Below are positions 1 through 39,210 of a stretch of 39,210 nucleotides of DNA, piece by piece. The stretch is from positions 1-39,210 of the forward strand of contig VBEF01000056.1 in assembly GCA_005881275.1 (NCBI GenBank), read 5' to 3'. The translations under genes were made by a program, and so were the position numbers. This DNA is from Chloroflexota bacterium. GTDB taxonomy: Bacteria > Chloroflexota > Dormibacteria > Dormibacterales > Dormibacteraceae. Numbering within the stretch: the first letter of the stretch is position 1; each line of letters opens with the position of its first letter. The notes beneath the pieces are model-generated. The model made no database searches, was not told the origin of the DNA, and saw only the letters and a program-made list of their open reading frames with translations.

Positions 1-2
1 TG

Positions 3-50
3 GAGCGGCTGCTCGAGAGCTCGCAGGAGCGCGGTCGAGCCGGTGACTGA
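3..50 (+). CDS. 3' end of an upstream gene (partial, unidentified)
   Basis: The first bases are open in all three forward frames. The frame from base 3 to the TGA at 48-50 has the high-GC third positions of a real gene and reads like a C-terminus (ERLLESSQERGRAGD). It would overlap the aldolase start by 8 nt. The competing frame from base 2 ends at a TGA at 44-46 in a GTGA overlap, which is also a common arrangement. A sugar kinase would be usual before a KDPG aldolase, but too little is visible to name it. Confidence 0.35.
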   Translation, partial: ERLLESSQERGRAGD

Positions 51-669
51 AGAGATAGCTCCGGAGCGACTTGTGGCCATCGTGCGCACCCGGGGCCCGG
101 AGCTGGCCGTCCCATTGGCCGAGGCCATCGTCAGCGGTGGAATTTCCAGCATCGAAGTCGCTCTCACCACACCGGGGGCTCTCGAAGCCATCGCCGAGCT
201 GGTGTCGCGGCTGGCGGACCGCGCCCTGGTTGGAGCCGGCACGGTGCGGAATGCATCGGACGCGGAGAGCGCGATCGCCGCGGGCGCGCGGTTCCTGGTT
301 TCGCCCGACTTCAACGAGAAGGTGCTCGACAAGGCTCGGTCGTCTCGCATTCCTTATGTCCCGGGAGCGCTGACGCCGAGCGAGGTAGGAGCGATCCTGG
401 AGGCGGGGGTGGAGCTGATCAAGATCTTTCCCGCAGTCCGCCTGGGCCCGGGATATCTTCGTGACCTCTTGGGCCCGTTTCCGCAGCTTCGCCCACTACC
501 GACCGGTGGAATCGACTTTTCGAACGCAGCTGAGTTCATGCAAGCCGGTGCCTTTGCGCTGGGCATCGGCTCTGCTCTGACAGACGGAACGGGCCGGTCC
601 GGCCTGGCCGGTGTGACGGCACGGACCAAGCGCCTGAAGCGCCTTCTGGCAGGAGTCGACGGGAGGTGA
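43..669 (+). CDS. eda: 2-dehydro-3-deoxy-phosphogluconate (KDPG/KDPGal) aldolase
   Basis: Class I aldolase of the Entner-Doudoroff and sugar-acid routes, cleaving KDPG or KDPGal to pyruvate and glyceraldehyde 3-phosphate in the cytosol. The 208 residues match the family length. Visible marks are GGISSIEVAL with the catalytic Glu (about residue 38), the GAGTV strand near 64-68, the Schiff-base lysine in IKIFPA (K127), and the phosphate loop PTGGI (153-157) followed by GIGSAL. The start is GTG at 43. The frame is also open to the window edge, so a start further upstream cannot be excluded. The aldehyde dehydrogenase follows with a 4-nt stop overlap at most, suggesting a sugar-acid degradation operon. 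Identity is firm; KDPG versus KDPGal substrate is not settled. Confidence 0.92.
   Translation: MTEEIAPERLVAIVRTRGPELAVPLAEAIVSGGISSIEVALTTPGALEAIAELVSRLADRALVGAGTVRNASDAESAIAAGARFLVSPDFNEKVLDKARSSRIPYVPGALTPSEVGAILEAGVELIKIFPAVRLGPGYLRDLLGPFPQLRPLPTGGIDFSNAAEFMQAGAFALGIGSALTDGTGRSGLAGVTARTKRLKRLLAGVDGR
662..669 (+). promoter_or_regulatory. Shine-Dalgarno that sets the aldehyde dehydrogenase start
   Basis: GGAGGTGA lies 8 nt before ATG 678. The frame could also open at GTG 666, but that codon is itself part of this ribosome binding site, so ATG 678 is the likely start. Confidence 0.8.
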
Positions 670-677
670 AGACCTTG

Positions 678-2144
678 ATGGAAACCGCGGTCGAGTCACG
701 GCCGGTGCGACTGTTCATAGGCGGGCAGTGGAGGGATGCCTCCTACGGGAAAGCATTCGAACAGGTCAGCCCGGCGACGGGTCAGGTGATCGGTGCCGTC
801 TCAGACGGCACTCGTGAAGATGCACGCGCAGCCGTTGACGCGGCCAACCGGGCTCGTCATTCGAGCGCGCGTCTCTCGATTCTCGAACGTGCTGCTCTGT
901 GCCACCGGATAGCCGACACCATCCTGGCCCGCCAGGCGCGGCTGGCGCCAGAGCTCTCGCTGGAGCAAGGTAAGCCACTGCCCGAAGCCATTGACGAGAT
1001 CAATTTCGCAGCGCAGCTCTTCCGCGATGCAGCCGAGTACATTTCCAAGCTGGAGACCAGCTTGCTGCCAGCGGCGGCCGGCAAGCGAATCTTTACGCTG
1101 CGCCAGCCGCACGGAGTAGTCGCCGTCCTGACTCCCTGGAACTATCCAGTTGGTATCCCGAGCGAGTACCTGTCGGCTTCGTTCGCCACAGGCAATGTTG
1201 TTGTTTGGAAGCCGGCACCGACGACCTCGATGATCGCGGCTCGCCTGGTTGAGTGCCTTCTTGAGGCAGGTCTGCCGGAGGGGGCGATCAATTTGATCCA
1301 TGGAGGGGCGGTTCCGGGTGAGGAGATCGTGGCCAGCTCCGGCACGCACGCCGTTGGCTTCACCGGCAGCACCGCAACGGGAAGCCTGATCGCGAAGCAT
1401 GCCGGTGCCAAGCCCCTGTTACTGGAGCTGGGGGGCAACGGACCGACGATCATCCTCGACGATGCGAACCTCGAGGCAGCGATATCTGGGACCGCTATCG
1501 GCTGCTTCACCAATGCCGGCCAGATCTGTCAGAGCAGCGAACGAATTCTTGTGACGGAACGCGTCCACGACCAGGTGCTGGATGGCCTCGTTTCGAACGC
1601 GTCGCGAGTGAAGCTCGGACATCCATTGCACGAGGGTACGACCATGGGCCCGCTCAATAATCCAGGCGTCGCCATAAAGATGGACAGCCACATTCGTGAC
1701 GCAGTCGATCGTGGGGCCGGCGTCGTCTTCGGGGGCGCCCGCGCCAAGGGTCAGCCGACTGATCTGTACTACCAGCCCACCGTCGTGGATCATGTGAGCC
1801 GTGAGTCGCTGGCCAATCGCGAGGAGACATTCGGGCCTATCGCTCCCGTCATCGTCGTTCGTGACGTCGAGGATGCCATCGCGGTCGCCAATAGCTGCAC
1901 GTTGGGTTTGTGTGCCTCGGTCTACACGTCAGACATGAACGCCGCCTTCAACATCTCAGAGCGGCTGGAGTGCGGGGTCGTGAACGTGAATGAGTCGGCG
2001 GCGTATTGGGACGGACGCACGCCGTTCGGCGGGTGGTCCGGCAAGGGCAGCGGGGTGGGGCGCGTTGGTGGGATGGAATCGATACGGTTCATGACTCAGA
2101 TCAAAAGTGTGGTTCTCGACATCCGCGATCCAGATGGGGATTGA
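678..2144 (+). CDS. NAD(P)-dependent aldehyde dehydrogenase
   Basis: ALDH-superfamily enzyme oxidising an aldehyde to its carboxylate. From ATG 678 it has 488 residues, the usual size. The catalytic set is complete: Asn in TPWNYP (N155), the cofactor lysine in WKPAP (K178), the general base Glu in LELGGN (E250), the nucleophile Cys in NAGQICQS (C284) and the ETFGP motif near the C-terminus. It sits directly behind a KDPG aldolase and overlaps the creatininase-like gene, so a role in sugar-acid breakdown (for example a semialdehyde, lactaldehyde or glyceraldehyde) is plausible but inferred. The sequence also resembles broad aromatic and aliphatic ALDHs, so the substrate is open. Confidence 0.9.
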   Translation: METAVESRPVRLFIGGQWRDASYGKAFEQVSPATGQVIGAVSDGTREDARAAVDAANRARHSSARLSILERAALCHRIADTILARQARLAPELSLEQGKPLPEAIDEINFAAQLFRDAAEYISKLETSLLPAAAGKRIFTLRQPHGVVAVLTPWNYPVGIPSEYLSASFATGNVVVWKPAPTTSMIAARLVECLLEAGLPEGAINLIHGGAVPGEEIVASSGTHAVGFTGSTATGSLIAKHAGAKPLLLELGGNGPTIILDDANLEAAISGTAIGCFTNAGQICQSSERILVTERVHDQVLDGLVSNASRVKLGHPLHEGTTMGPLNNPGVAIKMDSHIRDAVDRGAGVVFGGARAKGQPTDLYYQPTVVDHVSRESLANREETFGPIAPVIVVRDVEDAIAVANSCTLGLCASVYTSDMNAAFNISERLECGVVNVNESAAYWDGRTPFGGWSGKGSGVGRVGGMESIRFMTQIKSVVLDIRDPDGD

Positions 2145-2916
2145 CCGCGGAGCGGTTCGACGCCTTGTCGAAATGACAAGGTCCGAAGCGAACGAAGCCG
2201 CGCCCGAGAGCCTCCTCGTCGTTCCGCTGGGTGCGACCGAACAGCACGGGCCGCACCTTCCCGTCGGGACTGACTCGATGCTTGTGGAAGCCGTTGCCGA
2301 GCGGGTCGTGCTGGCGCTACGGGATTCCTTTCCGGTGGTGCTGGCGCCAACGTTGCCTGTGGGAAGTTCGACGCATCACATTCCATTTGGGGGAACTCTT
2401 TCGATGACCAGCCTCTCCCTCTATGGCGTGCTGATGGATATCGGACGGTCAGCGGCGTCCGGCGGATTCCGGCGCATGTTCTATCTCAACGGCCACGGCG
2501 GCAACCACGAGCTGGCTCAGGTTGTTGCACGCGATCTGGGATTGGAGCTCCCCGTCGCCGTCGGCGCCGGCTCGTGGTGGGCGATGGCCTATGACGCCCT
2601 GGTTGAGGCCGGGAGCCCTACGATCCGGACCATTCCGGGCCACGCTGGGGGCTTTGAAACCGCGGCCATGATGGCGATGGCGGGCCACCTCGTCCGGGAA
2701 AAGCGGCCGAGCCGGCCCGATCTGGCCCCCGTAAACCCGCCGTTCCGGTCGGACTATCGAGCTGAGATCCACGGCTCCTGGAAAGCGATCGACGGCTTCA
2801 CCGACAACCCTGGCGGCGCCAGCGCCGAGCTGGGTGCCCGGTTCCTTACGGTCGCCGCGGCCAAGGTCGCGGCTGACTTGGCCTCCTTCTACTCCAACTC
2901 ACAGGCGGTCATCTGA
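2134..2916 (+). CDS. creatininase-family amidohydrolase
   Basis: Metal-dependent amidohydrolase fold of the creatininase/FAPy-hydrolase/MftE group. Metal ligands can be read in order: GATEQHGPHLPVGTD gives E36, H38 and D47, then NGHGGN gives H121, and HAGGFET gives E175 (numbered from ATG 2134; 260 residues). GTG 2107 in the same frame is possible but overlaps the aldehyde dehydrogenase by 38 nt. Neither start has a clear ribosome binding site, which fits translational coupling. In sugar-acid operons such proteins may act as lactonase-like or amide hydrolases; the actual substrate cannot be told from sequence. It ends 8 bp from the convergent oxidoreductase. Confidence 0.85.
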   Translation: MGIDRGAVRRLVEMTRSEANEAAPESLLVVPLGATEQHGPHLPVGTDSMLVEAVAERVVLALRDSFPVVLAPTLPVGSSTHHIPFGGTLSMTSLSLYGVLMDIGRSAASGGFRRMFYLNGHGGNHELAQVVARDLGLELPVAVGAGSWWAMAYDALVEAGSPTIRTIPGHAGGFETAAMMAMAGHLVREKRPSRPDLAPVNPPFRSDYRAEIHGSWKAIDGFTDNPGGASAELGARFLTVAAAKVAADLASFYSNSQAVI

Positions 2917-2924
2917 CGGAGAGC

Positions 2925-3941
2925 TCAATCAGCGACCACGTCCACCGTCTCAGGGACGTTGCTCGTGATGGACCGGATGATCGCGTCATTCACCGCCACG
3001 TTGCGAACCGCGTCAGCGACGGGCACAAGGAAGTCCTGGTCGTTGCAAACGCTGAGGACAAAGTGATTCACCTCATCGGCCAGGTCTCCGGTGATCCGCT
3101 GGTTGGTCTCCGGCCAGTGGAGCCCGTCGGGGAGCGTCATTCCTGCGACACCGACAACCCGTAGGCCGTGGTCGAGTGTGTCGACGGCCACACTTCCCAT
3201 CGTTCCGACGACTTCGAGACGTGCATTGATTCCGGAGGGAAAGTTGTTGGGCAGCGTCCACCCAAATTGCAGGTTTCCAACCACTCCGCCTTCCAGCTCG
3301 CAGGTTGCGAAGATCGCGTCGTCGGTCGGTGGTATCGAGCTGTCCGAAACGGTTCCAACCGCTCGTGCGTATAGCCGGGTGATCCTTCGGCCCGTGACCC
3401 ACTGCATGGCGTCTATGTCGTGTATGCCGAGATAAAAGCAAGGCGAGCTCCTTCCTGCCATGCGCGTCCCAACAGCACGGAGGGTGAAACGACCGGCGGT
3501 CACGTGCAGCGGCTGACCCAGGACGCCCGCCGCAACCTGGGATGCCGCTCCGGCGTAGCGCGGATCAAACCGCAGGATGTGTCCCACCATCAGCCGGCTC
3601 CCCGAGGATCGGGCGACCGCGGCGATGCGGCGCGCGGCATCCAGCGAATGCGCCATGGGCTTCTCGAGCAGCACCGCCTTGCCTGCCTGGAGCAATCGAG
3701 TTGCCGGCTCCTCGTGGGCGGTATCGGGAACCGCGACAATCGTCGCGTCTACTTCCGGGTCTTCACAGATCGAGTCCACAGACGGATACGAGTCAACCCC
3801 GAAGTGTGAGGCGACCGTCTCGCGGGCGTCCCGGTCAATGTCGACTATCGCCGCGAGCTTCGCGAGGGGACTCTCGGAGATGACGCGGGCGTGTAGCTGA
3901 CCTATGAAGCCGGCTCCAACCACTGCCACGCGCAGTCTCAT
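2925..3941 (-). CDS. Gfo/Idh/MocA family NAD(P)-dependent oxidoreductase
   Basis: Dehydrogenase acting on sugars, inositols or related polyols. The 338 residues begin with a Rossmann motif VVGAGFIGQLHA (about 7-18) and contain the EKPMA signature with its catalytic lysine near 94-98. A second alpha/beta domain follows, with GIHDIDAM holding the expected D-x-x-H-like substrate residues. It is convergent with the creatininase-like gene. Its product could feed the aldolase/ALDH pathway, as Gfo/Idh enzymes often accompany sugar-acid catabolism, but substrate and direction are unknown. The start is ATG at 3941, with a TAAGCT box 11 nt upstream and no clear ribosome binding site. Confidence 0.88.
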   Translation of the reverse strand: MRLRVAVVGAGFIGQLHARVISESPLAKLAAIVDIDRDARETVASHFGVDSYPSVDSICEDPEVDATIVAVPDTAHEEPATRLLQAGKAVLLEKPMAHSLDAARRIAAVARSSGSRLMVGHILRFDPRYAGAASQVAAGVLGQPLHVTAGRFTLRAVGTRMAGRSSPCFYLGIHDIDAMQWVTGRRITRLYARAVGTVSDSSIPPTDDAIFATCELEGGVVGNLQFGWTLPNNFPSGINARLEVVGTMGSVAVDTLDHGLRVVGVAGMTLPDGLHWPETNQRITGDLADEVNHFVLSVCNDQDFLVPVADAVRNVAVNDAIIRSITSNVPETVDVVAD

Positions 3942-4156
3942 TAGATGGGGCTAGCTTAGGCGCTGCTGCGACCGTCATTGCGATCGACCACATTCGAGAC
4001 GGTTATCTTGGTCACGCGCTGAGGAGTGAGCCACTGCCCTGCGCCCACACCCATCGGTCATAGCCCCATTCTGTCGCCACGCCGGGCTTTGACAGCCTAG
4101 ACGACACCGGTCAGGACGGGCGCGCGGCCTGTTAAGAGCACGTTGACTCGTTTGCA
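3942..4156. other. divergent intergenic region
   Basis: About 215 bp separate the minus-strand oxidoreductase from comF. No convincing coding frame, repeat or terminator was seen. It should hold the promoters of both flanking genes. Confidence 0.5.
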
Positions 4157-4162
4157 TACGCT
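4157..4162 (+). promoter_or_regulatory. -10 box, leaderless layout, for comF
   Basis: TACGCT followed by 6 nt and GTG 4169, with no ribosome binding site. It matches the TANNNT-N6-start layout found at several other genes of the window. Confidence 0.5.
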
Positions 4163-4168
4163 GACCAT

Positions 4169-4843
4169 GTGTCTCTTCTTGACTTCCTGCTGCCGCCGCG
4201 TTGCGGCGGATGTCGCAAAGTCGGCGCCTGGCTGTGTGATGCATGTCGGGCGAGGGTTCGGCGCCTCGAGGAGCCGCTGTGTGGACACTGCGGCGTTGAG
4301 GTCGCTTCAGCGCGGCGCGACTGTGGCTGCCGAGCCAGGTTGAAGTCGTTGACGCGCCTGCGTTCCGCGGTCGCGTATGAAGGGCCCATCGAGAGCGCGG
4401 TGCATCGGTTCAAGTACGAGGGCTGGCGTCGCCTCTCCGGTCCGCTGGCTCAGCTCATCGCGGAGCGGCTCGCCATCGAGGGCCTGGCGGCGCGCTGTGT
4501 GATCGCCGTCCCCCTGCATCCCGCCCGCCTGCGCCAGCGTGGCTACAACCAGGCGGAGCTCCTGGCCCGAGAGCTCCGGAAGCGGATGACGCTGGACGCG
4601 CCTGAGGGAGAACTCGTACGTACGGTTCCCACACCGCCGCAGGTCGGCCGCGACCGGCTGCGGCGCTTCGACAACGTGAGAGGCGCGTTCAGCTGGCGCG
4701 GTGCGGGTCTCGAAGGCGATTCGATCTTGCTGGTGGACGACGTTGCGACCACCGGAGCGACCCTTGATGCCTGCGCAAGCGCATTGCGCGCGGCCGGATC
4801 GGGGCCTGTAACGGGGGTCTCAATCGCGAGGGTTAACGTATAG
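4169..4843 (+). CDS. comF: ComF family phosphoribosyltransferase-like protein
   Basis: Late-competence ComFC/GntX family protein: an N-terminal zinc finger plus a type I phosphoribosyltransferase domain, implicated in DNA uptake. The 224 residues start with paired Cys motifs (CGGC, CDAC, then CGHC and CGC) within the first 55 residues. Next come VPLHPARLRQRGYNQA, typical of ComF, and the PRPP loop ILLVDDVATTGAT near 188-200. The start is GTG at 4169. In Bacillus, comFC lies upstream of the hpf-secA-prfB block, and the same neighbourhood is seen here. Whether this organism is transformable is not shown. Confidence 0.9.
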   Translation: MSLLDFLLPPRCGGCRKVGAWLCDACRARVRRLEEPLCGHCGVEVASARRDCGCRARLKSLTRLRSAVAYEGPIESAVHRFKYEGWRRLSGPLAQLIAERLAIEGLAARCVIAVPLHPARLRQRGYNQAELLARELRKRMTLDAPEGELVRTVPTPPQVGRDRLRRFDNVRGAFSWRGAGLEGDSILLVDDVATTGATLDACASALRAAGSGPVTGVSIARVNV

Positions 4844-4844
4844 T
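4839..4844 (+). promoter_or_regulatory. possible -10 box for the CpaF-like gene
   Basis: TATAGT overlaps the comF stop codon. It would give a leader of about 34 nt containing GGAGG (4872-4876), 8 nt before ATG 4885. No recognisable -35 box was found. Confidence 0.4.
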
Positions 4845-4884
4845 TGGCGCTCGGTTTACCAATTCAAGAGCGGAGGCTAGCCGA

Positions 4885-6021
4885 ATGGCAGTCCGGATCC
4901 CGGGCATCAACATCGACGAGTACTACCAGCAGCTCGGGCCGATCGAGCCGCTGATTCGGGACGACCGAGTAACCGAGATCATGGTCAACGGCAACGACCA
5001 CGTGTACGTAGAAATGGCGGGCAAGGTCGTGCTCACGAACATCAAGTTCGTCGACGAAGACCAGCTTCTCAATGTGATCCAGTTCATCGTTCGCACCGTC
5101 GGCCGGCGCATCGACGAGCGGTCACCGCTTTGTGACGCGCGACTCGCCGACGGTTCCCGCGTCAATGCGGTCATCCGTCCGCTCGCGCTGAACGGCCCGC
5201 TGCTCACCATCCGCAAGTTCTCTCGCGACCCCTACCAGGTCGAAGACCTGATCCGCTTTGGAACGTGCAACGAAGCCGGCTTTGGATTCCTGAAGGCGGC
5301 GGTGCTGTCCAAGGCGAACATCATCGTCTCGGGTGGAACCGGCACCGGTAAGACCACGTTTCTCAACGTGCTCTCGGGCTTCATCCCCGTCGAGGATCGC
5401 ATCGTGACCATCGAAGACGCGGCCGAGCTGCAGCTCCACCAGGAGCACGTGTGCCGCCTCGAGACGAGGCCCAAGGACATCAACGGCGAAGGCGAGATCA
5501 CAATCCAGCGCCTGGTCATCAACTCGCTCCGCATGCGCCCCGAGCGCATTGTGGTCGGCGAGTGCCGCAGCGGTGAAGCGCTCGACATGCTGCAGGCGAT
5601 GAACACCGGCCACGACGGCTCGATGACCACGCTCCACGCCAACAGCCCCCGCGACGCACTCGCCCGACTCGAGACGCTGGTTCTCATGGCGGGCGTCGAC
5701 CTGCCCATACGCGCTATCCGCCAGCAGGTCGCGGGCGCGATCAACCTGATCGTGCAGCTCAACAGGCTGCGCGATGGGTCGCGCAAGGTCACCGCGGTAT
5801 CGGAGATCGTGGGCATGGAGCAGGACGTGATCACGATGCAGGACATCTTCGTGATGGACCAGAAAGGTGCTACGCCTGACGGCAAGATCATCGCCGAGTT
5901 CAAGCCGACCGGCCTCCGGCCGAAGATCCTGGACCGGATGTTCAACCAGGGGATCCCGCTTCCGAAGGAGATCATAGCCCTCTTCCCGCCACCTCCCGGA
6001 TACAAGCCGGCGACCCGCTAG
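4885..6021 (+). CDS. cpaF: CpaF/TadA-type secretion ATPase
   Basis: VirB11/GspE-superfamily hexameric ATPase of the CpaF/TadA branch, which powers Tad/Flp pilus assembly or type II/IV secretion at the inner membrane. The 378 residues carry Walker A SGGTGTGKTT (149-158), the Asp box TIEDAAE (175-181), Walker B MRPERIVVGECRSGE (217-231) and the His box GHDGSMTTLHA (242-252). The N-terminal domain is short, starting almost directly at the CpaF core, and a C-terminal tail of about 50 residues follows the ATPase. A clear GGAGG ribosome binding site precedes ATG 4885. No TadB/TadC, prepilin or prepilin peptidase gene is adjacent, so partners must lie elsewhere. Confidence 0.9.
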   Translation: MAVRIPGINIDEYYQQLGPIEPLIRDDRVTEIMVNGNDHVYVEMAGKVVLTNIKFVDEDQLLNVIQFIVRTVGRRIDERSPLCDARLADGSRVNAVIRPLALNGPLLTIRKFSRDPYQVEDLIRFGTCNEAGFGFLKAAVLSKANIIVSGGTGTGKTTFLNVLSGFIPVEDRIVTIEDAAELQLHQEHVCRLETRPKDINGEGEITIQRLVINSLRMRPERIVVGECRSGEALDMLQAMNTGHDGSMTTLHANSPRDALARLETLVLMAGVDLPIRAIRQQVAGAINLIVQLNRLRDGSRKVTAVSEIVGMEQDVITMQDIFVMDQKGATPDGKIIAEFKPTGLRPKILDRMFNQGIPLPKEIIALFPPPPGYKPATR

Positions 6022-6041
6022 GCAGCCTCCGAAGCCAGGGT

Positions 6042-6047
6042 TATACT
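6042..6047 (+). promoter_or_regulatory. -10 box, leaderless layout, for hpf
   Basis: TATACT followed by 6 nt and GTG 6054. Transcription starting about 6-7 nt after the box would begin at or next to the start codon. There is no ribosome binding site. Confidence 0.6.
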
Positions 6048-6053
6048 CGGGTT

Positions 6054-6602
6054 GTGAAGGTCGTCCTGCACGACCGTACCAACGGTCTGGGGCAGGAAGT
6101 GCGCGATACGGCGCTCCGCAAGCTCAACCGCCTCGAGCGCCACTTCGGCAAAGTGGTCGACGCGGAGGTGGAGTTCTCCGAGGAGCAGAAGCGAAGCGGG
6201 CTGGCGATCTCGGTCTGCCGGATAAACCTGCACCTCGACGGCCGGCGCACGCCTGTGCTGCACGCGCGCGAGCGCGGCGCGGACCCTCAGTCGGCGCTCG
6301 ACCTCGCGCTGGACAGGATCGATCGCCAGCTGGTCGCGTTCAAGGAGAAGGTGACGCACCGGAAGCAGGCGGTCTCGCCGGTTCGGGTGCCGCCCCAGGA
6401 GGAACGAGCAAAACGCCGCCCCGCCGAGCCGGAGCGGCTGCGCCTGAAGCTCAGGCCGATGTCCGAGGCAGAGGCTCTATCCGAGCTCCAGGCCGACAGC
6501 CAGCCCTTCGTGATCTACCTGGACGAGGACTCGGGCGAGATCCAGATCCTGGTTCGGCGGGCAGACGGCTCGCTGGCCGTGATCGAACCCATAGTGCCCT
6601 AG
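6054..6602 (+). CDS. hpf: long-form ribosome hibernation promoting factor
   Basis: Binds the 30S decoding region and dimerises 70S ribosomes into inactive 100S particles in stationary phase. The 182 residues have the two-part structure of long HPF. The first is an N-terminal S30AE domain (about 1-100) starting MKVVLHDRTNGLGQEVRDTA with the HFGKVVDAEVEF strand. After a basic linker comes a C-terminal dimerisation domain with LRPMSEAEALSELQADSQPF and YLDEDSGEIQILVRRADGSLAVIEP. It lies just upstream of secA, the same order as in Bacillus. The GTG start 6 nt after a TATACT box suggests a leaderless transcript. Confidence 0.93.
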   Translation: MKVVLHDRTNGLGQEVRDTALRKLNRLERHFGKVVDAEVEFSEEQKRSGLAISVCRINLHLDGRRTPVLHARERGADPQSALDLALDRIDRQLVAFKEKVTHRKQAVSPVRVPPQEERAKRRPAEPERLRLKLRPMSEAEALSELQADSQPFVIYLDEDSGEIQILVRRADGSLAVIEPIVP

Positions 6603-6649
6603 CCCGGATTTAGATCCGCCCGGGCCGGGTAACCTCTAGTTCAGACCCC

Positions 6650-9306
<2,657 letters not shown>

Positions 9307-9307
<1 letters not shown>

Positions 9308-10426
9308 TGGACGCTGAACTAGACCCGAAAGAGCTTCTGAACAGGATCCTGCAGCTCAAGGAGCACCTTTGACCTACCCGCGAAAGCAAAGCGGGCGGAC
9401 GAACTAGACGCTGAGCTGACCAAGCCGGGGGCGTGGGATGACCCGCGCTCGGCGGGCCAGGTCGCGCGCGAGGGTGCCGAGAACCGGGAGATTGTCAACA
9501 CGTGGGAGCGTCTGGAGCGGCGCGCCCGCGACCTCGTGGAGCTGGACCAGCTGGCAGAGGGCGATCCTGAGCTCGAGAAGCAGGTGGCTCAGGAAGGCGT
9601 GGCTATCGCCGATGAGCTCCGCCGGCGCGAGCTCGACCTGCTCTTCACCGATCCGTACGCCAGCCACAACGCCGTGGTCACGATCTCGGTAGGCCAGGGT
9701 GGGGTGGAGGCTCAGGACTGGGTCGAGATGCTGCTGCGCATGTATCTCAAGTGGGCGGAGCGGCGAGGCTTCGAGACGGAGATCATCGACGAGTCACGAG
9801 GTGAGGAGGCAGGGCTCAAGAGCGTCACCCTCATCGTCCGGGGGCCCCGCGCCTATGGCTTGCTGCGCTCCGAGCACGGCGTGCACCGCCTCGTGCGTAT
9901 CTCACCATTCGACCAAAACCACCGCCGCCACACCTCATTCGCCCTGGTCGAGGTGATGCCCGAGCTCGAGAGCACGGATGAGGCTGGGATCGTGATCAAC
10001 CCCAACGACCTTCGCATCGACACCTACCGCTCGACAGGGGCGGGTGGACAGCACGTCAACAAGACCGATTCCGCGATCCGCCTCACGCACCTGCCGACCG
10101 GGATCGTCGTCACCTGCCAGAACGAGCGATCGCAGATGAAGAACCGCGAGACCGCGATGAAGGTGCTGAAAGCGCGGCTCTTCCAGCGCCAGCAGCAGGA
10201 GGCGGCGGAGCACCTCGACCAGATCCGCGGCCAGGTCATGCCGGCCGAGTTCGGCTCCCAGATCCGCAACTACGTGCTGCAGCCGTACACCCTCGTCAAG
10301 GACGTGCGGACGGGGCTCGAGGTCGGCAACGCCCAGGCCGTGCTGGACGGCGAGATCGATCCCTTCATCGAGGCGTGGCTGCGGTGGCGGCTGAGTCAGA
10401 GCAGCGCGGTCGCGCAGACGTCGTAA
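9307..10426 (+). CDS. prfB: peptide chain release factor 2, with programmed +1 frameshift
   Basis: Releases peptides at UGA and UAA codons. ATG 9307 opens a 21-codon zero-frame leader ending in CTT TGA; slipping +1 reads GAC and continues to the TAA stop ending at 10426, giving 372 residues. An internal Shine-Dalgarno-like AAGGAG just upstream completes the classic autoregulatory signal. The body shows the tripeptide anticodon SPF (199-201), specific for UGA, and the catalytic GGQ (246-248) in RSTGAGGQHVNKT. The coordinates span both frames, joined at 9369/9371. The intact RF2 signal also shows that UGA is a normal stop codon in this genome. Confidence 0.95.
9359..9373 (+). promoter_or_regulatory. 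RF2 programmed frameshift site
   Basis: AAGGAG (9359-9364), three bases, then CTTTGAC (9367-9373). This is the canonical slippery CTT with in-frame TGA (9370-9372), where low RF2 favours the +1 shift, so RF2 controls its own synthesis. Confidence 0.93.
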
Positions 10427-10505
10427 TGCAACGTCAGAAATCTGGGTCGCGCAAGCCTCCTAGGGCTCGTCCGTTAAGGCCAATGGTTGGCACTCTTGGA
10501 AGGGG

Positions 10506-10534
10506 TTGGAGCCAAACGGGGCATGGGTTATACT
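10506..10534 (+). promoter_or_regulatory. sigma-70-like promoter for ftsE
   Basis: TTGGAG (10506-10511), a 17-nt spacer and TATACT (10529-10534). It gives a leader of roughly 55 nt before the ftsE ATG 10595, in contrast to the leaderless layout elsewhere. No other gene lies between prfB (ends 10426) and ftsE. Confidence 0.55.
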
Positions 10535-10594
10535 GCCCGCGACCTAGCCACGCGCGCCCGCAGGCGCGTAACGCCACAGCAAGAGACGCAGCCA

Positions 10595-11338
10595 ATGGTT
10601 TTGACACCAGATTTCGAGAGCCGGCCGGTGATCAGCTTCCAGCGCGTCTTCAAGACGTATCCGACTGGAACTGAAGCCCTTCGCGACATCAACCTCGAGG
10701 TGCCCGAGGGCGACTTCCTCTTCCTGGTTGGCCCCTCTGGCGCCGGCAAGTCCACTGTCGTGCGCCTGCTGATCCGAGAGGAGAAGCCGACCAAGGGCAA
10801 GATCTTCGTCGACGGCATCGAGCTGGGCCGTATGAAGCGGCGCAAGCTGCCGTACTACCGGCGCAAGGTCGGCCTCGTCTTCCAGGACTTCAAGCTGCTG
10901 CCGAACCTGACCGTCTACGAAAACGTGGCTTTTGCCTTGCGCGTTCTCGGCGAGCCCGATCAGCACGTGCGGGACCGAGTGGCGGAGGCGCTCGATACGG
11001 TCAGCCTCTCGGCGAAAGAGAACACGTATCCGGCAAACCTCTCCGGTGGCGAGCAGCAGCGCGTCGCGATCGCCCGCGCGCTGGTGCACGCGCCGCGATT
11101 CATAATCGCCGACGAGCCCACCGGAAACCTGGACCCCGCGACCGCGTGGGAGATCATGCAGCTGTTCCTGCGCATCAACGCGCGCGGCGCCACCGTGGTG
11201 ATGGCGACGCACAACCGCGAGATCGTGGACCTTCTCCGACGCCGCGTCGTCGCAATCGACGCGGGCCAAATCGCAAGAGACGACCGTTCAGGCAGGTATC
11301 ACGATGATGTTGCGAAACCTCAAGTTCGCGCTCAATAG
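10595..11338 (+). CDS. ftsE: cell division ATP-binding protein FtsE
   Basis: ABC ATPase that with FtsX controls peptidoglycan hydrolases during division. From ATG 10595 it has 247 residues. It shows Walker A GPSGAGKST (46-54), the Q-loop VFQDFKLLPNLTVYENV typical of FtsE, signature LSGGEQQR (149-156) and Walker B FIIADEPTGNLDP (169-181). The frame stays open upstream to 10487 but that part is not FtsE-like and contains the promoter. The 3' end overlaps ftsX by 35 nt, and the C-terminal tail after the ATPase fold is about 20 residues longer than needed. Confidence 0.95.
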   Translation: MVLTPDFESRPVISFQRVFKTYPTGTEALRDINLEVPEGDFLFLVGPSGAGKSTVVRLLIREEKPTKGKIFVDGIELGRMKRRKLPYYRRKVGLVFQDFKLLPNLTVYENVAFALRVLGEPDQHVRDRVAEALDTVSLSAKENTYPANLSGGEQQRVAIARALVHAPRFIIADEPTGNLDPATAWEIMQLFLRINARGATVVMATHNREIVDLLRRRVVAIDAGQIARDDRSGRYHDDVAKPQVRAQ

Positions 11339-12197
11339 CGCCTGGCAGAGCTTCTGGCGGAACCTGGCCGTGAGCCTGGCCGCGGTTCTGTCGATCACGC
11401 TCATCCTGATTCTGGCCGGGATCAATCTCCTGGTCGGTCACGCCCTCTCTCAGGTGCTGGACGGCTTTCGCGCGAAGGTAAGCGAGATCTCGATCAACGT
11501 GTCCGACGACACGCCGCTGCAGAGTGTCTACGACTTCGAGCAGGTGCTGACCGCGGACCCGCGCGTGGCCAGCGTGCGATTCATCACGAAAGACGAGGCG
11601 CTCGCTCAATTCAAAGCGGATCCGCAAAACGTCGTCTTCGCTCAGCAGATCGAAGGCAATCCCCTTGACGCGAAGCTCGAGGTCCACGTCAAGAATCTGA
11701 GCGACGTCGCCGGCATCGACACCGTCGCCCGGCGCTGGTCGGGTGTCGATCCGACCGATCCGACCAACTACCAGGGTGACTTCGTCAACCGGATGCTCGA
11801 GCTGTCGTCCTGGCTCAGCCTGGCCGGCGTTGCGCTTCTTTTGATCCTGATGCTCGTTTCGGTCGTGATCGTGATGAACACGATCCGCACGGCGGTCTAT
11901 CACCGCCGCAAGGAGATCGAGGTGATGAAGCTCGTCGGCGCGACGGAATGGTTTGTCCGCGGGCCTTTCGTGATCGAGGGCATCATGACCGGGCTCATCG
12001 CGGCTTCGATCGCTCTCGCCCTGCTCGTTGTCGCCTACCCACCTGCGGTCGATCGTTTCAAATCCGATATCGGGTTCATCCCTCTGAGCTACGACCCGCG
12101 GTTCATCACGATCCTCGCCCAGGACCTGCTCCTGGCGGGTGCGCTGTTGGGCGCGCTGGGGAGCTACATCGGCGTCCGCCGTTACGTGAGGATCTGA
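11304..12197 (+). CDS. ftsX: cell division permease-like protein FtsX
   Basis: Membrane partner of FtsE that relays ATPase cycles to a periplasmic or extracellular hydrolase activator. The 297 residues show a first membrane helix (about 20-45), a large extracytoplasmic domain (about 50-160) and three further helices (about 175-200, 225-245 and 268-290). The last part has the MacB/FtsX-type HRRKEIEVMKLVGAT motif before the third helix. It overlaps ftsE by 35 nt and is followed after 4 nt by the LytM protein, its probable partner. The start could be ATG 11304 or the adjacent ATG 11307. Confidence 0.93.
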   Translation: MMLRNLKFALNSAWQSFWRNLAVSLAAVLSITLILILAGINLLVGHALSQVLDGFRAKVSEISINVSDDTPLQSVYDFEQVLTADPRVASVRFITKDEALAQFKADPQNVVFAQQIEGNPLDAKLEVHVKNLSDVAGIDTVARRWSGVDPTDPTNYQGDFVNRMLELSSWLSLAGVALLLILMLVSVVIVMNTIRTAVYHRRKEIEVMKLVGATEWFVRGPFVIEGIMTGLIAASIALALLVVAYPPAVDRFKSDIGFIPLSYDPRFITILAQDLLLAGALLGALGSYIGVRRYVRI

Positions 12198-12201
12198 CGG
12201 T

Positions 12202-13434
12202 TTGAGGGCTCGCCTGCTGATCGCCGCGATCCTGGCCGCCACCGCGTGGGCTCCACAGTCGGTGCACAACGCCTCGGCCATCTTCTGCTACTCGGGCGAT
12301 CCGCCGGCCGTATATCAGGCTTGCGTCGCCTACAACCAGGGCATCGGGCAGCAGGTCAACAACCAGAACCAGCTCATCAACATCCAGTCGAAGATCAACA
12401 ACACGATCAACCAGATCAACGCCATCGACGCCATGATCGCCAGCCTTCAATCCCAGATCGCTGCGCAAAAGGCGCTGATCGCCCAGACGCAGGCAGCCAT
12501 CGATGAGCTCAGCCGCAAGATCAGGTTTGGCGAAGCTTCTCTGATCCGGCAGAACGCGCACGTCACCGTCCGCGAGCAGCTTCTGAACCAGCGGCTTCGT
12601 TACGTCGATTCGCATGGCGGCGTCAACTACGTGCGCCTGGTTTTGACGGCCAACAGCATCAACCAGCTCTTGAACCGCATGGTCGGTGCGCAACAGGTTG
12701 CTTCTTCCGACCGCAGGCTCCTGGTCGGCCTCGAGGAGGAGCACTCACAGATCGCGCAAGCCAACACCGACCTCGACGGTGAGCGAAGCCAGGTCTCAGC
12801 GCTGCTCAAGCAGCAGCAGGAGGCGGAGGCAGACCTCGAGAAGAATCTCGCCACCGAGGCGGCTGCTCTTGCGTTTGAGAAGCAGCTGGTCGCACAGCTG
12901 GCGGCCCAGTACGACGCGGTCCAGGCTGAGCGGGCGGCCATCGATGCGCAGGTGGCAGAGCGGGCGCGGGAGTACGCTGCAGCCGCGGTGAAGGCCGGCG
13001 GCGGCAACGGGGTGTTCGAATGGCCCGAGCCGAACTGCGGCCCTGGGTGTATGAGCCAGCGGTTCGGCTGCTCGAGCTTCTACCTCGAGGTGTATGAGCC
13101 CAGCTGCCCTTACCCGCACAAGATCCACACCGGCATCGACATCGCCGGGCCGTATGGCACGCCGATCGTCGCCGCTGATACGGGTGTGGCCTATCTGTAC
13201 CCGGGCAGCGTCGGTTACGGAAATCTGCTGGTGATCATTCACGGGAATGGCTATTCGACTTACTACGGCCATCTCGCCGGATACGCTCCGGGCCTCGGCA
13301 CCGGGCAGGTCGTGCCGCGCGGAACGACCGTGGCATTCGAGGGTTCGACCGGCTGGTCGACAGGACCGCATGTGCATTTCGAGATCCGTGTCAATGGCGT
13401 CTACAAAGACCCGTGCATCTGGCTCGGTTGCTAG
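12202..13434 (+). CDS. coiled-coil M23 (LytM) peptidase, EnvC-like FtsEX partner
   Basis: Probable extracytoplasmic murein hydrolase or hydrolase activator. It starts at TTG 12202, 4 nt after ftsX. The 410 residues comprise a signal peptide (about 1-26), long Gln/Asn/Ala-rich coiled coils (about 45-135 and 165-260) and a C-terminal LytM domain. The zinc ligands are intact: H309 and D313 in HTGIDIAG, and H390 and H392 in GPHVHFE. Unlike E. coli EnvC, which has lost catalysis, this one could be an active endopeptidase. The LytM domain has six cysteines (279, 283, 290, 302, 405, 410), which suggests disulfides. Coupling to FtsX is inferred from position and layout. Confidence 0.88.
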   Translation: MRARLLIAAILAATAWAPQSVHNASAIFCYSGDPPAVYQACVAYNQGIGQQVNNQNQLINIQSKINNTINQINAIDAMIASLQSQIAAQKALIAQTQAAIDELSRKIRFGEASLIRQNAHVTVREQLLNQRLRYVDSHGGVNYVRLVLTANSINQLLNRMVGAQQVASSDRRLLVGLEEEHSQIAQANTDLDGERSQVSALLKQQQEAEADLEKNLATEAAALAFEKQLVAQLAAQYDAVQAERAAIDAQVAERAREYAAAAVKAGGGNGVFEWPEPNCGPGCMSQRFGCSSFYLEVYEPSCPYPHKIHTGIDIAGPYGTPIVAADTGVAYLYPGSVGYGNLLVIIHGNGYSTYYGHLAGYAPGLGTGQVVPRGTTVAFEGSTGWSTGPHVHFEIRVNGVYKDPCIWLGC

Positions 13435-13437
13435 TCT
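13432..13437 (+). promoter_or_regulatory. -10 box, leaderless layout, for ctpA-like gene
   Basis: TAGTCT, beginning with the stop codon of the M23 gene, then 6 nt and ATG 13444. No ribosome binding site is present. Confidence 0.5.
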
Positions 13438-13443
13438 GCTGAG

Positions 13444-14670
13444 ATGAATCGAAGCGTCGCCCTGCGGGGTGGCGCCGTCCTCTCGATGTTGCTCGGTTTC
13501 GTCCCGGGCCTTCTCTTCCTAGTCATCGGCTTCGTGGGCGGCGTCTACGTCGATCAGCGATTTCCCGAGTACGTCCCATTCATAGGACACCGGTCTGAGT
13601 CGAATGTCGACCTCAGCCAGGTTCAAGAGGCGGTTCGTCTGATCCAGGCCGACTATGTTGACGGCAACCTCGACTCCACAAAGCTGTCGCACGGCACGGT
13701 GCAGGGGCTCGTGAACAGCCTGGGCGATCCGTTCACGGTGTACTTCGACCCCGACCAGTACAAGCGGCTGCAGCAGAGTTATCAGGGCAAATACACGGGC
13801 ATCGGGATCTATTTGAGTTTCAGCACCGGCTATCCGGTGATTTCGGGGACTGTGCCCGGTTCGCCCGCCGCGTTTGCGGGACTGAAGGCTGGCGACCAGG
13901 TAGTGAAAGTCGGCGACAAAGACATCAAAGGCATCACCGCCGACCAGGCGACTGCCCTGATTCAAGGACCTGAAGGGACCAAGGTCACCCTGACCATCCT
14001 GCGAGGTACCGAGTCGATGACATTCACGATCACGAGGGCGCAGATCCAGGTGCCGACCGTGCGGTCAGCCACGGTTGGCAACCACGTGCTGTACGTCCGG
14101 ATCTACTCGTTCGCCTCCAACACGTCGACCGAGTTTTCGGCGGCGCTGAAGACCGGTTTGCCGGGGGCGTCCGGCATGGTCCTCGACCTGCGCGGCGACC
14201 CCGGCGGATTCATCTCAGCGGCCGACGACGTGATCAGCCAGTTCGTGTCAACTGGTGAGACCTTCGAGACGCACGGCCGGAGCGGGGTGGACCGGCACCA
14301 GGTCGGCTCGCAGCACGGTGCGCCAACCGTGCCACTGATCGTGCTGGTCGACGCCAACAGTGCATCCGCGGCCGAGATCGTGGCCGGGTCGCTGCAGGTC
14401 CACCAGCGCGGGAAGCTCGTCGGCACAACCACGTTCGGCAAGGGTTCGGTGCAGGAGGACTTTGTGCTGAGCGACGGATCGGACCTTCACTTGACCGTGC
14501 AGCGATGGTTTCTGCCGAACGGCCAGACGATCGACCACAAGGGCCTGACGCCTGACGTCACGGTCACGCTGCCGACTCCGACCGACGCCTACGACGTGTC
14601 GCAGCCGTCGCAGGGCTACGCCAAAGACACGCAGCTCAATGCGGCATTGGGTCTGCTGCCGGGTGGGTAG
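13444..14670 (+). CDS. ctpA: carboxy-terminal processing protease (S41, CtpA/CtpB)
   Basis: Membrane-anchored serine protease with a PDZ domain, cleaving C-termini or regulating envelope hydrolases and sporulation factors. The 408 residues show an N-terminal membrane helix (about 10-36), a PDZ domain (about 115-200, GIGIYLS, KAGDQVVKVGDKDIKG) and the S41 core. The catalytic serine is in NSASAAEI (S308, with S306 adjacent) and the general-base lysine is K333 in TFGKGSVQ. Its place after ftsEX matches Bacillus, where ctpB follows ftsEX. The C-terminal 30 residues after the catalytic domain lack similarity to known repeats. Confidence 0.93.
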   Translation: MNRSVALRGGAVLSMLLGFVPGLLFLVIGFVGGVYVDQRFPEYVPFIGHRSESNVDLSQVQEAVRLIQADYVDGNLDSTKLSHGTVQGLVNSLGDPFTVYFDPDQYKRLQQSYQGKYTGIGIYLSFSTGYPVISGTVPGSPAAFAGLKAGDQVVKVGDKDIKGITADQATALIQGPEGTKVTLTILRGTESMTFTITRAQIQVPTVRSATVGNHVLYVRIYSFASNTSTEFSAALKTGLPGASGMVLDLRGDPGGFISAADDVISQFVSTGETFETHGRSGVDRHQVGSQHGAPTVPLIVLVDANSASAAEIVAGSLQVHQRGKLVGTTTFGKGSVQEDFVLSDGSDLHLTVQRWFLPNGQTIDHKGLTPDVTVTLPTPTDAYDVSQPSQGYAKDTQLNAALGLLPGG

Positions 14671-14691
14671 ACTGGCTACCGCGCAATCGAC

Positions 14692-14765
14692 GGGCGGTTA
14701 GCTCAGCTGGCTAGAGCGCCTCGCTTACACCGAGGAGGTCGTTGGTTCAAGTCCATCACCGCCCA
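14692..14765 (+). tRNA. tRNA-Val (anticodon UAC)
   Basis: The acceptor stem GGGCGGT pairs with ACCGCCC. The D arm is GCTCAGCTGGCTAGAGC. The anticodon stem CCTCG/CGAGG encloses CTTACAC, anticodon TAC at 14726-14728. The T arm GTTGG-TTCAAGT-CCATC has one T-T mismatch. CCA is not encoded. The minus-strand gene downstream ends inside this tRNA. Confidence 0.93.
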
Positions 14766-15483
14766 CTGACTCAAGAGGTCGCCAGAGCCGCACCGCAAGC
14801 CACGCGCCCCAGACTGGAGCAACGATCCCGCCGCTAAGGAGAATCAGCAATCCGCCGATCGCGTCCGGAACGGGTATGCCGGCGTCACGTGCGAGAAGGC
14901 TCAACAGGCCCAATACGTAGAGGGCCATGAGAACGAAGCCGAGGAACGCCCACCCCCGCGGCAGCGAACCTTTCTCGAGGGCAAGGCGACTCGACCAATA
15001 GGTGCCTAGACCGGCTAGAAGTAGGAATGCACGCTGGAGCCAGTTCGCAGGAGACTCTATCAAGGCGCTAGTGTCAGTCAGGGTCCTCAGCGTTTCACTC
15101 GAAGCGCCTTGACTCACGTTGACCACTGCCTGCAACAGGCCGAGCGTCAGGAACAACCAGAGAGCTCCGAACAGCCCCGCCGCGCCGAACGCGGCTGCCA
15201 TCAATTGCTGGCGAGCACCGTCGGGGCCAAGCGAATGTCTCAGGACGAGCCCGAGCCCAATCAGGCAGAGCATTGCGATGACGATGCAAATTACAGCTGC
15301 GTACAGCTGCGGATATACGGCCCGCTCATACGCATAGTGCGCAACACGATCGGCAGCGTCCGGCGGCCTGGGCGAGATGATCGCGAAGCTCACCAGCGTG
15401 AAGATCCATATGCCCGCGAACCACCCGGCGGCAAAGAGGAGCGCGAGTGATCTGCCGATGGAATACCAATTGGCATTGCTCAT
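14725..15483 (-). CDS. membrane protein of unknown function ending inside tRNA-Val
   Basis: No family is recognised. The 252 residues contain about six hydrophobic helices (about 10-33, 56-82, 92-118, 146-165, 176-198 and 207-230), suggesting an integral membrane protein. The start is ATG 15483 with a GGAGAGGT ribosome binding site just upstream. The last 14 or so residues (GGDGLEPTTSSV region) are encoded antisense to the 3' half of tRNA-Val, and the TAA stop falls on the anticodon loop. The tail is therefore probably not functionally selected. The true conserved protein ends near the tRNA boundary. Confidence 0.7.
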   Translation of the reverse strand: MSNANWYSIGRSLALLFAAGWFAGIWIFTLVSFAIISPRPPDAADRVAHYAYERAVYPQLYAAVICIVIAMLCLIGLGLVLRHSLGPDGARQQLMAAAFGAAGLFGALWLFLTLGLLQAVVNVSQGASSETLRTLTDTSALIESPANWLQRAFLLLAGLGTYWSSRLALEKGSLPRGWAFLGFVLMALYVLGLLSLLARDAGIPVPDAIGGLLILLSGGIVAPVWGAWLAVRLWRPLESVGGDGLEPTTSSV

Positions 15484-15567
15484 AGCACCTCTCCGCCGAG
15501 AAGCCTAGCCCTCAGCAAGCGCGCGAACAAATGGGCAGTTCGCAATCTGGTTGGAGCCGGATGGTGG

Positions 15568-16155
15568 TTAGAAGCGGCCGACTGCTGCTTTGGCTAGCGT
15601 CTCGACCTTGCTGGAGTTGGTGGTCGGACTGACGGCGATCATCAGGACCACATTCGCCTTGAAGACGAAAATCGCGATCCCGCCGCCAGTGCTGCTCGTC
15701 GCGGTGTATTCAAAAGCCTTGTCGCCGATGCCCTGGACTGCCTTGGCGTTGCCCACGCCCATCTGACCGTTCAGGACGGCGGCCATCTGCTCGGGTGACA
15801 CCGAATCAGCAGTCGACGTGTCCGGATAGACCTGAGCGAGGACGAATATCGAGGCATCGCCGTTGGAGCTGCCGTAGATGCAGATTCCCGGTGTTTGCGC
15901 GCCGGCGCCGGCCGTGAGGTCTGTCACCGTCGTGCCGACAGCCGTCGATGCCTCGGCGGCGGTGACAAGGGAGCAGGCATCGACCGACGCGATGTGTGTG
16001 GCCGTGGTTGGGCTGGCTGTTGGCGACTCGTTAGAGCTCGACGAAGAGCTGCTTGCTCCACATGCGGCACCAAGCATCCAAACCGTGACGGCGGCAAGGG
16101 CGGCGCACCGGCGGCCACCAGACGTGAGCGAATGAAGGGTCATGGGGACACTCAC
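15568..16155 (-). CDS. putative lipoprotein, DUF3558-like
   Basis: Secreted protein of unknown function. The 195 residues begin with a lipoprotein signal ending in LGAAC, then a Ser-rich linker. A globular part follows with DACSLVTAAEASTAVGTTV, an acidic C-and-L pattern like that of DUF3558 and related actinobacterial lipoproteins, and a second cysteine in PGICIYG. The start is GTG 16155; an in-frame ATG 16143 also leaves a workable signal. It is likely tethered to the outer face of the membrane. The family assignment is tentative. Confidence 0.7.
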   Translation of the reverse strand: MSVPMTLHSLTSGGRRCAALAAVTVWMLGAACGASSSSSSSNESPTASPTTATHIASVDACSLVTAAEASTAVGTTVTDLTAGAGAQTPGICIYGSSNGDASIFVLAQVYPDTSTADSVSPEQMAAVLNGQMGVGNAKAVQGIGDKAFEYTATSSTGGGIAIFVFKANVVLMIAVSPTTNSSKVETLAKAAVGRF

Positions 16156-16167
16156 GATCGGGCCCGT

Positions 16168-16196
16168 AGTCTGTCAACACCAGGATGTGCTGTCAA
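16168..16196 (-). promoter_or_regulatory. possible promoter for the lipoprotein gene, two TTGACA boxes
   Basis: On the minus strand, TTGACA occurs at 16196-16191 and again at 16177-16172. The upstream copy has a 17-nt spacer to CAGACT (16173-16168), a weak -10. Which box is used cannot be told. Confidence 0.35.
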
Positions 16197-16243
16197 TGGG
16201 ACCCGGTGGCGGCCACCAGTCCGCCGATAAAATTACCCGCCGT

Positions 16244-16320
16244 GCCGAGGTAGCTCAGCTTGGTAGAGCACTTGACTGAAAATCAAGGTGTCGCCGGTTC
16301 AAATCCGGCCCTCGGCACCA
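16244..16320 (+). tRNA. tRNA-Phe (anticodon GAA)
   Basis: The acceptor GCCGAGG pairs with CCTCGGC and CCA is encoded. The anticodon stem CTTGA/TCAAG encloses CTGAAAA. The T arm GCCGG-TTCAAAT-CCGGC is perfect. Confidence 0.96.
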
Positions 16321-16328
16321 TCAGCCGC

Positions 16329-16334
16329 TAGTGT
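16329..16334 (+). promoter_or_regulatory. -10 box, leaderless layout, for the LLM oxidoreductase
   Basis: TAGTGT followed by 6 nt and GTG 16341, lying 8 nt after the tRNA-Phe CCA end. Confidence 0.5.
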
Positions 16335-16340
16335 CGACGC

Positions 16341-17279
16341 GTGCCCGGCCACCGCGCTTTTAGATTCGACGTCCAGGAGCACCGGGCTCACAGCGCCAAG
16401 CACTGGCGCGACAAGGTGCGGGCGCTGGAATCGATGGCGTATTCGGCCGTCTACCTCCCGGACCACTTCGGCGACCAGCTCGGCGCCATCGCGGCGCTGA
16501 TGGCGGCGGCCGACGCCACGACCAAACTGCGCATCGGCTCGCTTGTGTTCGACAACGATTACCGGCACCCTGTGGTGCTGGCCAAAGAGGCGGCGACCCT
16601 CGATCTCCTGTCGGACGGCCGGCTGGACCTGGGACTCGGCGCCGGTTGGATGGTCTCGGACTATGAGCAGGCGGGAATCCCTTTCGACTCTCCGGGCACG
16701 CGGATCGAGCGCCTCGCCGAAGCGGTCACCATCGTGAAGAAGTTCTTTGCCGGGGCAGAGTTTTCATTCCAGGGCAAGTACTATTCGATCACTCGCCTGG
16801 AGGGGGCGCCCCTACCGGTCCAGAAGCCTCATCCCCCTCTGCTCCTTGGAGGCGGCGGACGCAAGATGCTGCGGCTCGCCGCACGTGAAGCCGACATCGT
16901 GCACGTGAACTACAACCTTCGCGAGGGGCGCGTCAACCCGAAGCTGGTTCAAACCGGAGTGGCCGCGGCGACTGAGGAAAAGGTCGGCTGGATCAGGGAG
17001 GCGGCCGGCGACCGGCTGGACTCGATCGAGCTGGGTTTCACCGTGTTCTTCGCGAGCGTAACCAGTGACCGGGAGTCGATCGCGTCCGCGATTGCTCCCT
17101 CGATGGGACTCGAAGCTCGAGATGTGCTCGAGATGCCGCATTTCCTGCTCGGGACCATCGAGCAGATCGAGGACGATCTGAAGGCGCGGCGCGAGCGTTT
17201 CGGCTTCTCGCACGTGATCGTTCCGGGCGAGGTGGCCGACCAGCTGGCGCCGATCGTGGAGCGCCTCGCCGGGAAGTAA
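16341..17279 (+). CDS. LLM-class F420-dependent oxidoreductase
   Basis: TIM-barrel flavin or F420 oxidoreductase of the luciferase-like superfamily. The 312 residues run [11 protein letters not shown] at the start, then [16 protein letters not shown], the signature [20 protein letters not shown] (about 85-104) and [19 protein letters not shown] (about 155-172). It resembles the mycobacterial F420-dependent subgroup more than true luciferases; this suggests the host makes F420, but cofactor use is not proven by sequence. The substrate is unknown. It is followed after 23 nt by malate synthase with its own -10 box, so probably separate units. Confidence 0.87.
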
Positions 17280-17289
17280 GGACCTCAGG

Positions 17290-17295
17290 TAGATT
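17290..17295 (+). promoter_or_regulatory. -10 box, leaderless layout, for malate synthase
   Basis: TAGATT followed by 7 nt and ATG 17303. Confidence 0.5.
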
Positions 17296-17302
17296 GGTGG
17301 CG

Positions 17303-18898
<1,596 letters not shown>

Positions 18899-18911
18899 CC
18901 CAGGCCCGGGG

Positions 18912-19208
18912 CTATTGCTTGGCTGGAGCGGGGGGTTTGCCCGGCAGCCGGCGCCACTGACGCGGCCCGACGCCGTTGTTGGGATTGCCCGGGACGAACG
19001 CGACCGCCGATGGCTTCACCATGCAGCTGTCCTTGCGGACGACGCTTCGCTCGCCGCCTTCCTGGTGCTCGATCACCACCGTCCGCTCCAGGACGGCCCT
19101 TACCCGAACCTGCTTTCCGTTCACCATCGCGTTGAAGCCCCCGCTGACCTCGTGGTTCAGGGGTGGAACGATGCTGGCCAGCGAGACGAGTTCAACGGTT
19201 TTGCTCAT
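18912..19208 (-). CDS. small protein of unknown function (98 aa)
   Basis: Not recognised. It is a mostly beta-type sequence, with a conserved-looking front (VELVSLASIVPPLNHEVSGGFNA split by NGKQVRVRAVLERTVVIE) and a proline-rich tail. The ribosome binding site GAGGGAAG precedes ATG 19208. It converges with malate synthase across 13 bp. A short GC-rich inverted repeat (AGCCC/GGGCT) at 18899-18915 between the two stops may terminate one or both transcripts. Confidence 0.6.
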   Translation of the reverse strand: MSKTVELVSLASIVPPLNHEVSGGFNAMVNGKQVRVRAVLERTVVIEHQEGGERSVVRKDSCMVKPSAVAFVPGNPNNGVGPRQWRRLPGKPPAPAKQ

Positions 19209-19337
19209 GTAGTGGCTTCCCTCGGGCTAGGCGGCGGTATGTTGCGCCGCGGAAATCAGCAGGCGCCGAGCGATTCGGCAGAAGCGGATTTTACCAGACC
19301 GGGTTCACCCGACTTACGAACGGTAAGCAACCGCCGA

Positions 19338-19553
19338 TCAGGCGGCTGAGCTCTGCTGTTCCTGCAGTCGCAGCTGGCGGGCGGCTTCCCGGCCGCGCCG
19401 AGCCGCTTCCTTGCTCGCCAGGTGGCGGACACGGAGCTGCCGCGGGTCGACGAACAGGCGCCGGCGGTTGACGAGGACCTTGGGCTCCCCGGGGGCCGGC
19501 ACCAGCTCGGGGCGGGTCTTGTCAGCCGTCTTGCGATTCGTTGCCATGCTCAT
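19338..19553 (-). CDS. small basic protein of unknown function (71 aa)
   Basis: Not recognised. Highly charged, with an Arg/Lys-rich C-terminal helix (VDPRQLRVRHLASKEAARRG onward) and no membrane segment. The pattern could suit nucleic-acid or ribosome contact, but that is only inferred from charge. The start is ATG 19553. The 129 bp between it and the neighbouring minus-strand gene and the 109 bp before lipB show no other coding frame. Confidence 0.5.
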   Translation of the reverse strand: MSMATNRKTADKTRPELVPAPGEPKVLVNRRRLFVDPRQLRVRHLASKEAARRGREAARQLRLQEQQSSAA

Positions 19554-19662
19554 ATTTCACTTACCCGATAACGATCGAGGCCAAACCGAGTAACCGCCTC
19601 TCGCCCGATCTCTCAAGAGACCTCACGTAATGAATACCGGATGGGTAACGCGCCGTATTCCG

Positions 19663-20373
19663 CTAGGTGCGTACGGGCGTTCCCCGGGGCCGTCCCAGGC
19701 TCGCAGCCGGCACCCAATCTACTCCAACGGCGAAGACAGCCTCGAAATGCCTGGCGTAGGCCCCCGCCGCCGCGCTTGTCTCGGTCGGACGCCCCGTTAC
19801 GGCTTCCACCGACGTCGGTCGCAGATCTGCGTGCCCGCAGGGGACTATCCCGTCGAAGTAGCCGAGGTCGGTGGTCAGGTTCAAGGCGAAGCCGTGGCTG
19901 ACCACCGAACGGTTGAGCTTGATGCCAATCGCGGCCAGCTTTTCGCCGCCGCGCCAGACGCCGGTCAAGCCCGGCGCGCCCGGCTCAGAGTCAATACCAA
20001 GCTCGTCCAGGTAGTGGACGAGCGACTGCTCCAGCCGCTCGAGGTATTCAGGGATGGTCAGCCCGAGCTGCTCCAGGTCGAGCACTGGATAACCCACCAG
20101 CTGGCCGGGCCCGTGATAGGTGGCCTCGCCGCCCCTGTCTGACCAGACGACCTCGACGCCCCGGCGCGCCCGTTCTTCTTCATCCCACAAGAGGTGGTCG
20201 GAGGTCGCCGCCTTGCCCATCGTGAAGACGTGCGGGTGCTCGAGCAGGAGGAGAGCGTCCTCGCCGCCTCCCTCGCGTCGCTCCCTCACCAGCGCGGCCT
20301 GGAGGTCCCAGGCTTTGCGGTAAGGGACGCTACCCAGCCAGGAGGCTCTTACGCGCGGCAGGGATCTGCTCAT
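19663..20373 (-). CDS. lipB: lipoyl(octanoyl) transferase
   Basis: Moves octanoyl from acyl carrier protein to lipoyl domains, the first step of lipoate assembly. The 236 residues show LEHPHVFTMGKAA, DRGGEATYHGPGQLVGYPV with the family histidine (about 80-98), the catalytic lysine in GGEKLAAIGIKLNR (about 146-159) and the acyl-thioester cysteine in GIVPCGHADLRPTSV (about 174-188). It overlaps the lipA 3' end by 44 nt if it starts at ATG 20373; a slightly later start is possible. It forms an operon with lipA and E2. Confidence 0.95.
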   Translation of the reverse strand: MSRSLPRVRASWLGSVPYRKAWDLQAALVRERREGGGEDALLLLEHPHVFTMGKAATSDHLLWDEEERARRGVEVVWSDRGGEATYHGPGQLVGYPVLDLEQLGLTIPEYLERLEQSLVHYLDELGIDSEPGAPGLTGVWRGGEKLAAIGIKLNRSVVSHGFALNLTTDLGYFDGIVPCGHADLRPTSVEAVTGRPTETSAAAGAYARHFEAVFAVGVDWVPAASLGRPRGTPVRT

Positions 20374-21226
20374 CGGCGTGGTAAGAGGACCGCACCAGGG
20401 GACCCGCTTCGACGTGGCCGAAGCCCATGGCGAGCGCTTGTTCCTTCAAGCGCATGAACTCTTCAGGTCGGTAATAACGGACCACCTCGGCGTGCTTCTT
20501 CGACGGCCGAAGGTACTGGCCGACGGTCAGCACGTCGATGTTGTGCGCCCGCATGTTGCGGAAGACGTCGACCAACTCGTCTTCGGTCTCACCCAGCCCC
20601 ACCATCAAGCCGGACTTGGTGACCATCTCAGGCGCCAGGGCCTTGACGTGGCGCAGGAGGGCGAGGCTGTTCGCGTAAACGGCCTTCGGCCGGATGCGCG
20701 CGTACAGACGAGGCACGGTCTCGGTGTTGTGGTTGAAGATATCGGGTCTCGCGTTGACGACCGTCCGCACCGCGTCGAAGTCGCCCTGGAAGTCAGGTGT
20801 CAGCACCTCGATCGTTGTTGCCGGGCTTCGGCGCCGGATTGCGCGGATGGTGCGCGCGAAGACGCCCGCTCCCCCATCTTTGAGGTCGTCGCGGTCAACC
20901 GACGTGATCACGGCGTGCTTCAGACCGAGCTCAGCTACGGATTCCGCAACGCGAAGCGGTTCGCCAAGGTCGAGCTCCGATGGCCGCCCTGACGTGACCG
21001 CGCAAAATCTGCAGGCACGCGTACAGACGTCGCCGAGGATCATGAATGTCGCGGTTTTTCGGTTCCAGCAGTCGAAGATGTTTGGGCAGCGCGCCTCTTC
21101 GCAGACCGTGTGTAGGCGGCGGCCCTGGACGATCTGCTTCAGCTCTTTGAAGTTTTCACCTTCAGTCACCCGGACGCGAATCCACTCCGGGATCGGTGCG
21201 GGTCGGAGGGACTCTGTCGTGCTCAC
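20330..21226 (-). CDS. lipA: lipoyl synthase
   Basis: Radical SAM enzyme inserting two sulfurs into octanoyl-lipoyl domains. The 298 residues carry the auxiliary cluster motif CEEARCPNIFDCW (about 41-53), the radical SAM motif CTRACRFC (about 68-75) and the terminal RSSYHADE motif that completes the auxiliary cluster. The start is GTG 21226, overlapping the E2 stop in a GTGA junction, so translation is likely coupled to the E2 gene whose lipoyl domain it modifies. Confidence 0.97.
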   Translation of the reverse strand: MSTTESLRPAPIPEWIRVRVTEGENFKELKQIVQGRRLHTVCEEARCPNIFDCWNRKTATFMILGDVCTRACRFCAVTSGRPSELDLGEPLRVAESVAELGLKHAVITSVDRDDLKDGGAGVFARTIRAIRRRSPATTIEVLTPDFQGDFDAVRTVVNARPDIFNHNTETVPRLYARIRPKAVYANSLALLRHVKALAPEMVTKSGLMVGLGETEDELVDVFRNMRAHNIDVLTVGQYLRPSKKHAEVVRYYRPEEFMRLKEQALAMGFGHVEAGPLVRSSYHADEQIPAARKSLLAG

Positions 21227-22515
21227 AGCCGAATGCTACCGGGCGTCCATTCCTCGAGCCGCTTCTTCATCACGGCCAAGAACTGGCCCGCCGTCATGCC
21301 GTCGATGATGCGGTGATCAAAGCTGAGACACATGTTCATCATGTGGCGCATAGCGATCGCCTCGTCGATTACAACGGCGCGCTTGACGATTGATTCCGTG
21401 GTCAGGATCGCGGCTTGCGGCTGGTTGATGATGGGCTGGCTCGCGATCGACCCGGTCGCGCCGGTGTTGTTGAGCGTGAACGTGCCGCCTTGCACGTCTT
21501 CTGGCTTCAGCTGCTTGTTGCGCGCCCGCTCGACGAGGTCATTGATGACTCGCACGAGGTCCGTGAAGCCAAGCTTGTCTGCGTCCTTGACGACCGGAAC
21601 GATCAGGCCGTCGGGGATGGAGACCGCGATGCCGAGGTTGACATAGCGCTTGAGGATCACACCCTCGTCGGTCCACGTGGAGTTGAGCCACGAGAACTGC
21701 TTCAACGCCTCACAGAGAATCTGGGCGACGAACGGGAGGTACGTGAGCGCTACCCCGTGACGCGCCTTGAAGTTGTCCTTCTCCGTCTCGCGATACCGGA
21801 CGAGGCTGGTCATGTCGATCTCCTGGAGCGTCCACGCGTGGGGGGAGGTGGCAAGGCTGCGCACCATGTGCTCGGCGATCGACTTGCGCATGACGCTCAG
21901 CTTCACGAGCTCCTCCCGAGCGCCATCGGCTCGAGCGGGCGCTGTAGCAGCCGGTGCAGCCGGGTGCGCCGGTGCCGGAGGCGCCTGAGCCTTGGCCGCT
22001 GCCTGCTGCCCGCCGACCGCGGCTAGCACGTCGTCCCGGGTCACACGGCCGGCCATCCCGGAACCGCGCAGCGAGCTTGGGTCGATGCCGTGCTCGGCGG
22101 CCAGCTTGCGCACGGCCGGTGAAAGTCTTTGCCTGTCCCCGCCGTCCGCGACCTCTGCCGGCGGAGCGGCCGCCGGCGCTGGGGCGTTGCCACCGGCCGG
22201 TCCGGGCGGCGCCTCAGTCTGCGCGACGCCCGCTTCCTTCGGCTTCGGTTGGGTCGCGGCGCCCGCAGCCGCGGCGCCGGTCTCGATCTGCGCGATGACG
22301 GCGCCCACGCGAACGGTTTCGCCTTCGCTGACTGCGATCTTCACGAGCTTGCCTTCAAATGGCGAAGGAATCTCGGCGTTGACCTTGTCCGTAACTACCT
22401 CCACGAGCGGCTCATCGCGCTTGACGAAATCGCCCTCGTGCTTGAGCCACTTGTCCACGGTTCCCTCGGTCACGGATTCGCCCAGCTGGGGCATCTTGAT
22501 CTGCGAGACGGCCAT
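21223..22515 (-). CDS. dihydrolipoamide acyltransferase (E2 of a 2-oxoacid dehydrogenase)
   Basis: Core acyltransferase of a pyruvate, 2-oxoglutarate or branched-chain 2-oxoacid dehydrogenase complex. The 430 residues contain one lipoyl domain (about 1-78) with the lipoyl lysine in VVTDKVNAEI (K43), an Ala/Pro-rich linker, an E1/E3-binding domain (about 131-165, LSPAVRKLAAEHGIDPSSL), a second flexible linker and the catalytic domain with LSFDHRIIDG. Its start ATG 22515 follows a GAGGAG ribosome binding site. E1 and E3 are absent here. The branched-chain type seems likeliest given the single lipoyl domain and TDKVNAEIPSP motif, but 2-oxoglutarate is possible. Confidence 0.93.
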   Translation of the reverse strand: MAVSQIKMPQLGESVTEGTVDKWLKHEGDFVKRDEPLVEVVTDKVNAEIPSPFEGKLVKIAVSEGETVRVGAVIAQIETGAAAAGAATQPKPKEAGVAQTEAPPGPAGGNAPAPAAAPPAEVADGGDRQRLSPAVRKLAAEHGIDPSSLRGSGMAGRVTRDDVLAAVGGQQAAAKAQAPPAPAHPAAPAATAPARADGAREELVKLSVMRKSIAEHMVRSLATSPHAWTLQEIDMTSLVRYRETEKDNFKARHGVALTYLPFVAQILCEALKQFSWLNSTWTDEGVILKRYVNLGIAVSIPDGLIVPVVKDADKLGFTDLVRVINDLVERARNKQLKPEDVQGGTFTLNNTGATGSIASQPIINQPQAAILTTESIVKRAVVIDEAIAMRHMMNMCLSFDHRIIDGMTAGQFLAVMKKRLEEWTPGSIRL

Positions 22516-22620
22516 CCGCTCTCCTCGCTAACGCTGCAGCCTGACGACCGGGGCGGCGGTGCCCGGCCGCATATTCATTTTCGAGTGTAGCGGAGGCCTT
22601 AACGCCCGGCTTACCTGCCT

Positions 22621-22626
22621 TAACAT
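22621..22626 (+). promoter_or_regulatory. -10 box, leaderless layout, for the DUF4190-like gene
   Basis: TAACAT followed by 6 nt and GTG 22633, with no ribosome binding site. Confidence 0.55.
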
Positions 22627-22632
22627 CCGGCT

Positions 22633-22974
22633 GTGGCAGCAGTTCCGCCGCCTCCTCCGCCAGACATGTTCGGGCAGACGGCCTTTCGGCCAAACGAGGG
22701 GATGGCCACCGCCGCGCTGGTGGTCGGGCTTTTCGCGTTGCCGGCCGTGAGCCTGTATGGGGTGCCGGGCGTGATCCTGGGGATCACCGCGATCGTCCTC
22801 GGATTGCGCGCCCGTGGCCGCATCAAGCGTTCAGCCCGCGCGAAGGGTGGCGCGGGCGCGGCGTTGGCGGGCATGATCGCCGGCCTGTGCGCGGTCGTGC
22901 TGGGGGCGATGTGGGCTTTCTATCTGACGCTGCTGTACCTGGCCATGACGCAGACAGGTCCGCAGTCGACCTGA
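22633..22974 (+). CDS. DUF4190-like small membrane protein
   Basis: Function unknown. The 113 residues have a proline-rich N-terminus (PPPPPP) followed by MATAALVVGLFALP, VPGVILGITAIVLGLRARGRIKRS and AGAALAGMIAGLCAVVLGAMW: two hydrophobic hairpins around a basic loop, the pattern of DUF4190 proteins. It is divergent from the E2-lipA-lipB operon across 117 bp. It is likely a cytoplasmic-membrane protein with both ends inside. Confidence 0.75.
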   Translation: MAAVPPPPPPDMFGQTAFRPNEGMATAALVVGLFALPAVSLYGVPGVILGITAIVLGLRARGRIKRSARAKGGAGAALAGMIAGLCAVVLGAMWAFYLTLLYLAMTQTGPQST

Positions 22975-23073
22975 CGCCAGGTGGCCCAAGGCGAATGGGT
23001 GCTATTTCCCATCGACAGGAGACCTGGTTCGGCCTAGGTTGGACGCAGGGCGGGCGTCGGGGCCGAGACCGCT

Positions 23074-23111
23074 CCGGGCCGTATAGCGGCTTCCGGGCCG
23101 TATACCGGCTA
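23074..23111. repeat. 19-bp tandem direct repeat
   Basis: CCGGGCCGTATAGCGGCTT (23074-23092) is followed directly by CCGGGCCGTATACCGGCTA (23093-23111), identical at 17 of 19 positions. It lies in the non-coding stretch 22975-23181 between the DUF4190-like gene and tRNA-Cys; nothing else was recognised there. Confidence 0.75.
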
Positions 23112-23181
23112 CGAGACAACCTGGGTGGGGGCGTCCGCCTCACGTGGCGAAGCGCTGCCCTGCGGGGATCCGGATCTGGAT

Positions 23182-23255
<74 letters not shown>

Positions 23256-23321
23256 GCCGAGTATCCGATTTTACCCTCGAGGTTCTCCCAGCCAACCTGA
23301 CCGCTAGGCTGTGCACGGCAC

Positions 23322-23795
23322 GTGTCCAGCCAGCATTTCCGAGACGCGATGGCGCGGCTTCCCGCCGGAGTAGTCGTGATCAGCGCCCGCATCGGTGACG
23401 AGTTTCGCGGCCTCACCGCGAGCAGCCTTGTCTCGATCTCGCTCGAACCTCCGATGGTTCTCGTCGGGCTGGAGCGCGAGTCCGCCACCCGCACCGTCGT
23501 TCTCGAAACGAAGGCGTTCAACGTCAGCTTGCTGACCCGATCGCAGGAGTTCATCGCCGATCGGTTCGCGGGTCGGGCCCCGAGCATCGACCTGACCTGG
23601 CGCACGGTGCCTCATCGCCTGGGCGCGAATGGGATCCCGCTCGTCGAGGGATGCGCCGCCTGGCTCGAGTGCCACGTTGCGCATGTGCATGAAGCCGGTG
23701 ACCACGACATCTGCGTGGGAGAGGTCCAAGCCGCGGCCATCGGAGCGGGCGACCCGCTCATCCTCTGGGACCGCACGTTCTGGACGCTGCATTAA
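23322..23795 (+). CDS. flavin reductase-like (FMN-binding split barrel) protein
   Basis: The 157 residues match the flavin reductase domain of two-component monooxygenases: FRDAMARLPAGVVVISA, FRGLTASSLVSISLEPPMVLVGLERES (about 28-54) and FNVSLLTRSQEFIADRFAG (about 63-81). Such proteins supply reduced FMN or FAD to a partner oxygenase, or reduce other substrates. No oxygenase is adjacent, apart from the LLM gene several kb away. The start is GTG 23322; a TAGGCT box lies 11 nt upstream. It is convergent with the zincin, the two frames overlapping by 4 nt at their ends. Confidence 0.87.
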   Translation: MSSQHFRDAMARLPAGVVVISARIGDEFRGLTASSLVSISLEPPMVLVGLERESATRTVVLETKAFNVSLLTRSQEFIADRFAGRAPSIDLTWRTVPHRLGANGIPLVEGCAAWLECHVAHVHEAGDHDICVGEVQAAAIGAGDPLILWDRTFWTLH

Positions 23796-24106
23796 TAAGG
23801 TAGATCGTCCTCCTCCATCCCGAAGTGGTGGCCGACCTCGTGCAGGATGGTCCGCCGCACCTCTTCCACGAGCTCCTCGAAGCTCCGGCTCGACTGCTCA
23901 TGCGAGTGCTTGAAAAGTGTGATGCGCTCCGGCATGCCTTCTCCTGATGCCAACGCTCCTGCTCCTTCGTACAGCCCCATCAACCCCTCCGGCGAGCGCT
24001 CCTCGAGGACGAACACGGTGTTTTCGAGGTAAGGCTGGAACTGCTCGGGAATCGAGTCGATCGCCGCCTGCGCCGCTTCCTCGAATTGCTTCATGCTCAC
24101 CCGCAT
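23792..24106 (-). CDS. minimal zincin-like metallopeptidase (PF06262-like)
   Basis: The 104 residues carry the zinc motif HEVGHHFGMEED near residues 89-100, with an upstream ITLFKHS strand and the FEELVEEVRRTILHE helix. This is the layout of the small metallopeptidase family often found in Actinobacteria and Chloroflexota. The substrate is unknown. Its start (ATG 24106, or ATG 24094 four codons later) lies back to back with the start of the 3-hydroxyacyl-CoA dehydrogenase. Confidence 0.85.
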   Translation of the reverse strand: MRVSMKQFEEAAQAAIDSIPEQFQPYLENTVFVLEERSPEGLMGLYEGAGALASGEGMPERITLFKHSHEQSSRSFEELVEEVRRTILHEVGHHFGMEEDDLPY

Positions 24107-24962
24107 GCATGAATTGAAGCGCGTGATGATCGTGGGTGCGGGGACGATGGGTTCCCAGATCGCGCTCCAGACCGCGTTGAGCGGCCGCTACGGCGTCACC
24201 CTGGTCGACACCGTGGCGGGTCAGCTCGACAAATCACGGGCCCAAAACCAGAAGCTGCTTGACCGGTCGGTGGAAAAAGGCCGCCTCACAAAGGAAAAGG
24301 CGGAACATGCGCTGAGCCGCATCAAGGACTCGAGCGACCTGGTGGCCTCCACACCAGAGGCTGACCTCATCATCGAAGCTGTGATCGAGAACATCGACGC
24401 CAAGAAGAGCGTCTTCGAGGTCCTCGGCAAGCACGCCAAGATCGACGCGATCCTGGCCAGCAACTCCAGCACGATCGCGATCAGCCGGCTCGCCGACTTC
24501 GCGGGGCGACCGGAGCGCTGCTGCAACATGCACTTCTTCCACCCGGTCACCGTGATGCAGCTCTGCGAGGTGGTCCGCGGACCGAGAACGTCGGATGACA
24601 CAGTGCAGACAGCTATGGAGTTCGTGCGCAGCATCGACCGCACCCCCGTCCTCATCAACAAGGAGATCTGGGGGTTCATCGTCAACCGCATCCTGTTTGC
24701 CGCATCGGAAGAGGCGATGCGCTTGCTCGAGGGTGGTTATGCAAGCGCCGAAGACATCGACATCGCGGTTCAGAAAGGCCTGAACTGGCCGATGGGCCCC
24801 TTCCACCTCCTCGATTTCAGCGGCCTCGACGTCTTCTACGGTGCGATGCAGGACCGGCACCGCCTTGGCGAAGGCCTTGAGCCCCCCGAGGTGCTGCGCC
24901 GCCTGGTCGACGAGGGCCGTCTCGGCCACAAGACGGGCAAGGGCTTCTTCGACTACGACTGA
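24105..24962 (+). CDS. 3-hydroxyacyl-CoA (3-hydroxybutyryl-CoA) dehydrogenase
   Basis: NAD(P)-dependent enzyme of beta-oxidation or butyrate/PHB metabolism. From ATG 24105 it has 285 residues: a Rossmann motif MIVGAGTMGSQIA (about 8-20), ADLIIEAVIENIDAKKSVF, SNSSTIAIS, the catalytic NMHFFHPVTVMQLCEVV (about 141-157, His-Glu pair) and a C-terminal domain ending HKTGKGFFDYD. ATG 24093 in frame is also possible. Downstream is a tRNA, with no other fatty-acid genes beside it. Specificity for acetoacetyl-CoA is likely from similarity to the Hbd group but unproven. Confidence 0.93.
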   Translation: MHELKRVMIVGAGTMGSQIALQTALSGRYGVTLVDTVAGQLDKSRAQNQKLLDRSVEKGRLTKEKAEHALSRIKDSSDLVASTPEADLIIEAVIENIDAKKSVFEVLGKHAKIDAILASNSSTIAISRLADFAGRPERCCNMHFFHPVTVMQLCEVVRGPRTSDDTVQTAMEFVRSIDRTPVLINKEIWGFIVNRILFAASEEAMRLLEGGYASAEDIDIAVQKGLNWPMGPFHLLDFSGLDVFYGAMQDRHRLGEGLEPPEVLRRLVDEGRLGHKTGKGFFDYD

Positions 24963-25001
24963 CCATGACTGATGGCGGTGCTTCGGAGGCAAAATTGATT
25001 T

Positions 25002-25074
25002 GCCCCCGTAGCCCAATGGCAGAGGCAGCCGGCTTAAACCCGGTCCAGCGCGGGTTCGACCCCCGCCGGGGGTA
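25002..25074 (+). tRNA. tRNA with anticodon UAA (Leu) but a type I, short variable loop
   Basis: The acceptor GCCCCCG pairs with CGGGGGT (first pair G-T). The anticodon stem GCCGG/CCGGT encloses CTTAAAC, so the anticodon is TAA at 25035-25037. The T arm GCGGG-TTCGACC-CCCGC is perfect. The variable loop has only 5 nt (CCAGC), although bacterial tRNA-Leu normally has a long variable arm. The discriminator is A and CCA is not encoded. It is clearly a tRNA-like gene; charging with Leu is uncertain. Confidence 0.8.
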
Positions 25075-25107
25075 TTCGCCACTCTAGAGCGCCCCGGGAC
25101 TCAGGCC

Positions 25108-25113
25108 TACAAT
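25108..25113 (+). promoter_or_regulatory. -10 box, near-leaderless layout, for the small DUF4177-like gene
   Basis: TACAAT followed by 8 nt and ATG 25122, with no ribosome binding site. Confidence 0.5.
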
Positions 25114-25121
25114 CGACGGCG

Positions 25122-25454
25122 ATGGACCCGAGGTTCGAAGAAGATCCCGAAGAGGAGCCGGAGGAGCCGGCCCAGCCTGGTCAGCCCGACGGCGCCCGCG
25201 GCACGGCAACGGGTATGGTCCCGTCGGTTGGCTATCCGAGCCGGGAGTGGGAATACTCGACCAAGGTCCTGAGCCTCGCTCAGGTTGGCGATGGCGTCAC
25301 GGTGGTCAGGGTCCTGCACGAGGCCGCGGCCGACGGCTGGGAGCTTGCCAGCGTGATCGACGGGGGGGATAAGCGCGTAATCCTGATGCGCAGACCAAAG
25401 CGCTCAGCCCGTGAGTCACGACGGGTGGGTTTCGCGCCTCCTACGCAGAACTGA
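25122..25454 (+). CDS. small protein, DUF4177-like
   Basis: Function unknown. The 110 residues have an acidic, proline-rich N-terminus and a core reading REWEYSTKVLSL, VTVVRVLHEAAADGWELASVIDGG and KRVILMRRP. This W-E-Y / GWEL / ILMRRP pattern is typical of DUF4177-type small domains. Its TGA overlaps the apparent CTG start of the response regulator. Confidence 0.7.
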   Translation: MDPRFEEDPEEEPEEPAQPGQPDGARGTATGMVPSVGYPSREWEYSTKVLSLAQVGDGVTVVRVLHEAAADGWELASVIDGGDKRVILMRRPKRSARESRRVGFAPPTQN

Positions 25455-26173
25455 GCAGCGCGCCACCTCGTCGACGTCGACGCATCCTGGTGGTCGAGGA
25501 CGACGTTCCCGTGCGAATGCTTGTGGCCGAGGTCTGCCGGCTTCAGGGTCATGACGTAGTCGAAGCCGGTACGGGCGCGCAGGCCATCGAGCTGGGCCGG
25601 AGCGCACAGCCGGACCTCGTACTTGTGGACTGGGTGCTGCCCGATATCAGCGGCACCGAGGTGATCCGCGAGCTGAGGCGGCAAGGCGTTGTGAGTCCGA
25701 TGGTCATGCTCACCGGCCGCTCGACCAGGATGGATGAGGTCGTCGGCCTCGAGGTCGGCGCCGACGACTACATCACGAAGCCTTTTGACTCGCGAATCCT
25801 CGCCGCTCGGATCAACGCGCACCTGCGGCGCTCGGCACTCGCCGAGACCGGCGGCGGTCGTGAAGGCGTGCTCAGCATCGGCGCGCTCCAGATCGACAAC
25901 GCCGCGCGTCGGGTCAAGGTCGGCGAAGACGAGATCACTCTGACGATGACGGAGTTCAACTTGCTGGCCGTGCTCGCGGCGAACCCCGAGCGGGTGCTGA
26001 CCCGCGCACAGCTGCGGGACAAGGTTTGGGGCTATCCGCACGATCTCGACGATCATTCCGTCGACCCCCACGTGCAGCGTTTGAGGCGCAAGCTGTCAGA
26101 GCGCTCGAACACCGGAGTGAGCCTGGAGGCGGTCCCCGGACTCGGTTACCGACTTTCGCTCAAGGGCGCTTGA
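25451..26173 (+). CDS. OmpR/PhoB-family response regulator (probable CTG start)
   Basis: Two-component transcription regulator. The receiver domain starts RRILVVEDDVPVRM; the phospho-acceptor aspartate is in LVLVDWVLPDISG (D60 from the CTG) and the conserved lysine in YITKPFD. A winged-helix domain follows: TMTEFNLLAVLAANPERVLTRAQLRDKVWG to VPGLGYRLSL. The first standard start is GTG 25490, which would cut off the first beta strand. Upstream to the stop at 25412 the only start-like codon is CTG 25451, which forms a CTGA overlap with the preceding stop. No histidine kinase is adjacent. The product would be 240 residues. Confidence 0.85.
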   Translation: MSSAPPRRRRRILVVEDDVPVRMLVAEVCRLQGHDVVEAGTGAQAIELGRSAQPDLVLVDWVLPDISGTEVIRELRRQGVVSPMVMLTGRSTRMDEVVGLEVGADDYITKPFDSRILAARINAHLRRSALAETGGGREGVLSIGALQIDNAARRVKVGEDEITLTMTEFNLLAVLAANPERVLTRAQLRDKVWGYPHDLDDHSVDPHVQRLRRKLSERSNTGVSLEAVPGLGYRLSLKGA

Positions 26174-27114
26174 CCGAAGAGGAATCACTTTTCGGGCCTG
26201 CAGCATTCGAGCTGAGCAAGGTCGAGGATGTTCTCAGAGAAGCAGCGTCGCTAGATCCACCGGAAGTTGGGCGACCTATGGTGGAGTTGCTCGAAGCGGG
26301 AGGCAAACGGATCCGGCCTGCGCTCGTCGTGCTGGCTGCCATGTGCGGCACATACGATCCCGACCTCACGATTCCGGCCGCCATGGCAGTCGAGGTGACC
26401 CACGCGGCAACGCTCGTCCATGACGATGTGATCGACCGCTCCGCGACCCGGCGCGGTCGGCCGACGGTTGCCGCGGCCCTCGGCCATGAGCCCGCCATCG
26501 TCATCGGTGATTTCTATTTCGCGAAGGCTTACGAATACGCGTCCTTGACACACACGCCTGAGGTTGTTGCCATCCTCGCCAAAGCAGTCATGGAAATCTG
26601 CACGGGTGAGGTGCGTCAGCAGTCGATCCGCTATGTGTTCAGCACGGACGTCGACGAGTACATGCGCCGAATCGAGGCCAAGACGGCAACGCTGCTCGCC
26701 GCGTGCTGCGACATCGGAGCCCTGCTTGGGGGGCTCGATATGGATCAGCGCCAGGCGCTTCGTGCCTACGGTCGGTCGATCGGCCTCGCATTTCAAATCG
26801 CAGACGACGTTCTCGATTACACCGCAACCGAGGGCCAGGTTGGCAAGCCGATCGGGCACGACATCGCGGAGGGTTTCGCGACACTTCCCTTGATGCTTTC
26901 ATCCGTCAAGATCGAAGACGGCCGGCGTCTGGACGAGCAAGAGGCGAGCCGCGTTGTCGATGCCGTCCGCAACAGCCATGGTCCGCAGCGCGCGCTCGAA
27001 GAAGCGCGAAATCACTCCGATGCGGCACGCGAACAACTCAAAACAATCAGTGCCGGCGACGCCACGTCTGCGCTTGCCGCGTTAGCCGACTACGTGGTCA
27101 GCCGAAAGCTCTAA
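26170..27114 (+). CDS. polyprenyl diphosphate synthase (trans type)
   Basis: Makes long isoprenoid diphosphates, probably the side chain of menaquinone. From TTG 26170, overlapping the regulator stop in TTGA, it has 314 residues. The first aspartate-rich motif is LVHDDVIDRSATRRGRPT, the second is QIADDVLDYTA, and GGKRIRPAL near the N-terminus binds IPP. The residues just before the first motif (AVEVTHAATLVHDD) are small, which fits a long-chain product such as C35-C45, but chain length is inferred. Upstream in-frame starts lie inside the response regulator and are less likely. Confidence 0.92.
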   Translation: MTEEESLFGPAAFELSKVEDVLREAASLDPPEVGRPMVELLEAGGKRIRPALVVLAAMCGTYDPDLTIPAAMAVEVTHAATLVHDDVIDRSATRRGRPTVAAALGHEPAIVIGDFYFAKAYEYASLTHTPEVVAILAKAVMEICTGEVRQQSIRYVFSTDVDEYMRRIEAKTATLLAACCDIGALLGGLDMDQRQALRAYGRSIGLAFQIADDVLDYTATEGQVGKPIGHDIAEGFATLPLMLSSVKIEDGRRLDEQEASRVVDAVRNSHGPQRALEEARNHSDAAREQLKTISAGDATSALAALADYVVSRKL

Positions 27115-27157
27115 TCTCTCTCCCTATGTCCCGGGTGGGGTTGGACATGGTGGTGCT

Positions 27158-27949
27158 ATGAGTAGGGTGAGGCTCGTCGGTGTGGGACCAGGACATCCCG
27201 GGCTGGCCACTGTGCAAGCGGTCGAAGCGGTCAAGGAAGCCGACGTCATCCGAAACTACGATGGCTGCGGCACCGGCCTGCTGCACCTCGCGCCATCGAA
27301 CGCAGACATCGCGCCGCTCGACTCGGTCGACGAGGTGATTCGCCTCGCCCGCAGCGGGCGCAAGGTCACCGTGCTTTTTCCCGGCAACCCGTATGCATTC
27401 TCGAACGGCAGCGAGGTGGCCGACAGACTGGAACGCGCCGGGATCGATTTCGAGGCGGTGCCGGGACTCATCGTGGAGCTCGCCGCACCGGTGATGAGCG
27501 GCATACCGCTGACCATCGAAGGCCTCTCCGCGTCCATCGGCTTCGGCCTGGTGACCGGTGGCGAGACCGTCGTGTTACGGCTCGCCTCGGGATGGTGGGA
27601 GTCGGGCATCAGCGCGCTGCTGCAAAATGGCCGCCAACCCGAAACGCCCGCCGCTCTGATCCTCAATCCCGGTCAGCCTGGCCAGCATCGCGTGAGCGCT
27701 CCCCTCGGCGAGCTCGCCCGCAAAGCGGCCACATACGGCCTTCGCGGCGACGCGCTGCTCGTGCTCAGGTGGACCCCTTCCGCCGCGAGCTGGTCGATCT
27801 CGGGGCGGCGGTGGTCGAGATACCGACCCTCGAGATTCGCCGGCTGCCGATCGACGACAGGGTTCGAAACGCGATCAAGAATCTGGATCGAACGGCCCTG
27901 GTCATCTTCGCCTCGGCCAACGCCGTCGACATCTTCTTCCAGATGTTGA
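27158..27949 (+). CDS. tetrapyrrole methylase-like (SUMT/CobA-type) domain, frame broken at its 3' end
   Basis: The first about 203 residues follow the uroporphyrinogen-III methyltransferase fold: RLVGVGPGHPGLATVQAVEAVKEADVI, VPGLIVELAAPVMSGIPLT and ETPAALILNPGQPGQH, ending GDALLVL. The usual substrate motif GGDPF is replaced by FPGNPYAF, so activity is doubtful. After about 27768 the frame ceases to look like this family, and the HemD domain continues in the -1 frame. The roughly 60 residues to the stop at 27949 look like out-of-frame read-through. It is probably one half of a former CobA-HemD fusion; a sequence error is possible. Confidence 0.65.
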   Translation: MSRVRLVGVGPGHPGLATVQAVEAVKEADVIRNYDGCGTGLLHLAPSNADIAPLDSVDEVIRLARSGRKVTVLFPGNPYAFSNGSEVADRLERAGIDFEAVPGLIVELAAPVMSGIPLTIEGLSASIGFGLVTGGETVVLRLASGWWESGISALLQNGRQPETPAALILNPGQPGQHRVSAPLGELARKAATYGLRGDALLVLRWTPSAASWSISGRRWSRYRPSRFAGCRSTTGFETRSRIWIERPWSSSPRPTPSTSSSRC

Positions 27950-28497
27950 CGACCTCAGATCTGGATGCCCGGACCCTCCACAACTCGAAGCTCTGCGCGA
28001 TCGGCCAGGAGACGGCGGACGCCCTGGCGGGCCATGGCCTGCGGCCGGAGCTCGTGACGTCCGAGTACACGGCTGAGGGGCTTGCCAACGCCCTGGAAGG
28101 TTGGGAGATGAAGGGCATGCGCGTGCTCGTGCCGCGAGCGGAGGTCGCGCGCGACGCACTACCATCGCTGCTTGCGAATCGAGGTGCGGAGGTCGAGATC
28201 TTGCCTGTCTACAGCGCGGTTTGCCCGGCGGAGGCGACACCCGCGTTGCTCCGCCTCTTCGACGGGGATGGCGTGGACGTGATCACGTTCACGAGTTCCT
28301 CGACGGTGGTCAATTTTGTTCAGGCGTTTCCTGAAGATCGCCTTCCGGCCATCCTCGGCGACGCGGAAATCGCCTGCATGGGTCCAGTCACCGCAGACAG
28401 CGCGCGCAAGCTCGGACTCGAGGTCTCGATCGTCGCCCGCGAGTACACGACACACGGCCTCGTCCAGGCGATCAGCGAAGCGACCGCCAGGAAGTGA
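27769..28497 (+). CDS. hemD: uroporphyrinogen-III synthase domain (HemD)
   Basis: Closes and inverts hydroxymethylbilane to uroporphyrinogen III for haem. The in-frame sequence reads DPFRRELVDLGAAVVEIPTLEI, TALVIFASANAVDIFF, CAIGQETADALAGHGL, the linker MRVLVPRAEVARDALPSLL and FTSSSTVVNFVQAF, all typical of HemD. From GTG 27769 it has 242 residues but lacks the first beta strand (the expected VLVTRAR); RAQ just before 27769 is still readable. The preceding methylase-like frame reads straight into it in another register. It ends in a GTGA overlap with the cyclophilin gene. The start is uncertain. Confidence 0.8.
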   Translation: MDPFRRELVDLGAAVVEIPTLEIRRLPIDDRVRNAIKNLDRTALVIFASANAVDIFFQMLTTSDLDARTLHNSKLCAIGQETADALAGHGLRPELVTSEYTAEGLANALEGWEMKGMRVLVPRAEVARDALPSLLANRGAEVEILPVYSAVCPAEATPALLRLFDGDGVDVITFTSSSTVVNFVQAFPEDRLPAILGDAEIACMGPVTADSARKLGLEVSIVAREYTTHGLVQAISEATARK

Positions 28498-29186
28498 GCC
28501 AGCCGAGGCAATCCCGGCGCGCATCGCCAGTCGAACCCGATGAGCTCGAGGCGCCGCCACCGCGAGGACGTCAGGCGTGGCTGGCCCTTCTCGTCACCGG
28601 GATCCTGATCGCGGCGGTCGCCAGCTCCGGGCTGTTGATCAAGCACGCAATCGAGCCCGCGGTGCCTTCAGCCCTCGCCGGCTGCAGGACCTCGACACAG
28701 ATCGGCCCGCACCAGTTCATCGGCCCGCAGCCGATGTGCATCACCGCCGCACAGAAGCTGCAGGCGACGATCACCACATCGCAGGGCGACATCGTGGTCG
28801 AGCTCCATCCCGAGGTCGCACCGGTCACCGTCAACAACTTCGTGGTTCTGGCGACTCACGGTTACTACAACGGCCTCGGCTTCTGGAAGGCCGAGGACTG
28901 GGTGGTGCAGGGTGGCGATCCCAGGGGTGACGGTCGCGGTGGGCCTGGCTACAGCCTCCCTGACGAGACGACGACCACCCCGTGGGGGCCGGGGGCGGTG
29001 GGCATGGCTCGTGTACCTGGAGGGGCGGCGAACGGGAGCCAGTTCTTCATCCAGAAGGCCCAATGGCCCAGTCCCGGCCCGACCGCCCCGTACAACCGGT
29101 TTGGCACCGTCATCTCAGGCATGGACAAGGTGACGGTGCTCTCGGTGAGCGATACGATCCTCTCGGTCACGATCAAGGTCTCCTAG
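28494..29186 (+). CDS. membrane-anchored cyclophilin-type peptidyl-prolyl isomerase
   Basis: Catalyses proline isomerisation, probably on the outer face of the membrane. The 230 residues have a charged, proline-rich N-terminus, one membrane helix (about 28-50), and a cyclophilin domain from about residue 88: ATITTSQGDIVVELHPEVAPVTVNNFV, QGGDPRGDGRGGPGY and MARVPGGAANGSQFFI. The usual histidine and arginine pattern of the active site is partly changed (FWKAEDWVVQGGDP). The start is GTG 28494, overlapping hemD. It precedes tatA and tatC, so it may assist folding of exported proteins. Confidence 0.88.
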   Translation: MSQPRQSRRASPVEPDELEAPPPRGRQAWLALLVTGILIAAVASSGLLIKHAIEPAVPSALAGCRTSTQIGPHQFIGPQPMCITAAQKLQATITTSQGDIVVELHPEVAPVTVNNFVVLATHGYYNGLGFWKAEDWVVQGGDPRGDGRGGPGYSLPDETTTTPWGPGAVGMARVPGGAANGSQFFIQKAQWPSPGPTAPYNRFGTVISGMDKVTVLSVSDTILSVTIKVS

Positions 29187-29198
29187 GGAACCGGGGCC

Positions 29199-29204
29199 TA
29201 TAAT
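29199..29204 (+). promoter_or_regulatory. -10 box, near-leaderless layout, for tatA
   Basis: A consensus TATAAT, then 9 nt and ATG 29214. No ribosome binding site or -35 box was seen. Confidence 0.6.
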
Positions 29205-29213
29205 CGGCTCGAG

Positions 29214-29465
29214 ATGCCGATTCACTGGTTCTGGATCCTGGCCCTCCTCGTCGTCGTGTTGATCATCTTCGGGCCGGGCAGGTTGCCCGAGCTTGGCGGA
29301 GCCGTCGGCAAGGCGATGCGCGAGTTCCGCAAGGCGACCAGCGAGATCACCAGCGAGATGACGAACGCCACACAGGCCAAGCAGGAGCAGCCCCCGAGCA
29401 CCACCACCCCGACCGACAGTGCCACCAAGGGCTCAGCGTCCGAGACTAACTCCACCAAGAGCTAG
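29214..29465 (+). CDS. tatA: Sec-independent translocase subunit TatA/TatE
   Basis: Forms the pore of the twin-arginine translocase. The 83 residues begin with a short membrane helix (about 4-18, [16 protein letters not shown]), the hinge [22 protein letters not shown] with its FGPG motif, an amphipathic helix and a polar Thr/Ser-rich tail. It is followed by tatC after 6 nt. No tatB is present, which is normal in TatAC-type bacteria. Confidence 0.95.
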
Positions 29466-29471
29466 GCGCCG

Positions 29472-30221
29472 GTGGCGCTTCTAGGCAGGGTTCTTCAGCG
29501 GGCACCTCGTGCCCCCGCGCCGGTCGAAGACCAGCGCATGAGCGTGATCGAACACCTCGAGGCGCTGCGCCGCGCGCTCATCATTTCGCTGATCGCATGG
29601 GGAGTTGCGACCGGCGCGGCCTTCTTTGCGTCATCTCGGGTGATCCAGTTCCTCATCACCCGCGCCGACATCGGCCACGCCGTCTACCTCCAACCTGCGG
29701 GCGGCGTGTTGAACGAGCTCAAGGTGGCGATCTATATCGGCATCATCATCGCCTCGCCGATCGTCATCCAGCAGGCCTGGTGGTTCGTGAGCCCCGGCCT
29801 GCGGCTGCAAGAGCGCCGATTCATCCTCCCGCTGGTGATCGCAACCGTCCTCTTCTTCGCGCTTGGTGTGGCGGTCGCCGTCTTCGCGCTACCTCTTTAC
29901 CTCAGCGTCTTGAACAAGTTCGCGCCCCCCGACGTCACGTATCTGCCCGATCTGAGCCAGTTCATCAGCTTCGTGCTGCTGATGGTGATCGGCTTTGGAA
30001 TCGTCTTCGAGCTGCCGGTCGTTCTCTTCGTGCTGGGGATGCTGCGGATCACGAGCTCCGGATGGCTGCACAGGCGGCGGCCATACTTCTTCTTGGGGCT
30101 CGGGTTGCTCGCCAACTTTCTGACGCCCGGCGCCGACCCACTGACACCGCTCATCATGTTCATCCCGCTGTATGTGTTCTTTGAGGGGACAGCGCTATTA
30201 CTGAAACTTCTCGGACGGTGA
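29472..30221 (+). CDS. tatC: Sec-independent translocase subunit TatC
   Basis: Recognises twin-arginine signal peptides. The 249 residues open [15 protein letters not shown] (from about residue 23) and have six membrane helices; the conserved [12 protein letters not shown]-like loop reads [15 protein letters not shown] (about 75-89), and [20 protein letters not shown] (about 166-185) contains the functional glutamate. Two C-terminal helices end near residue 240. The start is GTG 29472. The stop overlaps the start of rph in a GTGA junction. Confidence 0.96.
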
Positions 30222-30955
30222 CCGGGACGGCCGCGCGCCGCGATGGGCGCGCGCCGGACCAGCTGCGACCGGTAAAGATCGAGCTCGGCGTCAACGTGCA
30301 CGCCGAGGGGTCGTGTCTGATCGAGATGGGACGCACGCGTGTGTGGATCACCGCGAGCGTCGAGGATCGGGTGCCGATGCACCGCCGGGGCAGTGGCCAG
30401 GGGTGGATCACCGCCGAGTATTCGATGCTGCCGCGCGCAACTCACGACCGCGGAGCACGCGAGGCGATCCAGGGCCGCCTGGGCGGCCGCACGCATGAGA
30501 TCCAGCGCTTGATCGGCCGTTCGCTGCGTGCGGCGGTGGACATGAAGCAGATCGGCGAGCGGACGATCACCCTCGACTGCGACGTTCTGCAGGCCGACGG
30601 CGGCACGCGGACAGCCTCCATCACCGGCGCCTTCGTGGCGCTCTACATCGCGGTCAAGCGGATGAAGGACGCGCGCATGATCGCTGAGGTCCCCGTCCGT
30701 CAGTACCTGGCCGCGGTGAGCTGCGGCATTGTGGACGGCACGCCGGTTCTCGACCTTGACTACACGGAAGACTTCCAAGCGTCGACCGACCTCAACTGCG
30801 TCATGACCGAGGACGGACGCCTGGTCGAGCTCCAGGCGACCGCCGAGGGAGCGCCATACACGCGCGGCGACCTCGATTCGATGCTCGGTCTGGCCGCCAA
30901 AGGCATCAAAGACCTGATCGTCGCTCAGAAGCGCGCCCTCGCCACGCTTGCCTGA
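30218..30955 (+). CDS. rph: ribonuclease PH
   Basis: Phosphorolytic 3'-5' exoribonuclease that trims tRNA precursors. The 245 residues show [45 protein letters not shown] and the phosphate-binding [16 protein letters not shown] (about 88-103), then [19 protein letters not shown] (about 114-132) with the catalytic aspartate region [23 protein letters not shown]. The start is GTG 30218. The 3' end overlaps the rdgB start by 8 nt; rph-rdgB pairs are widely conserved. Confidence 0.97.
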
Positions 30956-31553
30956 TCGTCCGCGGCTCGTCATCGCGACGGGCAACGCAGGCAAGATCGG
31001 CGAATACCGAGAGCTGTTGGCAAACGCGGGCGTGGAGCTGGTCGCCTTCGACACGGAGGTCGACGAGGCGGGGGAGACGTACTCCGAGAACGCTCGTCTG
31101 AAAGCGGAGGCCGCGTTGTCAAAATCGGGCCTGCCGTCGTTGGGTGACGACTCCGGCCTCGAGGTCGAAGCGCTGGGTGGATTCCCGGGCCTCAAGTCGG
31201 CGCGGCTGGGCCCGACGCAAAAGGAGAGGACGGCCGAGCTCCTGCGGAGATTGCAGGGGGTGCCGCGGCCATGGAAGGCGCGTTTTGTCTGCGTCATCGC
31301 GCTGGCTGTTGCGGGGCGTGACACGCGCTTTTTCGAGGGTGAATGTCGGGGCGAGGTCGTGCCGGAGTGGCGGGGCGAGGCGGGTTTCGGCTACGACCCG
31401 ATCTTCCTCGTGCCAGGAACGGGCAAGACGTTTGGCGAGATGCCGCCCGAGGAGAAGCGCAGGTACAGCCACCGCGCCGCCGCGGCCCGCGCGCTGCTAC
31501 AGTCGGGCGCGCTGTCGGAGCTCTCTGCTTCAATCGACAAGCGCGGGCGGTAG
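30948..31553 (+). CDS. rdgB: XTP/dITP diphosphatase (non-canonical purine NTP pyrophosphatase)
   Basis: Hydrolyses dITP and XTP to prevent their incorporation. The 201 residues show [19 protein letters not shown] (about 6-24), the [12 protein letters not shown] metal site (about 42-53), [21 protein letters not shown] (about 66-86), [14 protein letters not shown] and [10 protein letters not shown]. The start is TTG 30948. The last ten bases, including the TAG stop, lie inside the downstream tRNA-Pro gene. Confidence 0.95.
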
Positions 31554-31620
31554 CTTAGCTCGGTAAAGCGCCTGGTTTGGGACCAGGAGACCGCGAGTTC
31601 GAATCTCGCCCGCCCGACCA
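31544..31620 (+). tRNA. tRNA-Pro (anticodon UGG)
   Basis: The acceptor CGGGCGG pairs with CCGCCCG, and CCA is encoded. The anticodon stem CCTGG/CCAGG encloses TTTGGGA. The T arm GCGAG-TTCGAAT-CTCGC is perfect. Positions T8-A9-G10 double as the rdgB stop codon. A degenerate copy of its 3' half lies at 32440-32482. Confidence 0.96.
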
Positions 31621-31624
31621 GGTT

Positions 31625-31630
31625 TAAGCT
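31625..31630 (+). promoter_or_regulatory. possible -10 box for the methyltransferase gene
   Basis: TAAGCT, 10 nt before ATG 31641 and 5 nt after the tRNA-Pro CCA end. The leader would be only a few bases. Confidence 0.4.
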
Positions 31631-31640
31631 CCACAGGCAT

Positions 31641-32435
31641 ATGAGCAGTGTCGCAAACGACTCCGTCGGCGACCTCGGCAGGCACGTCCCCGCGCTGTCT
31701 TCGGCTCTCCGCCCGCATCCTCTCGACGAGCTCAGGGAGTGGGGCGGCTCGCCGCTCGTCCGCGGGAAGCGCGTCCTGGACCTCGGGTGCGGCGATGGCC
31801 GCTTGGCGCTCGGGGTCGCGCGGTTCGCCACAAGGGTTGAGGGAATTGATCCCGACCCCGCGGCCGTTGCTGCCGCGAAAAGGAACGCGCGCAAGGCGGG
31901 TGTCCGAAACGTGCGCTTCACCGCCGGCGCGGCGCAGCACCTGCCATATCCAGATGCGGCCTTCGACCTGGTGATCCTCTCCTGGACTCTTTGATGAATT
32001 GCGCGAAAGGGCATGGTCGATGCCCTCGTCGAGGTACACAGGGTTCTCGCACCCGGCGGGATCCTGGTCGACGCCCGGCCTGATTCGCGCGTCCCGGCGT
32101 ACGCGGAGCGCCGGAAGCCGCGGGGATTCCAGCGCTATGGAGTCGTAAACACCTCCAGGCTAGAGCTTGCGAACGATCGAGCGTCCGATCGCGCCATCTC
32201 GCTCGTGGTGCGCGAAGGGTTGTTCAAGCGCACGCGTGGCGGCCGCTTCTGGCATCGCGTACCGTTCAGCGACCTCGCCGAGCTCCGCAAATACCTGTGG
32301 GAGCATCTGCGCTTCGTGCATCGAGCGGAGTGGGTCGTCGGTGTCGCGACGCGTAAGCACCATGCGAACGACCAGTTCGTCATCCGCCGTGCCGTCCGCT
32401 ATGAGCTCCTCGAAGCGTTGCCTAGTCGGATCTAA
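31641..32435 (+). CDS. SAM-dependent methyltransferase with two adjacent in-frame TGA codons (candidate selenoprotein or disrupted gene)
   Basis: Class I methyltransferase. From ATG 31641 the frame is open to TGA TGA at 31992-31997 (codons 118-119), then open again in the same frame to TAA at 32433-32435, for 264 codons in all. Motif I is VLDLGCGDGR (45-54), the acidic end of strand 2 is EGIDPDP, and motif IV is FDLVILSWTL, immediately before the TGA pair. After it come IARKGMVDALVEVHRVLAPGGILVDARP and about 80 further coding residues. The domain is continuous across the stops, so both halves belong to one protein. A SECIS-like hairpin follows the TGAs. Alternatives are a pseudogene or reinitiation at ATG 32013. 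The methylation substrate is unknown. Confidence 0.7.
32004..32028 (+). other. SECIS-like hairpin downstream of the TGA pair
   Basis: GGGCAT (32009-32014), loop GGTCG (32015-32019), ATGCCC (32020-32025) form a perfect 6-bp stem. CGA (32004-32006) can extend it with TCG (32026-32028) across an AA bulge. The stem begins 11 nt after the second TGA and the loop 17 nt after it. The E. coli fdhF SECIS, as I recall it, has the same 11-nt spacing and a GGUC-containing loop. The hairpin also encodes GMVDA, so chance pairing remains possible. Confidence 0.45.
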
Positions 32436-32439
32436 GGTG

Positions 32440-32482
32440 GCCATCAGGGGGAACCGCGGTTTCAAACCTCGCCCGCCCGACC
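32440..32482 (+). repeat. degenerate copy of the tRNA-Pro 3' half (possible attachment-site remnant)
   Basis: The last 31 bases (32452-32482) align without gaps to tRNA-Pro 31590-31620 at 27 of 31 positions, including an identical CTCGCCCGCCCGACCA end. The T stem is no longer fully paired. A match to the 3' strand of the anticodon stem (CAGG) precedes it, but no 5' half of a tRNA is found upstream, so it is a fragment. It is the right-hand boundary of the methyltransferase segment. Confidence 0.7.
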
Positions 32483-32650
32483 ATGACTGAGGAGATCGCC
32501 GGCCTACCTACGTCCTTGCTACGTAGCCGCGCATCTCAGCCTCCAATACGCGCAAGGCCCAGGCCTGGCACCCGGATCCAACCGGAGGTTACACACCCAG
32601 TCTCGCTATGAGTAATCTCGCGATCGCTGGACGAATTAGCGCCGAAAACG
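32483..32650. other. non-coding interval
   Basis: About 170 bp between the tRNA fragment and the stop of the minus-strand ABM-like gene. It contains short A/T-richer patches such as AGCGCCGAAAACGCTAA (AGCG/CGCT hairpin, 32639-32655) that might act as a weak terminator. No coding frame was recognised. Confidence 0.4.
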
Positions 32651-32959
32651 CTAACTCTTGGTCGCCTTCCTCATCGCCTCGTGGATCACGTGTCCGTCGT
32701 GCCACTCCGGCTCACCCTGCAGGTGCTCGAGCATCTTCCTGTACTCGCGGTCCATGTCGGGGCTGTCCGCGTTCTTCCGGTAAGACTCTTCGCTCTCGAA
32801 GACCACGCTCAACCAGATCTCGTTCGGATCCTGTGTGCTGCGGAAGGCCGTGTGGTAGACCCAGCCCGCGGGCGGATCATCCTCGAATGAGCCCACGTCC
32901 TTCATGAACTGCTCGACGTGCCCGGGCTTGACTCGGTACTTAGCGATCGTCCCAAACAT
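32651..32959 (-). CDS. antibiotic-biosynthesis-monooxygenase-like (ABM, dimeric ferredoxin-like) protein
   Basis: The 102 residues begin MFGTIAKYRVKPGHVEQFMKDV and continue YHTAFRSTQDPNEIWLSVVFESEESYRKNADSPDMDREYRKML. This beta-alpha-beta-beta-alpha-beta pattern is seen in small dimeric alpha/beta-barrel proteins, which act as monooxygenases, haem enzymes or stress proteins. No catalytic residue can be pinned down. A strong GAGGAGGTGA ribosome binding site precedes ATG 32959. Confidence 0.75.
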   Translation of the reverse strand: MFGTIAKYRVKPGHVEQFMKDVGSFEDDPPAGWVYHTAFRSTQDPNEIWLSVVFESEESYRKNADSPDMDREYRKMLEHLQGEPEWHDGHVIHEAMRKATKS

Positions 32960-33017
32960 CTGACGTCACCTCCTCGGGATCTTCGGTGATCGTAGCGCTC
33001 CCCGGTGAGTCGGTGAC

Positions 33018-33311
33018 TCAGGCGTGGCCGCGCTTGCGTCCAAACAACGCCCGCAGCTCGTCCTTCGCTGATTCCAGTCGCTCGCGCCGCTGCTTCGGCA
33101 GGTTCTTCCCGGCGCGGTTGATGTAGAAGGTCAGCATCGACATCGCCGACCGGTAGGGATCGCTCTTGCGTCGCTTGCTGTGCTCAGCCGATCGCTTCAG
33201 CGATTCCGCGATTCTCCGCGGACTCTCGTGTGTGAAGACTTTCGGCTCCAGGTCGAGAGCATCACTCTTTTCCGTCACATCGCGTGACCACCGCTTCTTC
33301 ACAAATTGCAC
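33018..33311 (-). CDS. DUF3175 family protein
   Basis: Function unknown. The 97 residues show the whole conserved core: KRWSRDVTEKSDALDLEPKV, SPRRIAESLKRSAEHSKRRK and YRSAMSMLTFYINRAGKNLP. It is a strongly basic, soluble, helical protein. It may start at GTG 33311 or at the GTG three codons later. Divergent from the GH2 gene, whose own start lies about 130 bp away. Confidence 0.85.
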   Translation of the reverse strand: MQFVKKRWSRDVTEKSDALDLEPKVFTHESPRRIAESLKRSAEHSKRRKSDPYRSAMSMLTFYINRAGKNLPKQRRERLESAKDELRALFGRKRGHA

Positions 33312-33439
33312 CTCTACTTCGTACGAACGAGCCTGGCTACCGGCCTACCTTTGCCCCGGTACATCGGTCACTCCGGGCGCTCTCTAATGAAGTGCCCGGG
33401 CACCCGAACAAACGTGCCCGCTACCGTGGAGGCGGATCG

Positions 33440-35605
33440 ATGCCCAAGTTCAGGCTGGCCGTCACCCTCGCGACGTGCCTGGCTCTGCCGCTGGCTCTGG
33501 GGGCGTGCAGCCTCATTCCGTCGGGCGGCCACGCCGATCTCGCACCGACCCTTTCGTTTCAGGACGAGCCTGGCGGCCCCGTCGCATTTCAGTCAGGCCA
33601 ACCCGTGCCAACCTTTGATCGCCAGCCGCGGCTGCGTGCGGAGCTGGATGGCGTCTGGCGGTTCGATCCTCAAGCGCTCGACACCGGCCTGAGCCTGACC
33701 AACCGCAACTCTGCGATGAAGGCTCTCCAGGCAGAGCTCGGTGATCGGGCGGGTGCCTTTTATGACTCGTCTGGCTGGCCCGTGATCCAGGTGCCCGGTA
33801 CGTTCAACCCACCTCCCGATCGCAGCACGACGGGCGGTTTCTATCGAGTCGACTTCTTCGTTCCGCCGGAGTGGAGCCACACATACTCGCTGCTCAAGTT
33901 CGGTGCGGTCCGGTACATCGCAGACGTGTGGTTGAACGGTCACTACCTCGGTTATCACGAGGGCGGAGACACGCCGTTTGCGCTGGACGCCACGGGTTCG
34001 TTGGTCGCCGACGCATATAACAATCTCGTCGTTCGCGTCGACAATCCCGTCTGGGGAACCCGCGACGACATCGTTCCGTGGGGCCTTGCGGATTGGTGGA
34101 ATTACGGTGGTATCGTCGGCGACGTTTGGCTCGAAGCCCTGCCCAGCACGAGCGTCGTGAGGGCGGACGTCACACCGCACCTCGACGGCGCGGACGTCTC
34201 GGTGGTCGTCCAGCATCGAGGCAAGGAGGCGGTCAACGCGGCCCTGGAGGTCAGGCTTTGGCCTGCTCAGGTCAACGCGACCAACCGACTGAACCCAGAC
34301 GCGGCCAGCCTGATCCCGACCGACGCGCAGCCTCTGCTCGATCGCCAGGCGGGCCTCGGCGAGATGAGTGGGTTCGCGGTGATTCGCGTCGCAGCGCCGT
34401 TCTCGATCCGCTCAGCCGACCTCTGGAGCCCCAGCCTTCCCGCGCTCTATGTGCTCCAGGTCACCGTCATAGCAGACCACGAGCGCGTCGACGACATCTA
34501 CACGACCTTTGGTTTGCGACAGGTGAAGGTCGATTCGACCGGTCCTCGAATTCTTCTCAACGGAGATCCGATCGTTTTCAACGGAGTGGCGCTGCATGAG
34601 GAGCGGCAGACGCCGGTGCGCGAGGGCGCGCCGGGTGGAGGACCCTTGATTTCAGTTGCCGAGATCGCTTCCGTGCTCGCCCGCGCGGCCGGTGTCCACG
34701 CCGACCTCGTCCGGGTCGACCACCATCCGCCCAACCAGATGCTTCCGGTCCTGGCGGATCGACTCGGTCTCGCATTGTGGGAGGAGGTCCCGCTCTATCA
34801 CTACACGCCGCAAACTTTCTCCATCGCGATGGACCGTGGCATTCCACAGCAGATGCTGGCCGAGATGGACCTGCGTGACTTCAACCGTCCGAGCGTCCTC
34901 TTCCACGGATTCGCCAACGAGTCGGCTGGATCGTCAGAGCGTGCGAGCGCGATGAAGACACTCCACGCGCTTGACCGTCGAATCGATGGCACGCGGCTGA
35001 CCGGGCAGGCTGCATACGGCACCGATCCCGGCGATCCGACAAGCGCCGCTCTCGACGTCGCAGGCTACACGCTGTACTACGGCGTGTTGTACGGCGGCCG
35101 CCTTTCCGGGGTCGCGATACAGTCGGCCCTGATGCAGGCGCACAGGACGTTCCCGCGCAAACCGATCATGGTCATGGAGTACGGTCACTGGGCCGATAAC
35201 CGCGCCGACGAGTCGCAGCAGCTCCGCGTGTTCAATACTTACTACGCGCAGTTGTCGCCTGCGTTCGACACCGAAGTCGGTGGTTTCGTGGGGGCGGCGT
35301 TGTGGTGGACGCTGGACGACTACTGGACCCAGCGGCCTGGGCTGTCTGTCGAAACCTTCGGCCTTTACCGTCCTGATGGAACGCTGAGGCCCGCGGGCGT
35401 CGCGGCCGGACGTGCGTTCGCCCCCACCGGACCCTCAACGCCGCCCACCTCGCTCAGGACGAGCGGCGTTGCGGTGCCGATCGAGCCCGGCGAGCGGCAG
35501 GGGCGATTGCTGCCCTACATCGCGTACGGATTTGCCCTTCCCGCGGTGGTGCTTGTCGTTGCAATCTTCGTGCTTTCGAGGGTGAGGCGCCGGCCCGCAT
35601 GGTGA
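33440..35605 (+). CDS. glycoside hydrolase family 2-like lipoprotein with C-terminal membrane helix
   Basis: Predicted extracellular beta-glycosidase. ATG 33440 follows GGAGG by 7 nt, giving 721 residues. It has a lipoprotein signal with LGAC (C23), a GH2 sugar-binding jelly roll (about 60-235, with YRVDFFVPPEW and ADVWLNGHYLGYHEGGDTPF), an immunoglobulin-like domain (about 235-370) and a TIM barrel with HEERQTPVREG. The acid/base is N493-E494 (FANES), and the likely nucleophile E580 is in VMEYG. A helix (about 690-712) and basic tail RVRRRPAW end it. Beta-glucuronidase or galactosidase activity is possible. Overlaps the next gene by 7 nt. Confidence 0.85.
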   Translation: MPKFRLAVTLATCLALPLALGACSLIPSGGHADLAPTLSFQDEPGGPVAFQSGQPVPTFDRQPRLRAELDGVWRFDPQALDTGLSLTNRNSAMKALQAELGDRAGAFYDSSGWPVIQVPGTFNPPPDRSTTGGFYRVDFFVPPEWSHTYSLLKFGAVRYIADVWLNGHYLGYHEGGDTPFALDATGSLVADAYNNLVVRVDNPVWGTRDDIVPWGLADWWNYGGIVGDVWLEALPSTSVVRADVTPHLDGADVSVVVQHRGKEAVNAALEVRLWPAQVNATNRLNPDAASLIPTDAQPLLDRQAGLGEMSGFAVIRVAAPFSIRSADLWSPSLPALYVLQVTVIADHERVDDIYTTFGLRQVKVDSTGPRILLNGDPIVFNGVALHEERQTPVREGAPGGGPLISVAEIASVLARAAGVHADLVRVDHHPPNQMLPVLADRLGLALWEEVPLYHYTPQTFSIAMDRGIPQQMLAEMDLRDFNRPSVLFHGFANESAGSSERASAMKTLHALDRRIDGTRLTGQAAYGTDPGDPTSAALDVAGYTLYYGVLYGGRLSGVAIQSALMQAHRTFPRKPIMVMEYGHWADNRADESQQLRVFNTYYAQLSPAFDTEVGGFVGAALWWTLDDYWTQRPGLSVETFGLYRPDGTLRPAGVAAGRAFAPTGPSTPPTSLRTSGVAVPIEPGERQGRLLPYIAYGFALPAVVLVVAIFVLSRVRRRPAW

Positions 35606-36042
35606 ACGACTTTCTCGTCCGGCTTTCCATCCGCAGCGCGATGTTCGCCGGCGCGATCACAGGATTCGTCTTTGGCCTTTTCGCGGGCGCGACGCTGGGT
35701 GCGTTGATCAGCTGGTTCGCGGGTGCGATTGTGGACTGGCAGGCACAGCTCGGTTTCAGTCTCGGTGTCACGCAGCAGCTGCTGCCGCTCGGAGACCAGA
35801 TCAAATCGCTCGAATCCGTGTCTGACCGATGGTTCCTCGTGATTCCTGGTGTGGGGTTGCTTGTGGGTCTGCTCGGCGCCCTCATCGGCCTCCTTGCGGG
35901 TGGGCTCTGGGCCGCCTTGGTGAACATGGGTGTGCTCCCGATCCAGGTGACCGTGTACCGTACCGGCGAGCAACCTCAGACACGGCGAGCTGGGCGCAAG
36001 CAAAGCGAGTCCGCCCGGCACCGGGAGGCGGTGGGGGAGTAG
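35599..36042 (+). CDS. small membrane protein of unknown function
   Basis: Not recognised. The 147 residues have three hydrophobic stretches (about 13-33, 35-47 and 76-106, Gly- and Ala-rich) and a charged C-terminal tail (RRAGRKQSESARHREA). Its ATG overlaps the GH2 stop by 7 nt, so the two are translationally coupled and likely work together; it could be a membrane partner of the GH2 lipoprotein. Confidence 0.7.
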   Translation: MVNDFLVRLSIRSAMFAGAITGFVFGLFAGATLGALISWFAGAIVDWQAQLGFSLGVTQQLLPLGDQIKSLESVSDRWFLVIPGVGLLVGLLGALIGLLAGGLWAALVNMGVLPIQVTVYRTGEQPQTRRAGRKQSESARHREAVGE

Positions 36043-36048
36043 TACGGT
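36043..36048 (+). promoter_or_regulatory. -10 box, leaderless layout, for the serine hydrolase
   Basis: TACGGT followed by 6 nt and GTG 36055. Confidence 0.45.
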
Positions 36049-36054
36049 AGAGCG

Positions 36055-37197
36055 GTGATCGAGACCCGCGTCCACGGCTCCGTGGAGGCTGGCTTCGAAC
36101 CCGTTCAGGCGGCCTTTGCTGCGAACTTCGAGCGGTATGGCGAGGTGGGTGCCGCGTGCTGCGTCTATCTGGAGGGCCGGTGTGTGGTCGACCTCACGGG
36201 GGGTGTCACCACTCCGGGCGGCACCGAGCCGTACACCCCCGACACGCTCCAGATGGTCTGGTCGAGCACCAAAGGCGTGGTCGCGGTCGCCGCTCACATG
36301 CTCGCCCAGGAGGGGCTGCTGGATTTCGATGCTCCGGTCGTCGAGTACTGGCCGGAATTTGGCGCTGAGGGCAAGGAACGCATCCCCGTGCGGTGGCTGT
36401 TCAGCCACCGGTCAGGTCTTGCCGCTATCGAGCAGCCGCTGGGCCTGGAGGACGTCATCGCCTGGACGCCCGTGGTCGACGCGCTCGCGGCGCAGCGACC
36501 GCTGTGGGAGCCAGGCGAGGCTCACGGCTACCACACCTTTACATACGGGTGGCTGGCCGGCGAGGTCATGCGGCGCGTGTCCGGGGTCAGCGTCGGGCAG
36601 CTTGTAGCGGAGCGGATCGCAACGCCGCTCGGCGTCGAGTTCTGGATCGGACTTCCGCAAGAGATGAACGCGCGGGTCGCGCCGGTCATCGCACCCGTGG
36701 CCGCCAACCCGCCTGACCCGTTTGTGCAGCGCGCGTCCGATCCGAGCTCGCTCACGTTCAAGTCGTTCACCAGCCCGGCCATCCCGCCCACGGCGTTCAA
36801 CGAGTACCTCTTCCGATCGGCGGAGGTTCCCGCCGGCAACGGCATCGGCAACGCGCGAGCGCTCGCGCGGATCTACGCGGCCTGCATCGGGGAGGTCGAT
36901 GGCGTCCGGCTGCTCGACCCGGAGACCGTGGAACGAGCCACCCGGACGGAGGCCCGCGGCGAGGACCTGGTCATGGGCTTCGAGACCCACTACGGGACCG
37001 GTTTCCAGCTGCCATTTCCGTTCCGGCCTATGGCGGGCCAGGGCTCGTTCGGGCATCACGGCAGCGGCGGCTCGGTCGGCTTCGCCCAGAAGGAGCTTGG
37101 CTTCTCGTTTGGCTATGCCATGAACCAGATGCGGCCCGTTTACGGCTCAGATCCGCGCACGAACAGCCTCATCGCCGCGCTCCTCAGCTGCCTCTAG
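36055..37197 (+). CDS. beta-lactamase-fold serine hydrolase (class C / EstB-like)
   Basis: Member of the penicillin-binding-protein-like serine hydrolases. The 380 residues show the nucleophile motif S70-S-T-K73, a tyrosine pair Y159/Y164 in YHTFTYGW where the family has its Y-x-N/Y base, and GHHGSGGS near 337-344, the equivalent of the KTG strand. No signal peptide is visible, so it is probably cytosolic, like many esterases of this group rather than true beta-lactamases. The substrate may be an ester or peptide and is unknown. Confidence 0.88.
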   Translation: MIETRVHGSVEAGFEPVQAAFAANFERYGEVGAACCVYLEGRCVVDLTGGVTTPGGTEPYTPDTLQMVWSSTKGVVAVAAHMLAQEGLLDFDAPVVEYWPEFGAEGKERIPVRWLFSHRSGLAAIEQPLGLEDVIAWTPVVDALAAQRPLWEPGEAHGYHTFTYGWLAGEVMRRVSGVSVGQLVAERIATPLGVEFWIGLPQEMNARVAPVIAPVAANPPDPFVQRASDPSSLTFKSFTSPAIPPTAFNEYLFRSAEVPAGNGIGNARALARIYAACIGEVDGVRLLDPETVERATRTEARGEDLVMGFETHYGTGFQLPFPFRPMAGQGSFGHHGSGGSVGFAQKELGFSFGYAMNQMRPVYGSDPRTNSLIAALLSCL

Positions 37198-37240
37198 AAG
37201 CCGCGCCGTCGTCCTAAGATGCAGTCGCGGTGCAATTGAA

Positions 37241-37792
37241 TTGAGCACGGCTGATCTGGTATTTGGCGGTTGCCTGGTGATCGGCGGCGGGCTTCTCCTG
37301 CTGACGCTCATCTTTGACGATCTGTTCGGCGGCATCCTGAACGCGATTCATCTCGGGTTCGATCTCGGCGGCGTGTCGCCGACGCCCGTTTTGCTCGGGT
37401 TCGTCGCCATGTTCGGGATCGGTGGGCTCTTCGGCCTGCACAGCTTTGGCCTGGGGCCGGGAGGGGCAACGATCGTCGGACTCGTTTCGGGAGCGGTTGG
37501 AGCCGGAATCGTCCTTGGCGCATTCAGGGTCCTTGCTTCCGCTGAGTCGACCGAGTCGTTCAGCCTCGCCGACATGATCGGCTCGACCGGTCGTGTCGCC
37601 GTCGCGATCCCCGCCAACCGATTTGGCAGCGTCCTCATCAGCTTTGCGGGCGCGTCACACAACATCGCCGCGACCGCGGACGCCGAGATCCCCGCGGGTC
37701 GCATGGTGAAGGTCGTGGCGGTCGCCGGTAACAACCTCGTCGTGACGCCTACGTCAACCGTAAGCACTGAAGGAGCACGGTCCGATGCCTGA
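37241..37792 (+). CDS. NfeD-like membrane protein
   Basis: Partner of flotillin in membrane microdomains. The 183 residues have membrane helices (about 8-28, 45-66 and 70-96) followed by an OB-fold domain (about 108-175) with STGRVAVAIPANRFGSVLISFAG split by AEIPAGRMVKVVAVAGNNLVV. The likely start is TTG 37241; a TAAGAT box at 37215-37220 is upstream. The stop overlaps the flotillin ATG by a few bases. Confidence 0.87.
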   Translation: MSTADLVFGGCLVIGGGLLLLTLIFDDLFGGILNAIHLGFDLGGVSPTPVLLGFVAMFGIGGLFGLHSFGLGPGGATIVGLVSGAVGAGIVLGAFRVLASAESTESFSLADMIGSTGRVAVAIPANRFGSVLISFAGASHNIAATADAEIPAGRMVKVVAVAGNNLVVTPTSTVSTEGARSDA

Positions 37793-39210
37793 GTTCTTGA
37801 CTTCCAGCCCGTTTCTGGGTGTGGCCGTGGTGGTCATCATCCTTCTGCTCATCGCCTTCGTGGCGAGCCGTTACAAGGTCGCGGGCGCAAACGAGGCGAT
37901 CATCGTGGCCGGGTCACGCGGAGCCAAGGTCCACGACGAGCGCGGCCAGGTCATCTCGTCACCCGGTGACAAGGGTGTGAAGGTGGTCGTCGGCGGCGGC
38001 ACGATCGTCATGCCCCTCATCAACCGCATCGGCCGCTTGAAGCTGACAGCGCGGCAGATCAACGTGCAGCTCAGCGATGCTGTCACGAGCCAGGGCATCA
38101 AGGTCCAGGTCCAGGGCGTGGCCACATTCAAGATCGGCCGCGACGTCGAATCGCTGCGCAACGCGGCCGAGCGTTTTCTCGATGCCAAGCCGGAGCAGGT
38201 CGACTCGATCGTCAAGAACGTGCTCGAGGGGTCGCTGCGGTCGATCGTCGGCACGCTGACCATCGAGGAGCTCATCCGCGACCGGCAGAAGCTGCTGCAG
38301 CAGGTGCAGGACGCGGCGAAGGGAGACCTGGCCACCAGCGGCCTGCAGATCGACGCATTCACGATCCAGAGCTTTTCCGACGAGTCGAACTACATCGAGC
38401 TGCTGGGCCAGCAGAGTGTCTCGACCGTCTCCCGTGACGCGCGAATGGCGAAGGCATCGACCGACCAGGAGGCCGCGGTTCGGGAAGCTCAGGCGCAGCA
38501 GATCAAGATCAACGCGGCCCGCGACGTCTCGCTCCGCGAGGCCGAAACCAGGACGCAGGTCGCGGCGGCGCAAGCGCGCGCCGACCAGGCCGGACCCCTG
38601 GCCCAGGCCGAGGCCCAGCAGGAGGTCGTGCGGAAGCAGACCGAGCTGGCCCAGCTGGAGGCAGATCGCAAGGAGAAGGAGCTCCTGTCCACCACCGTCA
38701 AGCCGGCGGCCGCCGACGCACAGGCGGTCATCGCACGCGCCGAAGGCGCCAAGCGCGCGCGCATCGCGTCGGCCGAGGCGGACGCGGAAACGACGCGGTT
38801 GGAAGGTGGGGCGGAAGCCCAGATCGTGCTGACCAAAGGTGAGGCAGAAGCCAAGGCGCTCGCCATGCGCGCCGACGCCTACAAGCAGTTCAACGAGGCG
38901 GCCATCATCCAGACCGTTCTCGCGGCGCTGCCCGACATCGTGCGAGCAGCCGCGGAGCCGATGAGCCACATCGATTCCCTGACCGTGATGAGCGCCGACG
39001 GCGCTTCCGAGATCGTGCGCAACGCGACACGCGCCATGATCGAATCGACCACCGCCATCAAAGGACTCACCGGCCTCGACGTGCCGAACCTGGTCGGGGG
39101 CGCGCTGGGTCGCGGATTCGGCGAAAAGCTTCGCACGGGAGAAGGCAATGGCGAATCGACGGGGGGGTCTGCGACGGACCGGATCACTGAGATCGCGGGC
39201 GAGGGCCTGA
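37785..39210 (+). CDS. floA: flotillin-like (SPFH/band 7) protein, 3' end beyond the window
   Basis: Scaffold protein of membrane microdomains. It starts at ATG 37785 behind AAGGAG, overlapping the NfeD gene by 8 nt. Residues visible: 475, still open at the last base. A membrane helix (about 8-28) is followed by the SPFH domain (about 30-195, with GGGTIVMPLINRIGRLKL), then a long Ala/Glu/Arg-rich coiled coil (about 200-370) with repeated EAQA and AEA motifs typical of flotillins, and a C-terminal LTVMSADGA segment (about 398-406). The length and Ala-Glu repeats favour a YuaG/FloT-type protein over the shorter FloA. The usual neighbour, NfeD, is present. Confidence 0.93.
   Translation, partial: MPEFLTSSPFLGVAVVVIILLLIAFVASRYKVAGANEAIIVAGSRGAKVHDERGQVISSPGDKGVKVVVGGGTIVMPLINRIGRLKLTARQINVQLSDAVTSQGIKVQVQGVATFKIGRDVESLRNAAERFLDAKPEQVDSIVKNVLEGSLRSIVGTLTIEELIRDRQKLLQQVQDAAKGDLATSGLQIDAFTIQSFSDESNYIELLGQQSVSTVSRDARMAKASTDQEAAVREAQAQQIKINAARDVSLREAETRTQVAAAQARADQAGPLAQAEAQQEVVRKQTELAQLEADRKEKELLSTTVKPAAADAQAVIARAEGAKRARIASAEADAETTRLEGGAEAQIVLTKGEAEAKALAMRADAYKQFNEAAIIQTVLAALPDIVRAAAEPMSHIDSLTVMSADGASEIVRNATRAMIESTTAIKGLTGLDVPNLVGGALGRGFGEKLRTGEGNGESTGGSATDRITEIAGEGL

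Follow-up and report, generated by a model that had tools for sequence, protein, structure and literature searches.

The window, a stretch of 39,210 nucleotides from a Chloroflexota genome assembly, contains a predicted methyltransferase gene whose frame runs through two adjacent TGA codons. With a probability of roughly nine in ten, this is a bacterial selenoprotein gene in which the adjacent UGA codons would both be decoded as selenocysteine (Sec) under one SECIS element, and, at the level of sequence, it very probably stands for a new family of selenoproteins with a dyad of adjacent Sec residues. We consider it likely that these are bacterial enzymes with an active-site Sec-Sec dyad, one SECIS serving both UGAs, in which Sec and Cys are often swapped and the two positions are never both Cys, i.e., a vicinal selenol methyltransferase unable to dispense with selenium. 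A candidate UU selenoprotein (U, Sec; C, Cys) had been proposed in a first-pass annotation of the window, and it is now supported by the restriction of the dyad to Sec or Cys, by the sel genes of the host genome, and by a covarying hairpin at a fixed distance.

A methyltransferase frame read through two TGA codons

The features of the gene are the following:
31641-32435, forward strand: predicted class I SAM-dependent methyltransferase gene, read via two TGA codons, 264 residues, terminal TAA at 32433
31785-31802, forward strand: motif I GCGDGR, residues 49-54, from the alignment of 21 members
31992-31994, forward strand: first TGA, codon 118, predicted Sec (Cys in CU members)
31995-31997, forward strand: second TGA, codon 119, predicted Sec (Cys in UC members)

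The first-pass annotation described a single methyltransferase frame with adjacent TGAs at codons 118-119 as its sole internal stops, and the stop scan agrees, finding TGA 31992 and TGA 31995 and none else. The motifs it had placed on the two sides, LVILSWTL before the dyad and EVHRVLAPGG after it, are present as described. The Pfam model Methyltransf_25 scored 83.0 bits against the read-through protein (cut-off 27) and 64.2 bits against the pre-dyad part alone, and 32013-32435 alone matched no Pfam family at E 0.001; from these values, the halves on either side of the dyad form one domain, which bears out the earlier view that both belong to one protein. Motif I, with G49, C50, G51, G53, and R54 invariant in the 21 aligned members, is presumably the SAM-binding loop. 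By its Pfam match, motif I, and fold (see below), the protein is classed as a class I SAM-dependent methyltransferase, the activity itself being predicted. Comparing the window gene with seven relatives, dN/dS was 0.17-0.35 past the dyad and 0.21-0.32 before it; judged by sequence comparison, the region beyond the TGAs is under purifying selection and used as protein. A gene caller halting at the first TGA yields a protein of 117 residues, as in the open reading frame list for this window, and such genes are easily missed.

Distribution of the family and variation at the dyad

When the read-through protein was searched against 151 genomes, two-TGA relatives with 83-89% identity came up within the genus and in a single genome from a second genus of the family. 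There were also more distant two-TGA relatives (34-45% identity) and, in three genomes of the same genus, a one-TGA copy (74-77% identity). A profile was then built from 21 members with Sec written as Cys, i.e., CC at the dyad. Run against 400 genomes of the phylum, it produced, in 47 genomes, 52 matches scoring 122.8 bits or higher, all containing TGA. The N-terminal fragment of a frame-broken gene in one genome (G019) followed at 118.8 bits and, this fragment aside, the next match below the family scored 79.1 bits and had no stop. Actinomycetota, to which Brachybacterium sp. Z12 belongs, yielded matches at E 1e-22 in 8 of 396 genomes. Seven of these carry TGA (CU in five, UC and UU in one each), and the eighth, at 84 bits, has His-His in place of Sec/Cys. 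Pseudomonadota (398 genomes) contributed three matches of 77-80 bits, all His-His, and Gemmatimonadota (249 genomes) none at E 1e-20, where full scoring was limited to six candidates per genome (10 for Gemmatimonadota) and a poor-scoring member could escape. Viral contigs held 32 relatives (best E 2e-11, best profile rescore 38.9 bits). Of 21 plasmid records, none reached 80% query coverage, and two Paracoccus plasmid loci carry residues other than Sec/Cys at the dyad.

The combined set comprised 69 distinct dyad sequences from 64 genomes: 52 places from the 400-genome profile search, 9 further genomes from the 151-genome search, 1 other, and 7 from Actinomycetota. Not counted are L033 and the N-terminal frame of L119, two fragments that end short of the dyad. 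As the sequences are related and their counts overstate independence, the distribution of 46 UU, 16 UC, 7 CU, and 0 CC is to be read as a description of the family. For the residues that homologues should carry at 118-119, the first-pass annotation had named Cys-Cys or Cys/Sec. One part of this stands, since in all 69 distinct dyads TGA is aligned only with Sec or Cys; the other does not, as a Cys-Cys member was found in 0 of the 69 distinct copies, despite the CC profile. Given that the profile itself reads CC at the dyad, a CC gene would not have scored worse. On a quick tree built with the dyad masked, the dyad type changed at least 13 times, never to CC, a rough count considering several long branches and uneven support. 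This lack of a Cys-Cys member makes the role of selenium over sulfur testable. Assembly errors, which had been put forward as a way to refute the idea, are ruled out because the TGAs recur in many separate assemblies.

The exchange between dyad types also bears on the possibility of two compensating frameshifts without recoding. A stop-free detour around the dyad does exist on inspection of the sequence. However, a single base in one codon separates UC and CU members from TGATGA, with no shift of frame, and the 67 distinct 36-nt stretches around the site align without gaps, so that frameshifting is refuted by the UC and CU members and we assign it next to no probability.

Some genomes hold more than one copy: two UC copies lie about 4.9 kb apart in G166 (L101), and a UU copy and a CU copy are on different contigs in G444 (L103/L120). 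In L119 (G019) and L032 (G459) the frame is broken upstream of the dyad, through assembly error or decay.

A covarying SECIS-like hairpin at a fixed distance

Downstream of the dyad lies the following feature:
32009-32025, forward strand: SECIS-like hairpin, 5' arm GGGCAT (32009-32014), loop GGTCG (32015-32019), 3' arm ATGCCC (32020-32025)

This is the 6-bp stem that had been pointed out earlier, with the same loop and spacing: the hairpin starts 11 nt past the second TGA and the loop starts 17 and 20 nt past the two TGAs. We take the 11-nt distance to be that of E. coli fdhF; bacterial SECIS elements tolerate a range of spacings. Across the family, all six Watson-Crick pairs are formed at the same offset in 64 of the 69 sequences, and at least five pairs, G-U included, in all 69; these sequences are related and the figures do not represent independent trials. 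The worry that the stem merely reflects the coding of GMVDA did not hold, since shuffling synonymous codons of the 64 genes (each with its own usage) gives 1.6 expected complete stems versus the 64 present. In the ungapped alignment of the 67 distinct 36-nt stretches, 95.9% of cells are paired, versus 24.7-59.2% when the partners are slid along as a control, and a seventh pair (32008/32026) is formed in 50 of the 67. Double changes were counted in 22 cells, compared with a shuffled mean of 3.0, and six of the seven pairs show one. The number of further pair types is not in excess (9 versus 8.4 in shuffles, reached in 223 of 500). The stem variants include GAGCAT/ATGCTC, GAGTGT/ACACTC, AGGCGT/ACGCCT, and GGACGT/ACGTCC, and in the loop the G at column 25 is invariant.

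The folding energy of the window hairpin is unremarkable (z from -1.3 to -1.8 in three stretches), and single-sequence energy was dropped as evidence; the significance of the hairpin comes from conservation and covariation. Rfam models run on 31400-32600 returned a tRNA-Pro alone and no SECIS match. By position and covariation, a SECIS-type hairpin is thus predicted at a suitable distance. SelB and Sec-tRNA would be recruited twice in succession, at the first UGA over a distance of 14 nt to the hairpin and at the second over 11 nt, and a single SECIS would support both deliveries. Either spacing seems sufficient by itself, given that UC members use only the first (14 nt) and CU members only the second (11 nt). 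This natural set of UU, UC, and CU genes, with one hairpin at a fixed distance, is a ready series for studying how SelB handles consecutive codons and how much latitude the spacing allows.

These data can be set against a decaying gene, with the TGAs as nonsense mutations. Two in-frame stops would be expected from decay, and the relatives L032 and L119 look frame-broken. On the other hand, each of the 69 distinct copies (64 genomes) keeps TGA at one dyad position at least, the sequence past the dyad is under selection, and the hairpin covaries; decay is refuted on these three counts as an explanation of the family, and its probability is negligible.

Sec machinery and co-occurrence

The host genome (2.94 Mb, 127 contigs, 86% complete) was searched for selA, selB, selC, and selD, as the first-pass annotation had advised, and all four components were present. 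The selB gene (341.3 bits) adjoins selA (504.7 bits) on one contig, both over the curated cut-offs, and selD (287.7 bits, also over its cut-off) is on another contig and runs to the contig end. The selC part is a tRNA-Sec that scores 69.3 bits, above the gathering score of 47, and has the anticodon TCA according to ARAGORN. The earlier remark that sel genes are lacking is true of the window, to which it was confined; they sit elsewhere in the genome. The selD gene (L010 1531-1533) itself contains an in-frame TGA, at residue 23 of the translated stretch, and SelD of this genome is probably a selenoprotein as well, judging from that codon. A second SelB-like stretch (G000:C126:24352-25449), with 196.7 bits against a cut-off of 242.25 and a match to positions 2-324 only, is probably another elongation factor.

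Among the genomes with a family member, 61 of 64 have selA over the cut-off (26/27 in one set and 35/37 in the other), and in three it is absent (G007, listed as 95% complete, G360, and G746). In the set of 151 genomes, selA over the cut-off occurs in 111, the window's genome included, with 25 of 26 members versus 86 of 125 others (G019, later a member, being among the others); since the genomes are related and not independent, the Fisher p of 0.003 is a guide only.

In view of this machinery, a TGA that is reassigned or read as another amino acid without Sec is very improbable. The product does need read-through. Against reassignment, TGA ends 11 of 25 long open reading frames of the window that were picked by hand, the alternative residue at either dyad position is always Cys, and both the Sec machinery and the hairpin are present. 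Code reassignment was rejected for these reasons.

Position of the dyad in the fold and putative function

The AlphaFold2 model (mean pLDDT 86.3) shows the protein in a class I fold; strand 108-114 precedes the dyad and helix 122-135 follows it. The Foldseek matches listed from the PDB are methyltransferase-fold proteins, many of them small-molecule methyltransferases. The dyad would be located right behind strand beta-4, near the methyl-acceptor pocket of class I enzymes, a corner that we assume to face the methyl group or the methyl acceptor. His residues at this corner are catalytic in enzymes such as RebM; a literature search on RebM catalytic residues returned nothing usable.

Outside the family, four non-Sec proteins from other phyla (L183, L186, L187, and L188; 76-85 bits) give gap-free alignments in which His-His occupies the dyad, as it does in the PDB sugar methyltransferase AtmM (6uv6). 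The four may represent a near sister family of His-His methyltransferases, going by their alignment, which for L183 and L186 spans most of the profile. The next 20 matches within the phylum (65-80 bits) have mixed residues, and only five are His-His. Single cases are Cys-Phe (the best match, G232), Ala-Ser, and Ser-Glu, and two are Met-Cys. In six more, Cys-Cys lines up with the dyad only if strand 4 is given a gap of 5-6 residues; with scores of 65-73 bits and no stops, we take these to be misaligned UbiG-like proteins. Since His-His is not general among the non-Sec relatives, less weight is given to the readings with a soft acceptor and a selenium-dependent dyad.

As a tentative proposal, based on position and the likeliest of the functions considered, two selenolates, or a selenolate and a thiolate, could bind a soft metal, a metalloid, or another soft acceptor for methylation. 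The acceptor site would then consist of two soft ligands, which follows from the dyad's inferred position near the methyl group, and a metal, metalloid, or chalcogen acceptor would be favoured. A 2026 inventory assigns CU motifs to further proteins whose names refer to metal chemistry, HgcA, MbdU, and SaoL (PMC13188914); they suggested the metal idea and do not test it. In the genomic contexts read, the neighbouring genes contain no pointer to metals or to any substrate.

The same selenoprotein could instead use the dyad as a redox switch, where a diselenide (a selenenylsulfide in UC and CU members) toggles methylation, or the fold could have been turned into an oxidoreductase. The exchange of Sec and Cys at both positions, with at least one Sec always kept, is in line with this, and most uncharacterised selenoproteins are probably redox proteins according to an excerpt of a 2026 review. 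Nevertheless, motif I is invariant or nearly so in the 21 members, which suggests a working methyltransferase, and the PDB matches listed are methyltransferase-fold proteins, so that we regard a redox role as rather unlikely. Less probable again is a methyl relay, in which one selenolate accepts the SAM methyl group and hands it on. Sec is a strong nucleophile, and the dyad should sit near the methyl group as inferred from the modelled fold; by itself, however, a relay leaves Cys-or-Sec at both positions unexplained.

Relation to known selenoproteins and methyltransferases

The vicinal selenol methyltransferase proposed here shares features with several known systems. MduS (NF045649) is likewise bacterial, with a class I methyltransferase domain and two Sec; however, the window protein scores 48.8 bits against its cut-off of 380, which reflects the common domain only. 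The ArsM selenoproteins (NF041536 and NF041537) and MTase/UXPK-star (NF047649) also have Sec in a SAM methyltransferase, and the ArsM types are alike in their soft-element chemistry, whereas the window protein reaches only 46.1, 60.3, and 59.9 bits against cut-offs of 575, 510, and 460, respectively, these matches too being confined to the common domain. In the 2026 inventory, the MduS motif is CxxU and those of the ArsM types and NF047649 are UxxG, one also having CxxU (PMC13188914). An NCBIfam scan of five members found none passing among the best 25 models for each. The nearest solved sequences include AtmM, RebM, and TleD, which together with L183 and L186-L188 share the fold (TleD has Cys-His at the dyad) and differ in having no internal stops and far lower scores than family members.

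Adjacent selenocysteines are almost unheard-of. The only such protein found in print is PDI_e of algae, with a GUGUU motif, described in the consulted part of the source as the first adjacent Sec-Sec protein (PMC7539508). In contrast to the present family, it is eukaryotic, and it is described with a eukaryotic SECIS and, for most members, a domain of thioredoxin-like fold (PMC7539508). It is unrelated to a methyltransferase. The inventory table, which covers 119 prokaryotic selenoprotein families, contains no UU motif (PMC13188914). Among the matches listed in searches of the open literature on adjacent or methyltransferase Sec, no bacterial UU appears and PDI_e is the sole adjacent Sec-Sec protein. 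Two tandem UGA codons are mentioned in an overlapping frame of a viral gene in the available part of one further paper (PMC11510084).

Genomic context and a tRNA-Pro repeat

For the genomic context, 41 stretches, counting that of the window, were grouped into clusters, and Pfam was run on 10 representatives and on 9 genes of the window. Several clusters were pieces or antisense readings of the methyltransferase and were excluded as neighbours. The remaining neighbours are lineage-specific, with ADH_N and UPRTase in one family and GH57 and class I lysyl-tRNA synthetase in another; in the window, the methyltransferase gene is surrounded by ordinary housekeeping genes. Two further features flank it:
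31544-31620, forward strand: tRNA-Pro (TGG), immediately upstream of the methyltransferase gene
32453-32483, forward strand: 31-nt copy (87%) of the tRNA-Pro 3' end (31590-31620), just past the gene, a possible attachment-site-like repeat

Between the tRNA-Pro end and the repeat copy lies only the methyltransferase gene, which may have entered the genome as a small island at this tRNA. No such repeat was seen in L023, L024, and L025. In L022 an 18-nt version of the repeat is present, 833 nt apart, and L021 has three 18-nt copies.
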